Source of the DNA: Agrococcus jejuensis
GTDB lineage: Bacteria; Actinomycetota; Actinomycetes; Actinomycetales; Microbacteriaceae
NCBI RefSeq assembly: GCF_900099705.1
Contig: NZ_LT629695.1
Coordinates: forward strand, 2,294,001-2,358,000
Length of the DNA: 64,000 bases
Direction: 5' to 3'
This document shows, piece by piece, positions 1 to 64,000 of the stretch. Under the pieces are notes generated by a model, which was not told the DNA's origin, searched no databases, and was given only the letters and a program-made list of their open reading frames with translations. Positions within the stretch are counted from its first letter, which is position 1. The number at the start of each line of letters is the position of its first letter. The translations under genes were made by a program, and so were the position numbers.

Positions 1-63
1 CCTGCCAGGCGACGCCGAGGCTCAGGCGACGGCGTCTCGCCGGGGGTCGTCTCGCGCGCGGCG

Positions 64-94
64 TTGGACGCGGCGCATGCCGCGCTGGCAATAT
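64..94 (+). promoter_or_regulatory. Promoter of the ArsR-type regulator
   Basis: TTGGAC (64-69) could be a -35 box and CAATAT (89-94) a -10 box, with a long 19-base spacer. The -10 box ends six bases before the ATG at 101, the spacing of a leaderless transcript. Assigned by eye from spacing and hexamer similarity only. Confidence 0.4.
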
Positions 95-100
95 GTCGCC

Positions 101-697
101 ATGGCCGACATCTTCAGCGTGATCGCGGACGCCACGAGGCGCGAGATCCTCGGCGTGCTCCTCGACCGTCGAGCGACGACGGGCGAGGCGAGCGTCAGCG
201 AGATCGTCGAGGCGCTCGGAGTGGCGCAGCCGACCGTCTCGAAGCACCTCAAGACCCTGCGCGACGTGGGGCTCGTCGAGGTGCGCGAGGAGGGCCAGCA
301 CCGCTACTACCGCATCGATCCCGCGCCGCTCGACGAGGTCGACGACTGGCTCATGCCGTTCGTGTTCGCGGGCGACGACCAGGGCCAGGAGGGCGGCCTG
401 GGTGCTGCGGCGTTCGCGGCATGGGCGGGTGCGAACGTGTCGTTCAAGTCGGCAGCCGAGCAGGCGCGCACCGCCGCCGAGCAGGCGCTCGAGCGCGCGA
501 ACCACATGGTCGAGAACCCGGCGCCCGTCGGCGAGTCGCTCGGCCGTCGCGTCGCGGACGCGGCGCACGAGGCGCGCCAGAAGGCCGCCGAGCTGCAGAC
601 GTGGCTCGACGAGCTGCAGGCGCGCATCGACGAGCGCCGCGGCGGTGCGTCGCGAGCGATCGAGCAGGCGCGCGACCGTCTGCGTCGTCGCGACTGA
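101..697 (+). CDS. ArsR-type winged-helix transcriptional regulator with long helical tail
   Basis: A 198-residue DNA-binding protein. Residues about 1-80 form a winged helix-turn-helix: a leading helix with ADATRREIL, a recognition helix around QPTVSKHLKTL (about 43-53) and a wing containing GQHRYYR. This is the pattern of ArsR-family repressors, but no metal-binding cysteine motif is visible, so metal sensing is unlikely. Residues about 105-198 are rich in Ala, Glu, Gln and Arg and look like long amphipathic helices, an extension not found in minimal ArsR proteins. I chose the ATG at 101 rather than the in-frame ATG at 77 because homologs normally start near MADIF and a -10-like box lies six bases before it. 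The ribosomal bS22 gene follows. The target genes cannot be read from the sequence. Confidence 0.8.
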   Translation: MADIFSVIADATRREILGVLLDRRATTGEASVSEIVEALGVAQPTVSKHLKTLRDVGLVEVREEGQHRYYRIDPAPLDEVDDWLMPFVFAGDDQGQEGGLGAAAFAAWAGANVSFKSAAEQARTAAEQALERANHMVENPAPVGESLGRRVADAAHEARQKAAELQTWLDELQARIDERRGGASRAIEQARDRLRRRD

Positions 698-738
698 CGG
701 ACGTCGAGGCCGCATCCGTCGAGCATCCGCGGGTGCGA

Positions 739-744
739 TAGGCT
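739..744 (+). promoter_or_regulatory. -10 box for bS22
   Basis: TAGGCT matches the -10 hexamer seen before many genes here. It lies about 70 bases before the bS22 start, so this transcript would carry a leader. An AGGA ribosome-binding sequence precedes the ATG at 814. Confidence 0.4.
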
Positions 745-813
745 GGTCGGCAGTGTTCTCCGGCGCGCTCCGCGGTCGGCAGAGACGTCACGACATCGGA
801 AAGCGAGGATCGA

Positions 814-912
814 ATGGGTTCGGTCGTCAAGAAGCGCCGCAAGCGCATGGCCAAGAAGAAGCACCGCAAGCTGCTGCGCAAGACGCGTCACCAGCGTCGC
901 AACCGCAAGTAG
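814..912 (+). CDS. 30S ribosomal protein bS22 (AURKAIP1/COX24-domain miniprotein)
   Basis: A 32-residue, extremely basic peptide starting MGSVVKKRRKRMAKKKHRK and ending in an Arg/Asn-rich stretch. It matches the actinobacterial miniprotein first annotated as an AURKAIP1/COX24-domain protein and later seen in mycobacterial ribosome structures as bS22 of the small subunit. Length (about 33 residues) and the KKRRKRM...KKKHRKLLR pattern are diagnostic for the family. It has an AGGA-type ribosome-binding site and stands alone between the ArsR-type regulator and a glutaredoxin-like gene. It is too short for most gene finders. Confidence 0.9.
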   Translation: MGSVVKKRRKRMAKKKHRKLLRKTRHQRRNRK

Positions 913-998
913 GCGACTGCTTCGACTCAGCGCTCGACACCTCGGTGTCGGGCGCTTCGTCGTTCCCGGAGCGTGATCGACGCACCTACCCTGGAGGC

Positions 999-1250
999 AT
1001 GGTCGAGGTCACGTTCGTCGCGAAGCCCGGCTGCCACCTGTGCGACGTCGCGCGCCCGATCGTCGAGGGCGTCGTCGGCGAGTTCCCTGGCCGCGCCACG
1101 CTCGTCGAGCTCGACATGACGAAGGATGCGGCGCTCGCCGAGCGATGGAGCGAGGATGTGCCCGTCGTGCTCGTCGATGGCCGGCCGCACGCCTCGTGGC
1201 GCGTCGACGCCGCGCGGCTGCGCGACCGCATCGAGCGCGCGCTCGCCTGA
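999..1250 (+). CDS. Glutaredoxin-like thioredoxin-fold protein
   Basis: An 83-residue thioredoxin-fold protein. After a first beta strand (VEVTFVAK) it carries a CHLC redox motif at residues 12-15, then the helix, strand and Val-Pro loop (EDVPVVLVDG) typical of glutaredoxin-like DUF836 proteins. It probably acts as a small cytosolic thiol-disulfide carrier; its partner is unknown. The ATG at 999 is preceded both by GGAGG and, six bases upstream, by a TACCCT -10-like box (987-992). The gene converges on a membrane-protein gene, with a 15-base inverted repeat between them. Confidence 0.8.
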   Translation: MVEVTFVAKPGCHLCDVARPIVEGVVGEFPGRATLVELDMTKDAALAERWSEDVPVVLVDGRPHASWRVDAARLRDRIERALA

Positions 1251-1260
1251 CGTCCGGCGA

Positions 1261-1323
1261 GATGTGCGCGAATCCGGGCACTCGTGACGCTCAGCGCCGC
1301 GAGACCCTGGATTCGCGCACATC
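1261..1323. terminator. Perfect 15-base inverted repeat between convergent genes
   Basis: GATGTGCGCGAATCC (1261-1275) is exactly complementary in inverted orientation to 1309-1323, with a 33-base loop. It begins 10 bases after the glutaredoxin-like gene and ends before the convergent membrane-protein gene. Position suggests a bidirectional terminator or a REP-like palindrome; there is no U-tract. Confidence 0.55.
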
Positions 1324-1346
1324 GCGCCGTGCGGCGCGAGCGACGG

Positions 1347-1826
1347 TCAGGCGACGGGCTTGAAGAAGGGGATCGAGCCCCGCGGCCGGTGCACCTCGCC
1401 GCGGCCGGCCTTCGTGCCGCCGAGCACCATGTGCACGATCGTCGCGATGCCGGCGATCGTGATGAGCACGAACCACGGGATGAACGCGCGCGGGTCGGTC
1501 GTGACGCCGGCGGTCTCGAGCACGAGCACGACGATGCCGGTGAGGGCGAACCCGCCGATCGTGATCGTCGCGAACGTCAGCTGCCAGTTCGCCGCCTGCC
1601 GCGACACCTCGGCTGCGAACCCGCCTGCGGGGCGCAGCCGCACGTGGGTCACGACGGGCGCGACCCACGACACGATCTGCGAGACGATCGGCACGGGCAC
1701 GAGGGAGACGAAGCCGATCCACCACGCGAGCGCGCCCGTGACGGGCATGGCGTGCGCCTGCGGCTCGGGGCCGCCGACGGCGCCGGGCGCCACCTCGTAG
1801 CGGTCGTGCTGCTCGGGGGTCGTCAC
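1347..1826 (-). CDS. Small integral membrane protein, DUF4870-like
   Basis: A 159-residue protein with three or four hydrophobic segments: about 29-55 (ALAWWIGFVSLVPVPIVSQIV), 85-107 and 116-137. A block resembling AxxVSRQAANWQLTF sits before the second segment; this recalls the 'EALNFQLT' block of DUF4870 membrane proteins, though I cannot confirm family membership. No signal peptide or catalytic motif is visible. It starts with GTG and lies 19 bases downstream of aspS on the same strand, so it is probably co-transcribed with it. Function unknown. Confidence 0.6.
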   Translation of the reverse strand: MTTPEQHDRYEVAPGAVGGPEPQAHAMPVTGALAWWIGFVSLVPVPIVSQIVSWVAPVVTHVRLRPAGGFAAEVSRQAANWQLTFATITIGGFALTGIVVLVLETAGVTTDPRAFIPWFVLITIAGIATIVHMVLGGTKAGRGEVHRPRGSIPFFKPVA

Positions 1827-1845
1827 CGCATCCGCCTGTCGTGCG

Positions 1846-3147
1846 TCAGGGCTCGAGGCGCGTGGGGCCGCGGAACAGGTAGGTCGTCTCGCGGATCGAC
1901 GGGAGGCCGAGCATGAGCATGACGACGCGGGCGAGGCCCATGCCGAAGCCGCCGTGCGGGGGCACGCCGTAGCGGAAGAAGTCGAGGTAGCTCGACAGCT
2001 CCTCGGGGTCCATGCCCTTCGAGCGCGCCTGGTCCTCGAGCACCTCGACGCGGTGCTCGCGCTGCGCGCCCGTCGCGATCTCCGTGCCCTTGTAGAGCAG
2101 GTCGTACGAGCTCGTCAGACCCTCGCCGTGACGCATGTGGTAGAACGGCCGCACCGTGTCGGGGTAGTCGGTGACGAACACGAAGTCGTGCCCCATCGTC
2201 TCGGCGACGTGAGCGCTGACCCGGCGCTCTGCCTCGGGGTCGAGGTCGCCGTCGGCGCGCTCGATCGTGTGGCCGCGGGCCTCGACGATCTGCTTCGCCG
2301 CGGCGTGGCTGATGCGCGGGAACGGCAGCGTCGGCACCTGCAGCTCGATGCCGAAGGCGTCGCGGATCTGGTCGCCGTAGCGCTCGACGACGGCCGTGAT
2401 GGCGTCGGTGAGCAGCGCCTCGTGGTGCGCCATGACGTCCTCGTGGCTGTCGATCCACGACAGCTCGGCGTCGACCGAGGTGAACTCGGTCGCGTGGCGG
2501 GAGGTGAACGACGGGTCGGCGCGGAAGGCCGGCGCGATCTCGAAGATCTTGCCGAAGCCGGCGCCCTGCGCCATCTGCTTGAAGAACTGCGGGCTCTGCG
2601 CGAGGTACGCCGTCGTCTCGAAGTACGGCACCTCGAAGAGCTCGGCGCGCGACTCCGACGCGGAGGCCATGAGCTTCGGCGTGTGGATCTCGATGAAGCC
2701 CTCGTCGATCCAGCGCGTGCGGAACGCGTGCTCGATGGCCGTCTGCACGCGGAAGATGAGCTGCGCCTCGGGGCGGCGCAGGTCGAGCATGCGGTGGTCG
2801 AGGCGCTTGTCGATGCCGGTCTCGGCGTCGATGGGCGAGTCGAGCGCGGTCGTCTCGACGACGAGCGACGCGATCTTCACCTCGAGGCCGCCGAGCTTCA
2901 CGCGCTCGTCGTGCTTCAGCTCGCCCTCGACGGTCACGAACGAGCCGTGCATGAGGGCCGAGATCGACGCGGCCGTCTCGGCGGTGTCGTCGTTCACGGG
3001 GTTCACGAGCTGGGCCGAGCCCGACTCGTCGCGCAGGATGACGAACTGCACGCGCTTCTGATCGCGCACCGTCTCGACCCATCCCTGGACCTTGACGGGT
3101 CCGGCGTCGTGGGCGGCGAGGTCGGCGATGAGGGTGCGTGCAGTCAC
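1846..3147 (-). CDS. aspS: Aspartate--tRNA ligase, archaeal-type (probably Asp/Asn non-discriminating)
   Basis: A 433-residue class II synthetase that charges tRNA with aspartate. An N-terminal OB-fold anticodon-binding domain (about 1-105, VQGWVETVRDQKRVQFVILRD) is followed by the catalytic core. Motif 2 lies around FRADPSFTSRHATEFTSVD and motif 3 around GFGMGLARVVMLMLG near residue 410. The protein lacks the large insertion domain of ordinary bacterial AspRS (about 590 residues) and has archaeal/eukaryotic length and architecture. Enzymes of this kind often aspartylate both tRNA-Asp and tRNA-Asn, with GatCAB finishing Asn-tRNA; that specificity is inferred. The start is GTG, with TAGGCT six bases upstream (leaderless). 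Confidence 0.92.
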   Translation of the reverse strand: MTARTLIADLAAHDAGPVKVQGWVETVRDQKRVQFVILRDESGSAQLVNPVNDDTAETAASISALMHGSFVTVEGELKHDERVKLGGLEVKIASLVVETTALDSPIDAETGIDKRLDHRMLDLRRPEAQLIFRVQTAIEHAFRTRWIDEGFIEIHTPKLMASASESRAELFEVPYFETTAYLAQSPQFFKQMAQGAGFGKIFEIAPAFRADPSFTSRHATEFTSVDAELSWIDSHEDVMAHHEALLTDAITAVVERYGDQIRDAFGIELQVPTLPFPRISHAAAKQIVEARGHTIERADGDLDPEAERRVSAHVAETMGHDFVFVTDYPDTVRPFYHMRHGEGLTSSYDLLYKGTEIATGAQREHRVEVLEDQARSKGMDPEELSSYLDFFRYGVPPHGGFGMGLARVVMLMLGLPSIRETTYLFRGPTRLEP

Positions 3148-3153
3148 CCGTAC

Positions 3154-3159
3154 AGCCTA
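3154..3159 (-). promoter_or_regulatory. -10 box of leaderless aspS
   Basis: On the minus strand TAGGCT is followed by six bases (GTACGG) and then the GTG start of aspS at 3147. No clear -35 match is seen. Confidence 0.5.
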
Positions 3160-3234
3160 CGGGCGCGCGCGTGCGCCGCCAGCCGCGGCCGTCCACCCCT
3201 CGCAGGACCGCGCGCGACCACCCATGCTGGCTGC

Positions 3235-3549
3235 ATGACGGATGCGGATGCCGACGCGATCGACGCCGAGCGCTGGCTCGTGATCGACGGTCGCCGGTGG
3301 CGGCGCACCGACCCGTCGCTGCCCGACGACGTGCAGGAGGCGCTGCGGTCGCACCTCGGGCGCGGTCGCGCGGCGGTGCGCGCGGGCAAGGCTGCCGACG
3401 ACGACCGCGCGATCGCCGCTGCCCGGCGCCGCGTCGACCTCGCGAAGCACGGCCTGGGGGAGCGCGGTCCGCGGTGGTGGGACGAGCCCGAGGCCGACCG
3501 CCTCGCTCGCGCCCGCGACGCCATCCGCGAGCTCGACCGGCTCGCGTGA
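3235..3549 (+). CDS. Conserved hypothetical protein (small, charged)
   Basis: A 104-residue soluble protein with the pattern WLVIDGRRWRRTDPSLP near residue 15, a helical Arg/Ala-rich middle, and an ERGPRWWDE block near residue 83. I remember similar proteins from Microbacteriaceae and other bacteria annotated without solid function (some misleadingly as 'biopolymer transporter Tol'). No enzyme motif, signal peptide or membrane segment is visible. A CATGCT -10-like box (3223-3228) sits six bases before the ATG. It converges with the YrhB-like gene, whose stop lies one base away. Confidence 0.65.
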   Translation: MTDADADAIDAERWLVIDGRRWRRTDPSLPDDVQEALRSHLGRGRAAVRAGKAADDDRAIAAARRRVDLAKHGLGERGPRWWDEPEADRLARARDAIRELDRLA

Positions 3550-3550
3550 G

Positions 3551-3883
3551 TCAGCGCCCGCGCGATGCGCGCCAGCGGGAGACGCCCTCGTCGACGGGGA
3601 ACGCGGACGGCAGCATCGCGACCGCGCCATCGTCCTTCGCGACGAGGTAGGGGCCGGCGCCGATGAGCATGCGGCGCGCGTCGCCCGTCGCGACGAAGTC
3701 AGCGGCGTTCCACACGACGATCCACACGTCGCCGTGGTCGAGGATGCCGTCGATGCCGCGTTCGCCGTCGAAGATCGCGTACCGCGCTCCCGACTGCGCC
3801 TCGAGGGCGTCGAGCATGAGTCGCACGATCTCGAGCGCGCGCTCGCGCGAGATGCCGGGCGACGCCTCGCGCTCGGCATCCAC
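3551..3883 (-). CDS. YrhB/Imm35-like small protein
   Basis: About 110 residues from a GTG start: ISRERALEIVRLMLDALE, then WIVVWNAADFVATGDARRMLIGAGPYLV, then a short strand and PVDEGVSRW. The order of a helix, 'W-V-x-NxxxFxxTGD', 'GxGPYLV' and a closing helix resembles the YrhB / immunity-protein-35 fold, found both as stand-alone proteins and as immunity proteins beside toxins. No toxin gene is next to it. It lies five bases after the PPOX-family gene and is probably co-transcribed. The GTG at 3883 is chosen because it starts just before the first helix; the reading frame stays open further upstream. Confidence 0.5.
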   Translation of the reverse strand: MDAEREASPGISRERALEIVRLMLDALEAQSGARYAIFDGERGIDGILDHGDVWIVVWNAADFVATGDARRMLIGAGPYLVAKDDGAVAMLPSAFPVDEGVSRWRASRGR

Positions 3884-3888
3884 GGCGG

Positions 3889-4326
3889 TCAGCCGGCTGC
3901 GCTCGTCGCGACGATCTGCCCACCGCCGACGGCGATGAACTTCGTCGGCTCGATCGTGATGATCACGCGCTCGGCGGCGTCGTCGATCGGGTAGTCCATC
4001 CCGTAGCGGTGCTGCAGACCCTTGTAGAAGGAGGCGACGTCGTCGTCCTCGACCACGTCGACGACGCGGCCGCGCACCTCGAGCGCGCGCAGCGGCGACG
4101 CCGGGTCGTGGATCGAGAACGAGACGCGCCCCTCGTGCTCGAGGTTGCGGAACTTCTGCCGCGAGCGCGTGTGGGTGATGCGCACGACGCGGCCGTCCCA
4201 GTCGAACCACATGACGCTCGACTGCGGTGCGCCGTCCGGGCGCACCGTGGCCATGTGGGCGTAGTGCGCCTCGACGAGCAGGTCGGCGTGCGACGCGGGC
4301 AGCACGGGGTTCAGCGGGGCTCCCAT
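3889..4326 (-). CDS. PPOX-class F420/FMN-dependent oxidoreductase-like protein
   Basis: A 145-residue split beta-barrel protein of the pyridoxamine-phosphate-oxidase-like superfamily. HYAHMATVRPDGAPQSSVMWFDWDGRVVRITHTRSRQKFRNL at about residues 17-60 is the usual flavin/F420-binding signature, with the Arg/Lys-rich TRSRQKFRNL loop contacting cofactor phosphate in this family. The length fits the 'PPOX class F420-dependent oxidoreductase' group common in actinobacteria. Substrate unknown. The ATG at 4326 has GGAGG directly upstream and a CACGCT -10-like box. The YrhB-like gene follows five bases later. Confidence 0.8.
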   Translation of the reverse strand: MGAPLNPVLPASHADLLVEAHYAHMATVRPDGAPQSSVMWFDWDGRVVRITHTRSRQKFRNLEHEGRVSFSIHDPASPLRALEVRGRVVDVVEDDDVASFYKGLQHRYGMDYPIDDAAERVIITIEPTKFIAVGGGQIVATSAAG

Positions 4327-4388
4327 GCCTCCAGCGTGGCACGCGGAGGTCGGGAGCGGGGAGGCGGGAGCGGTCGGCTCGAGACGCG

Positions 4389-4931
4389 CTAGTCGCCGCA
4401 GACGCCGCCAGCCGGGGCCGTCTCCATCGCGAGCATGACGTCGACCGAGCCGGTGCCGAGGCGGCCGTCGACCTCGTACGTCAGGCGCACGCCCTCGGTG
4501 CGGCTCGCGGCATCCGACGTGGGCTCGAGCGCGATCGCGACGACCATCTCGTCGCCCGGCGCGACGGTGACAGGAGCGAACACCGGGTGGAGGCCGACCT
4601 CGTCGAGCGGGAACCCGACGTAGCCGACGTCGGGCGGCGCGACGGGGAGCAGGTCGAAGCCGACGACGCGCACCGCGTCGGGGTCGACGAGGGCCGCATC
4701 GGTCACGACGATCTCGGCGTTCGTCGCGTTGCGCACCATCGGGAGCGCGATCGCGACGCGGCCGTCGGCGTGCACGGGCGTGCACACCGTCACCGAGCCG
4801 TCGGTCATCGACTGCAGCGCCATCGACGGTGCCGCCCAGCCGAATGCGAGGAAGGCCCCCGCGGCGGCGAGGGCGACCGCCGCGCTCGCCGACAGCACGG
4901 GGTTCCGCGCGAGTGCGACACGAAGGCTCAT
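4389..4931 (-). CDS. Secreted or membrane-anchored protein of unknown function
   Basis: A 180-residue protein with an N-terminal hydrophobic segment (residues about 12-36, LSASAAVALAAAGAFLAFGWA) that could be a signal peptide or anchor. A beta-rich domain follows, with two cysteines far apart (VTVCTPV near 50 and the C-terminal GGVCGD) that may form a disulfide. The DGSVTVCTPV start and the repeated strands suggest an immunoglobulin-like extracellular domain, but I do not recognise the family. ATG 4931 is preceded by TACTGT plus six bases on the minus strand, indicating leaderless expression. Confidence 0.6.
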   Translation of the reverse strand: MSLRVALARNPVLSASAAVALAAAGAFLAFGWAAPSMALQSMTDGSVTVCTPVHADGRVAIALPMVRNATNAEIVVTDAALVDPDAVRVVGFDLLPVAPPDVGYVGFPLDEVGLHPVFAPVTVAPGDEMVVAIALEPTSDAASRTEGVRLTYEVDGRLGTGSVDVMLAMETAPAGGVCGD

Positions 4932-5096
4932 GGCGTGACAGTACCGACTCGCGCAGGGCTCGAGCGGCAGCGGCGCGCCGCGACTCGGCCACGCAGTGAC
5001 GCGCAGCGGCACGCCGAGGGAAGATCGCCCTCGAGACGCCGCTCAGCGTCACATCCGGCCGTCCGCAGCGTCGGCGGTGCCGCCTACCGTCGTGGC

Positions 5097-5639
5097 ATGA
5101 CCGCATCCGCGTGCCTCGTGCCCGACTGCGACGACGCCGCGCAGCCCGAGGCGCTCGTCGCGTTGTGCGCGCACCACCTCGCGCTCGCGGCCGAGTCGGC
5201 CGTCGTCGACGACGTGCTGCCGCATCCGTGCCCCGTGTGCGCGAGCCGCATCGGCATCCGGATGCCGTCGGGCACGGTGTGCGCCACGTGCGAGTGGCGC
5301 GTCGGCGAGGTGCCCGACGCCGACCTCGCCCCGCCGCGCGTCGACGTCGTCTACGCGCTGCGGTTCGAGGACCGCGTGAAGATCGGCACGACGTCGAACC
5401 TGCGGCAGCGGCTCGGCGCCATCTGGCACGAGGAGCTCGTGGCGCTCGAGCGCGGCGACCGCTCGCTCGAGCAGCGCAGGCACGCCGAGCTCTCGGAGGC
5501 GCGCATCGGCCGCACCGAGTGGTTCCGCATCACCGACGAGGTCGCCGCGCACCTCGCGGCGATCGGCGAGGGCCGCGATCCGTGGATGCAGCACGCGCGC
5601 TGGCGCAGCGAGGCGCTCGCGCTGCGCGGGCTCGCCTGA
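5097..5639 (+). CDS. GIY-YIG / T5orf172-type nuclease-fold protein with zinc-binding N terminus
   Basis: A 180-residue protein. Residues 1-30 (C6, C11, C24, H27) and 45-65 (CPVC and CATC pairs) form two likely zinc-binding clusters. A GIY-YIG-like core follows: VVYALRF (84-90), KIGTTSNLRQRL (95-106) and RTEWFRI near residue 141, the 'R-TEWF' hallmark of T5orf172/Bro-type nucleases. Such domains cut or bind DNA; the substrate here is unknown. TACCGT plus six bases precedes the ATG (leaderless). No methyltransferase or obvious defence partner adjoins it, so a stand-alone repair or regulatory role is as likely as defence. Confidence 0.7.
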   Translation: MTASACLVPDCDDAAQPEALVALCAHHLALAAESAVVDDVLPHPCPVCASRIGIRMPSGTVCATCEWRVGEVPDADLAPPRVDVVYALRFEDRVKIGTTSNLRQRLGAIWHEELVALERGDRSLEQRRHAELSEARIGRTEWFRITDEVAAHLAAIGEGRDPWMQHARWRSEALALRGLA

Positions 5640-5647
5640 CGCTCGCC

Positions 5648-5693
5648 TTGTGCTGTGTTCTCAGCACAAGTTGTGCTAGCTTCATCGCACAAG
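5648..5693. promoter_or_regulatory. TTGTGC inverted-repeat operator for the downstream GntR-type regulator
   Basis: TTGTGCT (5648-5654) and AGCACAA (5663-5669) form one inverted pair; TTGTGCT (5671-5677) and GCACAAG (5687-5693) form a second pair with nearly the same spacing. A TAGCTT -10-like box (5677-5682) lies inside the second. The two palindromes sit immediately upstream of the membrane protein/GntR operon, the usual place for autoregulation by YtrA-type regulators. Confidence 0.6.
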
Positions 5694-5716
5694 ATGCATC
5701 TCGCGAACGGAGCGGC

Positions 5717-6709
5717 ATGGGCCTCCTGCAGTACCTCCTCGGCAGCCTGCCGAGTCCTGATGTCGTGGCGCCATTGGTCGCCGGGATCGCCCTCGCGGGC
5801 ATCTCGTTCGTGTGGCGTCGTCCGCTGGTCACGCTGCCTGAAGGCGCGCGTCGCAGGCGCCTCCTCGTCGCGATGGGCGTGGGTGGTTCACTCGTCGTCG
5901 TGGCGACGAGCGTCGTCGCGAACGCGCTGACCGCCTCGATCGGCCCGCTCGACGCGACGGGGTACTCGGGCTGGTGGATGCGCCCGCTCGCGCTCGGTGC
6001 CGCGGGCATCGTGCTCGCGGTCGCGGCGGCCGCGCTCGCGACCGAGCACGCACCGGCACCCGGCGAACGTGCGCTGCTCCCACGGCGATCGTGGCTCGCG
6101 TTCGCGTCTGGGCCTGCGCTCGTCGCCGTGCTGGCGGTGGCGGCGCTGCTCGCCGCGACGATCGCCTGGCAGATCCGGATCGCCGTCGACGCGCCGGAGG
6201 ACGGCGCGTTCTACGGCCGCACCGGCGTGCATGTCGACCTGCCGGTGTGGATGCCGTTCACCACGGGCCAGGGCTACGTCGCGGGTGTCGGCTGGCCCAA
6301 CCACCTCGCGACGGGCGTCGCGCTCGCCGCCGTCCTCGCTCTGCTGTGGGCACTGCTGCGCGGCGATGCGGCACGGCCGGTGCCGGCCAGCGAGCCCGCG
6401 GCGACGACGCGGTCGACGCGCGTCGCGACGGCGAGGGTGCTCACGCTCGTCGCGCTCGGCGGCGTGCTCGCGACGTTCGGTGCGGTCTGGGCGTTCGTGG
6501 GCTTCACCGGCCAGATCGTCGTCGGTGTCGGCGACGATCTGCAGCCCGACGTCTTCCTCGGCACGGGCTACGCGATGCTCGCGCGGCCGATGCAGGCCGC
6601 GGGGCTCGCAGCGCAGGCGCTGGCTGTCGCGGTCCTCATGCGGCTCGCCATCGACACGACCCGTGCCGCCGTGGCTCGCCGCGCCGTGCCGGTCGAGACG
6701 TCGGCATGA
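5717..6709 (+). CDS. Multi-pass membrane protein of a GntR-controlled pair
   Basis: A 330-residue integral membrane protein with about seven hydrophobic segments: near residues 15-33, 52-74, 88-108, 127-150, 198-216, 242-265 and 295-315. No ATP-binding or transport signature is evident. Between segments four and five is a roughly 45-residue hydrophilic, probably extracytoplasmic loop. The gene overlaps the following GntR regulator by four bases (ATGA), so the two are translationally coupled, and the TTGTGC operator lies just upstream. YtrA-type regulators commonly control membrane proteins or ABC exporters in response to envelope stress; that role is inferred from context. Confidence 0.6.
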   Translation: MGLLQYLLGSLPSPDVVAPLVAGIALAGISFVWRRPLVTLPEGARRRRLLVAMGVGGSLVVVATSVVANALTASIGPLDATGYSGWWMRPLALGAAGIVLAVAAAALATEHAPAPGERALLPRRSWLAFASGPALVAVLAVAALLAATIAWQIRIAVDAPEDGAFYGRTGVHVDLPVWMPFTTGQGYVAGVGWPNHLATGVALAAVLALLWALLRGDAARPVPASEPAATTRSTRVATARVLTLVALGGVLATFGAVWAFVGFTGQIVVGVGDDLQPDVFLGTGYAMLARPMQAAGLAAQALAVAVLMRLAIDTTRAAVARRAVPVETSA

Positions 6710-7074
6710 CGCCGCTCGCGCCGGACTCCGCCGACGGCATCGCCGAGCTGCTGCGCGGCGCGATCCGATCGGGTCGTCTTGGCGATGGCGATCGTCTGCC
6801 GACGGTGCGGCAGACGGCTCGCGACTTCGGCGTCGCGCAGGCGACGGCAGCGAAGGCGTATCGGGCACTCGAGCAGGAGGGGCTCGTCGTCACGCGCACG
6901 GCAGCGGGCACGCGCGTCGCGCCCGGCGCCTCCCGCGCACCGGCAGACGTCGTCGCATCCGCCCGCGCACTGGTCGAGGTGTCGGAGCACGAGGGAGTCG
7001 CGTTCGACGACGTCGTCGGCGTGCTGCGCGCGCTCTGGCCCGCACCGAGCACGGACGATGCGTCGGATGCCTGA
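6706..7074 (+). CDS. GntR-family regulator, YtrA subfamily
   Basis: A 122-residue repressor-type protein: IAELLRGAIRSGRL, then DRLPTVRQTARDFGVAQATAAKAYRALEQEGLV, the complete GntR winged helix-turn-helix within residues 10-75. A TAAGTRVAP wing follows, with only a short helical tail instead of a ligand-binding FCD or UTRA domain. That architecture defines the YtrA subfamily. It is coupled to the upstream membrane-protein gene and probably binds the TTGTGC palindromes before that gene. The effector is unknown. Confidence 0.85.
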   Translation: MTPLAPDSADGIAELLRGAIRSGRLGDGDRLPTVRQTARDFGVAQATAAKAYRALEQEGLVVTRTAAGTRVAPGASRAPADVVASARALVEVSEHEGVAFDDVVGVLRALWPAPSTDDASDA

Positions 7075-7197
7075 CGTACCGACGGGCTCGGGGTGGCTCG
7101 AGCACGGCGCGATCGTCGTCGGCCTCGCTCGGTCGTGCGGAGACCGGGACGTCGCCACTGGTCGGGAGGCATAGGCGCGCTCGGTACCATGACGGCC

Positions 7198-7833
7198 ATG
7201 TCCGCCCGCCTGCATCTCGTGCGTCACGGCGAGGTCGACAACCCCGAGCGCATCCTCTACGGACGCCTCCCCGGCTACCCGCTCACCGAGCGCGGCCACC
7301 GCATGGCGGCGCTCGCCGCCGAGAGCGTCGACCGCCCGGTCGCCCGCGTCTACGCGAGCCCGCTCATCCGTGCGCAGCAGTCCGCGGCACCGTGGGTCGA
7401 GCGCGCCGGCGTCGAGCTGCGCACCGAGCACCGCATCATCGAGCCGGTCAACGCCTTCGAGGGCAAGACCCTCGCGAGCATCCGCGCCCTGCGCGACCCG
7501 AGGATGCTGCGCCTCGTGTGGAATCCGTTCCTGCCGACGTGGGGCGAGCCGTACGCGGCGATCGCCGCCCGGGTCGAGGCGGCGATGACGGATGCGCTCG
7601 ACGAGCTCGCCGAGTCGGGCGACGAGGGCGACGTCGTCTTCGTGAGCCACCAGGCGCCCATCTGGATCACCCACCGGCACCTCGCGGGCCAGCGCCTCTG
7701 GCACGACCCGCGCGCCCGCCGCTGCGCGCTCTCGTCGATCACGACGTTCGAGCGGCACGGCACGCACCTCGTCGAGGTGGGCTACGACGACCCCGCGGCG
7801 TCGATCGACGCCGTCGACCTGGGAGCAGTGTGA
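7198..7833 (+). CDS. Histidine phosphatase superfamily protein (phosphoglycerate-mutase-like)
   Basis: A 211-residue phosphohydrolase-fold protein. LHLVRHGEVDN at residues 5-15 is the RHG catalytic motif, VYASPLIRAQQSA near residue 58 supplies the second arginine, and VFVSHQAPIW near 148 the second catalytic histidine. The substrate is not determinable; the gene opens the cytochrome c maturation operon, as it often does in Microbacteriaceae. I preferred ATG 7198 to ATG 7189 because TACCAT (7185-7190) plus seven bases gives a leaderless promoter. The stop overlaps the start of the next gene by one base. Confidence 0.85.
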   Translation: MSARLHLVRHGEVDNPERILYGRLPGYPLTERGHRMAALAAESVDRPVARVYASPLIRAQQSAAPWVERAGVELRTEHRIIEPVNAFEGKTLASIRALRDPRMLRLVWNPFLPTWGEPYAAIAARVEAAMTDALDELAESGDEGDVVFVSHQAPIWITHRHLAGQRLWHDPRARRCALSSITTFERHGTHLVEVGYDDPAASIDAVDLGAV

Positions 7834-8417
7834 TGCGCACCACCCGCACCGTCCGATCGGCGGTCGCCGCCGCCGCTGCGCTCGCGATCCTCGCGCTCGC
7901 CGCCTGCTCGAGCGGCGACGGCATCGCGAACCAGGGCGACTCCGGGTACATCTCGGGCAACGGCGCCGTCGAGGAGTTCCCCGCGAACGAGCGCATCGAC
8001 GCGCCCGACTTCGGCGGCACGCTCACGAACGGCGACGAGTGGTCGTCGCAGGACCACGCCGACGAGGTCATGGTCGTGAACTTCTGGTACGCCGCATGCC
8101 CGCCGTGCCGCGTCGAGGCGCCCATGCTCACCGAGCTCGCGACCGAGTACGACGGCGACGTGACGTTCATCGGCGTCAACGTGCGCGACGGCGCAGCGCA
8201 GGCGAACGCGTTCGACGAGTCGTTCGACATCCCCTACGAGTCGATCCTCGACGCCGACACGAGCGACGCGCAGCTCGCATTCGCGGGCACCATCACGCCG
8301 ACGGCCGTGCCGACGACCCTCGTGATCGCGGCCGACGGCACGATCGCGGCGCGCGTCACCGGGGCGCTGCCCGAGGCGAGCATCCTCGCGACGATCCTCG
8401 ACGACGAGCTGGCGTGA
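7833..8417 (+). CDS. TlpA/ResA-like thiol-disulfide oxidoreductase lipoprotein
   Basis: A 194-residue thioredoxin-fold lipoprotein. Residues 1-25 form a signal peptide ending in the lipobox LAAC (lipidated cysteine at about 25). The fold carries WYAACPPCRVEAP near residue 85, with CPPC as redox centre, and the cis-proline block TAVPTTLV near 160. In actinobacteria such proteins reduce apocytochrome c cysteines outside the membrane, drawing electrons from CcdA, which is encoded next with a GTGA overlap. ResB follows; the three genes form a cytochrome c maturation (System II) operon. Confidence 0.88.
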   Translation: MRTTRTVRSAVAAAAALAILALAACSSGDGIANQGDSGYISGNGAVEEFPANERIDAPDFGGTLTNGDEWSSQDHADEVMVVNFWYAACPPCRVEAPMLTELATEYDGDVTFIGVNVRDGAAQANAFDESFDIPYESILDADTSDAQLAFAGTITPTAVPTTLVIAADGTIAARVTGALPEASILATILDDELA

Positions 8418-9145
8418 GCCCGGCCGATCCGATCTACGCGGGCCAGCTGCTGCTCGCGCTGCCCATCGCCCTCGCCGCGGGCGTCGTCGCGTTCGCGTCG
8501 CCGTGCGTGCTGCCGCTCGTGCCCGGCTACCTGGGACTCGTGTCGTCGCTCGCCGGCGGCAAGGACTCGCGTCGCCGACTGCTGCTCGGCGTCGCCCTGT
8601 TCATCGCCGGCTTCACGCTCGTCTTCGTGCTCGGCTCGTTCGTCGTCGGCGCCTCGAGCGAGTTCCTCATCCGCTACCGCGACGTGCTCATGCGCGTGCT
8701 CGGCGGCGTGCTCGTGGTCATGGGACTCGTGTTCATCGGCCAGCTGACCGTGTTCCAGCGGATGTGGAAGCCGCGACAGGTGCGCGCGGGCGGCATGTGG
8801 GCGGCGCCGCTCGTCGGCATCGTCTTCGCCGTCGGCTGGACGCCGTGCATCGGCCCGACGTTCGCCGCGATCAGCGTGCTCGCGCTCGACTCCGGCACCG
8901 CCTGGCAGGCGGCGCTCCTCGGCCTCGTCTACTCGCTCGGCCTCGGCATCCCGTTCCTGCTGCTCGCGCTCGGGTTCGGCTGGGCGTCGAAGGGCGTCGC
9001 GTTCGTGAAGCGGCACATCCGTGCCATCAACATCGTCGGCGGTGCCATGCTCATCGTGCTCGGCGTGCTCATGCTGTCGGGCATCTGGATGCAGGTGTCC
9101 GACGCGATCCAGGGATGGGTGGGGAATGTCGTCACGGTCCTCTGA
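8414..9145 (+). CDS. ccdA: Cytochrome c biogenesis protein CcdA
   Basis: A 243-residue polytopic membrane protein of the DsbD/CcdA family, which passes electrons from cytosolic thioredoxin across the membrane. Six hydrophobic segments are visible. The two redox cysteines lie in FASPCVLPLVPGYLG (near residue 32) and GWTPCIGPTFAAIS (near residue 140), both hallmark motifs. The start is GTG, overlapping the stop of the TlpA-like gene by four bases. The end overlaps resB by 20 bases. Confidence 0.93.
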   Translation: MSPADPIYAGQLLLALPIALAAGVVAFASPCVLPLVPGYLGLVSSLAGGKDSRRRLLLGVALFIAGFTLVFVLGSFVVGASSEFLIRYRDVLMRVLGGVLVVMGLVFIGQLTVFQRMWKPRQVRAGGMWAAPLVGIVFAVGWTPCIGPTFAAISVLALDSGTAWQAALLGLVYSLGLGIPFLLLALGFGWASKGVAFVKRHIRAINIVGGAMLIVLGVLMLSGIWMQVSDAIQGWVGNVVTVL

Positions 9146-10787
9146 CGCCGAGGCGCCCAAGAAGGCGACGGCGAAGACGGCGAAGGTGCGCACGCCCTCC
9201 GCAGGCGACCCGCTGCGCCCCTCCGACCACGTCGACGGCACGCCCACGACGGAGTCCGCCGGCGGTCCGCGCCTCGGCCCCGTCGGCTGGGCGCGCTTCG
9301 CGTGGCGGCAGCTCACGAGCATGCGCACGGCCATCGTGCTGCTGCTCATGCTCGCCCTCGCCGCGGTGCCGGGCAGTCTCGTGCCGCAGCGCTCGAGCGA
9401 CCCGAACGGCGTCATCGCCGTGCGCGACGCGAACCCCGACCTCGTGTGGCTCTACGACGCGCTGCAGCTGCACGACGTCTACACGAGCCCCTGGTTCTCG
9501 GCCATCACGATCCTGCTGCTCGTGTCGCTCGTCGGCTGCGTCATCCCGCGCATGCGCCACCACTGGGCGGCGATGCGCGCTCGCCCGCCGAAGACGCCCG
9601 CACGCCTCTCTCGGCTCGTCGGCTTCCAGACCGTGCCGGGCACGGCCGCCGACGTCGAGCGGGCCGAGGGCGTGCTGAAGCGGCTCGGCTACCGCACCGA
9701 GCGCTACGGCGACTCGGTGTCGGCCGAGCGCGGCTACCTGCGCGAGACCGGCAACCTCATCTTCCACGCGTCGATCGTCGTCATCGTCGTCGCGATCGTC
9801 GCGGGCAGCGGCTTCGGCTTCCAGTCGCAGCGCCTCGTCGTCGAGGGCGAGGGGTTCTCGCTCTCGGGCGCGAGCCTCGACACGCTCAACACGGGCCAGT
9901 GGGTCTCGGCCGACGACCTGCCGGCGTTCGGCATCCACCTCGACGACCTCGACGTCGTCTACGAGACCGAGAACATGAACGCCATCGGGCAGCCGCTCGA
10001 CTTCACCGCCTTCGTGCAGGTGACCGAGGACGGCGACACGCACCCCGGGCAGATCCGCATCAACGAGCCGCTGCGCGTGCAGGGCAGCGACCTGTACCTC
10101 ATCTCGAACGGCTACGCGCCTGAGATCACGGTGACGAACGCCGACGGCACCGTCGTGTTCGACGAGATCGTGCCGTTCCTCGCGCAGGACAACGAGATGA
10201 CGAGCCTCGGCGTCGTGAAGCTGCCGGATGGGCTCGCCGAGCAGGTGGGCCTGCAGGGCTTCTTCTACCCGTCGGCGGCGCAGCTCGAGACGGGTGCGTA
10301 CGCGTCGTACTACCCCGACCTGCTCAACCCGCTGCTGTCGCTGCAGGTCTACACGGGCGACCTCGGCCTCGACGACGGCGTGCCGCAGTCGGTGTACCAG
10401 CTCGACACCGAGGACATGGAGCAGGTCGCCGGCCGCGACTCCGCCGAGCCCGCGCTGCTCATCGGACCCGGCGAGACGGTCGCCCTGCCGAACGGCCTCG
10501 GCACGATCTCGTTCGAGGGCATCCGCCGCTACGCCGTCATCGACGTGCACCGCGACGTCACGCAGGGCTGGGTGCTCGGCGGTGCGATCGCGCTCGTCGC
10601 CGGCCTGCTGTCGAGCCTGCTCATCCCGCGCCGCCGCCTGTGGGTGAAGGCGACCGACCAGGGCCTCGAGCTCGCGGGCCTCGCCCGCGGCGAGGACCCG
10701 AGGCTCGAGGGTGCCGTCGACGACCTGGCGCGCAGGCTGCGCGGCGACGACGCCGACGCGGAGCCCGAACCGCCGCGAAGCACCTGA
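9126..10787 (+). CDS. resB: Cytochrome c biogenesis protein ResB
   Basis: A 553-residue component of the System II cytochrome c synthase, which ligates haem to apocytochrome together with CcsB. A roughly 55-residue Lys/Thr-rich cytosolic N terminus precedes transmembrane helices near 68-88 and 123-143, a third near 212-230, a large extracytoplasmic domain (about 235-475), and a last helix near 480-503. The order matches the ResB family. The start overlaps the ccdA end by 20 bases. The last 167 bases are also covered antisense by the extended eat permease frame. Its usual partner ccsB lies 7 kb downstream, beyond the ethanolamine-type locus. Confidence 0.92.
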   Translation: MSSRSSDAEAPKKATAKTAKVRTPSAGDPLRPSDHVDGTPTTESAGGPRLGPVGWARFAWRQLTSMRTAIVLLLMLALAAVPGSLVPQRSSDPNGVIAVRDANPDLVWLYDALQLHDVYTSPWFSAITILLLVSLVGCVIPRMRHHWAAMRARPPKTPARLSRLVGFQTVPGTAADVERAEGVLKRLGYRTERYGDSVSAERGYLRETGNLIFHASIVVIVVAIVAGSGFGFQSQRLVVEGEGFSLSGASLDTLNTGQWVSADDLPAFGIHLDDLDVVYETENMNAIGQPLDFTAFVQVTEDGDTHPGQIRINEPLRVQGSDLYLISNGYAPEITVTNADGTVVFDEIVPFLAQDNEMTSLGVVKLPDGLAEQVGLQGFFYPSAAQLETGAYASYYPDLLNPLLSLQVYTGDLGLDDGVPQSVYQLDTEDMEQVAGRDSAEPALLIGPGETVALPNGLGTISFEGIRRYAVIDVHRDVTQGWVLGGAIALVAGLLSSLLIPRRRLWVKATDQGLELAGLARGEDPRLEGAVDDLARRLRGDDADAEPEPPRST

Positions 10788-12504
10788 CGCCCGACCGAGC
10801 GCCACGCATCCCGTCAGCTGGTCGAGGAGCGCGCGAGCGCAGCGAGCACGCGTCACGAGACCTCGTGACGGCCGCTCCCGCCGAGTCGCGCGCATGGTCG
10901 CGCAGGGCGGGTCCGTCGCGAGGTCTCGTGACGGCTGCAGCCTTCGGCTGCGGCCTCCTCGACCAGCTGCCGGGGAGGCGCCAACCCTTCGCCACCACCG
11001 GGTCGGGCGTCGTGTCGCCGTCGTCGGCGGGCACGCCGCGCAGGCCGCCCGAGATGGCGTACTCCTCCTCGGGCGACAGCACGAGCCGGTGCCTGCCGTA
11101 GATCGCGAACCCGATGAACACGAGCACGTAGATGATGACGATCGCGACGATCGCAGGCAGGAACGACGGGTTCACGAGCACGCCCACGAACACGATGCCG
11201 GCGATGATCGCCGCCGAGTAGGCGCCCGGCAACCCCCACGGGGAGCGGTACGGGCGGGCCGCATCCGGGAACCGCCTGCGCAGCAGGATGAACGCGACCA
11301 TCTGCAGGAAGTACGCGACGACGGCGCCCCACACGGCGATGTTCAGCACGATCGCGCCAGCGGGGCTCGCGCTGCCACCCGTGGCATCCACGACCACGAG
11401 CGCCGCGAAGCCGAGCACGGCGCCGACGAGCAGCGCGACCCACGGCGTCTGCCGCGCGCCCGTGACCGAGAGGAACCGCGGGTAGTAGCCGGCGCGCGAC
11501 AGCGAGTACATGTTGCGGCCGTAGGCGAACATGATGCCCATGAGCGAGGCGAAGAGGCCGACGAGCGCGAGCAGCGCGAGCACGGCCGCGGCCTCGGGGC
11601 CGACGATCGCCGCGAAGCCCTCGAGCAGCGGCTCGCCCGAGACGCCCGTCGCCTCAGCGCCGAGCACGCCCGTGTTGAGGAACAGCACGATGAGGCCCGT
11701 GACGATGAGCGTGCCGCGAGCCCAGAGGCCGGCGCGCGGGATGTCGCGGGCGGGGTCGTGCGACTCCTCCGCGGCGAGCGGAAGCTCCTCGATGCCGAGG
11801 AAGAACCACATCGCGAACGGCAGCGCGAAGAGGATCGGCAGGATGCCCTCCGGCAGGAACGCGGAGGCGCCGAGGGCGTCGGGGTTCGGCGCCATGTCCC
11901 ACAGCGCATCCCACGAGAACGCGCCCGAGACGAGCGCCATGACGCCGAAGGCGACGATGATGCCGATCGAGATGATCGAGACGACGATCGCGAAGCCGAA
12001 CGAGATGTTGGCGCCGGCGGCGTTGAGCGCGATGAAGACGGCGTAGAGGATGGCCCAGCACACGGGACCGGGCAGGCTGAAGCCCAGCAGGGCGCTCGTG
12101 ATGCCGTCGGCGTAGAGCGCCGAGAAGTACACGACGACCGCGGTGGTGGCGACGTACTCGATCGTCTCGGCGAGGCCGGTGGCGAGGCCGCCCCACGGCC
12201 CCATGGCGCTGCGGGCGAACGAGTAGGCGCCGCCGGTGTGGGGCATCGCGGCGGCCATCTCGCCGATCGAGAACGTGAGGCCGTAGTACATGACGACGAG
12301 CACGGCGAAGGCGATGAGCATGCCGCCGAAGCCCGCGAAGTCGATGCCGAAGTTCCAGCCCGAGAAGTCGCCGGAGATGACGGCGGCGACGGCGAGGCCC
12401 CAGAGCCCCCACACGCCGGCGCTGCGCTTCAGCCTCCGCTTCTCGAAGTAGCCGTCGGCCGCGCGCGCGTATGTGACGCCACCGACCTTCCTCTGCTCTG
12501 CCAT
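10621..12504 (-). CDS. eat: Ethanolamine-type APC amino acid/amine permease, C-terminally extended
   Basis: A 627-residue frame, of which about 1-510 is a 12-helix permease of the amino acid-polyamine-organocation superfamily. The start YFEKRRLKRSAGVWGLWGLAV, then ISGDFSGWNFG and MPHTGGAYSFARSAMGPWGG, closely recall ethanolamine permeases (Eat). It would import ethanolamine or a related amine. It is divergent from the ligase and hydrolase genes that would use the substrate. Residues beyond about 511 are encoded by repeat A and then by the antisense strand of resB, so the native stop seems lost and a tail of about 116 residues gained. AGGGG precedes the ATG. Whether the tail is made and tolerated is unknown. 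Confidence 0.85.
   Translation of the reverse strand: MAEQRKVGGVTYARAADGYFEKRRLKRSAGVWGLWGLAVAAVISGDFSGWNFGIDFAGFGGMLIAFAVLVVMYYGLTFSIGEMAAAMPHTGGAYSFARSAMGPWGGLATGLAETIEYVATTAVVVYFSALYADGITSALLGFSLPGPVCWAILYAVFIALNAAGANISFGFAIVVSIISIGIIVAFGVMALVSGAFSWDALWDMAPNPDALGASAFLPEGILPILFALPFAMWFFLGIEELPLAAEESHDPARDIPRAGLWARGTLIVTGLIVLFLNTGVLGAEATGVSGEPLLEGFAAIVGPEAAAVLALLALVGLFASLMGIMFAYGRNMYSLSRAGYYPRFLSVTGARQTPWVALLVGAVLGFAALVVVDATGGSASPAGAIVLNIAVWGAVVAYFLQMVAFILLRRRFPDAARPYRSPWGLPGAYSAAIIAGIVFVGVLVNPSFLPAIVAIVIIYVLVFIGFAIYGRHRLVLSPEEEYAISGGLRGVPADDGDTTPDPVVAKGWRLPGSWSRRPQPKAAAVTRPRDGPALRDHARDSAGAAVTRSRDACSLRSRAPRPADGMRGARSGVRCFAAVRAPRRRRRRAACAPGRRRHPRASGPRRGRGPRARGPGRSPSPTGGGAG
10815..10969. repeat. 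Repeat A, copy 1: long imperfect palindrome bounded by CAGCTGGTCGAGGAG arms
   Basis: The element begins CAGCTGGTCGAGGAG and ends with the inverse, CTCCTCGACCAGCTG. Inner segments around TCACGAGACC and GGTCTCGTGA are also complementary. A second full copy lies at 25902-26059 in opposite orientation, and a half copy at 44834-44923. No open reading frame of its own. It sits between resB and the convergent permease and is read through as the C-terminal tail of the permease. Confidence 0.8.
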
Positions 12505-12693
12505 GACGTCCCCTCGTGCGACCGGGATGGGAGGAGGCGTGCCGGCGGGAGACCGGGCGCCTTGGCGATGAGCATGCTCCTAAAGGACTGGCGTGTCTAC
12601 CTTTGCGTGTGAACTCCCTGTTACGGTGCCTGCAGCGCGACGCCACGGCAGTCGCGCTCATGGTCGGGTTCGCCGTCGAGACGGGAGTGGACG
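12505..12693. promoter_or_regulatory. Divergent promoter region of the ethanolamine-type locus
   Basis: These 189 bases separate the divergent permease and ligase genes. The stretch around 12575-12625 is AT-richer than its surroundings and contains a TCCTAAAGGA near-palindrome, which could bind the FadR-type regulator encoded at the operon's end. No convincing -35/-10 pair was found. Confidence 0.35.
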
Positions 12694-14058
12694 ATGGGTG
12701 CACGCACAGGCATGCTGACGACCGACGAGCTGGCAGCGCTCGTCGCGGCCGACGAGGTCGACACCGTGATCGTCGCCTTCGCCGACATGCAGGGCAGGCT
12801 CGTGGGCAAGCGCGTGAGCGCGCGCCTGTTCGCCGAGGAGGTCGCGGACCACGGCGCCGAGGCGTGCAACTACCTGCTCGCGGTCGACGTCGAGATGAAC
12901 ACCGTCGACGGCTACGCGATCTCGAGCTGGGAGAGCGGCTACGGCGACATGGTGCTGCAGCCCGACCTCGCCACCCTGCGGCGCCTGCCGTGGCTGCCGG
13001 GCACCGCGATGGTCATGGCCGACCTGCAGCGCGTCGCGGGCGGCGACGTCGCCCCGAGCCCGCGCGCCATCCTCAAGCGGCAGCTCGACCGCCTCGCCGA
13101 GCGCGGCCTCACGGCGTTCGTCGGCACCGAGCTCGAGTTCATGGTCTTCGACGACGGCTACCGCGACGCGTGGCGCAGCGGCTACCGCGGCCTCACGCCC
13201 GCGACCGACTACAACATCGACTACGCGCTGCTCGCCTCGAGCCGCATGGAGCCGCTGCTGCGCGACATCCGCCGCGGCATGGATGGCGCGGGCATGTACT
13301 GCGAGGGCGTGAAGGGCGAGTGCAACCTCGGCCAGCAGGAGATCGCGTTCCACTACGCCGAGGCGCTCGAGACGTGCGACAACCACACGATCTACAAGAA
13401 CGGTGCCAAGGAGATCGCCGACGCGCACGGCAAGGCGCTCACCTTCATGGCGAAGTTCGACGAGCGCGAGGGCAACTCGTGCCACATCCACCTCTCGGTG
13501 CGCGGTGTCGATGGCGAGGCCGTGATGGCGGGCGACGGCGAGCACGGCTTCTCGCCGCTCATGGAGCACTGGATCGCAGGCCTGCTCGCGACGATGCGCG
13601 AGCTGACGCTCTTCAGCGCCCCCAACGTCAACTCGTACAAGCGCTACGTCGAGGGCAGCTTCGCGCCGACGGCGATCGCGTGGGGCCTCGACAACCGCAC
13701 GTGCGCGCTGCGCGTCGTCGGCCACGGCCACTCGCTGCGCGTCGAGAACCGCGTGCCGGGCGGCGACGTGAACCCGTACCTCGCGGTCGCGGCGATCATC
13801 GCAGGCGGCCTGCACGGCATCGAGCACGAGCTGACGCTCGACGACGTCTTCGTGGGCAACGCGTACGGCTCGGATGCGCCGCGCGTGCCGACCACGTTGC
13901 GCGAGTCCGCCGAGCTCTTCGCGGGCTCGGCGCTGGCGCGCGAGGCCTTCGGCGACGACGTCGTCGACCACTACCTGAACTACGCCCGCGTCGAGCTGGC
14001 GGCCTTCGACGCCGCCGTGACCGACTGGGAGCGATTCCGCGGATTCGAGAGGCTCTGA
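12694..14058 (+). CDS. Glutamine-synthetase-like gamma-glutamyl-amine ligase (GlnA4/PuuA type)
   Basis: A 454-residue ATP-dependent ligase of the glutamine synthetase family. It has the N-terminal beta-grasp domain (VDTVIVAFADMQGRLVGKRV), the metal-binding FVGTELEFMVF block near residue 147, GNSCHIHLSV near 263 (histidine-containing substrate loop) and ENRVPGGDVNPYLAVAA near 351. It is distinct from housekeeping GlnA. Beside an Eat-type permease, a PuuD-like hydrolase and an aldehyde dehydrogenase, it most likely glutamylates ethanolamine, as Streptomyces GlnA4 does, or a polyamine, as PuuA/GlnA3 do. Specificity cannot be read from sequence alone. It ends four bases before the hydrolase gene. 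Confidence 0.85.
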   Translation: MGARTGMLTTDELAALVAADEVDTVIVAFADMQGRLVGKRVSARLFAEEVADHGAEACNYLLAVDVEMNTVDGYAISSWESGYGDMVLQPDLATLRRLPWLPGTAMVMADLQRVAGGDVAPSPRAILKRQLDRLAERGLTAFVGTELEFMVFDDGYRDAWRSGYRGLTPATDYNIDYALLASSRMEPLLRDIRRGMDGAGMYCEGVKGECNLGQQEIAFHYAEALETCDNHTIYKNGAKEIADAHGKALTFMAKFDEREGNSCHIHLSVRGVDGEAVMAGDGEHGFSPLMEHWIAGLLATMRELTLFSAPNVNSYKRYVEGSFAPTAIAWGLDNRTCALRVVGHGHSLRVENRVPGGDVNPYLAVAAIIAGGLHGIEHELTLDDVFVGNAYGSDAPRVPTTLRESAELFAGSALAREAFGDDVVDHYLNYARVELAAFDAAVTDWERFRGFERL

Positions 14059-14062
14059 ACGC

Positions 14063-14794
14063 GTGACCAAGCCCATCATCGGCGTGACGACGTACCTCGA
14101 GCAGGCCGTGAGCGGCGTGTGGGACGTGCGCGCCGCCTTCCTGCCCGAGGTCTACCTCAAGGGCGTGACGGAGGCGGGCGGCGTCGCCGTGCTGCTGCCG
14201 CCGCAGGAGGCCGACCCCGAGACGATCGCCCGCGTGCTCGACGGGCTCGACGGCCTCGTCGTCACGGGCGGCAAGGACGTCGACCCGGCACGCTACGGCG
14301 CCGCGCCGCATCCGACGACCGACGAGCCGCGGCTCGACCGCGACGCGTGGGAGGACGCGCTGCTGCAGTCGGCGATCGCGCGCGACCTGCCGTTCCTCGG
14401 CATCTGCCGCGGCATGCAGCTGCTCAACGTGTCGCTCGGCGGCTCGCTCGTGCAGCACCTGCCCGACGTCATCGGCTCCGACCGCTACAACCTCGGCGGC
14501 GGCGTGTTCGCCGAGAACCCCGTCGACGTGCATGCGGGCTCGCGCCTGTCGCGCATCCTCGGCGACGAGGGCCGCGTCATGGTGCAGAGCTACCACCACC
14601 AGGCGCTCGACCGCGTCGCCGAGGGCCTCACGGTCACGGCGCGCGGCGACGACGGCGTCATCCAGGCCGTCGAGCTCGAGGGCGTGCCGTACGGCGTCGC
14701 CGTGCAGTGGCATCCCGAGGAGGACGCGCACGACCGCCGCCTGTTCGCGAGCCTCGTCGACGCCGCCCGCGTGCACATGGAGGCGCTCGCATGA
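14063..14794 (+). CDS. Class I glutamine-amidotransferase-like gamma-glutamyl hydrolase (PuuD-like)
   Basis: A 243-residue hydrolase of the peptidase C26 group. [17 protein letters not shown] near residue 112 contains the nucleophilic cysteine, and [13 protein letters not shown] near 213 the His-Glu pair. In the Puu pathway this enzyme splits gamma-glutamyl-GABA; in a glutamylated ethanolamine pathway the analogous step would release glutamate and glycine. It lies four bases after the ligase gene and overlaps the aldehyde dehydrogenase by four bases. Confidence 0.87.
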
Positions 14795-16149
14795 CGGCGC
14801 TGACCCTGATCGACCCCACCGACGAGTCGGTGATCGGCGAGGTGCCGATGGCGACGGTCGCCGACACGGATGCGGCCGTCGCGCGCGCCGTGCGGGCGCA
14901 GGAGGGCTGGTCTCGTCTCGCGCCCGTCGACCGCGCCCGTGCGCTGCGTCGCTTCGCAGCGGTCGTCGACGCGCACGTCGAGGAGCTCGCGCAGCTCGAG
15001 GTGCGCAACTCGGGGCATCCCGTCGGCAACGCCCGCTGGGAGGCGGGGCACGTGCGCGACGTGCTCGACTACTTCGCCGCGGCGCCCGAGCGGCTCATCG
15101 GCGACCAGATCCCCGTCGCGGGCGGCATGGACGTGACGTTCCTCGAGCCGTACGGCGTCGTCGGCGTCATCGTGCCGTGGAACTTCCCCATGACGATCGC
15201 GGCGTGGGGCTTCGCGCCCGCGCTCGCGGCCGGCAACGCCGTCGTCGTGAAGCCTGCCGAGTGGACGCCGCTCACCGCGCTGCGCATCGCCGAGCTCGCG
15301 CTCGAGGCCGGGCTGCCCGAGGGGCTGCTGCAGGTGCTGCCCGGCGCGGGCGACGTCGTGGGCGAGCGCCTCGTGACGCATCCCGACGTGCGCAAGATCG
15401 TGTTCACCGGGTCGACGGCCACGGGCGCGCGCGTCATGGCGGGCGCGGCGCAGCAGGTGAAGCCCGTCACGCTCGAGCTCGGCGGCAAGAGCGCCAACGT
15501 CGTGTTCGCCGACGCCGACCTCGAGCTCGCCGCCGCCTCGGCACCCGGCGCGGTGTTCGACAACTCGGGCCAGGACTGCTGCGCCCGCAGCCGCCTGCTC
15601 GTGCAGCGCAGCGTGCTCGACCGCTTCCTCGAGCTGCTCGAGCCCGCCGTGCGCGCCGTCACCGTCGGCGACCCGCGCGACGAGGCGACCGTCATGGGGC
15701 CGCTCGTGTCGCGCGCGCACCTCGAGCGCGTGCAGGGCTTCCTCGACGGCGCCGACGTCGCGTTCCGCGGCGACGCCCCCACGGGCAAGGGCTTCTGGTG
15801 CCCGCCCACCGTGCTGCTGCCCGCATCCGCCGACGACCGTCTCGCGCGCGAGGAGATCTTCGGCCCCGTCGTGAGCGTGCTGCCGTTCGACGACGAGGCC
15901 GACGCCATCGCGATGGCGAACGACAGCGACTACGGCCTCGCCGCGTCGATCTGGACGCGCGACCTCGGCCGCGGCATCCGCGTCGCCCGCGGCGTGCAGG
16001 CCGGCAACCTGTCGGTGAACTCGAACTCGGCCGTGCGCTACGCGACGCCCTTCGGCGGCGTGAAGCGCAGCGGCATCGGCCGCGAGCTCGGACCGGATGC
16101 GGCGCGCGCGTTCACCGAGACCAAGAACGTCTTCTTCGCCACCGAATGA
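14791..16149 (+). CDS. NAD(P)-dependent aldehyde dehydrogenase
   Basis: A 452-residue member of the aldehyde dehydrogenase superfamily. Visible signatures are [22 protein letters not shown] (about residue 127), [14 protein letters not shown] near 226 with the general-base glutamate, and [14 protein letters not shown] near 257 with the catalytic cysteine. It should oxidise the gamma-glutamylated aldehyde intermediate of the locus to the acid (PuuC-like role). The start overlaps the PuuD-like gene by four bases, showing a tight operon. Confidence 0.9.
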
Positions 16150-16169
16150 CCCCAGAAGGACCCCACGAC

Positions 16170-16958
16170 ATGGCCATCACCCCCATCGACCTCACCCAGC
16201 GCCTCGCGGGCAAGGTCGCCATCATCACCGGCGGCGCGAGCGGCATCGGCCTCGCCACCGCGCGCCGCTTCGCGGCCGAGGGCGCGACCGTCGTCATCGC
16301 CGACATGTCCGTCGAGGCGGGCGAGGCGGCGGCGGCCGAGGTGGGCGGCGCATTCATCCGCGTCGACGTGACCGACCAGGCCCAGGTCGACGACCTGTTC
16401 GACGAGACCGCGCGCCGCTTCGGGTCCGTGGACATCGCCTTCAACAACGCCGGCATCTCGCCCGACGACGACGACTCGATCGAGACGACCGAGCTGCCCG
16501 CGTGGGAGCGCGTGCAGGACGTCAACCTCAAGAGCGTCTACCTGTGCTCGCGCGCCGCGCTGCGGCACATGACGAGGCAGCAGTCGGGCTCGATCATCAA
16601 CACGGCGTCGTTCGTCGCGCTGCTCGGCTCGGCGACGAGCCAGATCTCGTACACGGCGTCGAAGGGCGGCGTGCTGGCGATGACGCGCGAGCTCGGCGTG
16701 CAGTTCGCGCGCCAGGGCATCCGCGTCAACGCCCTGTGCCCGGGGCCGGTGAACACGCCGCTGCTGCAGGAGCTGTTCGCGAGCGACCCCGAGCGGGCGC
16801 AGCGCCGCCTCGTGCACGTGCCGAAGGGACGCTTCGCCGAGCCCGAGGAGCTCGCGGCCGCCGTCGCGTTCCTCGCGAGCGACGACGCGTCGTTCATCAC
16901 CGCCTCGAGCTTCGTCGTCGACGGCGGCATCACCGGCGCCTACGTCACGCCGCTCTGA
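16170..16958 (+). CDS. SDR-family oxidoreductase
   Basis: A 262-residue classical short-chain dehydrogenase: TGGASGIGLATA cofactor loop near residue 19, NNAGIS near 97, catalytic serine (INTASF region) near 143, and SYTASKGG (Tyr-x-x-x-Lys) near 161. The family interconverts alcohols and carbonyls with NAD(P)H. In this operon it could oxidise the alcohol of gamma-glutamylethanolamide to the aldehyde used by the preceding enzyme; that is inference. I chose ATG 16170 over ATG 16146 because AGAAGGA lies nine bases upstream. The stop overlaps the regulator start by one base. Confidence 0.87.
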   Translation: MAITPIDLTQRLAGKVAIITGGASGIGLATARRFAAEGATVVIADMSVEAGEAAAAEVGGAFIRVDVTDQAQVDDLFDETARRFGSVDIAFNNAGISPDDDDSIETTELPAWERVQDVNLKSVYLCSRAALRHMTRQQSGSIINTASFVALLGSATSQISYTASKGGVLAMTRELGVQFARQGIRVNALCPGPVNTPLLQELFASDPERAQRRLVHVPKGRFAEPEELAAAVAFLASDDASFITASSFVVDGGITGAYVTPL

Positions 16959-17689
16959 TGGATGCGGGCGCGCACGAGCCGCCGTCGTCGCTCATCGACG
17001 ACGCGCTGCTGGGGCCCGTGCGCGCCGTCAACGCGTTCGAGGAGACCGTCGGCAGGCTGCTGCAGCAGATCCGGCTCGGCATCGTCGAGCCGGGAGCGTC
17101 GCTGCCGCCCGAGCGCGAGCTCGCGACGCGCTTCGCCGTCAGCAGGGACACCGTGCGCGAGGCGATCCGCGCGCTGACGGAGGCGGGCTACGTGCACGCG
17201 CGCCGCGGCCGCTACGGCGGCACCTTCGTGGCGTCGCAGCTGCCGGCCCCGACGGCGCTCGACGGCACGGTCGACGTCGCCGAGCTCGACGACGTCTTCG
17301 GCGTGCGCGACGTGCTCGAGCCGGGCGCCGCGCGGCTCGCGGCAGCGCGTGCGCTCTCGGCCGCCGAGCGGGCGGCGCTCACGACGCACGCGCGAGAGTC
17401 GGCGGCGGCGAGCGCCGACGACTACCGGCGCCTCGACTCGCGGCTGCACCTCGCGATCGCGGAGCTGTCGGGCGTGCCGTCGCTCGTGACGCTCGTCGCC
17501 GAGAACCGCATGCGCGTCAACGCGCTGCTCGACGCCATCCCGCAGCTCACGCGCAACATCGAGCACAGCGACGAGCAGCACCGCGCGGTCGTCGACGCGA
17601 TCCTCGCCGGCGACCCCGCGGCCGCCGAGGAGGCGATGCGCGAGCACCTCGCGGGCTCGGCCGTGCTGCTGCGCGGCTTCCTCGGCTGA
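16958..17689 (+). CDS. FadR/GntR-family transcriptional regulator (FCD domain)
   Basis: A 243-residue regulator. Residues about 25-95 form the GntR winged helix-turn-helix (PPERELATRFAVSRDTVREAIRALTEAGYV). The rest is an all-helical FCD ligand-binding domain with RRLDSRLHLAIAELSG and EHSDEQHRAVVDAI supplying the usual Asp/His metal-contact residues. Regulators of this type bind small carboxylates. Being the last gene of the ethanolamine-type operon, it probably controls it and the divergent permease; the effector may be a pathway intermediate. Confidence 0.88.
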   Translation: MDAGAHEPPSSLIDDALLGPVRAVNAFEETVGRLLQQIRLGIVEPGASLPPERELATRFAVSRDTVREAIRALTEAGYVHARRGRYGGTFVASQLPAPTALDGTVDVAELDDVFGVRDVLEPGAARLAAARALSAAERAALTTHARESAAASADDYRRLDSRLHLAIAELSGVPSLVTLVAENRMRVNALLDAIPQLTRNIEHSDEQHRAVVDAILAGDPAAAEEAMREHLAGSAVLLRGFLG

Positions 17690-17730
17690 GCGCCCGCGAT
17701 CGGGCCGAGGTCGGGGATAGGTCGACGGCG

Positions 17731-17736
17731 TAGGAT
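17731..17736 (+). promoter_or_regulatory. -10 box of leaderless ccsB
   Basis: TAGGAT, then seven bases (CACGGGC), then the ATG of ccsB at 17744. With this own promoter ccsB does not depend on transcription from resB. Confidence 0.55.
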
Positions 17737-17743
17737 CACGGGC

Positions 17744-18682
17744 ATGCCCGACGTCTCGTGGGACTCGTACTCCCTGCTCGCCGTCTACTCGTCGATGGCG
17801 GTCTACGCGATCGCGTTCATCGCGTTCGCCTTCGACGTCGCACGCCGCCGCGACCCCGCGGAGGTGCGCGAGCGCGAGCTCGTCGCCGCCGGCGGAGGCT
17901 CGACCACGACGACGGTCGCACCGGCGACGGTCGCGAAGGGCGGCCGCCGCAACCTCGCGAAGGTGGGCTTCGCGCTCACGGTGCTCGCGTGGGTGCTGCA
18001 CGTCGCGGGCACCGTCATGCGCGGCATCGCCGCCGAGCGCGTGCCGTGGGCCAACATGTACGAGTTCGCGCTCACGTCGATCGGCATCATCGTCGGCATC
18101 TTCGTCTTCGCGCAGCTGTGGCGCGACCTGCGCTTCCTCGGCGTCTACATCACGGGCCTCGCGACGGTGTTCCTCGGCGTCGCGACCGTCAACTTCTACG
18201 TGTCGCCCACGCCGCTGCCGCCGGCGCTGCAGTCGTACTGGCTCGTCATCCACGTGTTCGTCGCCGCGCTCGGCACGGGCTTCTTCGCGCTCGGCTCGGG
18301 GCTCAGCATCCTGCAGCTCATCCGCTCGAAGGCGTCGGGGCTCGCGTACGTCGACCGCCTGCCGGGTGCGAGCGCGCTCGAGGACCTCTCGTACCGCGTC
18401 TCGGTGATGGGCTTCATCTTCTGGACGTTCACGCTCATCGCCGGCGCCATCTGGGCCGAGCACGCGTGGGGCCGCTACTGGGGCTGGGACACCAAGGAGG
18501 TGTGGACGTTCGTCATCTGGGTCGTCTACGCCGGCTACATCCACGCCCGGGCGACGCGCGGCTGGCGCGGCACGAGATCCGCGTGGCTGCAGCTCATCGG
18601 CTTCGCGGCGATCCTCTTCAACTTCACGATCGTGAACGTCTACTTCAAGGGCCTGCACACGTACTCGGGTCTGCCCCAGTGA
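17744..18682 (+). CDS. ccsB: Cytochrome c biogenesis protein CcsB (haem-handling CcsA/CcsB family)
   Basis: A 312-residue polytopic membrane protein with about eight hydrophobic segments. The hallmark tryptophan-rich haem-binding loop WGRYWGWDTKEVW is at about residues 244-256, and conserved histidines flank it (VLHVAG, LVIHVFV, YIHARAT). It forms the cytochrome c synthase with ResB, presenting haem on the outer face of the membrane. It is leaderless. The family normally lies directly after resB; here a catabolic block separates them. Confidence 0.92.
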   Translation: MPDVSWDSYSLLAVYSSMAVYAIAFIAFAFDVARRRDPAEVRERELVAAGGGSTTTTVAPATVAKGGRRNLAKVGFALTVLAWVLHVAGTVMRGIAAERVPWANMYEFALTSIGIIVGIFVFAQLWRDLRFLGVYITGLATVFLGVATVNFYVSPTPLPPALQSYWLVIHVFVAALGTGFFALGSGLSILQLIRSKASGLAYVDRLPGASALEDLSYRVSVMGFIFWTFTLIAGAIWAEHAWGRYWGWDTKEVWTFVIWVVYAGYIHARATRGWRGTRSAWLQLIGFAAILFNFTIVNVYFKGLHTYSGLPQ

Positions 18683-18709
18683 CCCGCGCGGCCTGACCCC
18701 GGCCGGGGC

Positions 18710-19690
18710 TCAGGCCTGCTCGGCGAGCACGGCGTACGACGCCTCGAGCCTGCGCCGCCACCACGCGGTGCGCTCGGCCGATGCGGCGTGCCACGCGAGG
18801 CGGTGCTCGTCGACCTCGACGCGGCCCACGGGGATGCTGCCGTCGACCGGCAGCAGCGGGCCGGCGACGTCCTGCTCGAGCAGCGCACCCGTGCCGAGGC
18901 CGCAGTCGTACGGCAGCTCGGGCAGCGCCGCGGCGAGCGCCGCGCCCTGCGACAGCCCCACCGACGTGTCGAGCGCGCTCGACACCACGGCGGGCAGCCC
19001 CGCCTCGGCGACGATCGCGAGCGCTCGGCGCACGCCGCCGAGCGGCTGCGCCTTCACGACGAGCACGTCGGCGGCGCCCGCCGCGACGACCGCGAGGGGG
19101 TCGGAGGCCTTGCGCACCGACTCGTCGGCCGCGATCGGCACGCCCATGCGGTGCACGCGCGACCGCAGCTCGGCGAGCTCGGGCACGGTCGCGCACGGCT
19201 GCTCGGCGTACTCGAGGTCGAGGCGCTCGAGCGCGCGGATGGCGGTCTCGGCCTCGTCGACGTTCCACCCGCCGTTCGCGTCGACGCGGATGCGCGCATC
19301 GGGCAGCAGCGTGCGCACCTCGCGCACGCGCGCGACGTCGTCGGCGAGCGTCTGGCCGCGCTCGGCGACCTTCACCTTCACGGTGCGGCAGCCGTCGTAG
19401 CGGGCGAGCACCCCCGCGACCGACGCGGGCGCGACGGCGGGCAGCGTGGCGTTGACGGGGATGCGGTCGCGCAGCGCGGGCGGCCGCGGCATCCACGCAT
19501 CCTCGATCGCGGCGGCGAGCCACGTCGACGCCTCGTCGGGCTCGTACTCGAGGAAGGGGCTCCACTCGCCCCAGCCCTCGGGGCCGCGCACGAGGGCGGC
19601 CTCTCGGTGCTCGACGCCGCGGAAGCGGGTGGCGAGCGGCAGGTGCACGACATGGAGCGCGTCGAGCAGCGCGTCGATGGGCGGGAGCAT
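18710..19690 (-). CDS. menC: o-Succinylbenzoate synthase
   Basis: A 326-residue enolase-superfamily enzyme that dehydrates SHCHC to o-succinylbenzoate in menaquinone synthesis. KVKVAERG near residue 105 has the catalytic lysine, RIRVDANGGWN near 133 and EYAEQPC near 157 and ADESVRK near 182 the metal ligands, and VVKAQPLGG near 204 the second lysine. The length fits the actinobacterial form. ATG 19690 is preferred over ATG 19699 because CAGGAT plus seven bases precedes it. It faces ccsB tail-to-tail with a 27-base gap. Confidence 0.9.
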   Translation of the reverse strand: MLPPIDALLDALHVVHLPLATRFRGVEHREAALVRGPEGWGEWSPFLEYEPDEASTWLAAAIEDAWMPRPPALRDRIPVNATLPAVAPASVAGVLARYDGCRTVKVKVAERGQTLADDVARVREVRTLLPDARIRVDANGGWNVDEAETAIRALERLDLEYAEQPCATVPELAELRSRVHRMGVPIAADESVRKASDPLAVVAAGAADVLVVKAQPLGGVRRALAIVAEAGLPAVVSSALDTSVGLSQGAALAAALPELPYDCGLGTGALLEQDVAGPLLPVDGSIPVGRVEVDEHRLAWHAASAERTAWWRRRLEASYAVLAEQA

Positions 19691-19794
19691 CACGCCCATC
19701 CTGGCCGACGGGCCGCCTCCGCACCATCGATCGCTCCGCGGGTTCGCGGCTCGGCCTCAGGTGCGAGGCGCTCGCGTACGGCATGCTGGTGCGC

Positions 19795-20139
19795 ATGACG
19801 ACGACCGAGATGCCCTGGGTCACCGAGACGCGACTCGCGCCGGGGCAGCAGCTCAAGCGCAACACGGTCTTCGGGTGGATCGCCGCGGGGCTCGCGGCCA
19901 TCGGCGGCGTCATCTTCCTCGTGACGATGGGCATGCTGTTCGCGGGCCTCGCGAACCTGTTCATCACGGGCCTGCCGTTCTGGGGCATCCTCACCCTCGC
20001 CACCGTCGGCTGCGCCGTGAGCGCCATCGTGCGCCGCGGCCGGCTCAACACGGCCCTCGGCGTCGGCTCGCTCGCGCTGCTCGTGCTCACGAACCCGCTC
20101 ATCCCGCTCGTCGTGATCCTCGCGCTGAGCGGCGCGTGA
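19795..20139 (+). CDS. Small membrane protein
   Basis: A 114-residue protein with three hydrophobic segments (about 26-50, 58-78 and 84-110) after a short polar N terminus. No family signature recognised. The ATG at 19795 follows CATGCT plus seven bases (leaderless pattern); an in-frame ATG at 19783 overlaps that box. It overlaps the next small membrane-protein gene by four bases, so the two may act as a pair. Confidence 0.6.
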   Translation: MTTTEMPWVTETRLAPGQQLKRNTVFGWIAAGLAAIGGVIFLVTMGMLFAGLANLFITGLPFWGILTLATVGCAVSAIVRRGRLNTALGVGSLALLVLTNPLIPLVVILALSGA

Positions 20140-20468
20140 GGCTCGCCGACGCGATCCGAGCACGTGCCCGCGGCCTCGGCCGCCTCTCGCTCGTGCTCGT
20201 GCCCATCGGGGTCGTCGGGCAGGTCGTCTCGTTCCTGCAGCAGGTGACGCACCTCTTCGCGCCCGTCGCGGGCGAGCGCCCCGGCGTCATCGCGGTGCTC
20301 GTGACCGTGACGGTGCTCGGCGTGCTGGGCGTCGGATGCGGGCTGCTCGCGGCCGCCTCGCCCGAGGGGCGGCGCACGGGGGCGCTCGGGGCGTCGCTCG
20401 GCGGCGCGACGCTCATCCTCTTCCTCGTCGCGAGCGCCTTCGCCTGGCGCTCGCTCGCCATCTTCTGA
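20136..20468 (+). CDS. Small membrane protein, translationally coupled
   Basis: A 110-residue protein starting at GTG 20136, inside the stop of the previous gene. An Arg-rich N terminus (ADAIRARARGLGR) is followed by three hydrophobic segments (about 17-40, 50-72 and 83-105). The sequence gives no functional clue. Both small membrane genes lie between menC and the MPDF paralog array. Confidence 0.55.
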   Translation: MRLADAIRARARGLGRLSLVLVPIGVVGQVVSFLQQVTHLFAPVAGERPGVIAVLVTVTVLGVLGVGCGLLAAASPEGRRTGALGASLGGATLILFLVASAFAWRSLAIF

Positions 20469-20528
20469 CGCCCGGCGGCGCGCGGCGCCGTCCAGGAGGC
20501 GTCGGGGGACGTCTGGCATGCTCGGCGC

Positions 20529-21491
20529 ATGTCCGCGCCGATGCCCGACTTCGAGATGCCCGAGGCGGCGTCCGAGCGTCGCGGCCGATGGCTGCGCCTG
20601 CCTCGCGGGCCCCGTGCGCGGCGCATCCTGGGCATCGGCGTCGTCGCCGCGGTGCTCGCTGCGCTCGCGATCGTGGGCGTGCCGGCGCTCGTCGACCAGC
20701 AGCGCGGCCGCGATGCCGTCGCCGTCGTCGAGCGCTACGCCGCCGACGTCACGGTGGGCGACGTGGATGCGGTCGTCGCGGCGCAGTCGCCCGATGCGAC
20801 CCAGGCGTCGGATGCGCTGCTGCGCGACGACCTACTGACGCCCGCGGCGCCCTTCGCGGTCGACGACGTCGAGCTGCTCGCGCTGCAGGGCACGCGCGCC
20901 ATCGTGCGCGTGCACCACACGATCGGGCCCGACGATGGCGCATCCATCGTCGAGCTGGTGCATCGCGGCGGCGAGTGGCGCATCGCCGAGGGGCTGCTCG
21001 GCATCGCGCAGGTGCCGCACGGGCTGGCGCTCGCGCTCGGCGACGAGGCGCTGGCGGGCCGCGCGTGGCTGCTGCCGGGCCGCTACAGCCTCGAGCCGGT
21101 GACGATCGGCGTCGTCGACCTCCGCAGCAACCCGTTCGTCGTCGTGCCGGGCGAGCGCGTCGACGTGTTCGCGCTGGCGTGGCCGACGATGGAGGGCTCG
21201 AGCGTGGCCTACACGGCGGTCGAGGCGTTCGTCGCCCAGCATCGCGCGGCCTGCGGCGACGCGTGCTCGGTGCTCGGTGCCGACACCGGCGTGCCGCCGA
21301 GCCTCGAATGGGACCTCGATCTCGCATCGCACTCCGGCACGATGACGGCCACCATCACGACCGAGGCACCGAGCGCGAACGCCGAGGCCATGGGGCCCAT
21401 CACCGCCAGCTTCGTCGACTTCGACGTCGTGCTCGCCGACGACCTGCAGTCGCTCACGGTGACGCCCGCCAGCCCGGTGGCGGCGCCATGA
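20529..21491 (+). CDS. MPDF-tag membrane-anchored protein, paralog 1
   Basis: A 320-residue single-pass membrane protein. The N terminus carries MPDFEMP at residues 5-11, an Arg-rich stretch, then one transmembrane helix (about 32-54) that would leave the rest outside. The first external part (RDAVAVVERYAADVTVGDVDAVVAAQSPDA) resembles the NTF2-like/DUF4878 start of many lipoproteins. It has two cysteines near residue 240 (RAACGDACSVLG). It is the first of three coupled genes that share the MPDFxMP tag. CATGCT plus six bases precedes the ATG. Function unknown. Confidence 0.65.
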   Translation: MSAPMPDFEMPEAASERRGRWLRLPRGPRARRILGIGVVAAVLAALAIVGVPALVDQQRGRDAVAVVERYAADVTVGDVDAVVAAQSPDATQASDALLRDDLLTPAAPFAVDDVELLALQGTRAIVRVHHTIGPDDGASIVELVHRGGEWRIAEGLLGIAQVPHGLALALGDEALAGRAWLLPGRYSLEPVTIGVVDLRSNPFVVVPGERVDVFALAWPTMEGSSVAYTAVEAFVAQHRAACGDACSVLGADTGVPPSLEWDLDLASHSGTMTATITTEAPSANAEAMGPITASFVDFDVVLADDLQSLTVTPASPVAAP

Positions 21492-22714
21492 CCGAGCGCA
21501 TGCCCGACTTCACGATGCCCTCCGACGAGGACCTCGCCGCCGAGCGCCGCGCCGAGGCGATCTCGCGCGCCCGCGCCGCCGATCCCACCTCAGGGCTGCG
21601 CGATGCGCTCGGGCTCGAGCAGGAGCCGCTCGACGAGGCGGTGCTCGCCGATGCGGCGGGAGCCGACGAGGCCGACGATGCGTCGGGGGAGCAGGGTGCT
21701 GCCGCGCTGCCCCCGCCCGACCCGAGCACCCGCATCCACTCCCGTCGCGCCGACCGACCGGTGCGCGTGCCCTCGGCCGTGCGCCGCCGCGTGCTGACGA
21801 TCGTGCGCAACCCGATCGTCGCGTTCGCGACCGGCGCCTCCGTCGTCGCCGCGGGCTTCCTGGCCGCGCCGGCGATCACGGCCTGGACCGAGCGCGGCAC
21901 GATGGCCGAGCTCGAGCGCGTCGTCGACGACTACGTGGCGGCGCTCAACCAGGGCGATGCCGAGGCGGCGGTCGCCGCCTTCCGCCCTGACGAGGGGATG
22001 GGATCGCTGGCACTCATCGAGGCCGGGGTCGCGCCGACGAGCCCGCCCACGGTGGCCTGCGGAGCGCCCACGCTCGACCGCGCCGGCGACGTGGCGACGG
22101 CCCGCTGCAGCCTCGAGGTCATGGGCTACGGCTCGGGCGGCATGGTCACCCCGCTGCGGATCGAGCGGGTCGACGGCAGCTGGCGACTCGGATCGAGCCT
22201 CCTGCAGCGCTCGTACGTCGCACCGGCGCTGTTCGAGCTCGTATCGGTGTCGGGCGTGCCGATGGCGGGCCTGCTCGATCCCGACGAGGAAGCCTACTGG
22301 CTGCTGCCCGGTGGCTACGACACCGAGACGCGCACCTCCGACCTCATCGACCTCACCGACTACGGCGGGCTCGTCGTCGCCGACGGCGGCGGCTACCTCA
22401 ACGTCATGCCGCAGGTCTCCGAGGCCGTCATGGACGACGTCGAGGCGGCCGCGCTCGCCTTCGCGGAGGGCTGCGTCGTCGACGAGGATGCCGCCACCCG
22501 GTGCGGCATCGTGCCGCCGCCCGAGGGGCGGGGACTCTCGGCCAGCTTCTCGCAGCCGGGGTACCCGCACGACGCCCTGACGTTCGGCATCCCCGTGCGC
22601 ATCGCCGGCTCGGGCGAGGCCGCCGCGCCGAACGTCGAGGTGCTCGTGCACTTCGACGAGACCTGGACGTCGTACGAGCTCGAGGTCACCGGCGTCACGG
22701 AGATGTACGGGTGA
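21488..22714 (+). CDS. MPDF-tag membrane-anchored protein, paralog 2
   Basis: A 408-residue single-pass protein with MPDFTMPSDEDLAAERR at residues 5-21, an acidic Ala/Asp/Glu-rich cytosolic region to about 95, the block RRRVLTIVRNPIVAF leading into a transmembrane helix (about 108-128), and an external domain starting with an NTF2-like helix (AELERVVDDYVAALNQGDAEAA). The external part contains four cysteines, plausibly two disulfides. It overlaps both neighbours by four bases. It is closest to paralog 3. No enzyme motif; function unknown. Confidence 0.65.
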   Translation: MTERMPDFTMPSDEDLAAERRAEAISRARAADPTSGLRDALGLEQEPLDEAVLADAAGADEADDASGEQGAAALPPPDPSTRIHSRRADRPVRVPSAVRRRVLTIVRNPIVAFATGASVVAAGFLAAPAITAWTERGTMAELERVVDDYVAALNQGDAEAAVAAFRPDEGMGSLALIEAGVAPTSPPTVACGAPTLDRAGDVATARCSLEVMGYGSGGMVTPLRIERVDGSWRLGSSLLQRSYVAPALFELVSVSGVPMAGLLDPDEEAYWLLPGGYDTETRTSDLIDLTDYGGLVVADGGGYLNVMPQVSEAVMDDVEAAALAFAEGCVVDEDAATRCGIVPPPEGRGLSASFSQPGYPHDALTFGIPVRIAGSGEAAAPNVEVLVHFDETWTSYELEVTGVTEMYG

Positions 22715-23811
22715 CCGAGGGGATGCCCGACTTCGCGATGCCGTCGGAGGACGACGTCGCGCGGCAGCGGGCGCAGGCCGAGGACGACGCTCGGGAGGCG
22801 GCGGCGCGGGCGGCCCTCGGCGTCGAGCGAGGCCAGGCGGGCTCGGACGTGCCGTTCGCGCCCGCATCCGAGCCGGCGCCGCAGTCGGCCCCGGCCTCTC
22901 CTGGCAGGCGCCGCATCCTCACGCTCGTGCGCAACCCGGTCGTCACGTTCGTCGCAGGGGCGGCGCTCGTGGCGGCGGCGTTCGTCGCGGTGCCCGCCAT
23001 CCAGCGCCAGTCGGAGGCTGGCTCGCTCGCTGAGCTGGACCGCGTCGTCGCCGAGTACGTGGGCGCGATCGAAGCGGGCGACCTCGAGACGGCGTCGCGC
23101 ATGGCTCCGCCCGACCCGGCCTACGCCGACACGTCGCTCGTCGACGTCGCGACCACCACCGGGGCCCCGGCGTTCGAGTGCGCGGAGCCGTCGGTGGGCG
23201 ACGACGTCGCGACCGTGTCGTGCACCGTCGCGATCCCGACGTTCGGCTCCGGCTCGACCATGCGCATGCGGCTCGTGCGCGACGGCGGCTGGCGCGTCGA
23301 GACGGGGCTCGCCGTCGCATCGCCGCTCTTCGTCGGCCTCGCCGACGTCGAGACCATCGGCGGTGCCCTCGTGCCCGACGGCTTCGACCTGTTCCGCGAT
23401 CCCATCTGGCTCTACCCGGGCGCCTACGACCTCGACATCACCACGTCGCCGCGGCTCGAGACGGGCGACTCGGCACTCGGGGTGCTCGCCGACGGATTCC
23501 TCTGGTTCGGTGGCGTCTCGCCGGGGCCCGAGATGCTCGACGAGATGACGATCGCCGCCGTCGACTACGTCGCCGCGTGCTCCGAGACCGCAGCGGCCGG
23601 CTGCCCGACCGTCGCGCCGCTCGGCCCCGGCGAGCGCTTCGAGCCGCTCACCGACGGGTACTCGTCGTCGAGCGGCAGCCTCGAGCTCGTCGTCGGCATC
23701 GTCGTGCGGCGCATCGGCGGCGCGCCCGACCAGTGGGGCATCGACGTGCGCGCCGTGTTCGACGAGGACCTGCAGTCGTACACGGTCGTGCCCGCGGTGC
23801 CATCGATCTGA
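22711..23811 (+). CDS. MPDF-tag membrane-anchored protein, paralog 3
   Basis: A 366-residue protein from GTG 22711 within the stop of paralog 2. MPDFAMPSEDDVARQR opens the protein (residues 5-20), then a shorter Ala-rich cytosolic stretch, RRRILTLVRNPVVTF and a transmembrane helix (about 80-100). The external NTF2-like start is AELDRVVAEYVGAIEAGDLETA. The membrane segment and its flanks are nearly the same as in paralog 2, so the pair arose by duplication. Four external cysteines. The gene ends 70 bases before menB. Confidence 0.65.
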   Translation: MTEGMPDFAMPSEDDVARQRAQAEDDAREAAARAALGVERGQAGSDVPFAPASEPAPQSAPASPGRRRILTLVRNPVVTFVAGAALVAAAFVAVPAIQRQSEAGSLAELDRVVAEYVGAIEAGDLETASRMAPPDPAYADTSLVDVATTTGAPAFECAEPSVGDDVATVSCTVAIPTFGSGSTMRMRLVRDGGWRVETGLAVASPLFVGLADVETIGGALVPDGFDLFRDPIWLYPGAYDLDITTSPRLETGDSALGVLADGFLWFGGVSPGPEMLDEMTIAAVDYVAACSETAAAGCPTVAPLGPGERFEPLTDGYSSSSGSLELVVGIVVRRIGGAPDQWGIDVRAVFDEDLQSYTVVPAVPSI

Positions 23812-23869
23812 GCGCCGCTCGGAGATCGTTCGGAGCGCTGCCTCGGCGAGCCGTGACACCCCTGCGGCG

Positions 23870-23875
23870 TAGGCT
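23870..23875 (+). promoter_or_regulatory. -10 box of leaderless menB
   Basis: TAGGCT followed by GGGCGG and the GTG start of menB at 23882. No good -35 match at the normal distance. Confidence 0.5.
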
Positions 23876-23881
23876 GGGCGG

Positions 23882-24787
23882 GTGACCGTCTCCGAGCTCT
23901 TCGACCCGAGCGCGTGGGTCGTCTCGCCCGAGTCCGAGGGCTTCTCGGACATCACCTCGCACCGCTCGCACGACGGCCGCATCGCTCGCATCGCCTTCGA
24001 TCGGCCAGAGGTGCGCAACGCCTTCCGGCCCTCCACGGTCGACGAGCTGCACCGCGCCCTCTCGGCCGCGCACCTCGACTCGAAGGTCGGCGTCGTGCTG
24101 CTCACGGGCAACGGGCCGAGCCCGAAGGACGGCGGCTGGGCGTTCTGCTCCGGCGGCGACCAGCGCATCCGCGGCCGCGACGGCTACCGCTACGCCGAGG
24201 GCGACTCCGCCGCCACGATCGACCCCGCCCGCGCGGGCAGGCTGCACATCCTCGAGGTGCAGCGCCTCATCCGCTTCATGCCGAAGGTCGTCATCGCCGT
24301 CGTGCCCGGATGGGCTGCCGGCGGCGGGCACTCGCTGCACGTCGTGTGCGACCTCACGATCGCGAGCACCGAGCACGCGCGCTTCAAGCAGACCGACGCC
24401 GACGTCGGCTCGTTCGACGCCGGCTACGGCTCCGCGTACATGGCACGGCAGACGGGGCAGAAGTTCGCGCGCGAGGTGTTCTTCCTCGCCCGCGAGTACT
24501 CCGCCGACCGCGCGCTCGCCGCGGGCGCGATCAACGCATCCGTGCCGCACGCCGAGCTCGAGACGACCGCGATCGAGTGGGCGCGCGAGATCCTCGGCAA
24601 GAGCCCCACGGCCATCCGCATGCTGAAGTACGCGTTCAACGCGCCCGACGACGGGCTCGTGGGCCAGCAGCTGTTCGCGGGCGAGGCCACGCGCCTCGCG
24701 TACGGCACCGACGAGGCGGTCGAGGGCCGCGACGCCTTCCTCGAGAAGCGCGACCCCGACTGGTCGCCGTTCCCCTGGGCCTACTGA
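23882..24787 (+). CDS. menB: 1,4-Dihydroxy-2-naphthoyl-CoA synthase
   Basis: A 301-residue crotonase-fold enzyme that closes the second ring of the menaquinone head group. Family signatures visible are AFCSGGDQRIRG near residue 87, PGWAAGGGHSLHVVCDLTIAS near 142 (oxyanion-hole glycines), DADVGSFDAGYGSAYMARQ near 172 and the C-terminal WSPFPWAY typical of MenB. It starts with GTG directly after a -10 box. menE follows 13 bases later. Confidence 0.95.
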   Translation: MTVSELFDPSAWVVSPESEGFSDITSHRSHDGRIARIAFDRPEVRNAFRPSTVDELHRALSAAHLDSKVGVVLLTGNGPSPKDGGWAFCSGGDQRIRGRDGYRYAEGDSAATIDPARAGRLHILEVQRLIRFMPKVVIAVVPGWAAGGGHSLHVVCDLTIASTEHARFKQTDADVGSFDAGYGSAYMARQTGQKFAREVFFLAREYSADRALAAGAINASVPHAELETTAIEWAREILGKSPTAIRMLKYAFNAPDDGLVGQQLFAGEATRLAYGTDEAVEGRDAFLEKRDPDWSPFPWAY

Positions 24788-24800
24788 TGGGCGCACGCTG

Positions 24801-25829
24801 ATGCCCGAGATCGTCGCGACGAGCGGCACCTCGGGCGTGCCCAAGCAGGTGCTGCTGTCGGATGCCGCGATCGCCGCGTCGACCGACGCCGCCAACGAGG
24901 CGCTCGGCGGCGCGGGCCAGTGGGTGCTGTCGCTGCCCGACTCGTTCATCGCCGGCCGCAACGTCGTGTGGCGCAACGCGCCGTCGGGGGCGCCGCTCGT
25001 GCGCACCGAGGGCTCGTTCACAGCCGAGGCGTTCGTCACGGCCGTCGAGTCGCTCGAGCACGAGCGCCGCTACACGTCGCTCGTGCCGACGCAGCTCGCG
25101 CGCCTCGTCGACGCCGCGCAGCTCGACCGCTCGTTCGCCGGCCCCATCCGCCGGCTCGACCGCATCCTGCTCGGCGGTCAGCGCGCGCCGATCGGCCTCA
25201 TCGAGCGCGCCGCGCGGCTGGGGTGGAAGGTCACGCGCACGTACGGCATGACCGAGACGTGCGGCGGCTGCGTGTGGGACGGGCGGCCGCTGGGGCTCAC
25301 GAAGGTGCGGCTCACCGACCAGATCGAGATCTCGGGGCCGCACCTCGCCGACGGCTACTCCGACGAGGAGCTCACGGCGCGACGGTTCGTGCAGGATGCG
25401 AGCGGCACGCGCTGGTTCCGCACGGGCGACGCCGGCTCGCTCGTCGGCGGCCAGCTGCAGGTCTCGGGCCGCATCGACGACGTCATCGTGTCGGGCGGCG
25501 TCAACGTGTCGCTCGCGGCCGTCGAGCACGTCGTGCAGGTCTTCGCGCCCGACGCCGTCGTCGTCGCCGGCCCCGACGCCGAGTGGGGCGAGGTGCCCGT
25601 CGTCGTGACGACGCTGCGCCCCGACCTCGCCGAGATCCGCCAGGCGGTGCAGCACGCGCTCGGCAAGCCAGCGCGCCCCAACCACGTCGTGACGGTGTCG
25701 GTGATCCCCACGACCCACACGGGCAAGCCCGACCGCAAGCGCCTCTCGCGCCTCGTCGCGAGCCGCATGCGCCAGCGCCGCACCTCGTGGTGGCGCTCGA
25801 CCCCGTCGGCGCCCCGCCCGCCCCGCTGA
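24801..25829 (+). CDS. menE: o-Succinylbenzoate--CoA ligase
   Basis: A 342-residue acyl-adenylate-forming enzyme. The P-loop-like motif TSGTSGVPKQV is at residues 7-17, TYGMTETCGG near 151, the Asp of RTGDAGSL near 212 and the C-terminal lysine-containing TGKPDRKRLSRL near 316. The N-terminal subdomain found in longer acyl-CoA synthetases is reduced, as usual in short actinobacterial MenE. It activates o-succinylbenzoate for MenB. A repeat A element separates it from menA. Confidence 0.88.
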   Translation: MPEIVATSGTSGVPKQVLLSDAAIAASTDAANEALGGAGQWVLSLPDSFIAGRNVVWRNAPSGAPLVRTEGSFTAEAFVTAVESLEHERRYTSLVPTQLARLVDAAQLDRSFAGPIRRLDRILLGGQRAPIGLIERAARLGWKVTRTYGMTETCGGCVWDGRPLGLTKVRLTDQIEISGPHLADGYSDEELTARRFVQDASGTRWFRTGDAGSLVGGQLQVSGRIDDVIVSGGVNVSLAAVEHVVQVFAPDAVVVAGPDAEWGEVPVVVTTLRPDLAEIRQAVQHALGKPARPNHVVTVSVIPTTHTGKPDRKRLSRLVASRMRQRRTSWWRSTPSAPRPPR

Positions 25830-25901
25830 CCCGCGCGCGCGGGTCGCTGCGAACTTGCGCGTGCGCGGGTGCCGCTCGAGGTGCTCGACGAGCCGGCCAC
25901 G

Positions 25902-26059
25902 CAGCTGGTCGAGGAGGCCGCAGCCGAAGGCTGCAGCCGTCACGAGACCACGCGAGGTGCCCGCTCGACGCGACCATGCGCATGGCTGGGCAGGAGCGGC
26001 GGTCGCGTGGTCTCGTGACGCGTGCTCGCCCAAGGGCTCGCGCGCTCCTCGACCAGCTG
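25902..26059. repeat. Repeat A, copy 2 (inverted relative to copy 1)
   Basis: Bounded by CAGCTGGTCGAGGAG and its inverse. The left arm contains GCCGCAGCCGAAGGCTGCAG, which is the complement of the right arm of copy 1, so the elements are in opposite orientation. It lies between menE and the menA promoter, in an otherwise featureless 286-base gap. Confidence 0.8.
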
Positions 26060-26103
26060 GTGGGAGCGCGGCCGACCCGAGCGGGGTGTACGGGTGCCGC
26101 CGG

Positions 26104-26109
26104 TACGCT
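26104..26109 (+). promoter_or_regulatory. -10 box of leaderless menA
   Basis: TACGCT, six bases, then GTG 26116. It restarts transcription after the repeat A insertion. Confidence 0.5.
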
Positions 26110-26115
26110 CGATGC

Positions 26116-27114
26116 GTGGCGAAGACGAGCGCAGCACCCGGCGGACGCAAGCAGGACGAGCGCGCTCGCGCGCGCTCGGGCAACCCCGCCAGGCGCGGCA
26201 CGACGGTGCGCGCCGCGAAGCGCCCGCCGACCTTCGGCGACTGGGTCGCCGCGACGCGGCCCCGCACGCTGTCGATGGCGATCGCGCCCGTCGCCGTCGG
26301 CGTCGGCGCCGCGTTCGCCGCCCAGGGATACCACCTCGCGATCGCGCTGCTCGCGCTCGCCGTCGCGGTCTTCCTGCAGATGGGCGTCAACGTCGCCAAC
26401 GACTACTCCGACGGCATCCGCGGCACCGACGCCGACCGCAAGGGTCCGCGCCGCATCACGTCGTCGACCGCCGTCGACCCCAAGCGGGTGCGTACCGTCG
26501 CGATCGTGCTGCTCGGCCTCGGCGCCGCATCCGGCGTCGCGCTCGCGGTCGTGTCGCAGCAGTGGTGGCTGCTGCTCGTCGGCGCCGTGTGCGTCGCGCT
26601 CGCCTGGCTCTACACGGGCGGCCCGCGCCCCTACGGCTACTACGGGCTCGGCGAGCTCGTCGCCTTCCTCGTCTTCGGCATGATCGCCGTCAACGGCACC
26701 GTCTTCGCGACGCTCGGCCGCTGGACCGAGGACTCCCTCGTGCTCGGCGCCGCCATGGGCTGCTTCGCCGCGGCCCTCATGCTCGTGAACAACCTGCGCG
26801 ACGTCGACTCCGACCGCGCCGCAGGCAAGCGCACGGTGCCGACGCTCATCGGCCGCATCGCGTCGAAGGTGCTGTACGGCATCCTCATGCTCGTGCCGTT
26901 CGGCATCCTCGCGATCTACTCGCTCGCGCTCGCGTACGGCCCGTTCGTGCTGCTCGTGCTCGTGGTGGCCGTGCCGGCCGTCGTCATCGTCGCGATGGCC
27001 CGCACGACGCGCGACTACGTGACGGCGCTGGGCCTCACGTCGCTCACGACGTTGCTCTACGGCCTCGGCACGGCGGTCGCGCTGTGGGGCGGCATCACGG
27101 GCTTCGCGTTCTGA
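26116..27114 (+). CDS. menA: 1,4-Dihydroxy-2-naphthoate polyprenyltransferase
   Basis: A 332-residue UbiA-family membrane prenyltransferase that attaches the isoprenoid tail to DHNA. After a basic N terminus (about 1-35) come TRPRTLSMAIAPVAVG and the first Asp-rich motif NVANDYSDGIRGTDADRKGPRR near residue 94. The second Asp-rich motif, NNLRDVDSDRAAGKRTVPTLIG, is near 225. About eight to nine hydrophobic helices. The start is GTG just after a -10 box; the frame stays open upstream only because it runs through repeat A. Confidence 0.93.
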   Translation: MAKTSAAPGGRKQDERARARSGNPARRGTTVRAAKRPPTFGDWVAATRPRTLSMAIAPVAVGVGAAFAAQGYHLAIALLALAVAVFLQMGVNVANDYSDGIRGTDADRKGPRRITSSTAVDPKRVRTVAIVLLGLGAASGVALAVVSQQWWLLLVGAVCVALAWLYTGGPRPYGYYGLGELVAFLVFGMIAVNGTVFATLGRWTEDSLVLGAAMGCFAAALMLVNNLRDVDSDRAAGKRTVPTLIGRIASKVLYGILMLVPFGILAIYSLALAYGPFVLLVLVVAVPAVVIVAMARTTRDYVTALGLTSLTTLLYGLGTAVALWGGITGFAF

Positions 27115-27132
27115 CCCCGCGTCGGCCGCGCG

Positions 27133-27534
27133 TCAGCGGTCGGTGCGGTCGTCGCGCTCGGCGGCGGATGCATCCTCGTCGGTGACGAGGTCGGGATCGG
27201 TCGTCGTCGTCGCGACGGTGCCATCCTCGGCGTCGTCCTCGGCGTCGGCGCCCGCGTCGATCGACTCGTCGTCGGTCTCGGTCGCGCGCACGGCGTCGAC
27301 CGCCTCGTCCTCGACGTCCTCGTCGTCGCGGTGGCCGCGCTCGCCGCGCATCCGCGCGATCTCGGCGCTCACCGCGGCCTTCTGCCTGCGCAGGAACACG
27401 GCGCTCGCTGCGAACGCGAACAGCAGCGAGATGACGAGGGCGACGTACCACTCGACCTGCGCTGCGACGAGGATCGCGAACGGCGCGATGAACAGCGCAG
27501 CGCGCAGCAGGACGTAGGAGACGATGGCACGCAC
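27133..27534 (-). CDS. DUF4229-type small membrane protein with acidic tail
   Basis: A 133-residue protein starting at GTG 27534. Two hydrophobic segments (about 6-24 and 27-44) are followed by FLRRQKAAVSAEIARMRGER and a long Asp/Glu-rich, probably disordered cytosolic tail. The 'YVLLRAALFIAPF...SLLFAFAASAVFLRRQK' arrangement matches DUF4229 proteins, which in actinobacteria regularly sit between menA and menD. Role unknown; co-location suggests a link to menaquinone or the membrane. It is leaderless: AGCGTA (27541-27546) is TACGCT on its strand. Confidence 0.7.
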   Translation of the reverse strand: MRAIVSYVLLRAALFIAPFAILVAAQVEWYVALVISLLFAFAASAVFLRRQKAAVSAEIARMRGERGHRDDEDVEDEAVDAVRATETDDESIDAGADAEDDAEDGTVATTTTDPDLVTDEDASAAERDDRTDR

Positions 27535-27540
27535 GCATCC

Positions 27541-27594
27541 AGCGTACGCGCGCGGCGGAACCGGCAGCATCCGCATAGCCGCGGCGCGTACAGT
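27541..27594. promoter_or_regulatory. Divergent leaderless promoters
   Basis: On the minus strand TACGCT (27541-27546) lies six bases before GTG 27534. On the plus strand TACAGT (27589-27594) lies seven bases before ATG 27602. Both fit the local rule of a -10 box directly before the start codon. Confidence 0.5.
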
Positions 27595-27601
27595 GTGCGG
27601 C

Positions 27602-28054
27602 ATGGCGCGCTACCTCATCATCGGCGGCATCCTGGCCGTCGCGATGGCGGTGTACGCGATCGTCGACCTCACGATCACCGACGACCGTCGCATCCGCAGG
27701 CTCAATCGTGTGCTGTGGGCCGTGCTCATCGTGCTCGTGCCCGTCGTCGGCCCGCTGGGCTGGCTGTTCTGGGGCAAGGCGCCCCGCTCGGCCGCGCCGC
27801 CCGAGGGGCCGGAGGACTCGACGGAGTTCCGCACGCAGTTGGGCACGTGGGTGAGCGCCGACGAGTCGGATCGCCGCATCGCCGAGCTCGAGCAGCAGCT
27901 CGCCGCGCTCGACGACGAGGCGCAGGCCGATCAGGCTCGCCGCGACGAGCCCGCCGCCGAGGAGCCGACGGAGTCCGCCGACGACGAGACGGCCGAGACC
28001 GCCGACCACACGCTGCCCGCGGACGACCGCGACGACGACTCGCGCCGTGGCTGA
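27602..28054 (+). CDS. PLDc_N-domain small membrane protein with acidic tail
   Basis: A 150-residue protein with two transmembrane helices (about 5-26 and 38-59). DRRIRRLNRVLWAVLIVLVPVVGPLGWLFWG is the signature of the short 'phospholipase D N-terminal' anchor domain, without any phospholipase domain. The C-terminal half is Ala/Asp/Glu-rich and likely disordered. It commonly precedes menD in actinobacteria; function unknown. It overlaps menD by eight bases. Confidence 0.75.
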   Translation: MARYLIIGGILAVAMAVYAIVDLTITDDRRIRRLNRVLWAVLIVLVPVVGPLGWLFWGKAPRSAAPPEGPEDSTEFRTQLGTWVSADESDRRIAELEQQLAALDDEAQADQARRDEPAAEEPTESADDETAETADHTLPADDRDDDSRRG

Positions 28055-29663
28055 CGCGGCGGCCGCCGCCTACGCCGACCGCCTGCTCGCCGCCCTCGCC
28101 GACGCGGGCGTGCACGACGTCGTCGTGTGCCCGGGCTCGCGCTCGCAGGCGCTCGCCCTCGCTGCTGCGCGCCTCGCGCGCGAGGAGCGGCTGACGCTGC
28201 ACGTGCGCATCGACGAGCGCTCGGCCGGGTTCCTCGCCGTGGGCCTCGCCCGCGAGACGCACGCGCCCGTCGCGGTCGTCGTGACGAGCGGCACGGCCGT
28301 CGCCGAGCTGCACCCCGCGATGCTCGAGGCGCACCACGCCGACGTGCCGCTCATCGCGATCACGGCCGACCGACCGCCGGAGCTGCTCGGCATCCGCTCG
28401 AACCAGACGACGACGCAGCCCGGCATCTACGCCCATGCGGCGCGTGCGGTCGTCGAGGCGCTCGCCGCCGCGGATGCGACGCCCGAGGCGGATGCGGTGC
28501 GCGCGGTGCGGGAGGCGCTCGGCGCCGACGGCACCCGCGAGCCCGGCCCGGTGCAGCTGAACGTGGCGTTCCGCGACCCGCTCTCGGGCGGAGCGGTGCA
28601 CGCGCACGCAGCCGTCGAGCCCGTCGTCGTCGCACCGCGGCCGACGTTCCCGGTGTCGCCCGAGCCCGGCACCGTCGTCGTCGCGGGGGCCGACGCCGGC
28701 CCCGCCGCCTCCGAGCTCGCGATCGCGCTCGGCGCCCCGCTCATCGCCGAGCCGTCGTCGAACGCCCGCTTCGGCCCGAACCTCGTCGTGCCCGACGTCG
28801 CCGCGACCGAGCTCGCCGACGAGGTGCGCCGCGTCGTGGTGGTCGGGCACCCGACGCTCACGCGCATCGTCACCAGGCTCGTCCGCCGCGACGACGTCGA
28901 GGTGCTCGTCGCCGGACGCCGCGGCCTCGAGAACGTGCGCGGCACCGTCGTCGAGGGCGACCTCGTGGCCGAGGGCGCGCCGGGCGACTGGGCGCGAGCG
29001 TGGGTCGGCCGCTGGGTGCACACGTCGCGCCGCATCCTCGACGCCGGCGCCGAGGGCATCCCGGGCGCCGACCTGTCGCGCGAGCGCTACGCGCGCGCCG
29101 TGCTCGAGGATGCGCGCCGCCCCGTCACGCGCGCGATGCTCGCGAAGGCCGTGTGGGAGCACACGTGGCCGCACGATCGGCTCGTGCTCGGCGCATCCCG
29201 CCTCATCCGCGTGCTCGACGGCACCGTGGGCGGCAAGCCCCTCACGGTGCACGCCAACCGCGGCCTCGCAGGCATCGACGGCACGGTCTCGACGGCGATC
29301 GGCGTCGCGCTCGCCCACGACCGCGCCGGCGGTCGCGGCGTCACGCGGGCGCTCATGGGCGACCTCACGCTGCTGCACGACGTCGGCGGCCTGCACGTGC
29401 CTGCCGACGAGCCGCGGCCGCGGCTGCAGCTCGTCGTCGGCAACGACGGTGGCGGCACGATCTTCGACGACCTCGAGGTCGCCGCGACCGCCGAGCCCGC
29501 CGACTTCGCCCGCGTGCAGCGCACGCCGCAGCACGTCGACCTCGCAGCCCTCGCCGCCGCCTACGGCTGGCAGCACGTGCTGGTCGAGGACCGCGCGAGC
29601 CTCGAACGGGCGCTCACGGGAGCCGCGACGTGCATCGTCGAGGTGCGGCTCGCAGCCGACTGA
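28047..29663 (+). CDS. menD: 2-Succinyl-5-enolpyruvyl-6-hydroxy-3-cyclohexene-1-carboxylate synthase
   Basis: A 538-residue thiamine-diphosphate enzyme that adds 2-oxoglutarate-derived succinyl to isochorismate. The N-terminal domain has VVCPGSRSQALALAAAR and HVRIDERSAGFLAVGLA (catalytic glutamate near residue 57); the C-terminal ThDP/Mg domain has MGDLTLLHDVGGL near 438 and VGNDGGGTIF near 465. The length fits the family. It starts with GTG inside the end of the preceding gene. Confidence 0.93.
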   Translation: MADAAAAAYADRLLAALADAGVHDVVVCPGSRSQALALAAARLAREERLTLHVRIDERSAGFLAVGLARETHAPVAVVVTSGTAVAELHPAMLEAHHADVPLIAITADRPPELLGIRSNQTTTQPGIYAHAARAVVEALAAADATPEADAVRAVREALGADGTREPGPVQLNVAFRDPLSGGAVHAHAAVEPVVVAPRPTFPVSPEPGTVVVAGADAGPAASELAIALGAPLIAEPSSNARFGPNLVVPDVAATELADEVRRVVVVGHPTLTRIVTRLVRRDDVEVLVAGRRGLENVRGTVVEGDLVAEGAPGDWARAWVGRWVHTSRRILDAGAEGIPGADLSRERYARAVLEDARRPVTRAMLAKAVWEHTWPHDRLVLGASRLIRVLDGTVGGKPLTVHANRGLAGIDGTVSTAIGVALAHDRAGGRGVTRALMGDLTLLHDVGGLHVPADEPRPRLQLVVGNDGGGTIFDDLEVAATAEPADFARVQRTPQHVDLAALAAAYGWQHVLVEDRASLERALTGAATCIVEVRLAAD

Positions 29664-29693
29664 TCGCTCGGGGCGCGTCACTATGCTCTGGCC

Positions 29694-30743
29694 ATGAGCG
29701 ACATCCCCGCAGCAGTCCGGCACGCCCGCCGAGGCGTGCGCCTCGCCGAGATCGACCCGCGCTCGACGCCCGGCTTCACGGGCGACAAGGCCGCGGGGGA
29801 GGCGCTGCTCGCCGAGCGCGCCGAGCACCTCGCCGAGCTGCAGGAGCGGCTGCACGCATCGGCGTCGGCAGGCGACGGCCGCAGCGTGCTCCTGCTGCTG
29901 CAGGGCATGGACACCGCGGGCAAGGGCGGGCTGGTGCGGCACGTCGTCGGCGCCGTCGACCCGCAGGGCGTGCGCATCACGTCGTTCAAGCGGCCGACGC
30001 CCGCCGAGCGTCGCCACGACTTCCTGTGGCGCATCGAGCGCGCGCTGCCGCAGCCCGGCCAGATCGGCGTCTTCGACCGCTCGCACTACGAGGACGTGCT
30101 CATCCATCGCGTGCGCGGGCTGTCGAAGCCCGAGGTCATCGAGCAGCGCTACGGCCGCATCGTCGACTTCGAGCGGCAGCTGGCCGACCAGGGCGTGCAC
30201 CTCGTGAAGGTCATGCCGCACATCTCGTACGGCGAGCAGGGCGCCAGGCTGCTCGAGCGCCTCGACCGGCCCGACAAGCACTGGAAGTACAACCCGGGCG
30301 ACGTCGACGAGCGCACGATGTGGGCCGAGTACCAGCAGGCGTACACGATCGCGATCGACCGCACGGCGCGCGTCGCGGCGCCGTGGCACGTCGTGCCGGC
30401 GGATCGCAAGTGGTTCGCGCGCCTCGCCGTGCAGGAGCTGCTCATCGAGGCGCTCGAGGCCATCGACCCGCAGTGGCCCGTCGCCGACTACGACGTCGAT
30501 GCCGAGCGTGAGCGGCTCGTGGCGCTCGGCGGCATCCCCGAGGAGGCGCTCGCGGCGTCGCCCGCGCTCGCTGCGCCGGTGGTCGCGAAGGGCGCGAAGC
30601 GCGCGAAGGCGAAGGATGCGAAGTCGAAGTCGAAGGCGGCGCCGAAGTCGAAGTCGACGGCGAAGTCCACGTCGAAGACCGAGTCGAAGGCCAAGGCAGC
30701 CCCGAAGTCCAAGGCGAAGCCGAAGGGCAAGGGCAAGCGCTGA
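29694..30743 (+). CDS. Polyphosphate kinase 2 family protein with lysine-rich tail
   Basis: A 349-residue kinase transferring phosphate between polyphosphate and nucleotides. Walker A LLQGMDTAGKGGLVRHV is near residue 71, Walker B IGVFDRSHYEDVL near 124, and the lid arginines lie in HWKYNPGDVDERTMW near 200. The catalytic part ends near residue 285. The last 50-60 residues are nearly all Lys, Ser, Ala, Thr and Pro in short repeats (KSKSKAAPKSK), resembling histone H1-like tails. TATGCT plus six bases precedes the ATG (leaderless). PPK2 class cannot be assigned with certainty. Confidence 0.88.
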   Translation: MSDIPAAVRHARRGVRLAEIDPRSTPGFTGDKAAGEALLAERAEHLAELQERLHASASAGDGRSVLLLLQGMDTAGKGGLVRHVVGAVDPQGVRITSFKRPTPAERRHDFLWRIERALPQPGQIGVFDRSHYEDVLIHRVRGLSKPEVIEQRYGRIVDFERQLADQGVHLVKVMPHISYGEQGARLLERLDRPDKHWKYNPGDVDERTMWAEYQQAYTIAIDRTARVAAPWHVVPADRKWFARLAVQELLIEALEAIDPQWPVADYDVDAERERLVALGGIPEEALAASPALAAPVVAKGAKRAKAKDAKSKSKAAPKSKSTAKSTSKTESKAKAAPKSKAKPKGKGKR

Positions 30744-31003
30744 TGCTCGACCTGCGCCCCGGCTGCGAGTGCTGCGACGTCGACCTGCCGCCCGCATCCC
30801 TCGCCTTCATCTGCACGTTCGAGTGCACATGGTGCGCGTCGTGCGCCGAGCGCATGGCGCACGTCTGCCCGAACTGCGGCGGCGACCTCGCGCGGCGGCC
30901 CATCCGCCCCGAGCGCCTGCTGGCCGCGAACCCGCCGTCGACGACGCGCGTCGTCGCACCCGGCTGCGCCGAGCGGCTCGCGCTCGCGGGAGGCGCAGGG
31001 TGA
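30743..31003 (+). CDS. DUF1272 cysteine-rich protein
   Basis: An 86-residue protein: LDLRPGCECCDVDLPP, then FICTFECTWCASCA, then CPNCGGDL. The many cysteines likely bind zinc; the pattern is that of DUF1272. No enzymatic function is known. It overlaps the PPK2 stop by one base and the next gene by four, so it belongs to the ppk2 transcript. Confidence 0.85.
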   Translation: MLDLRPGCECCDVDLPPASLAFICTFECTWCASCAERMAHVCPNCGGDLARRPIRPERLLAANPPSTTRVVAPGCAERLALAGGAG

Positions 31004-31674
31004 CCAGGAGCATCTGGCTCACGACGTGGCAGCTCGGCGACGACGGCGTGAACGTGGCGGTCGGCGACCACGTCGACTGGCTCGCCTTCCTGCCGACCCC
31101 GTGGGAGGGGCAGCGGCTGTTCGCCGGTCGTCGCACGATCGACCTCGCGGTCGACGCGCACCGGGCAGCGGGCATCTTCCGCGATGCGTACGGCGTCGTG
31201 GTCAGCGGCGACGGAGCCCTGTGGTCTGCGCGCGGGGTCGTCGCCGGCGTCGAGGCGGTGACGGTGGCGTACCGCCCGGGCGCCATGGGCGACGAGCCCG
31301 TCGAGGGCTCGGCCACGACCGAGCCGATCGAAGCCACCGACGATCGGTCGTGGGGCATGTGCCGCGCGCACGACGCCGCGGGCTTCGTCGTGACGCTGCG
31401 CGACGAGCACGTGCAGCCCATCGTGCCGACGCTCGAGCGATCGGTGTGGAACGCGGAACCGATCCCGGAGATCGAGATGGACACGTCGGACGACGGGGCG
31501 AGCACCTTCGCCGACGCGAGCGGCTGGCCAGAGACGCTCATCGACCCCGAGCCCTGGGTGCCGCTGCACGACGAGGTCCCGGAGCTCGCCGAGGGCGAGA
31601 CGGTCGTGCTCGTCGCGTCGTACGACGAGCCCGACGCCGCCTCCTTCTGCCGCCACCCGTCGCACCGCGCCTGA
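31000..31674 (+). CDS. Conserved hypothetical protein, DUF6578-like
   Basis: A 224-residue soluble protein from GTG 31000. It opens with SIWLTTWQLGDDG and has mixed beta-rich regions (GDHVDWLAFLPTPWEG near residue 27, WGMCRAHDAAGFVVTL near 118) and a Glu/Pro-rich end. I recall similar actinobacterial proteins labelled DUF6578, but this is from memory. No signal peptide or membrane segment. It is translationally coupled to the DUF1272 gene. Confidence 0.55.
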   Translation: MTRSIWLTTWQLGDDGVNVAVGDHVDWLAFLPTPWEGQRLFAGRRTIDLAVDAHRAAGIFRDAYGVVVSGDGALWSARGVVAGVEAVTVAYRPGAMGDEPVEGSATTEPIEATDDRSWGMCRAHDAAGFVVTLRDEHVQPIVPTLERSVWNAEPIPEIEMDTSDDGASTFADASGWPETLIDPEPWVPLHDEVPELAEGETVVLVASYDEPDAASFCRHPSHRA

Positions 31675-31699
31675 CCGGCGAGCGCACCGGGCGCATGCG

Positions 31700-32098
31700 T
31701 CAGTCGGCGGTCGTGTGCCCTGCAGCCGAGAGCACGCCGAGTGCGCGCTCGCGATCGTCGGCGGCGACGAGCACGAGGTCGGCCGTCGCGGTGCCGACGA
31801 CGAAGACGGCGAGGCCCGCCGCCGAGAGCGGCGCCGCGATCGACGCCGTCATGCCCGGGGCGTCGAGCCCGTGCGCCGTGCCGCCGGTCCACAGCGCCAC
31901 CCAGCGCTCCACGTCGGCGTCGACGGCCGCGCGGATGCTCGTCGTGCCGTCGGGCGCCCGCACGATCGCGACGACCCCCTCGGCGTCGACGTGCGCCGCG
32001 GGGTCGGCGTCGTGCTCGACGACGAGCTCGCCCGGCAGCACCTCGACGACCTGGGGCACGATCGCGAGCGTGATGGATGCGGCTGCGGCGTCGGGCAT
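31700..32098 (-). CDS. ACT-domain protein (CASTOR/ACT_7 type)
   Basis: A 132-residue protein with two ACT-like repeats. The second contains WVALWTGGTAHGLDAPGMTASIAAPLSAAGLAVFVVGTATADLVLVAADD, the arrangement found in CASTOR/ACT_7 proteins that bind amino acids. No catalytic domain, so it is a stand-alone sensor or a regulator of an unknown partner. It is leaderless: TAGGGT at 32105-32110 lies six bases before the ATG, inside the last codon of the extended menF frame. Confidence 0.75.
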   Translation of the reverse strand: MPDAAAASITLAIVPQVVEVLPGELVVEHDADPAAHVDAEGVVAIVRAPDGTTSIRAAVDADVERWVALWTGGTAHGLDAPGMTASIAAPLSAAGLAVFVVGTATADLVLVAADDRERALGVLSAAGHTTAD

Positions 32099-32104
32099 CC
32101 GACG

Positions 32105-32110
32105 ACCCTA
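32105..32110 (-). promoter_or_regulatory. -10 box of the ACT-domain gene, overlapping the menF stop
   Basis: Minus-strand TAGGGT is followed by CGTCGG and ATG 32098. Its first three bases (complement of 32108-32110) are the TAG that ends the extended menF frame. Confidence 0.5.
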
Positions 32111-33556
32111 GCCGCGCGCCGCCCCATCTCGTTGCGCATTGCAGGCGATCGAGGGGGTCGGAGGGGCATCTTCCCTCCGCCACCCCTGATCGCCTGCGAA
32201 ACGCAACCGACCCATCCCGCATTGGTTGCGTATTGCAGGCGATTCCGGGTCTTGGGGGGAATGTTCCCTTGAGAGGCGGAATCGCCTGCAGAACGCAACG
32301 AGCGAGCGGCTACTCCAGCACCGGGCGCGGGGGAGCGGGTCGCCGAAGGCGTCGACGATGGGGCGCAGCTTGATCGCCGTCTCGGCGAGCTCGTCGGCAG
32401 GCACGGAGTCGGCGACGATGCCCGCGCCCGCGAACGCGCGGATCGAGCCGTCGGGCGCGACCTGCGCGCCGCGCAGCGCGATCGCCCACTCTCCGCCGCC
32501 CGACGCATCCAGCCAGCCGACCGGCCCGGCGTAGCGGCCGCGGTCGATGCCCTCGAGCTCGGCGATGCGCGCGAGCGCGACGTCGCGCGGCGTGCCCGCC
32601 ACGGCGGCGGTCGGATGCAGCGCGGCCAGCGCGTCGAGCACCGAGCCCTCGAGCGTGCCCGTGATGTCGGTCGCGAGATGCCACAGGTTCGGCAGCCGCA
32701 GCGGGTACGGGCCGCTCGTCGCGAGGTCGCGCGAGATCGGGCGCAGCGCCTCGAGCGCCGACTCGGCCGCGAGGCGGTGCTCGCCGACGTCCTTCGGATG
32801 CACCGCGAGCGCCTCGGCGGCCTCGCCATCGAGCTCGGGCGTCGCGCCGCGCGCGGCCGTGCCTGCGAGCACGCGCGTGAACGTGCGGCCGTCGCGGGCG
32901 GCGACGAGCATCTCGGGGCTCGCGCCCAGCAGGCCGTCGACCGCGTACGTGATGGCATCGGGGTAGCGGCGGCGCAAGCCGAGCAGCGCCGAGCGCAGGT
33001 CGGCGCCCGCGGGCAGCGCACCCACGAGGTCGCGAGCGAGCACGACCTTCTCGAGCTCGCCCGCGCGGATGGCCGCGACGGCCGAGCCGACGATCGTCGC
33101 GTACCGCTCGGGGTCGATGGCGCCGGGGGCGAGGGCGACGCGCACGTCGTCGACCTCGCGCTTCGGCTGCGGCTCGGGCAGCGGCTCGTCGTCGACGGCG
33201 ATGCGCGTCGTCCACGCGTCGTCGCCGCGGCGGCCCAGCACGATGCGCGGCACGATGAGCACCGACTCGGCGGCCGAGTCGTCGGCGAACGCGAACGTGC
33301 CGAACGCCACGAGTCCCGTGCCGTGCGCGTCGACCTCGTCGGTCACCTCGGCGGCTGCGACGAGCGCATCCCACGCCGCGGCGGCATCCGCGATCCTGTC
33401 GGGTCCGGACACCGTGATGCGCAGCGCCTCGCCGACACCGACGAGCCCGTCGCCCGAGCGCACGAACGCGAGCGGCGCGCTCGCGTCGGCGTGGGCGATG
33501 AGTCGACCGTGGGCGGCGCGCGTCGTCACGACGCGCAATCGTCGCTGGGCCTGCAC
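32108..33556 (-). CDS. menF: Isochorismate synthase, C-terminus extended by palindromic repeats
   Basis: A 482-residue frame. Residues about 1-405 form the chorismate-utilising domain: VVLARDLVGALP near 165, SPEMLVAARDGRTFTRVLAGTAARG near 222, KDVGEHRLA near 262, LHPTAAVAGTPRDVAL near 316 and YAGPVGWLD near 341. It converts chorismate to isochorismate, the first menaquinone step. Family members normally stop soon after LRPIVDAF; here about 77 residues follow, encoded by two repeat C palindromes. GTG 33556 is preceded by TAGGCT plus seven bases (leaderless). Confidence 0.9.
   Translation of the reverse strand: MQAQRRLRVVTTRAAHGRLIAHADASAPLAFVRSGDGLVGVGEALRITVSGPDRIADAAAAWDALVAAAEVTDEVDAHGTGLVAFGTFAFADDSAAESVLIVPRIVLGRRGDDAWTTRIAVDDEPLPEPQPKREVDDVRVALAPGAIDPERYATIVGSAVAAIRAGELEKVVLARDLVGALPAGADLRSALLGLRRRYPDAITYAVDGLLGASPEMLVAARDGRTFTRVLAGTAARGATPELDGEAAEALAVHPKDVGEHRLAAESALEALRPISRDLATSGPYPLRLPNLWHLATDITGTLEGSVLDALAALHPTAAVAGTPRDVALARIAELEGIDRGRYAGPVGWLDASGGGEWAIALRGAQVAPDGSIRAFAGAGIVADSVPADELAETAIKLRPIVDAFGDPLPRARCWSSRSLVAFCRRFRLSREHSPQDPESPAIRNQCGMGRLRFAGDQGWRREDAPPTPSIACNAQRDGAARG
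32131..32207. repeat. Repeat C, copy 1 (divergent)
   Basis: Palindrome with arms GTTGCGCATTGCAGGCGATC and GATCGCCTGCGAAACGCAAC and a shorter inner stem (GGAGGG / CCCTCC). It is in tandem with copy 2 and read as part of the menF C-terminal tail. Confidence 0.75.
32225..32299. repeat. Repeat C, copy 2
   Basis: Arms GTTGCGTATTGCAGGCGATTC and its near inverse GAATCGCCTGCAGAACGCAAC, with an inner palindrome around GGGGAATGTTCCC. The reverse complement matches copy 3 (47961-48031) almost base for base. It lies at the 3' end of menF. Confidence 0.8.
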
Positions 33557-33563
33557 GACGACC

Positions 33564-33628
33564 AGCCTACGCTCGCAGCGCACGCTGGCGGATCGGCCCC
33601 GACGAGGGGATGCGCGCCACCGTAGGAT
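33564..33628. promoter_or_regulatory. Divergent leaderless promoters of menF and menG
   Basis: Minus strand: TAGGCT (33564-33569), seven bases, GTG 33556 of menF. Plus strand: TAGGAT (33623-33628), seven bases, GTG 33636 of menG. The two -10 boxes are about 55 bases apart and could be co-regulated. Confidence 0.5.
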
Positions 33629-33635
33629 GGATGCC

Positions 33636-34385
33636 GTGGGGGCAGCGGACCTGGGCAAGGACCCGAGCGAGGTCGCGGCGATGTTCGACGCGACCGCCAA
33701 GCGATACGACCTCATGAACGGGCTCTTCACGCTCGGCAACGACCGGCTCTGGCGACTGCAGATGAACCGCGCCGTCGCGCCGCAGCCCGGCGAGCGCATC
33801 CTCGACGTCGCCGCAGGAACGGGCACGTCGTCGGCGCCGATGGCGAAGGCGGGCGCGCTCGTGACGGCGCTCGACTTCAGCGCCGGGATGATCGAGGAGG
33901 GGCGCCGCCGCTACCCCGAGATCGAGTTCGTGCAGGGCGACGCGCAGGAGCTGCCGTTCGACGCCGACACGTTCGACGCCGTCACCATCTCGTTCGGCTT
34001 CCGCAACGTGCAGAACCCCAGGGCGGCGCTGTCGGAGTTCTTCCGCGTGCTGAAGCCCGGCGGTCGCCTGCTCGTGTGCGAGGCGTCGAAGCCGCCGCTC
34101 GGCGTCGCCCGCGCCGGCCACAAGGCGTTCATGCGCACCGTGCCGGTCATCGGCCGCCTCGCGTCGTCGAACCCCGAGTCGTATCGGTACCTCGTCGACT
34201 CGATCGAGGCCTGGCCCGACCAGGAGACCCTCTCGCGGTGGATCCGCGGCGCCGGCTTCACGCGCGTCGCCCACCGCAACCTCACGATGGGCGCGGTCGC
34301 ACTGCACCGCGGCCGCAAGCCCACGGAGCAGACGATGCGCATGGCCATCATCGAGCGACCCGCCGCCGACGAGGCGACGGCGTGA
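33636..34385 (+). CDS. menG: Demethylmenaquinone methyltransferase
   Basis: A 249-residue SAM-dependent methyltransferase of the UbiE/MenG family, performing the last menaquinone step. MFDATAKRYDLMNGLFTLG near residue 15, the SAM loop LDVAAGTGTSSAPMAKAG near 53, VQGDAQELPFDADTFDAVTISFGFRNV near 98 and VLKPGGRLLVCEASKP near 141 are diagnostic. GTG 33636 is preferred to the in-frame ATG at 33627, which overlaps the -10 box. It overlaps the polyprenyl synthase start by four bases. Confidence 0.93.
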   Translation: MGAADLGKDPSEVAAMFDATAKRYDLMNGLFTLGNDRLWRLQMNRAVAPQPGERILDVAAGTGTSSAPMAKAGALVTALDFSAGMIEEGRRRYPEIEFVQGDAQELPFDADTFDAVTISFGFRNVQNPRAALSEFFRVLKPGGRLLVCEASKPPLGVARAGHKAFMRTVPVIGRLASSNPESYRYLVDSIEAWPDQETLSRWIRGAGFTRVAHRNLTMGAVALHRGRKPTEQTMRMAIIERPAADEATA

Positions 34386-35389
34386 GCGGCCTCGCCGCCT
34401 CGCTCGGGATCACGCTCGACGAGGCCGCCGGTCCCGAGCGCGAGCTCGTCGACGCCCTCGAGCACGGTCTGCAGCTCGTCGAGCAGGCGCTCGACCGCGA
34501 CGTCGCGCTGACCGACCCCATCGCGCACTCGATGACGCGGTACCTGAAGGATGCGGGCGGCAAGCGCACGCGTCCCATGCTCGTCATGCTCGCCGCCCAG
34601 CTCGGCGACGGCGTGACCGACGACGTCGTGGCCGCCGCGGAGGTCGTGGAGATCACGCACCTCGCGAGCCTGTACCACGACGACGTCATGGACCGGGCGA
34701 CGCTGCGCCGCGGCGTGCCCGCCGCGCAGGAGGTCTGGGGCAACTCCGTCGCGATCCTCGCCGGCGACCTGCTCTTCGCCCGCGCCGGCGCCGTCGGCGC
34801 CCGCCTCGGGCCGGAGTTCGCGGCCATCCACGCGAACACGTTCGAGCGCATGTGCCTCGGCCAGCTGCACGAGACCCTCGGCCCGCAGGGCGCGGACCCG
34901 GTCGAGCACTACATCCAGGTGCTCGCCGACAAGACGGGCTCGCTCATCGCCTCGGCCGCCGAGCTCGGCGCGCTCATGGGCAACGCCGACCCCGCGTGCC
35001 GCCAGCCGCTGCGCGACTTCGGCGAGCGCATCGGCGTCGCCTTCCAGCTCGTCGACGACGTGCTCGACCTGTCGTCGTCGCCCGAGACCGGCAAGGTCGC
35101 CGGCACCGACCTGCGCACGGGCGTCATGACGCTGCCGCTGCTGCGCCTGCGCGCCGCCGCGGCATCCGACGCCGACGCCGCGGCGCTGCTCGCCGACATC
35201 GACCGCAAGGGCGACGACTTCCCCGACGCCGTCGCGAGGCTGCGCGAGCACCCGGCGACGCTCGACACGCTCGCCGAGGCCGAGCGCTGGCGCGACGGCG
35301 CGCACGAGGCGCTCACGGCACTGCCCGCCGGCCCCGTGCGCGACGCGCTCGACGCGTTCGCCGCATCCCTCGTCACCCGCACCCGCTAG
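34382..35389 (+). CDS. Polyprenyl diphosphate synthase
   Basis: A 335-residue trans-prenyltransferase that builds the menaquinone side chain. It has GGKRTRPMLVML near residue 60, the first aspartate-rich motif LYHDDVMDRATLRRG near 98, GDLLFARA near 128 and the second, FQLVDDVLDLSSS, near 222. Product length cannot be fixed from sequence by eye. It starts with GTG, coupled to menG, which supports a role in menaquinone tail synthesis. Confidence 0.9.
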   Translation: MSGLAASLGITLDEAAGPERELVDALEHGLQLVEQALDRDVALTDPIAHSMTRYLKDAGGKRTRPMLVMLAAQLGDGVTDDVVAAAEVVEITHLASLYHDDVMDRATLRRGVPAAQEVWGNSVAILAGDLLFARAGAVGARLGPEFAAIHANTFERMCLGQLHETLGPQGADPVEHYIQVLADKTGSLIASAAELGALMGNADPACRQPLRDFGERIGVAFQLVDDVLDLSSSPETGKVAGTDLRTGVMTLPLLRLRAAAASDADAAALLADIDRKGDDFPDAVARLREHPATLDTLAEAERWRDGAHEALTALPAGPVRDALDAFAASLVTRTR

Positions 35390-35421
35390 CCGCGCGCCGC
35401 GCGCGCTCGAGAGGACCCTCC

Positions 35422-36789
35422 ATGCCCACCACGCTCCGCGTCGCCGTCGTCGGCGCCGGTCCCGCAGGCATCTACGCCGCCGACATCCTCAAGAAGGCCG
35501 TCGCAGAGACGGGCGGCGAGGTGTCGATCGACCTCTTCGAGCACCTGCCCGCGCCGTACGGCCTCGTGCGCTACGGCGTCGCGCCCGACCACCCGCGCAT
35601 CAAGGGCATCATCTCGGCGCTGCGCGAGGTGCTCGAGTCGGGCGTCGTGCGCTTCTTCGGCAACGTGCGCTTCGGCGTCGACATCCAGCTCGAGGATCTG
35701 CAGCGCCACTACAACGCGGTGATCTTCGCGACGGGTGCCGTGAAGGACGCGCCGCTCGTGATCCCCGGCGTCGACCTGCCCGGTTCGTACGGCGCCGCCG
35801 ACTTCGTGTCGTGGTTCGACGGCCACCCCGACGTGCCGCGCACGTGGCCGCTCGAGGCCGAGGGCATCGCCGTGCTCGGCGTCGGCAACGTCGCGCTCGA
35901 CGTGGCGCGCATGCTCGCGAAGCACCCCGAGGACCTGCTGCCCACCGAGGTGCCCGCGAACGTCGTCGAGGGCCTCGAGGCGTCGCCCGTCACCGACGTG
36001 CACGTCTTCGGTCGTCGCGGCCCGCTCGACGTGAAGTTCACGCCGCTCGAGCTGCGCGAGCTCGGCGAGCTGCGCGACGTCGACATGATCCTCTCCGACG
36101 AGGACTTCGGCGTCGACCCCGACGAGGAGGCCCGCAAGGCCAACAAGCAGATCCTCGTGATCTCGCGCGTGCTCGACCAGTGGCGGGCGCGCGAGACGGG
36201 CTCCGCATCCCGTCGTCTGCACCTGCACTTCTGGTCGCGGCCCGTCGAGGTCGTCGGCGAGGATGGCGTGACGGCGCTGCGCATCGAGCGCACGCGTCCG
36301 GACGGTCAGGGCGGCATCGAGGGCACGGGCGAGCTGCGCGACGTGCCCGTGCAGGCCGTCTACCGGGCCATCGGCTACTTCTCGTCGCCGCTGCCGGGCG
36401 TGCCGTTCGACGAGCTGCGCGGCGTCATCCCGAACGAGGCCGGCCGCGTCGTCGACGGCATCCGCCCCATGCCGGGCGTGTACGCCACCGGCTGGATCAA
36501 GCGCGGGCCCGTGGGCCTCATCGGCCACACGAAGTCCGACGCCAAGGAGACGATCGAGCAGCTGCTCGCCGACGAGCTGTCGTGGTGGACGCCCGAGGAC
36601 GCGAGCGCCGAGGCCATCCCGGCGCTGCTCGCCGAGCGCGGCGTCGACTGGACCGACATCGCCGGCTGGATCCGCCTCGACGAGCACGAGATGGGCCTCG
36701 GCGAGCCGCACGGCCGCGCGCGCATCAAGGTCGTGCCGCGCGACGAGATGATCGCGATCTCGCGGGCGACGGAGCGCGCCGAGCGCTAG
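35422..36789 (+). CDS. FAD-dependent ferredoxin/flavodoxin--NADP reductase (FprA/adrenodoxin-reductase type)
   Basis: A 455-residue flavoenzyme. FAD-binding VAVVGAGPAGIYAADIL is at residues 6-22, APYGLVRYGVAPDHPRIK near 47 is the family signature, the NADP loop VLGVGNVALDVARMLA is near 151, and the C-terminal YATGWIKRGPVGLIGHTK near 354 closes the FAD site. It passes electrons between NADPH and ferredoxin-like proteins in the cytosol. ATG 35422 follows GAGAGGA. Its stop and that of the convergent MarR gene share a CTAG tetranucleotide. Confidence 0.93.
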   Translation: MPTTLRVAVVGAGPAGIYAADILKKAVAETGGEVSIDLFEHLPAPYGLVRYGVAPDHPRIKGIISALREVLESGVVRFFGNVRFGVDIQLEDLQRHYNAVIFATGAVKDAPLVIPGVDLPGSYGAADFVSWFDGHPDVPRTWPLEAEGIAVLGVGNVALDVARMLAKHPEDLLPTEVPANVVEGLEASPVTDVHVFGRRGPLDVKFTPLELRELGELRDVDMILSDEDFGVDPDEEARKANKQILVISRVLDQWRARETGSASRRLHLHFWSRPVEVVGEDGVTALRIERTRPDGQGGIEGTGELRDVPVQAVYRAIGYFSSPLPGVPFDELRGVIPNEAGRVVDGIRPMPGVYATGWIKRGPVGLIGHTKSDAKETIEQLLADELSWWTPEDASAEAIPALLAERGVDWTDIAGWIRLDEHEMGLGEPHGRARIKVVPRDEMIAISRATERAER

Positions 36790-37265
36790 TCGCTCGCGGC
36801 GGCTGCGTCGCCGGCGGTCGTGTCGGCGCGCAGCGATCGCGCCATGCGCTGCAGCGCGCCCAGCACCTGGCGCTGCTCGCCGGCCGTCAGCTCGCCGAGC
36901 ATGCGCCGCTCGACGTCGCGCACCGCGATGGTCGCCACCGCGAGGCTCGCGCGCCCGCGGTCGGTGAGCCGGGCGGGGAGCGCCTTGCCGACCGCGTCCT
37001 CGGCGGGGCGCTCGACGGCGCCGTCGCGTTCGAGCGTCTGCAGCAGCACGTGCATCGACTGGCGGGTCACGAACGCGCCGCGTGCGAGCTCGGAGCCCGA
37101 CATGCCTGGGCGCTGCGCGAGCAGCTCGAGGCACGAGTAGTGGGTGATCGTCATGCCCAGCGGGCGCAGCGCATCCTCCATCGCGGCGCGGAGCGCGCTC
37201 GACGCCTCCTTGAGCGCGTAGCCGAGCGACGTGTCGAGGTGGATGCCGTCGGCGGGTCGCTGCAT
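36786..37265 (-). CDS. MarR-family transcriptional regulator
   Basis: A 159-residue regulator with the MarR winged helix core: MTITHYSCLELLAQRPGMSGSELARGAFVTRQSMHVLLQTLERDGAVERP (about 38-88), followed by the Arg/Asp-containing wing and a helical dimerisation end. It is divergent from a VOC-family gene, and two ATGTCA-N6-TGACAT palindromes occupy the region between them, one overlapping its own start codon. Autorepression together with control of the VOC gene is therefore likely. The ligand is unknown. Confidence 0.88.
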   Translation of the reverse strand: MQRPADGIHLDTSLGYALKEASSALRAAMEDALRPLGMTITHYSCLELLAQRPGMSGSELARGAFVTRQSMHVLLQTLERDGAVERPAEDAVGKALPARLTDRGRASLAVATIAVRDVERRMLGELTAGEQRQVLGALQRMARSLRADTTAGDAAAASD

Positions 37266-37281
37266 GTCAGCAGTCTGACAT
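37264..37281. promoter_or_regulatory. MarR operator 1
   Basis: ATGTCAGCAGTCTGACAT, a palindrome of 7-base arms. It overlaps the MarR start codon and abuts a TAGGCT -10 box (37281-37286) for the VOC gene. Confidence 0.7.
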
Positions 37282-37291
37282 AGGCTGGAGC

Positions 37292-37309
37292 ATGTCAACC
37301 AACTGACAT
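37292..37309. promoter_or_regulatory. MarR operator 2
   Basis: ATGTCAACCAACTGACAT, the same ATGTCA-N6-TGACAT arrangement, 28 bases downstream of operator 1 and just before the VOC gene. Confidence 0.7.
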
Positions 37310-37322
37310 GAAAGAGAGCACC

Positions 37323-37688
37323 ATGCCCGTCACCGGCCCCGACTTCGTCTCGCTGCAGGTCCGCGACCTCGCCGGATCCCAGGCCTTCTACGAGCGCTAC
37401 CTCGGCCTCGAGCGCTCGCCAGCCGGCCCGCCCCACGCGGTCGTGTTCACGACGACGCCCATCGCCTTCGCGCTGCGCGACCTCGTCGAGGGCACCGATC
37501 TCGACGCCTCGCAGCCCGGCCTCGGCGTCGCGCTGTGGCTGCACGCCACCGACGTGCAGCAGATCCACGACGCGCTCGTCGCCGACGGCCATGCCATCGC
37601 CGTCGCCCCGTTCGACGGTCCGTTCGGCCGCACGTGCACGCTCGTCGACCCCGACGGCTACCTCGTGACGCTGCACGACCGCGCCTGA
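37323..37688 (+). CDS. VOC/glyoxalase-superfamily protein
   Basis: A 121-residue vicinal-oxygen-chelate fold protein: DFVSLQVRDLAGSQAFYERYLGLERS at the start, and VDPDGYLVTLHD at the end with a likely metal-ligand region. This is the size of single-module glyoxalase/bleomycin-resistance proteins. With a divergent MarR regulator it may detoxify or bind a small electrophile or drug; substrate unknown. An AAGAGAG ribosome-binding sequence lies about seven bases before ATG 37323; an in-frame ATG at 37308 overlaps the operator and is less likely. Confidence 0.8.
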   Translation: MPVTGPDFVSLQVRDLAGSQAFYERYLGLERSPAGPPHAVVFTTTPIAFALRDLVEGTDLDASQPGLGVALWLHATDVQQIHDALVADGHAIAVAPFDGPFGRTCTLVDPDGYLVTLHDRA

Positions 37689-37701
37689 GCGTCGGAGGGC
37701 G

Positions 37702-38106
37702 TCAGAGGCCGAGCGCCTCGGCGCCCTCGGCGCTCGAGTCGCGCAGGAACGTGCGGCAGCGCTCGGCCTCGGTCGCGTCGCCGAGCGCCTCGGATGCGGT
37801 CGCGAGGGCCGCGAGCGAGCGCAGGAACCCCTGGTTCGGCTCGTGCGACCACGGCACGGGGCCCTGGCCGCGCCACCCGTTGCGTCGGAGCGCGTCGAGC
37901 GAGCGGTGGTAGGCCGTGCGTGCGAACGCGTAGCCCTCGATCGTCTCGCCCGAGGCGAGCGCCTCCTCGGCGAGCATCGCCCACGCGAGCACCGAGTCGG
38001 GATGCGCGGCCGCGACGTCGCGCTCGTGCGCGCCAGCCGCGAGCGCGTGGGCACCGGAGTCGGCGGGGAGGAGCGTCTCGGGCGGGCCGTCGAGCAGGTT
38101 CTGCAT
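37702..38106 (-). CDS. DUF3151 family protein
   Basis: A 134-residue, all-helical TPR-like protein. HPDSVLAWAMLAEEALASGETIEGYAFARTAYHRSLDALRRNGWRGQGPVPWSHEPNQGFLRSLAAL spans about 35-100, and the 'GWRGxGPVPWSHEPNxGFLR' block is characteristic of actinobacterial DUF3151. Function not established. TAGGGT plus six bases precedes the ATG (leaderless). Confidence 0.85.
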   Translation of the reverse strand: MQNLLDGPPETLLPADSGAHALAAGAHERDVAAAHPDSVLAWAMLAEEALASGETIEGYAFARTAYHRSLDALRRNGWRGQGPVPWSHEPNQGFLRSLAALATASEALGDATEAERCRTFLRDSSAEGAEALGL

Positions 38107-38115
38107 GCCTCGACC

Positions 38116-39012
38116 CTACGGGCGCGCTGGCGTCGGCAGCGCCGCGAACGCATCGGCGAGCGCCTGGCGCACGCGCACGACGGCGGCGGCGCCGCGCGAC
38201 GAGACGCGCGTCGCCGCGAACACCTCGCGCACGGGCGAGCCCGGCAGGTCGAGCAGCCGCATGCCCTCGGTGCCGCCGACGAGCGCGAGGTCGGGCAGCA
38301 GCGCGACGGCGTGTCCCGCGGCGACGAGACGCGCGTGCGCGACGAGGTCGGTGGCGTCGAAGCGCACGTCGGGCTCGAAGCCCGCGGCGCGGCACTGCTG
38401 CACCGACCACGCGCGCACGGCGGCGCCCTCGGGCTCGAGCGCCCACGCCCGATCGGCGAGGTCGGCGATCGACGTGGCCGGGTCGTCGGCGGGCACGGCG
38501 ATGCGGATGGGGTCGTGGCCCAGCAGCGTGCGCTCGATGCCCTCGCGCAGCGGCCGCGCGTGGCCGGGGTACTGCTCGGCGACGACGAGGTCGAAGCCGC
38601 GGGCGGCGAGCTCGTCGAGCGCGACCTCGGGCGGCAGCTCGGCCATCGTGACGCGCACGGGGTGCGCGTCGGCGGCGAGCAGCGTGAGCGCGGGCGGCAC
38701 GAGGTGCTCGGCGGCCGTGGGCATGACGGCGAGGCGCACGACGGGCGTCGCGGTGGCGGAGGCGAGGGCGACGCGCGCCTCCTCGTCGAGCGCGAGCGCC
38801 CGCGCGGCGTGCGCAGCGAGCGCGTGGCCGGCGTCGGTGAGGCGCAGGCGGCGGCCGTCGGCCTCCGTGAGCGCGACGCCCGCCTCGCGCTCGAGCAGCG
38901 CGAGCTGCTGCGACACCGTCGAGGGGCTGTAGGACAACGCCGCAGCGACGGCGGCGATCGTGCCGCGCTGCGAAAGCTCCAGCAGCAGGCGCAGGCGTCG
39001 GAGCTCGAGCAC
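38116..39012 (-). CDS. LysR-family transcriptional regulator
   Basis: A 298-residue regulator. LELRRLRLLLELSQRGTIAAVAAALSYSPSTVSQQLALLEREAG (2-45) is the LysR winged helix-turn-helix; a two-lobed periplasmic-binding-like effector domain follows. GTG 39012 was chosen because GGGAG lies five bases upstream and homologs start at 'LELRRLRLL'; ATG 39024 is possible. It is divergent from putA and likely controls proline catabolism, with proline a plausible effector. The TTCGA-N5-TCGAA palindrome at 39027-39041 lies between them. Confidence 0.85.
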   Translation of the reverse strand: MLELRRLRLLLELSQRGTIAAVAAALSYSPSTVSQQLALLEREAGVALTEADGRRLRLTDAGHALAAHAARALALDEEARVALASATATPVVRLAVMPTAAEHLVPPALTLLAADAHPVRVTMAELPPEVALDELAARGFDLVVAEQYPGHARPLREGIERTLLGHDPIRIAVPADDPATSIADLADRAWALEPEGAAVRAWSVQQCRAAGFEPDVRFDATDLVAHARLVAAGHAVALLPDLALVGGTEGMRLLDLPGSPVREVFAATRVSSRGAAAVVRVRQALADAFAALPTPARP

Positions 39013-39026
39013 GCCGTCTCCCATCG

Positions 39027-39041
39027 TTCGATGCCGTCGAA
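39027..39041. promoter_or_regulatory. LysR-type operator between the LysR gene and putA
   Basis: TTCGATGCCGTCGAA is a perfect 5-base inverted repeat with 5-base spacer and fits the T-N11-A LysR box (T39028, A39040). It is located just upstream of the LysR start and about 100 bases before putA. Confidence 0.6.
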
Positions 39042-39137
39042 TGGTCATCATCGTAGACGTGCGCTGTTCACGAACGGTTCGGCGGCGCAGGATCGCATCG
39101 AGGGCAGCGTGCGCCGCCCGGAGAGCGAGGGGACGCC

Positions 39138-42100
39138 ATGACGAGCATCCAGCCCACCCCGACCCGCAGCGCCGAGGTCGCCGACCTCGCCGACGAGGCC
39201 GTCGCGCTCGTGCGCCGCTGGCTCGACGAGAGCCGTGCCGAGCCCGTCGACGCTGCGGCGCAGCGCCTCGCGGGCGTGCTCGGCGACGAGCACGGCCTCG
39301 CGTTCACCGTCGGCTTCGTCGACGGCGTCGTGCGCCCCGAGGACCCGGCGGTCGCCGCCCGCGCCCTGCGCGAGCTCGTGCCGCTCACGCCGCGGTTCCT
39401 CGCTCCGCCGCTGCGCTGGGCCATCGCGCTCGGCGGCGCCGTCGCGCCGCTCGCGCCCCGCCCCGTCGTCGCGATCGCGCGCCGCGTGCTGCGCTCGATG
39501 GTGCGCCACCTCGTCGTCGACGCGACCGACGCGCGCCTCGGCCGCACCATCCGCACGCTGCGCGAGACCGACGGCGTGCGCCTCAACGTCAACCTGCTCG
39601 GCGAGGCGATCCTCGGCGACGAGGAGGCCGCCCGCCGCCTCGAGGGCACGCGCGCCCTGCTCGCGCGCGACGACGTCGACTACGTGTCGATCAAGGTGTC
39701 GTCGACCGTCGCGCCGCACTCGCCGTGGGCGTTCGACGAGGCGGTCGACGACGCCGTGCAGGCATTGCTGCCGCTGTACCGTCTCGCCGCGACCGCGGGC
39801 GCGACGAAGTTCATCAACCTCGACATGGAGGAGTACAAGGACCTCGACCTCACGCTCGCGGTCTTCATGCGCATCCTCGACGAGCCCGAGCTGCGCGGCC
39901 TCGAGGCGGGCGTCGTCATCCAGGCGTACCTGCCCGACGCGCTCGGCGCCATGCAGCGCCTGCGCGCGTGGGCGACGGCGCGCGTCGACGCGGGCGGCGC
40001 CCCCATCAAGGTGCGCGTCGTGAAGGGCGCGAACCTGCCGATGGAGCGCGTCGACGCCGAGGTGCACGGCTGGCCGCTCGCGACGTGGGGCTCGAAGGTC
40101 GAGACCGATGCGTCGTACAAGGCCGTGCTCGACGACGCGCTGCACCCCGACCACGTGCGCGCCGTGCGCATCGGCGTCGCGGGCCACAACCTCTTCGACG
40201 TCGCGCTCGCGTGGCTGCTCGCCGAGCGCCGCGGCGCCGCCGCGGGCATGGACGTGGAGATGCTGCTCGGCATGGCGACGGCGCAGGCCGCCGTCGTGCG
40301 CCGCACCGTCGGGTCGCTGCTGCTCTACACGCCCGTCGTGCACCCCGCCGAGTTCGACGTCGCGATCGCGTACCTCGTGCGCAGGCTCGAGGAGGGCGCG
40401 TCGCACGAGAACTTCATGTCGGCGGTCTTCGACCTCGGCGACGACCCCGTGCTCTTCGCGCGCGAGCGCGAGCGCTTCCTCGCCGCCATCGCGGCGATGC
40501 CCGTCGACGTGCCCGCGCCCGCGCGCATCCAGGACCGCACGGCCGAGCCCGTGCCGAGCCTGCGCGGCGCGTTCGACAACGCGCCCGACAGCGACCCGAG
40601 CCTCGCGGCGAACCGCGCGTGGGGCGACGCGATCCGCGCCCGCATGGCCGACTCGCGCCTCGGCGTCGCCACCGCCGAGACGCACCTCGTGCACGACGCC
40701 GCGGGCGTCGATGCGCTCGTCGCCGAGACCGTCGCGGCGGGTGCCGGATGGCGTGCGCTGGGCGCCGAGGCGCGCGCCGAGATCCTGCACCGCGCGGGCG
40801 AGGTGCTCGAGCGTCGCCGGGCCGAGCTGCTCGAGGTCATGGGTGCCGAGTGCGGCAAGGTGCTCGAGCAGGGCGACCCAGAGGTGTCGGAGGCGATCGA
40901 CTTCGCCCACTGGTACGCCGAGCAGGGCCTCGCCATGCAGCGCATCGACGGCGCGACGCCCGTGCCCGTGGGGCTCACGGTCGTGACGCCGCCGTGGAAC
41001 TTCCCCGTCGCCATCCCCGCGGGCTCGACGCTCGCAGCGCTGGCGGCCGGCTCGCCTGTCGTCATCAAGCCCGCCCGGCAGGCGCGCCGCTCGGGCGCCG
41101 TCATGGTCGAGGCGCTGTGGGAGGCGGGCGTGCCGCGCGACGTGCTGCGCTACGTGCAGCTCGCCGACCCGCCGCTCGGCTCGCACCTCGTCGGCCACGC
41201 GGCCGTCGAGCGCGTCATCCTCACGGGCGGCTACGAGACGGCCGAGCGGTTCCGCGCGCTGCGCCCCGACCTGCCGCTGCTCGCCGAGACGAGCGGCAAG
41301 AACGCCATCGTCGTCACGCCGTCGGCCGATCTCGACCTCGCGGCGCGCGACGTCGCCGCCTCCGCCTTCGGCCACGCGGGCCAGAAGTGCTCGGCCGCGT
41401 CGCTCGTGATCCTCGTGGGCTCGGTCGCCACCTCCGAGCGCTTCCGTCGCCAGCTCGTGGATGCCGTGCGCTCGATGCCCGTCGGCCTGCCGTGGGACGG
41501 CACGAGCAAGGTCGGACCGCTCATCGGCCCGGCCGACGGCAAGCTGCTGCACGCGCTCACGACGCTCGAGCCCGGCGAGCGCTGGGTGCTCGAGCCCGAG
41601 CGCCTCGACGAGGCCGGCTCGCTGTGGCGGCCGGGCATCAAGGAGGGCGTGCGCGCCGGCTCGCCCTTCCATCTGACCGAGTACTTCGGCCCCGTGCTCG
41701 GCATCATGACGGCGGCGACGCTCGACGACGCCATCGCCATGGTCGACGCGATCGAGTACGGCCTCACGTCGGGCATCCACGCGCTCGACGACGACGAGGT
41801 GCAGCGCTGGCTCGCGGGCGTGCAGGCCGGCAACCTCTACGTCAACCGCGGCACGACGGGCGCGATCGTGCGTCGCCAGCCGTTCGGCGGCTGGAAGCGC
41901 GCCGCGGTCGGCGCCGGCACGAAGGCGGGCGGTCCGAGCTACCTCGTGGGGCTGAGCGGATGGGCGGATGCGACCCCCGCGCCGGCCGCGCAGGCGCCGG
42001 ACGCGCTCGCCGAGGCGGCGGTCGCCGCCCTGCCCGACGCGACGGCCGCCGACGAGGCGTGGCTGCGCGCCGCCCTCGCGACCGATGCCGTCGCGTGGAG

Positions 42101-42599
42101 CGACGAGCTGGGCGCCGTGCACGACGCGACGGGGCTCGAGACGGAGCAGAACGCCCTGCGGCACCAGGCGGTGCCGGTCACGGTGCGTGCCGCGGACGCG
42201 TCGGTCGTCGAGGTCGTGCGCGTGGCCGCGGCGGGCGTGCGCGCCGGTGGGGCGCTGACCGTGAGCGTGCGCGACGCGCTGCCGGCCGGCGTCGTCGCCT
42301 GGCTCGAGGCTGCGGGTGCGGCGGTCGTCGTCGACGACGCCGCCGCGTGGGCGACCCGCGCCGCGCGCCTCGTCGAGACCGGCGGCCGCGTGCGCCTCGT
42401 CGGCGCGACGGCAGCCGCGACCGCCGAGGCCGTCGGCGGCTCGCCCGCCGTCGCCCTCTACGTCGGTCCCGTGCTGTCGGCGGGGCGTGTCGAGCTGCTG
42501 ACGTTCCTGCGCGAGCAGGCGGTGTCGATCTCGGCGCACCGCTTCGGCACCCCGCGCCGCCACGACATCCCCACCCTGGCTCCGCTGGGACGGCGGTGA
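39138..42599 (+). CDS. putA: Bifunctional proline dehydrogenase / glutamate-semialdehyde dehydrogenase
   Basis: A 1153-residue enzyme oxidising proline to glutamate. The N-terminal FAD barrel (about 100-470) shows YVSIKVSS, INLDMEEYKDLDLTL, VVIQAYLPDALGAMQRL and KVRVVKGANLPMERV. The dehydrogenase part (about 500-1000) has TPPWNFPVAIPAG near 617, LAETSGKNAIVV near 715 and GHAGQKCSAASLV near 747 with the catalytic cysteine. About 150 further residues form a degenerate dehydrogenase-like C-terminal domain. There is no N-terminal ribbon-helix-helix, so this PutA does not regulate itself; the divergent LysR protein probably does. GAGGGG precedes the ATG. Confidence 0.94.
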   Translation: MTSIQPTPTRSAEVADLADEAVALVRRWLDESRAEPVDAAAQRLAGVLGDEHGLAFTVGFVDGVVRPEDPAVAARALRELVPLTPRFLAPPLRWAIALGGAVAPLAPRPVVAIARRVLRSMVRHLVVDATDARLGRTIRTLRETDGVRLNVNLLGEAILGDEEAARRLEGTRALLARDDVDYVSIKVSSTVAPHSPWAFDEAVDDAVQALLPLYRLAATAGATKFINLDMEEYKDLDLTLAVFMRILDEPELRGLEAGVVIQAYLPDALGAMQRLRAWATARVDAGGAPIKVRVVKGANLPMERVDAEVHGWPLATWGSKVETDASYKAVLDDALHPDHVRAVRIGVAGHNLFDVALAWLLAERRGAAAGMDVEMLLGMATAQAAVVRRTVGSLLLYTPVVHPAEFDVAIAYLVRRLEEGASHENFMSAVFDLGDDPVLFARERERFLAAIAAMPVDVPAPARIQDRTAEPVPSLRGAFDNAPDSDPSLAANRAWGDAIRARMADSRLGVATAETHLVHDAAGVDALVAETVAAGAGWRALGAEARAEILHRAGEVLERRRAELLEVMGAECGKVLEQGDPEVSEAIDFAHWYAEQGLAMQRIDGATPVPVGLTVVTPPWNFPVAIPAGSTLAALAAGSPVVIKPARQARRSGAVMVEALWEAGVPRDVLRYVQLADPPLGSHLVGHAAVERVILTGGYETAERFRALRPDLPLLAETSGKNAIVVTPSADLDLAARDVAASAFGHAGQKCSAASLVILVGSVATSERFRRQLVDAVRSMPVGLPWDGTSKVGPLIGPADGKLLHALTTLEPGERWVLEPERLDEAGSLWRPGIKEGVRAGSPFHLTEYFGPVLGIMTAATLDDAIAMVDAIEYGLTSGIHALDDDEVQRWLAGVQAGNLYVNRGTTGAIVRRQPFGGWKRAAVGAGTKAGGPSYLVGLSGWADATPAPAAQAPDALAEAAVAALPDATAADEAWLRAALATDAVAWSDELGAVHDATGLETEQNALRHQAVPVTVRAADASVVEVVRVAAAGVRAGGALTVSVRDALPAGVVAWLEAAGAAVVVDDAAAWATRAARLVETGGRVRLVGATAAATAEAVGGSPAVALYVGPVLSAGRVELLTFLREQAVSISAHRFGTPRRHDIPTLAPLGRR

Positions 42600-42621
42600 C
42601 GCGCGCGCCTCGCCCCCGCGG

Positions 42622-44088
42622 CTACTGCAGCGCGGAGGTGAGGCGCGCCACGTTGTCGAAGATCTGCCCGATGCGCGGCCGGTCGAGCCATGCCTCGAGC
42701 GTGAGCTCGCTCGACGAGCGCCGGTACCGCTCCGCGATCTCCTGCAGCCGATCCGCCATCTCGGTCCCCTCGAGCAGCATCGAGATCTCGAAGTTCAGGC
42801 CGAACGAGCGCATGTCGATGTTCGACGAGCCGAAGATCGAGTGCTCGCCGTCGAACACCATGAACTTCGAGTGCAGCACGACGGGCTCGCGGTACAGCCA
42901 GATGCGCACGCCGGCCCGCAGCAGCGTCTCGTAGTACGAGCGCTGCGCGTGGAACGTCCAGAACTGGTCGCCGATCGCGCTCGCGAACAGGTCCACGCGC
43001 ACGCCGCGCATCGCCGCCGACGTGATGGCGTACGACATGGCGTCGTCGGGCACGAAGTACGGGCTCACGATGGTGATGCGGTCGACGGCCGTGTGGATGC
43101 ACTCGAGGAAGAGGCGCAGGTTGTTCTCGCCCTCGAAGCCCGGCCCGCTCGGCACGACCGACGCCTCCACCTCGCCCGGCCTCGCCGGATCGCCGACGCC
43201 CTGGTCGACGAGCTCGTTCGTCTCCGCCCACCAGTCGGAGAGGAACAGCACGTCGATCTCGCGCACGACGGGACCGCGCACCTCGAGCCACGTGTCCTTC
43301 CACTCGAGGCCGCGCTTCACGTTCTTCGCCCACAGGTACGACGGGTCGATGAGGTTGAGCGAGCCCGTGAAGCCCACGTCGCCGTCGACGACCATGAGCT
43401 TGCGGTGGTTGCGCAGGTCGGGGCGCTGCCACTGGCCGCGCAGGGGTCGCAGCGGCAGCATGTCCTGCCACTGCGCGCCCATCGCATCCAGGCGGTCGAA
43501 CGTCTCCTTGCGGCGCGGGTACCGCACGCTCGTGACGTGGTCGACGAGCACCTTCACCTCGACGCCGCGACCGCGGGCGCGCTCGAGGGCCGCGAAGAAC
43601 GGCTCGGTCGCCTCGCTCGAGACGATGAGGTAGAACTCGGCGTGCACGTAGCGCTGCGCGCCGTCGATCGCCGTCGCCATCGCGGCGACCTGCTCGGCGA
43701 AGTCGTCGTGGACGATGCAGGCGTTGCCGCCGAGGTGGGGGAGCGACGTCTGCGCGCGCAGCATCTGCAGCACGCCGGGCAGCCACTCGGCCGATCGCTG
43801 CGGATCCTCCTCGTCGGGGATGTCGCGCGTCACCTCGCCGATGACGTCCTGCAGCGCGAGCATCTTGCGACGCCGACCACGCGGGAGGCGGTTGTGGCCG
43901 AGCGTGCCGAAGATGAGCCAGCCCGCGATGGGCTGCACCATGATGAGCAGCAGCCACGCCATCGCCGCCGGCGGGCGCCGGTTGTACGGCACCACCATCA
44001 CGGCCGCGATGCGCAGCAGGATGTCGATCACGAGGAACGCGATCGCGAAGCCCTGCCCGAGCCCCGTGTCGGGCAGGAGGTCGAGCAT
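42622..44088 (-). CDS. cls: Cardiolipin synthase (phospholipase D family)
   Basis: A 488-residue membrane enzyme joining phosphatidylglycerol units. Two N-terminal transmembrane helices (about 12-34 and 41-63, with NRRPPAAMAWLLLIMVQPIAGWLIFG) precede two HKD motifs: NHRKLMVVDGDVGFTGSLNL near residue 223 and LHSKFMVFDGEHSIFGSSNID near 405. This is the bacterial ClsA-type layout. The start overlaps the stop of the YajQ gene by three bases, so the two are co-transcribed from upstream of yajQ. Confidence 0.92.
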   Translation of the reverse strand: MLDLLPDTGLGQGFAIAFLVIDILLRIAAVMVVPYNRRPPAAMAWLLLIMVQPIAGWLIFGTLGHNRLPRGRRRKMLALQDVIGEVTRDIPDEEDPQRSAEWLPGVLQMLRAQTSLPHLGGNACIVHDDFAEQVAAMATAIDGAQRYVHAEFYLIVSSEATEPFFAALERARGRGVEVKVLVDHVTSVRYPRRKETFDRLDAMGAQWQDMLPLRPLRGQWQRPDLRNHRKLMVVDGDVGFTGSLNLIDPSYLWAKNVKRGLEWKDTWLEVRGPVVREIDVLFLSDWWAETNELVDQGVGDPARPGEVEASVVPSGPGFEGENNLRLFLECIHTAVDRITIVSPYFVPDDAMSYAITSAAMRGVRVDLFASAIGDQFWTFHAQRSYYETLLRAGVRIWLYREPVVLHSKFMVFDGEHSIFGSSNIDMRSFGLNFEISMLLEGTEMADRLQEIAERYRRSSSELTLEAWLDRPRIGQIFDNVARLTSALQ

Positions 44089-44576
44089 CAGCGGAAGTTG
44101 ACGAACTGCAGCGCGATGTCGACGTCGGCGGCCTTGAGCAGGCGGATGGTGCCCTGCAGGTCGTCGCGCGACTTCGACGACACGCGCAGCTCGTCGCCCT
44201 GGATCTGCGACTTCACCGTCTTCGGCGCCTGCTCGCGGATGATCTTCTGCACCTTCTTCGCATCCTCGGTGCCGATGCCGTTCTTCAGCCCGATCTCGAT
44301 GCGGTGCTCCTTGCCGGAGGGGTACGCGTCGCCCACGTCGAGCTGCTTCAGCTCGATGCCGCGCTTCACGAACTTCGACTGCACGACGTCGAGCACCGCC
44401 TCGACGCGCTCCTTCGTGGAGGCCTTGAGCAGGATGCGCTCGCCCTGCCACGCGACGTCGGCGCCGACGCCCTTGAAGTCGTAGCGCTGCTCGACCTCCT
44501 TGCGCGCCTGGTTGACCGCGTTCTCGGCCTCCATGGGATCGACCTTGCTGACCACGTCGAACGAGGAATCTGCCAT
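44088..44576 (-). CDS. YajQ-family nucleotide/RNA-binding protein
   Basis: A 162-residue protein of two ferredoxin-like halves: SSFDVVSKVDPMEAENAVNQARKEVEQRYDFKG opens, with ILLKASTKERVEAVLDVVQSKFVKRGI and VKSQIQGDELRVSSKSRDDLQGTIRLLK later, and the ending VDIALQFVNFR is typical. YajQ proteins bind cyclic di-GMP in some bacteria and RNA or tRNA in others; ligand here unknown. It lies head-to-head with tRNA-Tyr. Confidence 0.92.
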   Translation of the reverse strand: MADSSFDVVSKVDPMEAENAVNQARKEVEQRYDFKGVGADVAWQGERILLKASTKERVEAVLDVVQSKFVKRGIELKQLDVGDAYPSGKEHRIEIGLKNGIGTEDAKKVQKIIREQAPKTVKSQIQGDELRVSSKSRDDLQGTIRLLKAADVDIALQFVNFR

Positions 44577-44691
44577 GCCATCGAGTATGGCGGATGCGGG
44601 TGCCGCGACCCCGGGTCGCGGGGCATCGGGCGCATGTGGTCATCGGCGCCGCTGCGTGTTGCTATCCTGATCTCTGCCCTTCGTGGGCATC

Positions 44692-44773
44692 GGCGAGTTA
44701 CCCAAGCGGCCAAAGGGATCTGACTGTAAATCAGACTGCTCAGCATTCGGGGGTTCGAATCCCTCACTCGCCA
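44692..44773 (+). tRNA. tRNA-Tyr (GTA anticodon)
   Basis: Acceptor arms GGCGAGT (44692-44698) and ACTCGCC (44766-44772) pair. The anticodon stem TCTGA/TCAGA encloses CTGTAAA (anticodon GTA), a long variable arm follows, and the T-loop is TTCGAAT. Discriminator base A; CCA is not encoded. TATCCT (44663-44668) is a possible -10 box. Confidence 0.95.
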
Positions 44774-44778
44774 CAGCC

Positions 44779-44802
44779 AAGGCCCCGCTCATGCGGGGCC
44801 TT
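44779..44802 (+). terminator. Intrinsic terminator after tRNA-Tyr
   Basis: GGCCCCGC / GCGGGGCC with a TCAT loop, flanked by AA and TT. It starts six bases after the tRNA. Strong hairpin with only a weak T-run, as is common in actinobacteria. Confidence 0.8.
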
Positions 44803-44833
44803 CGTCGTTCTCGTGACCACTCCTTCGTCCATC

Positions 44834-44923
44834 CAGCTGGTCGAGGAGCGCAGGCGCGCAGCGCCTCCGCGGCACGAGACCACGCGACGTCCCCGCTCGA
44901 CGCGGCCATGCGCGTGCTGGCGC
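44834..44923. repeat. Repeat A, half copy
   Basis: It begins with the full left arm CAGCTGGTCGAGGAG, continues through CACGAGACCACGCGA and a middle segment resembling copy 2, then diverges; the right arm is missing. It lies in the 406-base gap between tRNA-Tyr and the M23 peptidase gene. Confidence 0.7.
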
Positions 44924-44946
44924 GGGCGCGGTGCCCGTCGACCGCT

Positions 44947-44983
44947 CCTTGAGGTGCGAGCGAAGCGAGCCTCGAAAGGTGCC
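44947..44983. repeat. Repeat B, copy 1
   Basis: CCTTGAGGTGCGAGCGAAGC, then GAGCCTCGAAAGGTGCC. Imperfect hairpin (CCTTGAGG with CCTCGAAAGG; GCGAGC with GCGAGC-like inner stem). A second copy at 55950-55986 differs by one base. Confidence 0.75.
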
Positions 44984-45078
44984 TCCACGCGCCGCTGCCC
45001 GCCGCGATCGTCGCGGTCCGACGCGGTGTCGGAACCCTGTGCATCCCCCAAGGAACGTCACTCGGCCTTGCCCTCGTC

Positions 45079-45095
45079 GTTACCATCCTGTTACC
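45079..45095 (+). promoter_or_regulatory. GTTACC direct repeats, candidate MtrA box, with promoter
   Basis: GTTACC (45079-45084) and GTTACC (45090-45095) are repeated with an 11-base period, one helical turn. On the opposite strand this reads GTAAC-N6-GTAAC, like sites described for the actinobacterial cell-wall response regulator MtrA. A possible promoter, TTGCCC (45068-45073) and TACCTT (45092-45097, 18-base spacer), overlaps the site. The 100 bases upstream of it show nothing recognisable. Confidence 0.45.
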
Positions 45096-45105
45096 TTGGA
45101 CGCTG

Positions 45106-45141
45106 CTGCCTTCCTGGGTCCCCGGTACCCTCGGGAGGCAG
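45106..45141 (+). other. Stem-loop in the M23 peptidase leader
   Basis: CTGCCT (45106-45111) pairs with AGGCAG (45136-45141), and inside it GGGT/ACCC and TCC/GGGA can pair, giving a compact two-tier hairpin. It lies between the putative promoter and the ribosome-binding site at about 45166. It could be an attenuator or a stability element; it does not match a riboswitch I know. Confidence 0.35.
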
Positions 45142-45179
45142 AAGACTTTTCAGCGAGCAGCTCCGAAGGACTCCACGAC

Positions 45180-47051
45180 GTGACGCACAGGGACGAGTCG
45201 GCCAAGGCCGACGCCGACCTCGACGCGCCGTCGACCCGTCGCAGCCGCCGCGATGGCGAGCGCGAGGCCGCGCACCGCGCCCTCTACGCCGACTCCCCGC
45301 AGCCGTCCTCGTCGATGCGCGTCGTCGACGGCGGATCGCCGATGTACCGCACGCGCCGCGAGATGCGCGAGTCCGCGTCGCGCCTCGCGCGTGACCTTCC
45401 CGTGATCGTCGAGCCCGTGCTCGAGGTGCCGCAGCCGGAGGTCGTGGCCGAGCCCGCGCCCGCCGTCGAGGCACCGGTCGCCGAGCAGTCCGCTGCCGCC
45501 GGCCGGCGCGCGCGCCGCGCGGCCGACCGCTCGCCGGTCGAGCCGACGCCCGTCGTCGCCGATGCGGTCGCCGAGCCCGCCGCCCCGCTCGCACCGTCGT
45601 CGCGTCGCGCGCGTCGTATGGCCGTGCAGGCCTCGGCACCCGAGGCGCCCGTCGAGGCGATGCCCATCGTCGCCGAGGCCACGCCCGTCGTTGCCGAGTC
45701 CGTCGTCGCGCAGACGCCGATCGAGGTCGAGCCCGCGTCCGAGCGCGTCGCTCCCGAGCGCACGACGTCGTCGCGCCGCTCGCGTCGCGCGGCCGCCCAG
45801 CCCGTCGAGGCTGCCGCCGCCTGGAGCGACCTCGTGGCTGCGTCCGTGCCGCAGGAGGACCGCGCAGACGCGCCGACGGCCGAGCCCGTCGCGATCGAGA
45901 CCGCCGTCGTCGAGCCCGAGGTCGCATCCGTCGCCGTCGAGCCCGAGCCCGCCACCGTCGCGCTCGCCGCACAGGCGGCCCCCGCATCCGCTCCCGCTGC
46001 CCCCGCATCCGCGCCCGCCGCATCCGACCGCGTCGTCACGCGCGCCGAGCGCCGCGCCGCGCAGGCCGCGAGCAGCGACGAGGTGTCGGCCGCCGTCGCC
46101 GCCGTGCTCGGTGGCGAGCAGGAGGACGTCGCCTCGACGCCCGTGCGCAGCCCGCTGCGTCGCGAGGCGCGTGCGCCGAAGCCCGCGACCGTCACGCGCC
46201 GCCCGGTCGCGCACGCGCCCGTCGTGCGTCCCAGCCGCCGTGCCCGCTCGGGAGCCGCACGCAAGGCCATGCAGCGCCTCGCCGCCGCCGGCGTCATCCT
46301 CAGCATCGGCTCGTTCGTCGCCGTCACGTCGCTGCCGGCCCAGGCGTTCTCGCCGTCCGAGCCGTCGTCGACGACCGGCGCGTACGGCGACGTCGAGGTC
46401 GAGCAGGAGCTCGACGTGACGACGGGCAGCGGCGCGCACGGCGCCGAGGAGGTCACGGCGGTGCTCACCCGCGACGACTTCGGCGTCGACGACGCGCTCG
46501 CGTCGGCCCGCATGAGCCCCGAGGAGCTCGCGTCGCTGCAGGCGGTCGCCGACTCCGAGGACATCGGCCCGTACTACGGCGGCGACCCGGCGATGCCCGA
46601 GGTCTGGTCGCAGCTCGAGACGTCGTACACGCAGTCGCCGTTCCCGTCGCTGGCCGAGGTGCCGGTGTCGAGCGGCTTCGGCTACCGATGGGGCTCGTTC
46701 CACGGCGGCGTCGACCTCATCCCGGGTGCGGGCACGCCCGTGTACCCGGTCGCGAACGGCGTCGTCGTCGCGATCTGGCAGGGCAACAACCCCGGTGGTG
46801 GTGGCTACGAGGTCATCGTCGAGCACAACATCGACGGCGAGTACTTCCAGTCCTGGTACCCCCACATGCAGGCGGGCTCGATCCAGGTCGAGGCCGGCCA
46901 GGTCGTCGACATCACGACGCAGCTGGGCGCCGTGGGCTCGACGGGCCGCTCGACGGGTGCGCACCTGCACCTCGAGATCAAGAACGGCGACTACACGTCG
47001 GTCGACCCGCTCGTCTGGCTCGCGACGCGCGAGCAGATCCTCGAGCCCTAG
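45180..47051 (+). CDS. M23-family peptidoglycan endopeptidase with long Arg-motif cytosolic region
   Basis: About 623 residues from GTG 45180 (GAAGGA nine bases upstream). Residues 1-360 are low-complexity (Ala, Val, Glu, Pro) and contain at least six basic motifs of the type RRxRRxA: RRSRRD, RRARRAA, RRARRMA, RRSRRAA, RAERRAA and RRARSGA. A membrane or signal segment (about 364-388, LAAAGVILSIGSFVAV...AQAF) follows. The LytM/M23 domain (about 495-615) has SGFGYRWGSFHGGVDL and TGAHLHLEI, supplying the His/Asp and HxH zinc ligands. It should cleave peptide cross-links outside the membrane. Confidence 0.85.
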   Translation: MTHRDESAKADADLDAPSTRRSRRDGEREAAHRALYADSPQPSSSMRVVDGGSPMYRTRREMRESASRLARDLPVIVEPVLEVPQPEVVAEPAPAVEAPVAEQSAAAGRRARRAADRSPVEPTPVVADAVAEPAAPLAPSSRRARRMAVQASAPEAPVEAMPIVAEATPVVAESVVAQTPIEVEPASERVAPERTTSSRRSRRAAAQPVEAAAAWSDLVAASVPQEDRADAPTAEPVAIETAVVEPEVASVAVEPEPATVALAAQAAPASAPAAPASAPAASDRVVTRAERRAAQAASSDEVSAAVAAVLGGEQEDVASTPVRSPLRREARAPKPATVTRRPVAHAPVVRPSRRARSGAARKAMQRLAAAGVILSIGSFVAVTSLPAQAFSPSEPSSTTGAYGDVEVEQELDVTTGSGAHGAEEVTAVLTRDDFGVDDALASARMSPEELASLQAVADSEDIGPYYGGDPAMPEVWSQLETSYTQSPFPSLAEVPVSSGFGYRWGSFHGGVDLIPGAGTPVYPVANGVVVAIWQGNNPGGGGYEVIVEHNIDGEYFQSWYPHMQAGSIQVEAGQVVDITTQLGAVGSTGRSTGAHLHLEIKNGDYTSVDPLVWLATREQILEP

Positions 47052-47058
47052 CCGCACG

Positions 47059-47946
47059 ATGCCTCGTCTCGTGCCGCCGGGAGCGCGCGAGTCGTGGGTG
47101 CCGCTGCGCGGTGGGCGGATGCGCGTCCTGCGCGGCGCCGACGAGGGCGCGGGAGTGCCCGTGCTGCTCGTGCACGGCGGCGGCTACGACGCCGCTGGCA
47201 TCTCGTGGTTCCGGCTCGTCGAGGCGCTCGCCCCGAGCCGACCGGTCGTCGCGCCCGACCTCCCGGGCTTCGGCGGCACCGAGGGCATCGAGCCCATCGG
47301 CGACGCGGATGCGCTCGCCGACCTGCTCGCGGAGCTGCTCGACGCCCTCGCGCTGCCGCGCGTCGTCGTGATCGGCGTCTCGATGGGCGGCGACGTCGCG
47401 CTGCGCCTCGCGCTGCGGCATCCGGACGCCGTCGCATCCCTCGTCGCGATCGCGCCCGGCGGGCTCGTGGCGCGCGTCGGAGGGTCGGCGCTGCACGCGC
47501 TCGCGTGGGCGGGCACGCGGCTGCCGGATGCGCTGCTGCGACCCCTGACGCGTGCTGCAGGAAGGTTCGCGGGCGCGACGATCCGCGGCTTCGTCAGCGA
47601 CCCGGCGACGCTGCCGCCCGAGGTCGTCGCCGAGTTCGCGGCCGAGGGTCGGGCACCGGGATCGGGCCTCGCCTACGGCGCGTACAACCGGTGGGCGATC
47701 GCCAGGCGCGGCATGCCGCACCACCTGCGCGACCGCGTCGCCGGCATCCGGGCCCCGACGCTGCTCGTGCACGGCACGGCCGACCCGATGGTGCCGATCG
47801 AGGGCTCGCGGCTCGCGGCCGACCGCATCCCGCACGCGACGCTCGTCGCGCTGCCGGGCGTCGGCCACTGGGCCCAGCTCGAGGCGCACGACGCCGTCCG
47901 CGAGGCCCTCGCCCCGGCCCTCGCGGCGGCCGACGCCTCCCGCTGA
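47059..47946 (+). CDS. Alpha/beta-hydrolase-fold protein
   Basis: A 295-residue hydrolase. PVLLVHGGGYDAAG near residue 34 is the oxyanion region, VVIGVSMGGDVALRLALRHP near 110 holds the nucleophilic serine (GVSMGG), PTLLVHGTADPMVP near 233 the acid, and GVGHWAQLEAHD near 269 the histidine. Substrate unknown. A MenH role is conceivable, since menH is absent from the menaquinone cluster, but nothing specific supports it. It lies seven bases after the M23 gene. Confidence 0.8.
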   Translation: MPRLVPPGARESWVPLRGGRMRVLRGADEGAGVPVLLVHGGGYDAAGISWFRLVEALAPSRPVVAPDLPGFGGTEGIEPIGDADALADLLAELLDALALPRVVVIGVSMGGDVALRLALRHPDAVASLVAIAPGGLVARVGGSALHALAWAGTRLPDALLRPLTRAAGRFAGATIRGFVSDPATLPPEVVAEFAAEGRAPGSGLAYGAYNRWAIARRGMPHHLRDRVAGIRAPTLLVHGTADPMVPIEGSRLAADRIPHATLVALPGVGHWAQLEAHDAVREALAPALAAADASR

Positions 47947-47960
47947 CCGCTCCGCGGGAT

Positions 47961-48031
47961 GCGTTGTGCAGGCGATTCCGCCTCTCGAGGGAACATTCCC
48001 CTCAAGACCCGGAATCGCCTGCAATACGCAA
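47961..48031. repeat. Repeat C, copy 3, between convergent genes
   Basis: Arms GCGTTGTGCAGGCGATTCCG and CGGAATCGCCTGCAATACGC. It is nearly the exact reverse complement of copy 2 at 32225-32299. It fills the gap between the convergent hydrolase and GH13 genes and could act as a bidirectional terminator. Confidence 0.8.
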
Positions 48032-48043
48032 ACGACGACGGCG

Positions 48044-49672
48044 TCAGCGCACCAGCACCCAGGCCGTCTCGTCGGCGCGCAGCGACGCCGCGTGCAGCTC
48101 GGTGGATGCGAGCAGCAGCTGGCCGGAGGGCAGGTCGATGGCGTCGTGCCCGATGTTCGCGATCACCACGACGTCGCCGTTGCGGAACGCGATGCCACCG
48201 GGGCCCACGTCGAGCCACTCGACCGTGCCCGCGCCGAGGCCGTGCTCGCGGCGCAGGCGCAGCGCCTGCGTGTACATCTCGAGCGTCGAGCCCGCGACAC
48301 CCGCCTGCCGGTCGCGCGCGTACTCGGCCCACGACGCCGGCTGCGGCAGCCACGACTCGCCCGTGGGGCTGAAGCCGTAGCCGGGGGCGTCGGCCTCCCA
48401 CGGGATGGGCACGCGGCAGCCGTCGCGGCCCCACATCTCGCCGTTCGTGCGGTGGAACGTCGGGTCCTGCCGCGCCTCGGCGGGGATGTCGACGACCTCG
48501 GGCAGCCCGAGCTCCTCGCCCTGGTACACGTATGCGCCGCCGGGCAGCGCGAGCATGAGCGCCGTCGCTGCGCGGCCGCGGCGCAGCGACACCACGGGGT
48601 CGGCCTTCGACTCCGAGGTCGGGCCGATGCCGACGCCGTGCGGCGGCTGCGGCACGAGCGCGAGGCGCGTGCGGTGGCGGATGGTGTCGTGGTTCGACAG
48701 CACCCACGTCGAGGGGGCGCCGACCGCGCCGAACTCGGCGATCGACTCGTCGATGACCTCGCGCAGGCGCCTCGCATCCCACGGCGTCTCGAGGTAGACG
48801 AAGTTGAACGCCTGGTGCATCTCGTCGGAGCGCACGAACCGCGCCATCTTCGACAGCGGATGCACCCACGCCTCGGCGCACAGCATCCGATCGCCGTCGT
48901 ACTCGGCGAGCACCTGGTGCCAGCGGCGGTACACCTCGTGCACCGACTCCTGGCCGAAGAACGGCGACTCCATCGAGCCCGTCGTCACGGCGTCCTCGTC
49001 GATGTCGGGCAGGCCGGGCGCCTTCATGAGGCCGTGCGCCACGTCGACGCGGAAGCCGTCGACGCCGCGGTCGAGCCAGAACCGCAGCACGTCGTCGAAC
49101 ATGTCGGGCACCTCGGGATTCAGCCAGTCGAGGTCGGGCTGCGAGGTGTCGAAGATGTGCAGGTACCACTGGCCGTCGGCGAGGCGCGTCCAGGCGGGGC
49201 CGCCGAAGACCGACTGCCAGTTGTTCGGCGGCTCGGCGCCGTCGGGGCCCTTGCCGTCGCGGAAGACGTAGCGGGCGCGCTCGGGCGAGCCGGGCGCGGC
49301 GCGCAGCGCCTCCTGGAACCACTCGTGCTCGTTCGACGTGTGGTTCGGCACGAGGTCGACGACGATCTTGAGGCCCAGCTCGTGCGCCTCGGCGATGAGC
49401 CGGTCGGCGTCGGCGAGCGAGCCGAACAGCGGGTCGACGTCGCGGTAGTCGGCGACGTCGTAGCCGGCGTCGTGCTGCGGCGAGCGGTAGAAGGGGCTCA
49501 GCCACACGGCGTCGACGCCGAGCGCGGCGAGGTGCGGCAGGCGATCGGCGATGCCGGCGAGATCGCCGATCCCGTCGCCCGACGCATCCGCGAAGCTGCG
49601 CGGGTACACCTGGTAGATCACGGCGGTGCGCCACCACTCGGCGCCGGACTGCGTCGTCGTCACGTCGGACAT
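48044..49672 (-). CDS. Glycoside hydrolase family 13 alpha-glucosidase
   Basis: A 542-residue cytosolic enzyme without signal peptide. AVIYQVYPRSFADASGDGIGDLAGI opens the TIM barrel. DLVPNHTSNEH near residue 101, GFRVDVAHG near 198 (catalytic Asp), CAEAWVHP near 257 (catalytic Glu) and LSNHDTIRH near 321 (third Asp) are intact. The overall pattern fits alpha-1,4- or alpha-1,6-glucosidases acting on short maltodextrins, matching the importer a few kb away. TAGCCT plus six bases precedes the ATG (leaderless). Confidence 0.9.
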   Translation of the reverse strand: MSDVTTTQSGAEWWRTAVIYQVYPRSFADASGDGIGDLAGIADRLPHLAALGVDAVWLSPFYRSPQHDAGYDVADYRDVDPLFGSLADADRLIAEAHELGLKIVVDLVPNHTSNEHEWFQEALRAAPGSPERARYVFRDGKGPDGAEPPNNWQSVFGGPAWTRLADGQWYLHIFDTSQPDLDWLNPEVPDMFDDVLRFWLDRGVDGFRVDVAHGLMKAPGLPDIDEDAVTTGSMESPFFGQESVHEVYRRWHQVLAEYDGDRMLCAEAWVHPLSKMARFVRSDEMHQAFNFVYLETPWDARRLREVIDESIAEFGAVGAPSTWVLSNHDTIRHRTRLALVPQPPHGVGIGPTSESKADPVVSLRRGRAATALMLALPGGAYVYQGEELGLPEVVDIPAEARQDPTFHRTNGEMWGRDGCRVPIPWEADAPGYGFSPTGESWLPQPASWAEYARDRQAGVAGSTLEMYTQALRLRREHGLGAGTVEWLDVGPGGIAFRNGDVVVIANIGHDAIDLPSGQLLLASTELHAASLRADETAWVLVR

Positions 49673-49843
49673 GCCCCCAGGCTACGGGGCACGCGGGCCG
49701 CCGTTCGAGCGCATCCGCCGATTCGTCGGCGTGTGGATGGATGCCTGCGCCTGCGTCGAGACACGGGGTACGGTGCCAGACAGGTAGTTCAGAGTCGAAC
49801 GACACCCGAGTCGATCGGCGCCCTCGATGGAGAGAGCGAATCC

Positions 49844-50209
49844 ATGACGACCCCAGACCACCTCGCCGACCGCAGCATCGCGGTCCAAGCCAGCCCGGAG
49901 TTCCAAGGTCTCCGGCGATCCTTCTTCACGTTCATCCTGCCGCTGACGGTGCTGTTCCTGCTCTGGTACCTCGCGTACGTGCTGCTGGCCGGGTTCGCGC
50001 CCGACCTCTTCGCGACGCGCGTCGGCGACTCGAACATCACGGTCGGCCTGCTGTTCGGCCTCGGCCAGTTCGTGACGACGTTCGGCATCACCATGGCGTA
50101 CCGCTCGTGGGCCAACAAGCGCTACGACCCGCATGCGGCGGAGATCCGCGAGGAGATGGAGCGCGGCGAGCTGGATGCGCCCGCAGCAGGCGAGGAGGCG
50201 GCGCGATGA
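49844..50209 (+). CDS. DUF485 membrane protein, partner of the acetate symporter
   Basis: A 121-residue protein with two transmembrane helices (about 29-51 and 63-85) and FQGLRRSFFTFILPLTVLFLLWYLAYVLLAGFAP, the DUF485 hallmark. It is almost always encoded just before ActP-type symporters, which it overlaps by four bases here. Its role is probably accessory to transport. A GGAGAGAG ribosome-binding sequence precedes the ATG. Confidence 0.9.
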   Translation: MTTPDHLADRSIAVQASPEFQGLRRSFFTFILPLTVLFLLWYLAYVLLAGFAPDLFATRVGDSNITVGLLFGLGQFVTTFGITMAYRSWANKRYDPHAAEIREEMERGELDAPAAGEEAAR

Positions 50210-51792
50210 GCGACGAGATCAACCCGGTCATCAACATGGTCGTGTTCGGCATCTTCGTCGTCGCGACCCTCGTCATCGTCTTCCGCGTGTCGAAGAAGAA
50301 CGCGACCGCGACGGAGTTCTTCGCAGGCGGCCGCTCGTTCTCGGGGCCGCAGAACGGCGTCGCCATCGCGGGCGACTACCTGTCGGCCGCGTCGTTCCTC
50401 GGCATCTGCGGCGCCATCGCCGTCGCCGGCTACGACGGCTTCCTGTACTCGATCGGCTTCCTCGTGGCGTGGCTCGTGGCGCTGCTGCTCGTCGCCGAGC
50501 TGCTGCGCAACACGGGCCGCTTCACGATGGCCGACGTGCTGTCGTTCCGCCTCAAGCAGCGCCCCGTGCGCATGGCGGCGGCGCTCGCGACCCTCGTCGT
50601 CTGCTTCTTCTACCTCGTCGCGCAGATGGCGGGCGCCGGCGGCCTCGTCGCGCTGCTGCTGGGCCTCTCCGGTCCCGTGCCGACGGGCATCACCGTCGCC
50701 ATCGTGGGCGTCGTCATGATCGTCTACGTCATCGTCGGCGGCATGAAGGGCACCACGTGGGTGCAGATCATCAAGGCCGTGCTGCTCGTGGCCGGCGCCG
50801 GCATCCTCACGATCGTCGTGCTGGCCATGGTCGGCTTCGACTTCGGCGAGCTGCTGCAGCGCGCCGTGGATGCGTCGCCGCAGGGCGAGGCGATCCTCGC
50901 GCCCGGCCTGCAGTACCCGAACCCGATCGACTTCCTGTCGCTGGGCCTCGCGCTCGTGCTCGGCACGGCGGGCCTGCCGCACGTGCTCATGCGCTTCTAC
51001 ACGGTGCCGACCGGCAAGGAGGCGCGTCGCAGCGTCGTGTGGGCGATCTGGATCATCGGCGTCTTCTACCTGTTCACGCTCGTGCTCGGCTACGCCGCGG
51101 CCGCGTTCGTGGGCCCGGAGGTCCTCACCGACCCGTCGACGCCCGGTGGCCAGAACGCCGCGGCGCCGCTGCTGGCGCTCGAGATCGGCGGGCCCGTGCT
51201 CATGGCCGTCATCTCGGCGATCGCGTTCGCGACGATCCTCGCGGTCGTCGCCGGACTCGCGATCACGGCGGCGACGTCGTTCGCGCACGACATCTACGCC
51301 TCGGTCATCAAGAAGGGACAGGCCGACCCGAAGCAGGAGGTGAAGGTCGCGCGTCGCACGGTCGTCGTGATCGGCATCATCGCGATCCTCGGCGGCATCG
51401 TGGCGCAGGGGCAGAACGTGGCGTTCCTCGTGGCGCTCGCGTTCGCGGTGGCGGCGTCGGCGAACCTGCCGACCATCCTCTACTCGCTGTTCTGGAAGCG
51501 GTTCAACACGACGGGTGCGCTGTGGTCGATGTACGGCGGCCTCATCAGCTGCATCGTGCTCATCGTCTTCTCGCCCGCCGTGTCGGGCGGCCCGAAGTCG
51601 ATGTTCCCCGGAGCGGACTTCGACCTGTTCCCGCTGTCGAACCCCGGCATCGTCTCGATCCCGCTCGCGTTCGTGCTCGGCGTGATCGGCACGTTCGTGG
51701 GCAAGCCCGAGGCCGACCACGACGCGAAGCAGGCCGAGATGGAGGTGCGCTCGTTCACCGGCGCCAACGCGGCGAAGGCGAGCGACCACTGA
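50206..51792 (+). CDS. actP: Cation/acetate symporter
   Basis: A 528-residue sodium:solute symporter with about 13 transmembrane helices. ATEFFAGGRSFSGPQNGVAIAGDYLSAASFLGICG near residue 30 is the ActP/MctC signature, followed by VGGMKGTTWVQIIKA near 178 and AFAVAASANLPTILYSLFWKRFN near 411. It would import acetate or related monocarboxylates. It is translationally coupled to the DUF485 gene. No acetyl-CoA synthetase gene adjoins it. Confidence 0.9.
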   Translation: MSDEINPVINMVVFGIFVVATLVIVFRVSKKNATATEFFAGGRSFSGPQNGVAIAGDYLSAASFLGICGAIAVAGYDGFLYSIGFLVAWLVALLLVAELLRNTGRFTMADVLSFRLKQRPVRMAAALATLVVCFFYLVAQMAGAGGLVALLLGLSGPVPTGITVAIVGVVMIVYVIVGGMKGTTWVQIIKAVLLVAGAGILTIVVLAMVGFDFGELLQRAVDASPQGEAILAPGLQYPNPIDFLSLGLALVLGTAGLPHVLMRFYTVPTGKEARRSVVWAIWIIGVFYLFTLVLGYAAAAFVGPEVLTDPSTPGGQNAAAPLLALEIGGPVLMAVISAIAFATILAVVAGLAITAATSFAHDIYASVIKKGQADPKQEVKVARRTVVVIGIIAILGGIVAQGQNVAFLVALAFAVAASANLPTILYSLFWKRFNTTGALWSMYGGLISCIVLIVFSPAVSGGPKSMFPGADFDLFPLSNPGIVSIPLAFVLGVIGTFVGKPEADHDAKQAEMEVRSFTGANAAKASDH

Positions 51793-51807
51793 TCGGCTGA
51801 CCTGTTC

Positions 51808-51871
51808 CGAGGTGCGGTTGCTGCACCGAGGTGCGGTTGCAACCGCACCCGAACGCAGCAACCGCACCTCG
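51808..51871. repeat. Repeat D: nested palindrome of GAGGTGCGGTTGC units
   Basis: CGAGGTGCGGTTGC occurs at 51808-51821 and 51827-51840 and is followed by inverted copies (GCAACCGCACC at 51840-51850, GCAACCGCACCTCG at 51858-51871). Two hairpins of different size are possible. It begins 16 bases after actP and may terminate its transcript. The rest of the 215-base gap to the binding-protein gene shows no clear promoter. Confidence 0.7.
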
Positions 51872-52007
51872 CAACCGTCCGGTGGTCACGATCCGGACAC
51901 GGAACCGCTGCAGACGTGCCCTACGGCTTGCCGTGGGGCACGTCGCGCGCTTGGATCGGGGCACGCGCGACGGAGCGCGGTGCATTCGACGATGAAGGGC
52001 ACGAGCC

Positions 52008-53267
52008 ATGCGACCCATGACGATGCGACGGCGGAGGCTGCTGCAGCTCGCAGCGATCGGCACGGCAGGAGCGGCGCTCGTCGCCTGCTCGACCGGCGGC
52101 GGAGGCGGTGACGCGGGCGGCGGCGAGGACGGCGGCACGATCACGGTCTGGATGGACCAGAACCGCGCGGATGCGCTCGGCGACGTGATCGCCTCCTTCG
52201 AGGAGGAGTCGGGCACGAGCGTCGAGGTCGTCATCAAGGAGTTCGGCGACATCGCGGGCGACTTCGTCACGCAGGCGCCCGGCGGCGAGGGTCCCGACGT
52301 GGTCATCGCCCCGCACGACGCGCTCGGCAACCTCGTCTCGAACGGCGTCGTCGCGCCCATCGAGCTCGGGGATGCGTCGGGCGACTTCCAGGACATCGCG
52401 ATCGAGGCCATGAGCTACGACGGCTCGGTGTACGGCGTGCCGGTGTCGATCGAGAACCTCGCGCTCGTGCGCAACACGGCGCTCGCGCCCGAGGCGCCCG
52501 CGACGTGGGACGACCTCGTGGCCACGGGTCAGGCGGCCGTCGCATCCGGCTCGGCGCAGTACCCGCTGCTCGTCGGCCTCGACCCGAACAACGCCGACCC
52601 GTACCACCTGTACCCGCTGCAGGCGTCGTACGGTGGCCCGCTGTTCGCGCTCAACGACGACGGCACGTACGACGGCAGCGACCTGCAGATCGGCAACGAA
52701 GGCAACCTGCAGTTCGCCACGCAGCTCGCGCAGTGGGGTGCCGACGGCATCCTCAACCTCTCGATCTCGCAGGACATCGCGAAGGAGCAGTTCGCGGCCG
52801 GCGCGAGCCCGTACACGATCACGGGACCGTGGAGCCTCGCGCAGTTCGACGAGGCGGGCATCGAGTACGCGATCGACCCGATCCCGTCGGCGGGCGGTCA
52901 GCCCGCGACGCCGCTCGTGGGCGTGCAGGGCTTCATGCTCTCGTCGTACAGCGAGAACCCGATCGTGGCGACGCAGTTCATCACCGACTACATGGCCTCG
53001 CAGGAGGCGCAGACGGCGATCTACGAGGCCGGCGACCGTGCGCCCGCGCTGACGGCAGCGTTCGAGGCCATGCCCGCCGACTCGCCCACGGCGGCGTTCG
53101 GCGAGATCGGTGCCGACGCGGTGCCGATGCCGAACGTGCCCGAGATGGCGGCGATCTGGGACCAGTGGGGTGCGACCGAGGCGCAGATCATCGGCGGCCA
53201 GGGCGACCCGACGCAGCTGTGGACGTCGATGGCCGAGGCCATCCAGTCCACGATCGACGCCGGCTAG
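52008..53267 (+). CDS. Extracellular maltodextrin-type ABC solute-binding lipoprotein
   Basis: A 419-residue lipoprotein. A twin-Arg-like basic start (MRRRRLLQLAAIG) leads to the lipobox LVACS, with cysteine near residue 27. The mature part shows TITVWMDQNRADALGDVIASFEEESG, GPDVVIAPHDALGNLVSNGVVAPI and PYTITGPWSLAQF, the pattern of MalE/cyclodextrin-binding proteins. It delivers substrate to the two permeases encoded next. ATG 52008 has GAAGGG about nine bases upstream; in-frame ATGs lie at 52017 and 52023. Confidence 0.9.
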   Translation: MRPMTMRRRRLLQLAAIGTAGAALVACSTGGGGGDAGGGEDGGTITVWMDQNRADALGDVIASFEEESGTSVEVVIKEFGDIAGDFVTQAPGGEGPDVVIAPHDALGNLVSNGVVAPIELGDASGDFQDIAIEAMSYDGSVYGVPVSIENLALVRNTALAPEAPATWDDLVATGQAAVASGSAQYPLLVGLDPNNADPYHLYPLQASYGGPLFALNDDGTYDGSDLQIGNEGNLQFATQLAQWGADGILNLSISQDIAKEQFAAGASPYTITGPWSLAQFDEAGIEYAIDPIPSAGGQPATPLVGVQGFMLSSYSENPIVATQFITDYMASQEAQTAIYEAGDRAPALTAAFEAMPADSPTAAFGEIGADAVPMPNVPEMAAIWDQWGATEAQIIGGQGDPTQLWTSMAEAIQSTIDAG

Positions 53268-53354
53268 GCGCCTCCCGACGCGGGTCGGGATGCGGTCGGG
53301 CACGACCGCATCCCGCCTCCCGCATCCGCTCATCGACCGATGCGAAGGAGCACG

Positions 53355-54935
53355 GTGGCTGCACCCGACACGACGGGCCTCGTGAGGCCGCGACGGCTGA
53401 GCGGCTCGCTCGGCCTGCTCGCGAAGATCGCCCTGCTGGCGGTCGTCGACGCGATCGCGGTCTTCGCGGTCATGCTGCTCGCGGCGCAGGGGAATTGGGT
53501 CGTCGTCGCGGTCGTGGCGCTCGTCACGGTCGTCGTGAACGTCGTCTACCTCGTGCCCGGCCGGTTCCTGCCCGCCAAGTACCTCACGCCCGGCCTCGTG
53601 CTGCTGGGCATCTTCCAGGTCTTCGTCGTGCTGTTCTCCTGCTACATCGCGTTCACGAACTACGGCTTCGGGCACAACTCGACCAAGGACGACGCGATCT
53701 CGCAGCTCATCCAGCAGTCGACGTCGCGCGTCGAGGACTCGCCCGCGTACCGCGTGACGGTGGTCGAGAACCTGTCGGGGCTCGGGCTGCTCGTCACCGA
53801 CCCCGACGGCGACGTCTCGGTCGGATCGGCCGAGCAGCCGCTGCAGCGGCTCGACGAGGGCCAGGTCGAGACGGAGGCGGGCGTCGCGGTCGCCGCGGAC
53901 GGCTGGACGACGCTCACGACGGGGCAGATCGTGCAGCGCCAGTCCGACATCGCGAGCCTGCAGGTGCCGTTCTCCGACGATCTCGACGACGGCTTCCTCG
54001 TCACCGCCGACGCCCGCAACGCGTACGTCTTCGTGTCGAACCTGTCGTACGACGAGGCGACCGACACCCTCACCGACACCGACACGGGCGTCGTCTACGT
54101 CGACGGCGGCGAGGGGGCGTTCGTGTCGCCCGACGGCGAGGAGCTGCGACCCGGCTGGCAGGTGCTCGTGGGGTTCGAGAACTTCGCGTACCCGTTCCAG
54201 AGCCAGGCGTTCGGGCAGGCGCTCATCGGCGTCACCATCTGGACGTTCGCGTTCGCCGCCATCTCGGTCGGCCTGTCGTTCCTGCTGGGGCTCGCGCTCG
54301 CGGTCACGCTCAACGACCCGCGGCTGCGCGGCCGCAACGTCTACCGGGTGCTCGCGATCCTGCCGTACGCGTTCCCGTCGTTCCTGTCGGCGCTCGTCTG
54401 GCTCGGCCTGCTCAACACCGAGTTCGGCTTCGTGAACCAGGTGCTGCTCGGTGGCGCCGACGTGCCGTGGCTGTCCGATCCGATCATCGCGAAGATCAGC
54501 GTCATCGTCGTGAACGTGTGGCTCGGCTTCCCCTACATGTTCCTCGTCTGCACGGGCGCGCTGCAGTCGATCCCCGAGGAGGTGACGGAGGCCGCGACGG
54601 TCGACGGCGCGAGGGGATGGGCGATCTTCCGCCTCATCAAGCTGCCGCTGCTGCTCGTGTCGATCGCGCCGCTGCTCATCTCGTCGTTCGCGTTCAACTT
54701 CAACAACTTCAACATCATCTACATGCTCACGCGCGGCGGTCCGCGCATCGGCGGCATCGACGAGAACGTCGGCCACACCGACCTGCTCATCACGCTCGTC
54801 TACAAGGTCGCGTTCGCGGGGCAGGGCGCCGACTACGGCCTCGCCTCGGCGCTCGCGATCATCATCTTCGTCATCGTCGCCGTGATCTCCGCGATCTCGT
54901 TCCGGCAGACGAAGGCCCTCGAGGACCTCAACTAG
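53355..54935 (+). CDS. Maltodextrin ABC transporter permease, MalF-like
   Basis: A 526-residue permease. Three N-terminal helices (within about 15-110) precede a roughly 160-residue extracytoplasmic domain (about 115-275), comparable to the P2 loop of E. coli MalF. Six further helices follow, with the EAA loop EEVTEAATVDGARGWAIFRLIKLPLL near residue 408 for contact with the ATPase. GTG 53355 was chosen because GAAGGAG lies just upstream. Confidence 0.9.
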   Translation: MAAPDTTGLVRPRRLSGSLGLLAKIALLAVVDAIAVFAVMLLAAQGNWVVVAVVALVTVVVNVVYLVPGRFLPAKYLTPGLVLLGIFQVFVVLFSCYIAFTNYGFGHNSTKDDAISQLIQQSTSRVEDSPAYRVTVVENLSGLGLLVTDPDGDVSVGSAEQPLQRLDEGQVETEAGVAVAADGWTTLTTGQIVQRQSDIASLQVPFSDDLDDGFLVTADARNAYVFVSNLSYDEATDTLTDTDTGVVYVDGGEGAFVSPDGEELRPGWQVLVGFENFAYPFQSQAFGQALIGVTIWTFAFAAISVGLSFLLGLALAVTLNDPRLRGRNVYRVLAILPYAFPSFLSALVWLGLLNTEFGFVNQVLLGGADVPWLSDPIIAKISVIVVNVWLGFPYMFLVCTGALQSIPEEVTEAATVDGARGWAIFRLIKLPLLLVSIAPLLISSFAFNFNNFNIIYMLTRGGPRIGGIDENVGHTDLLITLVYKVAFAGQGADYGLASALAIIIFVIVAVISAISFRQTKALEDLN

Positions 54936-54947
54936 GGACGGCCACCG

Positions 54948-55892
54948 ATGAGCACCATGCCTCCCATCCCCACCGACGCGCAGGCGGTCGGCTCGCCCTC
55001 CGACGCCGAGCGCATCGCCCGCATCCGCCAGCCGCGCATGAAGCCGGGGCGGTGGATCGCCGAGATCGGCTGGCGCCACGTCGTCGGCCTCGCCGTGGTC
55101 GTGTTCGCCACGTTCCCGCTCGTGTACGTGCTGTCGGCATCCCTCAACCCCACGGGCACGCTCACGGGGTCGAACGTGCTGTTCCGCGAGATCAGCGTCG
55201 AGAACTACGTCGAGCTGCTGTCGGATCCGCGCCGCCCGTACGCGCGCTGGTTCCTCAACACCATGGTCGTCGGCGTGATCACGAGCCTCGCGACGGTGTT
55301 CCTCGGCGCGCTCGCGGCCTACGCGTTCTCGCGGATGCGCTTCACGGGCCGCCGCGTGGGGCTGCTGAGCCTGCTGCTGGTGCAGATGTTCCCGCAGCTG
55401 CTCGCGGTCGTCGCGATCTACCTGCTCATGCAGGGCCTCGGCGACGTCTTCCCGATCCTGGGCCTCGACTCGCTCGCAGGCCTCATCCTCGTCTACCTCG
55501 GCGGCGCGCTCGGCGTGAACACCTACCTCATGTACGGCTTCTTCAACACGGTGCCGGCGTCGATCGACGAGGCGGCGAAGATCGACGGCGCCGGGCACGC
55601 GCGCATCTTCTTCACGATCATCCTGCGCCTCGTCGCACCGATCCTCGCGGTCATCGGCCTGCTGTCGTTCATCGGCACGACGAGCGAGTTCGTCATCTCG
55701 TCGGCGCTGCTCACGAGCCCCGACAACCTCACGCTCGCGATCGGCCTGTTCCGCTACGTGTCCGAGGAGACGAGCACCAACTACCCGGTCTTCGCGGCCG
55801 GCGCCGTGCTCGCCGCGATCCCGGTCGTCGCCCTCTTCCTCTACCTGCAGCGCTACATCGTCGCGGGCCTGACGGCGGGGTCGGTGAAGTGA
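54948..55892 (+). CDS. Maltodextrin ABC transporter permease, MalG-like
   Basis: A 314-residue six-helix permease. After a polar N terminus come helices near 45-67, 108-130, 142-163, 175-195, 220-245 and 280-303, with the EAA loop IDEAAKIDGAGHARIFFTIILRLVAP near residue 206. It pairs with the preceding MalF-like protein, 12 bases upstream. No ATPase gene follows; the next gene is a glycosidase. Confidence 0.92.
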   Translation: MSTMPPIPTDAQAVGSPSDAERIARIRQPRMKPGRWIAEIGWRHVVGLAVVVFATFPLVYVLSASLNPTGTLTGSNVLFREISVENYVELLSDPRRPYARWFLNTMVVGVITSLATVFLGALAAYAFSRMRFTGRRVGLLSLLLVQMFPQLLAVVAIYLLMQGLGDVFPILGLDSLAGLILVYLGGALGVNTYLMYGFFNTVPASIDEAAKIDGAGHARIFFTIILRLVAPILAVIGLLSFIGTTSEFVISSALLTSPDNLTLAIGLFRYVSEETSTNYPVFAAGAVLAAIPVVALFLYLQRYIVAGLTAGSVK

Positions 55893-55949
55893 CCTGACCT
55901 CGCTCGGCAAACGAGCACCGCGCGGGGGTTGCACCGCCTCAAGACCGCC

Positions 55950-55986
55950 CCTTGAGGTGCGAGCGCAGCGAGCCTCGAAAGGTGCC
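55950..55986. repeat. Repeat B, copy 2
   Basis: CCTTGAGGTGCGAGCGCAGC, then GAGCCTCGAAAGGTGCC; one base different from copy 1 at 44947-44983 and in the same orientation. It lies between the MalG-like gene and the GH13 gene and could end the transporter transcript. Confidence 0.75.
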
Positions 55987-56033
55987 CACCCGAGACGTCG
56001 GCCCGGCTCCTCCGATCGCGTAGCGTCGACCCC

Positions 56034-58037
56034 ATGCTCGCGCCCCACCACGACGGCTCGCCGCTGCACGTCTCGACCCAGCATCCGCAGCTCGGCGACG
56101 CCGTGCGCCTGCGGCTGCGCATCCCCGTCACGCACGAGGAGCCGCTCGAGGTGCTCGTGCGCTCGAATCCCGACCGCGAGCCGTTCTTCAACAAGGCCGT
56201 GCACGTCGGCCGGGTCGACGGCTGGGACTGGTGGGAGGCCGAGGTGCTCGTCGCCAACCCGCTGCACCGGTACCGCTGGCTCGTGCACTACGCCTCCGGC
56301 CTCACGGAGTGGCTGAACCAGGAGGGCGTGCACCGCATCGAGACGCGCGACGACAGCGACTTCGCGCTCGTGGCGCACCCCGCCCCGCCGGCGTGGGCGG
56401 GCGACGGCATCCTGTACCAGGTGTTCCCCGACCGCTTCGGGCGGTCGGCGCAGGCGGATGCGCGCGAGACGCCCGACTGGGCCGTGCCGGCCGCGTGGGG
56501 CGACCCGGTGGTGCCGTACGGCCCCGAGGTGTCGACGCAGTGGTTCGGCGGCGACCTCGCGGGCGTCGAGGAGCACCTCGACCACGTCGTCGAGCTCGGC
56601 GCGACGATCCTGTATCTGACGCCGGTCTTCCCGGCGAGGTCGAACCACCGGTACGACGCGTCGACGTTCGACGCCGTCGACCCGCTGCTCGGCGGCGACG
56701 AGGCGCTGATCTCGCTCGTACGCGCTGCGCACGCCCGCGGGCTCAAGGTCATCGGCGACCTCACCTCGAACCACTCGGGCGACGCGCACGAGTGGTTCCG
56801 CGCCGCGCACCGCAACCCCGGCGCGCCCGAGAGCGACTTCTACTACTTCCTCGACGACGCGAACGAGACGTACGCGTCGTGGCTGGGACACGCATCCCTG
56901 CCGAAGTTCGACTGGTCGAGCCCCGAGCTGCGGCGCCGCTTCATCGAGGGTCCGGACTCCGTCGTCGCGCGGTACCTGCAGGAGCCGTTCGACCTCGACG
57001 GCTGGCGGATCGACGTGGCGAACATGACGGGGCGCCTGGGCGCCGCCGACCACAACGCCGAGGTGCGCCGCACCATCCGGCAGACGATGGTCGACGTCGA
57101 CCCCGACACGCTGCTGCTCGGCGAGTCGACGAACGACGCGACCGACGACTTCCAGGGCGACGCGTGGCACGGCGCCATGACGTACGCCGCGTTCACGCGG
57201 CCCGTGTGGGGCTGGCTGTCGGTGCCGGGCTCGGCGGCGTTCGGCGGCCTCGGCATGGCCCGATCCGTCATCCCGTCGTACACGGGCACCGACGTGCACG
57301 CGCAGCACGTGCGCTTCACCGCCGGCATCCCGTGGCGCACGCGCCTCCACACGATGCAGGCGCTCGACACGCACGACACCCCGCGCTTCGCGACGAACGC
57401 GCTGCCCGGCGCGCACCCCGTGGCGCTGGGCATGTCGGTGACGCTGCCGGGCATCCCGGTCGTGTGGGCGGGCGACGAGCTCGGGCTCACGGGCACGAAC
57501 GGCGAGGAGTCGCGCACGCCGATGCCGTGGGACTCGCTGTCCGAGCACGAGGCCGACCTGACGCGCTACCGCGAGCTGCTGGGGCTGCGACGCTCGCACG
57601 TCGCGCTGCGGTCGGGCGGCATGCGCTGGCTGCACGTGGCCGACGAGGTGCTCGTCTACGTGCGCGAGGCCGAGGAGGGCTCGGTGCTCGCGGTCGCGTC
57701 GCGCGGCTTCTTCGACGTCGTGCTCGACGAGGGCACGCTGCATCTGCACGGCGCCGACCCGCAGCTGCTGTGGGGCGAGGGGCGGGCGGATGCGTTCGGC
57801 CGCGGCGGCGTGCGCCTGACGGGCTCGGGTCCGTCGTTCACGGCGTGGTCGCTGCCCGGCGTGCCGGTGCCCGTGCCGTCGCCGGATGCCGTCGCCGCCG
57901 AGGACGCGGCGCTGCTCGAGAACGCAGCCCAGGACGCCGCCCTCGTGGCCGGCGTGCAGGGCGCCGAGTCGACGGACACGGCGGCGTGGGCGCACGAGCT
58001 GCCGCCCGAGCCGGGAGCGGGGCAGCCCCAGACCTGA
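56034..58037 (+). CDS. Neopullulanase/cyclomaltodextrinase-like glycoside hydrolase (GH13)
   Basis: A 667-residue cytosolic enzyme. An N-terminal beta domain (about 1-110, CBM34-like) precedes the barrel: GILYQVFPDRFGR near 124, LTSNHSGDAHEWF near 240, DGWRIDVANMTG near 322 (nucleophile Asp), LLLGES near 362 (acid/base Glu) and LDTHDTPR near 443 (third Asp). The last 55 residues are an Ala/Glu-rich tail of unknown role. Next to a maltodextrin importer it should open or cleave imported malto-oligosaccharides or cyclodextrins. TAGCGT plus seven bases gives a leaderless promoter of its own. Confidence 0.9.
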   Translation: MLAPHHDGSPLHVSTQHPQLGDAVRLRLRIPVTHEEPLEVLVRSNPDREPFFNKAVHVGRVDGWDWWEAEVLVANPLHRYRWLVHYASGLTEWLNQEGVHRIETRDDSDFALVAHPAPPAWAGDGILYQVFPDRFGRSAQADARETPDWAVPAAWGDPVVPYGPEVSTQWFGGDLAGVEEHLDHVVELGATILYLTPVFPARSNHRYDASTFDAVDPLLGGDEALISLVRAAHARGLKVIGDLTSNHSGDAHEWFRAAHRNPGAPESDFYYFLDDANETYASWLGHASLPKFDWSSPELRRRFIEGPDSVVARYLQEPFDLDGWRIDVANMTGRLGAADHNAEVRRTIRQTMVDVDPDTLLLGESTNDATDDFQGDAWHGAMTYAAFTRPVWGWLSVPGSAAFGGLGMARSVIPSYTGTDVHAQHVRFTAGIPWRTRLHTMQALDTHDTPRFATNALPGAHPVALGMSVTLPGIPVVWAGDELGLTGTNGEESRTPMPWDSLSEHEADLTRYRELLGLRRSHVALRSGGMRWLHVADEVLVYVREAEEGSVLAVASRGFFDVVLDEGTLHLHGADPQLLWGEGRADAFGRGGVRLTGSGPSFTAWSLPGVPVPVPSPDAVAAEDAALLENAAQDAALVAGVQGAESTDTAAWAHELPPEPGAGQPQT

Positions 58038-58055
58038 CGCGCGCCCGTGATGATC

Positions 58056-58219
58056 GGCGACTTCGGCACCGATGAAGTCGCCAATCGCTGGCGGAAGTCG
58101 CCTATCCCCGGATCGCCCAACGTCGATTGGCCACCTTCTGCGGTGATTGGCCACCTTCTGCGATCGATTGGCCACGTCCTGCGACGGCGCGCCGCTCATT
58201 GGTCCACAAGTGGACCAAT
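58056..58219. repeat. Repeat E: palindromes and tandem GATTGGCCACCTTCTGCG units
   Basis: GGCGACTTC / GAAGTCGCC (58056-58064 and 58074-58082) is a perfect hairpin. Three tandem copies of GATTGGCCACNTNCTGCG start at 58125, 58145 and 58166. ATTGGTCCAC / GTGGACCAAT (58198-58207 and 58210-58219) is another perfect hairpin. It occupies the gap between convergent GH13 and epimerase genes. Confidence 0.7.
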
Positions 58220-58258
58220 CGACGCCCGCGGCGACGCCGCCAGCCGAGACTACGAGCC

Positions 58259-59257
58259 TCAGCGCGCCCGCATCCCCGCCCACACGTCGGCGAGCGCACC
58301 GCGCAGCGTCGGATGCCGGAACACGTAGCCGGTCTCGGTCAGCACGCCCGGCAGCACCCACCGCGACTTCAGCACGAGCTCGCTCTCGGTCTGCAGCACC
58401 GCCATCGCCGGCTCGAGCATGAACCGCCAGGCGGGCATCCCGATCGGCATCCCGACCGTCCGCCGCAGCAGCCGCATGAGCTCGGCGTTCGTCACGGGAT
58501 CGGGCGCGGCCATGTTCACGGGGCCGGTGATCTCGGGATGCGCCTCGACGTGCGCGATCGCGCCGACGACGTCGTCGACGTGGATCCACGAGAACCGCTG
58601 CCGCCCAGCGGTGCCGCGGCCGGCCGAGGGCGCCTTCGCGGCGGGGTCGTCCTTCGCGACGCCGATGCCGCGGTAGCGGGTGTGCGGCAGCCACGGCCCG
58701 TCGAACTGCGTGCCGCCGATGCCGAGCCGCGCGAGCCGGAACAGCATCTGCGACGCCGGCCCCTCGGCGCCGATCGCGACCGTGATGCGCATGGGCACGC
58801 GCCGCGTCGCGGGCAGGTCCTCCTCGGCGAGCGCCGCCTCCCATGCGCGCGCCACGTCCTCCATGAATCCCTGCTCGGTGGCCGGGTCGCGCTCGGTGCG
58901 CGGACGATCCGTCGCGTGCGCGTAGGTGCTCGCTGAGGATGCGTTCATCCAGAGCGGCGGGGGAGCGGTGGCGGATGCGATGGCTGCGCCGAGCTCGCGG
59001 GTCGTGTCGATGCGGGAGTCGAGGATCTCGGCGCGATTGGCGTCGGTGTAGCGGCAGTTCACGGAGCGGCCGGCGAGGTTCACGACGAGCGCGGCGCCGT
59101 CGACGAGCCGTGTCACGCCCGAGCGGTCGCCCCAGCGCGCGTCGGCCGAGGATCCGCGGCCGATGGTCGCGACCTCGCGCCCGTCGGCGGCCATGCGGGC
59201 CGCGATGGCCTGGCCGATGAATCCGGATCCTCCAGCGAGCACGACGCGACCAGTCAT
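58259..59257 (-). CDS. TIGR01777-type NAD-dependent epimerase/dehydratase-like protein
   Basis: A 332-residue Rossmann-fold protein. VVLAGGSGFIGQAIAARM (residues 5-22) binds the nucleotide; VVNLAGRSVNCRYTDANRAEILDSR near 58 and the C-terminal DUF1731-like end (EPAMAVLQTESELVLKSRWVLPGVLTETGYVFRHPTL) define the SulA/TIGR01777 epimerase family. The typical Tyr-x-x-x-Lys catalytic pair is not evident, so activity is uncertain. GGAGG precedes the ATG. Confidence 0.88.
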   Translation of the reverse strand: MTGRVVLAGGSGFIGQAIAARMAADGREVATIGRGSSADARWGDRSGVTRLVDGAALVVNLAGRSVNCRYTDANRAEILDSRIDTTRELGAAIASATAPPPLWMNASSASTYAHATDRPRTERDPATEQGFMEDVARAWEAALAEEDLPATRRVPMRITVAIGAEGPASQMLFRLARLGIGGTQFDGPWLPHTRYRGIGVAKDDPAAKAPSAGRGTAGRQRFSWIHVDDVVGAIAHVEAHPEITGPVNMAAPDPVTNAELMRLLRRTVGMPIGMPAWRFMLEPAMAVLQTESELVLKSRWVLPGVLTETGYVFRHPTLRGALADVWAGMRAR

Positions 59258-59375
59258 GCCTCCACTCTGTCGTGCTGCGCGGCACGCCGGGAGCCCCTCG
59301 CCGACGTGACGCGAGCCCTCGCGCCGGTGCTATGATCGTCCGGTTGCCTGCAGCGCTCTCGCGCGGTTCGGCTTC

Positions 59376-59447
<72 letters not shown>

Positions 59448-59485
59448 CGCTCCTGCTTGACGCTTCGTGCTCGGGCGGGCGCAGC

Positions 59486-59559
59486 GGCGGGGTAGCTCAG
59501 CTGGTCAGAGCGCACGACTCATAATCGTGAGGTCGCGGGTTCGAGCCCCGCCCTCGCTA
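59486..59559 (+). tRNA. tRNA-Met (CAT anticodon, elongator type)
   Basis: GGCGGGG pairs with CCTCGCT allowing two G-U pairs; ACGA/TCGT encloses CTCATAA (anticodon CAT); T-loop TTCGAGC. The D-arm GCTCAGCTGGTCAGAGC is elongator-like. The 3' end is followed directly by a terminator and the integrase gene, so this is the probable integration target. Confidence 0.93.
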
Positions 59560-59592
59560 CGAAAGCCCCCGGATCTTCGCGGATCCGGGGGC
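59520..59592. other. Probable left attachment site (attL) of the integrative element
   Basis: The 3' half of tRNA-Met and the adjoining terminator border a tyrosine-recombinase gene transcribed toward the tRNA, the standard arrangement for tRNA-targeted elements. The exact core cannot be delimited because attR is outside the window. Confidence 0.5.
59565..59592 (+). terminator. Terminator after tRNA-Met
   Basis: GCCCCCGGATC (59565-59575) pairs with GATCCGGGGGC (59582-59592) around a six-base loop, followed by ATTCTTC. It ends the tRNA-Thr/tRNA-Met transcript. Confidence 0.8.
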
Positions 59593-59639
59593 ATTCTTCA
59601 TGTTCGGGGGTAGTGCCATCCCGCACAAACCCCGCAGAT

Positions 59640-60779
59640 TCACTTTGGCGACAGCGCCTCACCGAGCGCGGCAGCTGCGCGCGTCGAGTCCGACCGCTTC
59701 GCCATGTACACGTCCTGCGTCATCGACGGCTGCTCGTGACCGAGGTACTCGGCGATGTCGCGTGCCGACAGGCCGGCACGGTCGAGGGCCGTGGCGACCG
59801 TCTTCCGAAACGAGTGAGTCGTGACGGTCGGGAACCCGAGTCGGTCGCGGGCCTCGGCCCAGTCTCGTGACGTGTTCCGCGGGTCGCGCAGGTTGCCCAG
59901 CACGGTCGGGAACACGAGCGACGAGCCGTGCAGCGTGCCGCGGATCCTTCGATCTCCGAGGCGGCCGGCGAGCGATTGGGGGAGCGTGATGGTGCGCTGG
60001 CCAGCCTTCGTCTTCGTGTGCTCCTGCCGGATGAGTCCCTGGCCGCGAGCGCGCACGACATTCGCGCGGATCGTCACGGTGCCGGCGGCCAAGTCCACAT
60101 CGCGCCAGTCGAGGCCACACGCCTCGCTCACGCGCGCGCCCGTGCCCGCGAGGAACACGATCAGGTCGGCGACGTCGAGCTGCCGCAGACGTTCGTCCGC
60201 GATGACGCGCTCGACGAGCACGGGCAGATCCGCGAGGGGAATGGCCTCAGCACCGCCGCGCTCGGGTCGCGCGATCGCCTCGAGGTCTCGAACCGGGTTC
60301 GTTCGCAGGCTGCCCGACCGCACTGCGAGGCCGAGCATCCCGCTCAGCACGCTCTTGCACGCCTTCGCGGCGCCAGGCCCACTCTCGGCCTGCACCGACA
60401 GCAGGAAGCGCTGCAGGCGGTCGACCGTGGCCTCGCCGACTGACACCCGGCCGACGCGCGGCCGGACGTGGTGGTCGATCGTCTGCCGGTATGTGTCGAT
60501 GGAACGAGGGGCGAGGTTCACCTTCGACGCGAGGAACCTGTCGGCGAGCTCATCGAGCGTCGTCGTGCGCGTCAGATCCGCAGTCGTCGACTCGGCGATC
60601 GTCGCCACGGCCTGCAGGAGCGCCGCCCTCGCCTTCGCCTTGGACGTCGCGAAGCGCTCGAGCTGCCTCAGGCTTCCGTCGTCGAATCGGAAGCGCGTGC
60701 GCGCCCGCCAGCGCTTCGGCGCGACCTCGACTGCGCTGATCGCGCCGTAGGTGCCGATCGGCGTCCTAGGCCGAGCCAT
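59640..60779 (-). CDS. Tyrosine recombinase (phage-type integrase)
   Basis: A 379-residue integrase. An N-terminal AP2-like arm-binding region (about 1-55), a SAM-like core-binding domain (about 75-160, TLDELADRFLASKV...IDTYRQTIDHHV) and the catalytic domain follow in order. The active-site residues are visible: Arg in GTGARVSEACGLDW near 211, His and Arg in THSFRKTVATAL near 322, His in YLGHEQPSM near 347 and the Tyr of DVYMAKR near 357. It overlaps the repressor gene by 14 bases and lies beside tRNA-Met. It would integrate and, with the excisionase, excise the element. Confidence 0.93.
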   Translation of the reverse strand: MARPRTPIGTYGAISAVEVAPKRWRARTRFRFDDGSLRQLERFATSKAKARAALLQAVATIAESTTADLTRTTTLDELADRFLASKVNLAPRSIDTYRQTIDHHVRPRVGRVSVGEATVDRLQRFLLSVQAESGPGAAKACKSVLSGMLGLAVRSGSLRTNPVRDLEAIARPERGGAEAIPLADLPVLVERVIADERLRQLDVADLIVFLAGTGARVSEACGLDWRDVDLAAGTVTIRANVVRARGQGLIRQEHTKTKAGQRTITLPQSLAGRLGDRRIRGTLHGSSLVFPTVLGNLRDPRNTSRDWAEARDRLGFPTVTTHSFRKTVATALDRAGLSARDIAEYLGHEQPSMTQDVYMAKRSDSTRAAAALGEALSPK

Positions 60780-61320
60780 CGTCGCCCTCGTACAAGGGAT
60801 CGGGCTTCTCTCCTGGGGCCAGCGGGGGAGACGGGAATCGGCGATCGATCTCGAGCATCCGATGGTTGATGTCCGCGTCGACCTCGAGCCACCACGGATA
60901 TGACCGCAGCTGGAAGTCGCGCGTCGCGTTCGCGACGTCGGAGAAGTCGTTCGAGCTCGCTTCACCTAGTGGAGCGACGCCCAGCGCCCAGCGCCAGACA
61001 TCGAGAGCAGGGACCTGCGTGCCGATCGTGTCGGTGTCGATGTAGTCCGCCCAGCGCTGAGTGAACGGCAGGAGCAGCGAGAGCGGGGACACGTCGAGGG
61101 CGAGGGCCAAGGCGAGCAGGTCGTCGACGTCGACCTTCCGCTGGCCGCTCTCGATGCGCCCGATGCTCGAGACGGGAATGGGTCGGCCGCGGTCAGTGAG
61201 GACACGCGAGAGGTCGTGCTGCGTCCACTCGAGGCTCTCGCGGACGCGTCGAACACGATCGCCCACCGTCTTGCCGGCGGGCCCGATGTCGTTGCCCCGG
61301 ACACGATCTCTCTCTTGCAT
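60766..61320 (-). CDS. XRE-family repressor of the integrative element
   Basis: A 184-residue regulator. VGDRVRRVRESLEWTQHDLSRVLTDRGRPIPVSSIGRIESGQRKVDVDDLLALALAL (about 19-75) is a complete Cro/CI-type helix-turn-helix. The C-terminal part is not a LexA-like protease, so induction may not use RecA-driven self-cleavage. It is divergent from the excisionase gene with twin GTTCTAACGCAAGT sites between. TAGCCT plus seven bases precedes its ATG, so its message is leaderless, like lambda cI from PRM. The integrase is probably co-transcribed. Confidence 0.85.
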   Translation of the reverse strand: MQERDRVRGNDIGPAGKTVGDRVRRVRESLEWTQHDLSRVLTDRGRPIPVSSIGRIESGQRKVDVDDLLALALALDVSPLSLLLPFTQRWADYIDTDTIGTQVPALDVWRWALGVAPLGEASSNDFSDVANATRDFQLRSYPWWLEVDADINHRMLEIDRRFPSPPLAPGEKPDPLYEGDDGSA

Positions 61321-61327
61321 ACGGATG

Positions 61328-61378
61328 AGGCTAGTTGAGTTCTAACGCAAGTGCGAGTACCTTCGTTCTAACGCAAGT
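61328..61378. promoter_or_regulatory. Lysogeny-type switch: divergent promoters and twin operators
   Basis: GTTCTAACGCAAGT occurs at 61339-61352 and again, identical and in the same orientation, at 61365-61378. The rightward promoter reads TTGAGT (61335-61340), 17 bases, TACCTT (61358-61363), so the first site lies between -35 and -10 and the second at the start of transcription. The leftward -10 is TAGCCT on the minus strand (61328-61333). A repressor on these sites would shut the rightward promoter. Confidence 0.65.
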
Positions 61379-61402
61379 CCATCGATTGGAAGGCAGGTCT
61401 CG

Positions 61403-61606
61403 ATGAAGATCGAGGATCTCCCCGAGCTCGCGACGCGGCAGGACCTGGCTGCGCTCACGGGCATCTCTGTGCCGACGTTCGCTCGCTGGGCAACGGCCGG
61501 CCGAGGCGAGGGGCCGCGGGTCACGAAGCTCGGCCACGCCTCGCGGTACAGGAAGGCGGACGTCGTCGAGTGGCTCGACGGAAGCCGCCAGGCGGCCTCC
61601 GCGTGA
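61403..61606 (+). CDS. Excisionase-type MerR-like DNA-binding protein
   Basis: A 67-residue protein: LATRQDLAALTGISVPTFARWATAGRGEGPRVTKLGHASRYRKADVVEWLDG, a winged helix of the excisionase/AlpA/HTH_17 kind. It is the first gene of the rightward operon. Such proteins direct excision or act as activators in satellites (AlpA). GGAAGG lies about nine bases before the ATG. An additional regulatory role is plausible. Confidence 0.82.
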   Translation: MKIEDLPELATRQDLAALTGISVPTFARWATAGRGEGPRVTKLGHASRYRKADVVEWLDGSRQAASA

Positions 61607-61623
61607 GCCCGCGCAAGAAGAAG

Positions 61624-61654
61624 GCCCGGCTCGCTGGTGCAACAGCGGCCGGGC
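61624..61654 (+). other. Stem-loop between excisionase and the next gene
   Basis: GCCCGGC (61624-61630) pairs with GCCGGGC (61648-61654), and CGCTG (61632-61636) with CAGCG (61643-61647), leaving a six-base loop. It is a strong 12-pair hairpin with one bulge after AAGAAGAAG. It may attenuate transcription into the replication-type genes. Confidence 0.5.
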
Positions 61655-61686
61655 ATCAGTCCAAGCCTCAGGAGGCGATTCAGACC

Positions 61687-62349
61687 ATGACCATCGTATC
61701 CAACACCACCCGCAAGGCACCAGAGAGCGCGACGCGTCTCGTCGGTCCCGGCTTCAAGGTCGAGAGCGCGCGCCACGCGACCGAGCAGCCGCGGGTCGTG
61801 CGCACCTCCGACACCGAGCGGGTCACTCGTGTCGGCTTCATCTACGGCGACTTCCTCACGCGCACGCTCCGCGCCGTCGCGTTCGGTTCGCACGAGCACT
61901 ACGTGACCGACGTCGCGAACGACATCAGCAAGGGCCTCATGGCTGTCGAGTGGCGGCTGCAGGAGCTCGCGATCGGTGGCGAGTCGATCGGCGCCCGCCC
62001 TTTCGTCGACGTGGGCTTCATCGAAGACGGCGGGATCTGCGCCGAGCCGGCCTGCGTCGACCATGGCACGTTCGAGCCGTTCGACCGCGATGAGGACCGC
62101 CACCACCGTTCGGACTTCGGCGAGCGCTGCTACCTGTCGAAGATCGGCGACGAGCCGTGGTCGCTGATCGTGACCTCCGACGACGTCACCGGCCAGGCCG
62201 CGATGCAGTCGTTCGCTGACGACGTGCAGCGCGCGGTCACGCGTGCCAACGTGCTCAACCAGGGCCTGCGCTGGCGCTGCGATACCTGCTGGGGCAGCCC
62301 CGACGAGGGCCACTGCATCGAGTGCGGCGCGGTCGCGAGGGCGGCGTGA
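61687..62349 (+). CDS. Element protein with C-terminal zinc ribbon, unknown function
   Basis: About 220 residues from ATG 61687, chosen because GGAGG lies 11 bases upstream; the frame is open from GTG 61603, which would overlap the excisionase stop by four bases. A middle region has VGFIYGDFLTRTLRAVAFG and VTDVANDISKGLMAVEWRLQELA. CAEPACVDHG lies near residue 115 and the end is WRCDTCWGSPDEGHCIECG, a probable zinc ribbon. Between the excisionase and a replication-type gene it may act in DNA replication or expression of the element; I do not recognise a family. Confidence 0.5.
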   Translation: MTIVSNTTRKAPESATRLVGPGFKVESARHATEQPRVVRTSDTERVTRVGFIYGDFLTRTLRAVAFGSHEHYVTDVANDISKGLMAVEWRLQELAIGGESIGARPFVDVGFIEDGGICAEPACVDHGTFEPFDRDEDRHHRSDFGERCYLSKIGDEPWSLIVTSDDVTGQAAMQSFADDVQRAVTRANVLNQGLRWRCDTCWGSPDEGHCIECGAVARAA

Positions 62350-62356
62350 CCGACGC

Positions 62357-62914
62357 ATGAGCTGGACCCGACTCGACGACAGCTGGACCGAGCGTCAGGA
62401 CATCACCGACCTCACGTTCGAGGATCGGTGGCACTACCTCGGCATCATCCAGTTCTGCTCGCGCACCGACCTCGTCGACGGGGTCGTGCGCGCAGTCGAC
62501 GCGCGTCGAGCATCCGACCACCCGAACCCGGCCGCGGCGGTCGAGCGACTCGTCGCGGCCGGGCTACTCGAGGAGGTCGTGCGCGGCGTCCGCGTGAAGC
62601 AGATCGACCAGCATCTCCCCGCGCCGCACGTCCGGCGCCAGACCGAGCAAGCCAAGATCCGCAAGCGCCGCGAGCGCGCCCACCGCGCAGGCGACCACAG
62701 CCTGTGCAGCCCCGAGCGCTGCGAAGCCCTCGGAGCCCCCGCTCGTGACGTCACGCAAGAAGTCACGCCCCATGTCACGCGTGACGTCGGGACGGGACGG
62801 GACGGGACGGGCCTGGACGAACACCCACCTGCACACGCGCACGCGCGAGAGCACCCCGGCTGGCCAACAGCGGTCCCCGGGCAGAGAGAAGACGAGGAGC
62901 CGTGGAGCGCATGA
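62357..62914 (+). CDS. Replisome-organiser-like element protein (putative)
   Basis: A 185-residue protein. SWTRLDDSWTERQDITDLTFEDRWHYLGIIQFCSRTDLVDGVV at the start resembles the N-terminal winged-helix region of phage replication initiators/replisome organisers. A basic helix (RRQTEQAKIRKRRERAHRAG) follows, then RDVTQEVTPHVTRDV and a low-complexity tail encoded partly by GGGAC pentamers. Such tails are common in small replication proteins of actinophages. No primase or helicase motif. The assignment rests on pattern memory and position. Confidence 0.45.
   Translation: MSWTRLDDSWTERQDITDLTFEDRWHYLGIIQFCSRTDLVDGVVRAVDARRASDHPNPAAAVERLVAAGLLEEVVRGVRVKQIDQHLPAPHVRRQTEQAKIRKRRERAHRAGDHSLCSPERCEALGAPARDVTQEVTPHVTRDVGTGRDGTGLDEHPPAHAHAREHPGWPTAVPGQREDEEPWSA
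62789..62811 (+). repeat. GGGAC pentanucleotide tract inside the replication-type gene
   Basis: Four consecutive GGGAC units and a partial fifth. Because five is not a multiple of three, gain or loss of one unit would change the reading frame of the C-terminal tail. Confidence 0.8.
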
Positions 62915-63120
62915 AGACCATCACCCTGACCGTGCCCGACCGCATGGCCGAACGACTCGAGGGCGCCGACTGGACGATCAGCGTCGGCCAAGGCGTGCGC
63001 GTGCCGATCGTGCTGCGCGACTTCGAGGCCCGACTGCGCGACGCGCTCGGCGTGAACCGTCGAGCACGACGCCGGCAGCGACAGCGCTACGTGCTCGGCG
63101 ACGCGGAGAGGCAGCGGTGA
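62911..63120 (+). CDS. Small basic element protein
   Basis: A 69-residue protein: TITLTVPDRMAERLEGADWTISVGQGVRVPIVLRDFEARLRDALG, then an Arg-rich end (RRARRRQRQRY). The start could be a ribbon-helix-helix-like strand and helix, but I do not recognise it firmly. It overlaps the previous gene by four bases (ATGA) and the next by four. Confidence 0.45.
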   Translation: MKTITLTVPDRMAERLEGADWTISVGQGVRVPIVLRDFEARLRDALGVNRRARRRQRQRYVLGDAERQR

Positions 63121-63350
63121 CGGTCATGGAGCATCCGCGCCTCGCTGTGATCGGCGAGCAGGTGACCGCGAAGGGTCTGCCGGGCGTCTTCGAGCTCGTC
63201 GGCTTCCAGCAGGTCGACGACGAGCGCCGAGCCGTTCTCGTGCGGCCTGGGGACGTGTGGCTCGCGCCGCCGTCGACGCTCGCGCCGCACGAGCCCGGCA
63301 CGCCGTCGCCCACCGGCTGGGCAACCGTCCGGCCAGGGAAGGCATCGTGA
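63117..63350 (+). CDS. Small element protein of unknown function
   Basis: A 77-residue, beta-rich protein from GTG 63117 (ATG 63126 is an alternative). LPGVFELVGFQQVDDERRAVLVRPGDVWLAPPSTLAPHEPGTP suggests a small SH3-like or adapter fold. It is coupled to the upstream gene by a GTGA overlap. No family recognised. Confidence 0.4.
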   Translation: MTVMEHPRLAVIGEQVTAKGLPGVFELVGFQQVDDERRAVLVRPGDVWLAPPSTLAPHEPGTPSPTGWATVRPGKAS

Positions 63351-63354
63351 GCAC

Positions 63355-63693
63355 ATGACGAACGACACCGGCCCGAACGACGCATCCGCGATGGCGCTCA
63401 CCGCCTCGTCCTGGGTGCGCGACCACATCGCATCACTGCTCGTCGACAAGATGCTCGTCACCGCGAACAGCATCGAGGTCGCCGTGACCGACATGGAGAG
63501 CCGCGACCCCGACGTGCGCCACTACGCCATCGCGCTCTACCTCACCGCGGCGCTGCAGGAAGCGACCGACTACCTGCTCGCCGCGCACGGCGGGGACCGA
63601 GCCAGAGCGCTCGAGGCCCTGCAGAAGCGTCACATCGACGCGACCATCACCCAGCTCGGCGACACCCTCGTCGACGACCCGGAGGAACCATGA
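63355..63693 (+). CDS. Element protein of unknown function, helical
   Basis: A 112-residue, mostly helical protein (ALTASSWVRDHIASLLVDKMLVTANSIEVAVTDMESRDPDVRHYAIALYLTAALQEATDYLLAAHGG). No signal or membrane segment. It lies four bases after the previous gene and overlaps the next by four. Its position before a possible scaffold gene might indicate a morphogenesis or packaging accessory role, but this is not supported by motif. Confidence 0.4.
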   Translation: MTNDTGPNDASAMALTASSWVRDHIASLLVDKMLVTANSIEVAVTDMESRDPDVRHYAIALYLTAALQEATDYLLAAHGGDRARALEALQKRHIDATITQLGDTLVDDPEEP

Positions 63694-64000
63694 CCGACGC
63701 CACCACGCCCACCGAGCCGACCGCCGACCCCGCGGCACCCGTCGAGCAGCAGCCCGAGCCCGCAGGCGCCGGCCGCGAGGCCGCGAGGTACCGTACACAG
63801 CTCCGCGAGACCGAGGCGAAGCACGACGCGCTCGCCACGCGCCTCGAGGCCATGCAGCGCGCCGAGGTCGAGCGTCTCGCCTCGTCCGAGATCCGCCTGG
63901 GCTCGTCGCTTTGGGCATCCGGCAAGCAGCTCGCCGACCTGCTCGACGAGCACGGCAACGTCGACGCCGACCTCGTGCAGGCCGCCGCGATCGACGCACG
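63690..64000 (+). CDS. Partial gene: possible capsid scaffolding protein
   Basis: The first 103 residues are present before the window ends. A Pro/Thr/Glu-rich start (about 1-30) precedes a coiled-coil-like stretch, REAARYRTQLRETEAKHDALATRLEAMQRAEVERLA, and then LADLLDEHGNVDADLVQAAA. This order (disordered, coiled coil, helices) is typical of phage scaffolding proteins located before the major capsid gene. GGAGGA lies just before the ATG. Identification needs the rest of the gene and its neighbours. Confidence 0.45.
   Translation, partial: MTDATTPTEPTADPAAPVEQQPEPAGAGREAARYRTQLRETEAKHDALATRLEAMQRAEVERLASSEIRLGSSLWASGKQLADLLDEHGNVDADLVQAAAIDA

Follow-up and report, generated by a model that had tools for sequence, protein, structure and literature searches.

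In Streptomyces coelicolor, GlnA4 is a proven gamma-glutamylethanolamide synthetase that was reported to be specific for ethanolamine (PMC6529630), and the loss of the glutamine synthetase ammonium-site residues E327 and D50 has been described for this enzyme. The same 2019 study drew the cluster around glnA4 (SCO1610-SCO1615), demonstrated negative regulation by EpuRI and proposed SCO1611 for the oxidation of gamma-glutamylethanolamide, with the legend of its Fig. 2 naming a short-chain dehydrogenase. The permease, SPRI_5940 in S. pristinaespiralis, is missing from S. coelicolor and thus does not define the GlnA4-type pathway there (PMC6529630). The SCO1611 proposal was repeated in PMC11356490 and PMC9397018, and a transcriptome study treats SCO1611-13 as one operon changing together (PMC7581861). 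An assay of SDR-type gamma-glutamylethanolamide oxidation was not found in our literature search. The initial annotation of the locus described here had assumed that the alcohol-oxidation step lacked a candidate; as SCO1611 had been proposed in PMC6529630, this premise is outdated. The idea that the SDR acts as the alcohol dehydrogenase is already in print, and the genome comparison is the addition made here.

The analyzed stretch of 64,000 nucleotides from Agrococcus jejuensis (hereafter the window) carries the same ligase, aldehyde dehydrogenase, SDR, hydrolase, permease and regulator as the Streptomyces GlnA4 cluster (Table 1). In Streptomyces-like loci the proteins corresponding to the window ligase and regulator are 63-66% and 45-52% identical, respectively, whereas the gene order differs: there, the ligase-ALDH-SDR run is divergent from regulator, hydrolase and, where the locus has one, permease, while in the window hydrolase, aldehyde dehydrogenase (ALDH), SDR and regulator follow the GS-like ligase on the plus strand and only the permease is divergent. 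Coordinates and Pfam domains confirmed the complete gene set claimed initially. The five-gene run had been called tightly overlapping, which is correct for two junctions (4 nt and 1 nt, the second and fourth), but the first and third are gaps of 4 nt and 20 nt. Likewise, the interval assigned to the locus, 12505..17689, covers the five plus-strand genes but leaves outside the permease that was named with them. Of 80 fetched relatives (the best 80 of 537), 68 offered 5 kb or more downstream and 3 kb or more upstream; SDR and ALDH were kept in all 68 of these, the hydrolase in 67, the regulator in 66 and the permease in 56. Because partners were kept at these rates, the grouping of the locus genes is far from chance.

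Table 1. Features of the glutamylation locus in the Agrococcus jejuensis window (positions within the window)
Feature	Position	Strand	Evidence
APC-family permease, probable ethanolamine importer	10621..12504	-	AA_permease; TIGR00908 317.6 bits, under cut-off 381.75
Predicted operator of the FadR-type regulator	12582..12604		AAAGGA-N11-ACCTTT, 1 mismatch against the family motif; lies between the divergent genes
GlnA4-type gamma-glutamylethanolamide synthetase (GS-like ligase)	12694..14058	+	Gln-synt_C; tree placement with Streptomyces-type glnA4
C26/PuuD-like amidohydrolase, probable gamma-glutamylglycine hydrolase	14063..14794	+	GTG start; Peptidase_C26 216.3 bits; C115, H217, E219
Aldehyde dehydrogenase, probable gamma-glutamylaminoacetaldehyde dehydrogenase	14791..16149	+	Aldedh 527.4 bits; C263, E229
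SDR, probable NAD-dependent gamma-glutamylethanolamide dehydrogenase	16170..16958	+	adh_short_C2; NF004713 483.5 bits (cut-off 404); N119, S147, Y161, K165, D45; ligase linkage
FadR-type (GntR-FCD) regulator, EpuRI/SCO1614 counterpart	16958..17689	+	GntR and FCD domains; identity to Streptomyces regulator frames

Other described systems share parts of this layout. For Chromohalobacter salexigens and Phaeobacter, Table 2 of PMC9397018 and Table 2 of PMC10132767 propose the same four steps as those considered here; unlike in the window, step 2 is there assigned to a PF00465 iron alcohol dehydrogenase (Fe-ADH) and the hydrolase is of the PF05013/N-formylglutamate amidohydrolase type, and a TRAP transporter and an RpiR regulator frequently accompany these genes. 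The ipuC isopropylamine locus of Paenarthrobacter aurescens TC1 (pTC2) likewise has a GS-like ligase whose neighbours include an SDR and a gene resembling glutamine amidotransferases, but its ligase and SDR are only 37% and 36% identical to those of the window, ipuC falls outside the ligase clade described below, and the locus has P450, ferredoxin and ferredoxin reductase genes. The Puu putrescine pathway shares the glutamylation-oxidation-hydrolysis logic and the C26 hydrolase, whereas it uses the amine oxidase PuuB where the window has an alcohol-type SDR. The B12-dependent eut route was rejected, since neither EutB (PF06751) nor a BMC shell protein (PF00936) was present in the genome, in line with the original suggestion of a route independent of B12 and microcompartments.

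In a tree of 39 rows, the window ligase and the Streptomyces-type ligases fell into one ligase clade of 28 rows (support 100/100), outside of which the PuuA-like matches L178-L181 were placed. The 11-row set nearest to the window ligase (support 95/98) includes L112 and L114, whose ligases match both published glnA4 primers exactly. According to the alignment, the window ligase has F323 at the E327 position and lacks the D50 motif DGSS, while both residues are retained in the two GlnA paralogues of the same genome. That the window ligase is GlnA4-like and not PuuA-like is thus well supported by sequence comparison. In some loci of the ligase clade, including L166 from the 11-row set, an aminotransferase takes the place of the alcohol dehydrogenase; therefore, clade membership alone is no proof of ethanolamine as the substrate.

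For the permease, the ethanolamine permease model TIGR00908 was by far the best NCBIfam match, which agrees with the label 'Eat-like', but the score falls short of the cut-off. The permease ORF encodes 627 aa and is about 110 aa longer than its relatives, which at identities of at least 60% mostly have 504-530 aa.

The SDR scored above the curated cut-off of NF004713, a family named 3-oxoacyl-ACP reductase, and its catalytic residues together with D45 are conserved in 140-141 of 141 aligned SDRs. Specific for its clade are the stretch R-R-x-V-H (R212-R213-x-V215-H216) and the C-terminal tail Y-x-T-P. When 296 Actinomycetota genomes were surveyed, scoring up to 8 candidates per genome at a threshold of E<=1e-78, this SDR type was detected in 78 genomes, namely in 78 of the 85 with the ligase and in none of the 211 without it, counts that are not independent because loci and genomes share ancestry. 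A stricter threshold (E<=1e-85) gave 76 genomes; the two additional ones, G135 and G269, also have the ligase, and in each of them SDR and ligase lie on one contig. The SDR type was absent at E<=1e-78 from all 14 named control genomes. This distribution disfavours the SDR as a bystander gene and bears out the expectation that it accompanies this ligase but not other GS-like loci. Accordingly linked to the ligase, the SDR family seems to be wrongly named in NF004713.

Among 61 loci of the phylum with room, the SDR was the most often kept partner (56), followed by ALDH (47) and hydrolase (41); stretches at G067, G119 and G173 were left out of the fetched loci. The SDR was absent from three ligase genomes with room (L127, L141, L145) and from two second ligase copies (L110, L155). 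When 10 neighbours from L127, L138, L141, L145 and L151 were scanned with Pfam, no clear replacement alcohol dehydrogenase emerged; in L127 the hydrolase is followed by fragments of an OYE-type flavin oxidoreductase, and L141 has an Aldedh gene. None of seven fetched GS-like loci at 34-40% identity had an SDR of the window type. No SDR above 32% identity was found in 30 loci scanned as PuuA controls (NF045547), a weak control as this collection consists mostly of ordinary glutamine synthetases with about 1.5 kb of flanking sequence.

When 35 ligase-bearing plasmid records were inspected, an Fe-ADH was located nearby in 22 and the SDR in 5 (a sixth was recognized on reading the locus), and the two never occurred together. 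In the alphaproteobacterial plasmid loci that were read, the Fe-ADH, which is unrelated to the SDR, occupies the place of the SDR, and their ligases belong to the same clade as the window ligase at 44-50% identity. A profile search of the window genome found no Fe-ADH above the cut-off. These data suggest that unrelated enzymes may serve the same oxidation step in different phyla. Linkage to the ligase and replacement by Fe-ADH support the initial assignment of the SDR to alcohol oxidation, though not as a newly filled gap, and the SDR is likely to oxidise the alcohol of gamma-glutamylethanolamide.

The window regulator is 49-52% identical to regulator frames containing the published SCO1614 primers and, by this comparison, is the counterpart of the Streptomyces repressor EpuRI. 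A palindrome, AWWGGT-N10/11-ACCWTW, is conserved in the divergent promoter and was found in 77 of 97 regulator-bearing loci (shuffled mean 0.04). Besides the predicted operator of the window, the genome has no further site of this kind, a result that carries no weight because the reversed pattern also finds one; an exact search for palindromes with 5-nt arms did not pick out the window.

Altogether, the locus probably represents the known glutamylation route for ethanolamine, including the SDR as alcohol oxidiser and FadR-type repression (probability about 0.8). In the scheme that we infer, which extends to the substrate of each enzyme in A. jejuensis, to steps 2-4 and to operator function and inducer, the permease would bring in ethanolamine, and the GlnA4-type ligase would join it with glutamate to gamma-glutamylethanolamide at the expense of ATP. 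The SDR would then convert the free alcohol to the aldehyde with NAD+, the aldehyde dehydrogenase would yield gamma-glutamylglycine and the C26 hydrolase would release glycine and glutamate. The FadR-type regulator, bound to the palindromic operator, would repress the divergent promoters as long as neither ethanolamine nor a derivative of it is available.

The same chemistry could also act on another small amino alcohol such as 1-amino-2-propanol, 3-aminopropanol or serinol, with the SDR oxidising it after glutamylation. Since loci of the ligase clade carry different modules, the substrate range of the clade is not uniform, and the permease score lies under the ethanolamine-permease cut-off; however, about 64% identity to, and the same partners as, the Streptomyces GlnA4, ethanolamine-specific according to PMC6529630, together with the best NCBIfam match of the permease, render this unlikely. 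It appears still less probable, indeed quite improbable, that the SDR does another job, e.g. ketoacyl reduction, with a general alcohol dehydrogenase oxidising the glutamylated alcohol. The NCBIfam family name and the three SDR-less ligase genomes with room would fit such a function, whereas the confinement of the SDR type to ligase genomes (78 of 78), its top rank among kept partners and its replacement by Fe-ADH in the alphaproteobacterial plasmid loci that were read speak against it.

A Puu-type polyamine locus, to which the distant relationship of ligase, aldehyde dehydrogenase and hydrolase to PuuA, PuuC and PuuD might point, was rejected as extremely improbable: the scores stayed far below the Puu model cut-offs (NF045547, 184.2 of 650 bits; NF007352, 356.9 of 850; NF008471, 106.3 of 266), the PuuA-like rows lie outside the ligase clade and the seven GS-like loci at 34-40% identity lack the SDR. 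The ethanolamine route can be extended to a wider reading that we regard as reasonably probable. NF004713 and its wider relatives would be dedicated gamma-glutamylethanolamide dehydrogenases, with the SDR recruited by Actinomycetota and by Thermomicrobium/Allomeiothermus plasmid loci and the iron alcohol dehydrogenase by alphaproteobacteria. The glutamyl tag would be read via R212-R213-x-V215-H216 and the Y-x-T-P tail, and the cassette in Microbacteriaceae, mycobacteria and Streptomyces would be switched by an EpuRI-type regulator at the predicted operator AWWGGT-N10/11-ACCWTW.

Thus, the published SDR hypothesis now has strong comparative support and two sharp predictions, the clade-specific residues and the operator, and the widely used automatic name 3-oxoacyl-ACP reductase may be misleading for this SDR family. 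Ethanolamine is a common product of membrane lipid breakdown, and therefore identifying B12-independent ethanolamine users matters for annotation and ecology.

The ethanolamine locus represents the known GlnA4-type pathway in complete and conserved form. All genes on which the initial annotation had based its claim of completeness are present and conserved in relatives, and family scans bore out the names given to them (see table). The host genome is a single contig of 3.40 Mb, and Microbacteriaceae make up the majority of the named closest relatives of the ligase. The hydrolase carries C115/H217/E219, the aldehyde dehydrogenase (ALDH) C263 and E229, and the short-chain dehydrogenase (SDR) N119/S147/Y161/K165, which are the expected catalytic residues. 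In SDRs, an aspartate that closes the second strand goes with NAD rather than NADP; D45 occupies this place in the window SDR and points to NAD, not NADP, as its cofactor. The permease frame comprises 627 aa versus mostly 504-530 aa in relatives, and the additional length is apparently caused by a repeat at its 3' end. This repeat is a high-copy element, with 85 matches in the genome search when 40 of 319 first candidates were scored and nearly every place was counted on both strands.

Features of the ethanolamine locus and its surroundings (window positions)
Feature	Position	Strand	Remark
ResB-like gene	9021-10787		
Permease	12504->10621	minus	divergent from ligase run
Repeat	10810-10974		two inverted 70-nt arms, 77% complementary; at permease frame 3' end
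Candidate operator	12582-12604		between divergent genes; one mismatch to palindrome
Ligase	12694-14058	plus	GS-like
C26 hydrolase	14063-14794	plus	family scans
ALDH	14791-16149	plus	family scans
SDR	16170-16958	plus	family scans
FadR-type regulator	16958-17689	plus	family scans
CcsA-like gene	17744-18682		

In a 39-row tree the window ligase pairs with that of locus L086 (support 100/100; L-numbers denote loci fetched around ligase relatives). An 11-row set (95/98) unites it with Streptomyces-like ligases, and a 28-row clade (100/100) adds alphaproteobacterial, Thermomicrobium and Allomeiothermus plasmid ligases; PuuA-like ligases (L178-L181), the ipuC ligase (L176) and the two GlnA paralogues of the genome fall outside. 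Both published glnA4 primers have exact matches in L112 and L114. The window ligase has F323 at the E327 position and has lost the D50 motif, both of which are retained in the two paralogues; the same losses are described for GlnA4 in PMC6529630.

That paper (mBio 2019) shows that gamma-glutamylethanolamide is the product of S. coelicolor GlnA4 (SCO1613), that the enzyme is ethanolamine-specific within the set of compounds assayed, and that EpuRI (SCO1614) is its negative regulator; according to the legend of Fig. 2, the cluster also encodes a short-chain dehydrogenase, an aldehyde dehydrogenase, a glutamine amidotransferase and a putative transporter of ethanolamine. The authors propose in the Discussion that SCO1611 acts on the alcohol, SCO1612 on the aldehyde and SCO1615 in hydrolysis to glycine and glutamate, as restated in PMC9397018 (2022) and PMC11356490 (2024). 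The central idea of the initial annotation, oxidation of the alcohol by the SDR, was thus already in print. PMC7581861 (2020) describes SCO1611-13 as an operon with a joint rise in a mutant, and PMC10132767 (2023) an increase of Phaeobacter proteins assigned to the same four steps on phosphorylethanolamine. Literature searches, with most subscription journals outside their scope, showed no enzyme test of the SDR among the matches listed. PMC6529630 and PMC9397018 name SCO1615 formylglutamate amidohydrolase-family at one point and glutamine amidotransferase at another, and C. salexigens PF00465 and SCO1611 appear in a table as an orthologous pair; the primer-matching Streptomyces-like loci encode a C26/PuuD-like hydrolase and, as dehydrogenase, an SDR.

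The ligase alone does not fix the substrate, since its clade also includes loci with other modules, and the presence of an alcohol dehydrogenase is part of the argument. L166, itself a member of the 11-row set, and L169 have an aminotransferase, and L171 and L174 have no clear oxidation module. L166 (5192-9359) and L169 (6176-10785) combine clade ligase, aminotransferase and aldehyde dehydrogenase without an alcohol dehydrogenase, and their ligases perhaps use diamines. Outside the clade, L157 and L160 carry GS-like ligases (37-38% identity) beside an iron alcohol dehydrogenase (Fe-ADH, 41-44%), ALDH and C26 hydrolase, possibly another amino-alcohol pathway. Searches of the host genome revealed neither EutB nor a BMC shell protein, and no Fe-ADH over the cut-off (two weak matches).

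A single set of 296 Actinomycetota genomes (G-numbers) was searched for both the ligase and the SDR model NF004713. The ligase was found at ≥45% identity in 85 of these genomes, which, like the members of the locus and plasmid counts, share ancestry, and all 76 genomes with an SDR at E≤1e-85 lay within the 85; at E≤1e-78 there were 78, the added G135 and G269 likewise being ligase carriers. The SDR was absent from all 211 genomes without the ligase and from 14 named control genomes. Because of the common descent, the Fisher value for this co-occurrence is not to be read literally. At E≤1e-85, 72 of 78 SDR places were ≤10 kb from a ligase, one was at 18 kb and five were on other contigs. Seven ligase genomes had no SDR even at E≤1e-78: in G067, G119 and G173 the downstream side of the ligase is at most about 1 kb from the contig start, the G224 contig is 3.2 kb, and G031, G196 and G294 (L145, L127 and L141) lack the SDR with room present.

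Among the best 80 of 537 genome_contigs relatives, 76 had the SDR, including 68/68 with room (≥5 kb downstream and ≥3 kb upstream). Of 105 ligase places in the phylum 80 were fetched; the SDR occurred in 63 of the 71 with ligase identity ≥45%. The 61 phylum loci with room contained SDR in 56, ALDH in 47, hydrolase in 41, permease in 23 and regulator in 18 cases; L110, L127, L141, L145 and L155 had room and no SDR. At 45-57% ligase identity (n=23) the counts were SDR 20, ALDH 12 and hydrolase 9, and nine fetched loci below 45% had the SDR in two (44.7, 44.9%) and in none of seven (34-40%). Within 10 kb of the ligase (≥44%) on 35 plasmid records, Fe-ADH (≥68% to the Paracoccus one) was present in 22, SDR (E≤1e-60) in five, both in none and neither in eight, one of which, an Allomeiothermus plasmid, has a 52% identical SDR adjoining the ligase that missed the limit. 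One of 23 Fe-ADH plasmid records had no listed ligase. The Arthrobacter sp. U41 plasmid (L164), typed conjugative, bears a full ligase-hydrolase-ALDH-SDR run near choline-kinase-family, inositol-monophosphatase-family and amidase genes.

When 141 SDRs of ≥45% identity, including that of the window, were compared with a small control of 14 other SDRs (30-40%) from the same loci, both sets being picked by identity, the catalytic residues were almost fixed in both, whereas D101, T107, F148, T156, Q158, T162, E174, R212, R213, V215, H216, Y258 and T260 each occurred in ≥136/141 versus 0-3/14. The R-R-x-V-H stretch lies in the part of the chain with which SDRs usually cover the substrate, and we infer that this stretch, together with the C-terminal tail, recognises the glutamyl tag. 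Among solved structures, 4wec comes closest (427.5 bits).

The window regulator shares 49-52% identity with the divergent ligase-adjacent regulators of L112, L113, L114 and L118, in whose frames the published SCO1614 primers land with 1-3 mismatches; by this comparison it is the counterpart of EpuRI. A palindrome, (three A/T)GGT-N10/11-ACC(three A/T), occurs in the roughly 200 nt preceding the ligase in 77/97 loci with a regulator hit (mean 0.04 in dinucleotide shuffles, relatedness ignored); the other 20, including the window, have no exact match. It was also present in 6/78 loci without a regulator hit (L015, L020, L026, L030, L061, L083), where the contig ends before the regulator's place in relatives. 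Upstream regions gave 40 (spacing 10) and 38 (spacing 11) among 88, random stretches of the same loci 3 and 2 among 440. The palindrome varies in its spacing and in its A/T letters and extends to the Streptomyces-like L103, L114 and L118. Neither PMC6529630 nor PMC8998196 gives an operator or palindrome in its main text.

The locus sits between two genes for cytochrome c maturation, one ResB-like and the other CcsA-like. A ResB-like frame directly adjoins CcsA in 17 of 19 family relatives examined, and no ResB was seen nearby in the remaining two (L209/L228, L223/L229); in none of 177 ligase loci were ResB/CcsA genes neighbours. With only 54 nt between the regulator and the start of CcsA, expression of CcsA may be coupled to that of the operon.

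Altogether, the published hypothesis that the SDR oxidises the alcohol is probably right, judged from sequence. New, as predictions, are the exclusive linkage of SDR and ligase, the swap with Fe-ADH, the clade-specific residues and the operator.
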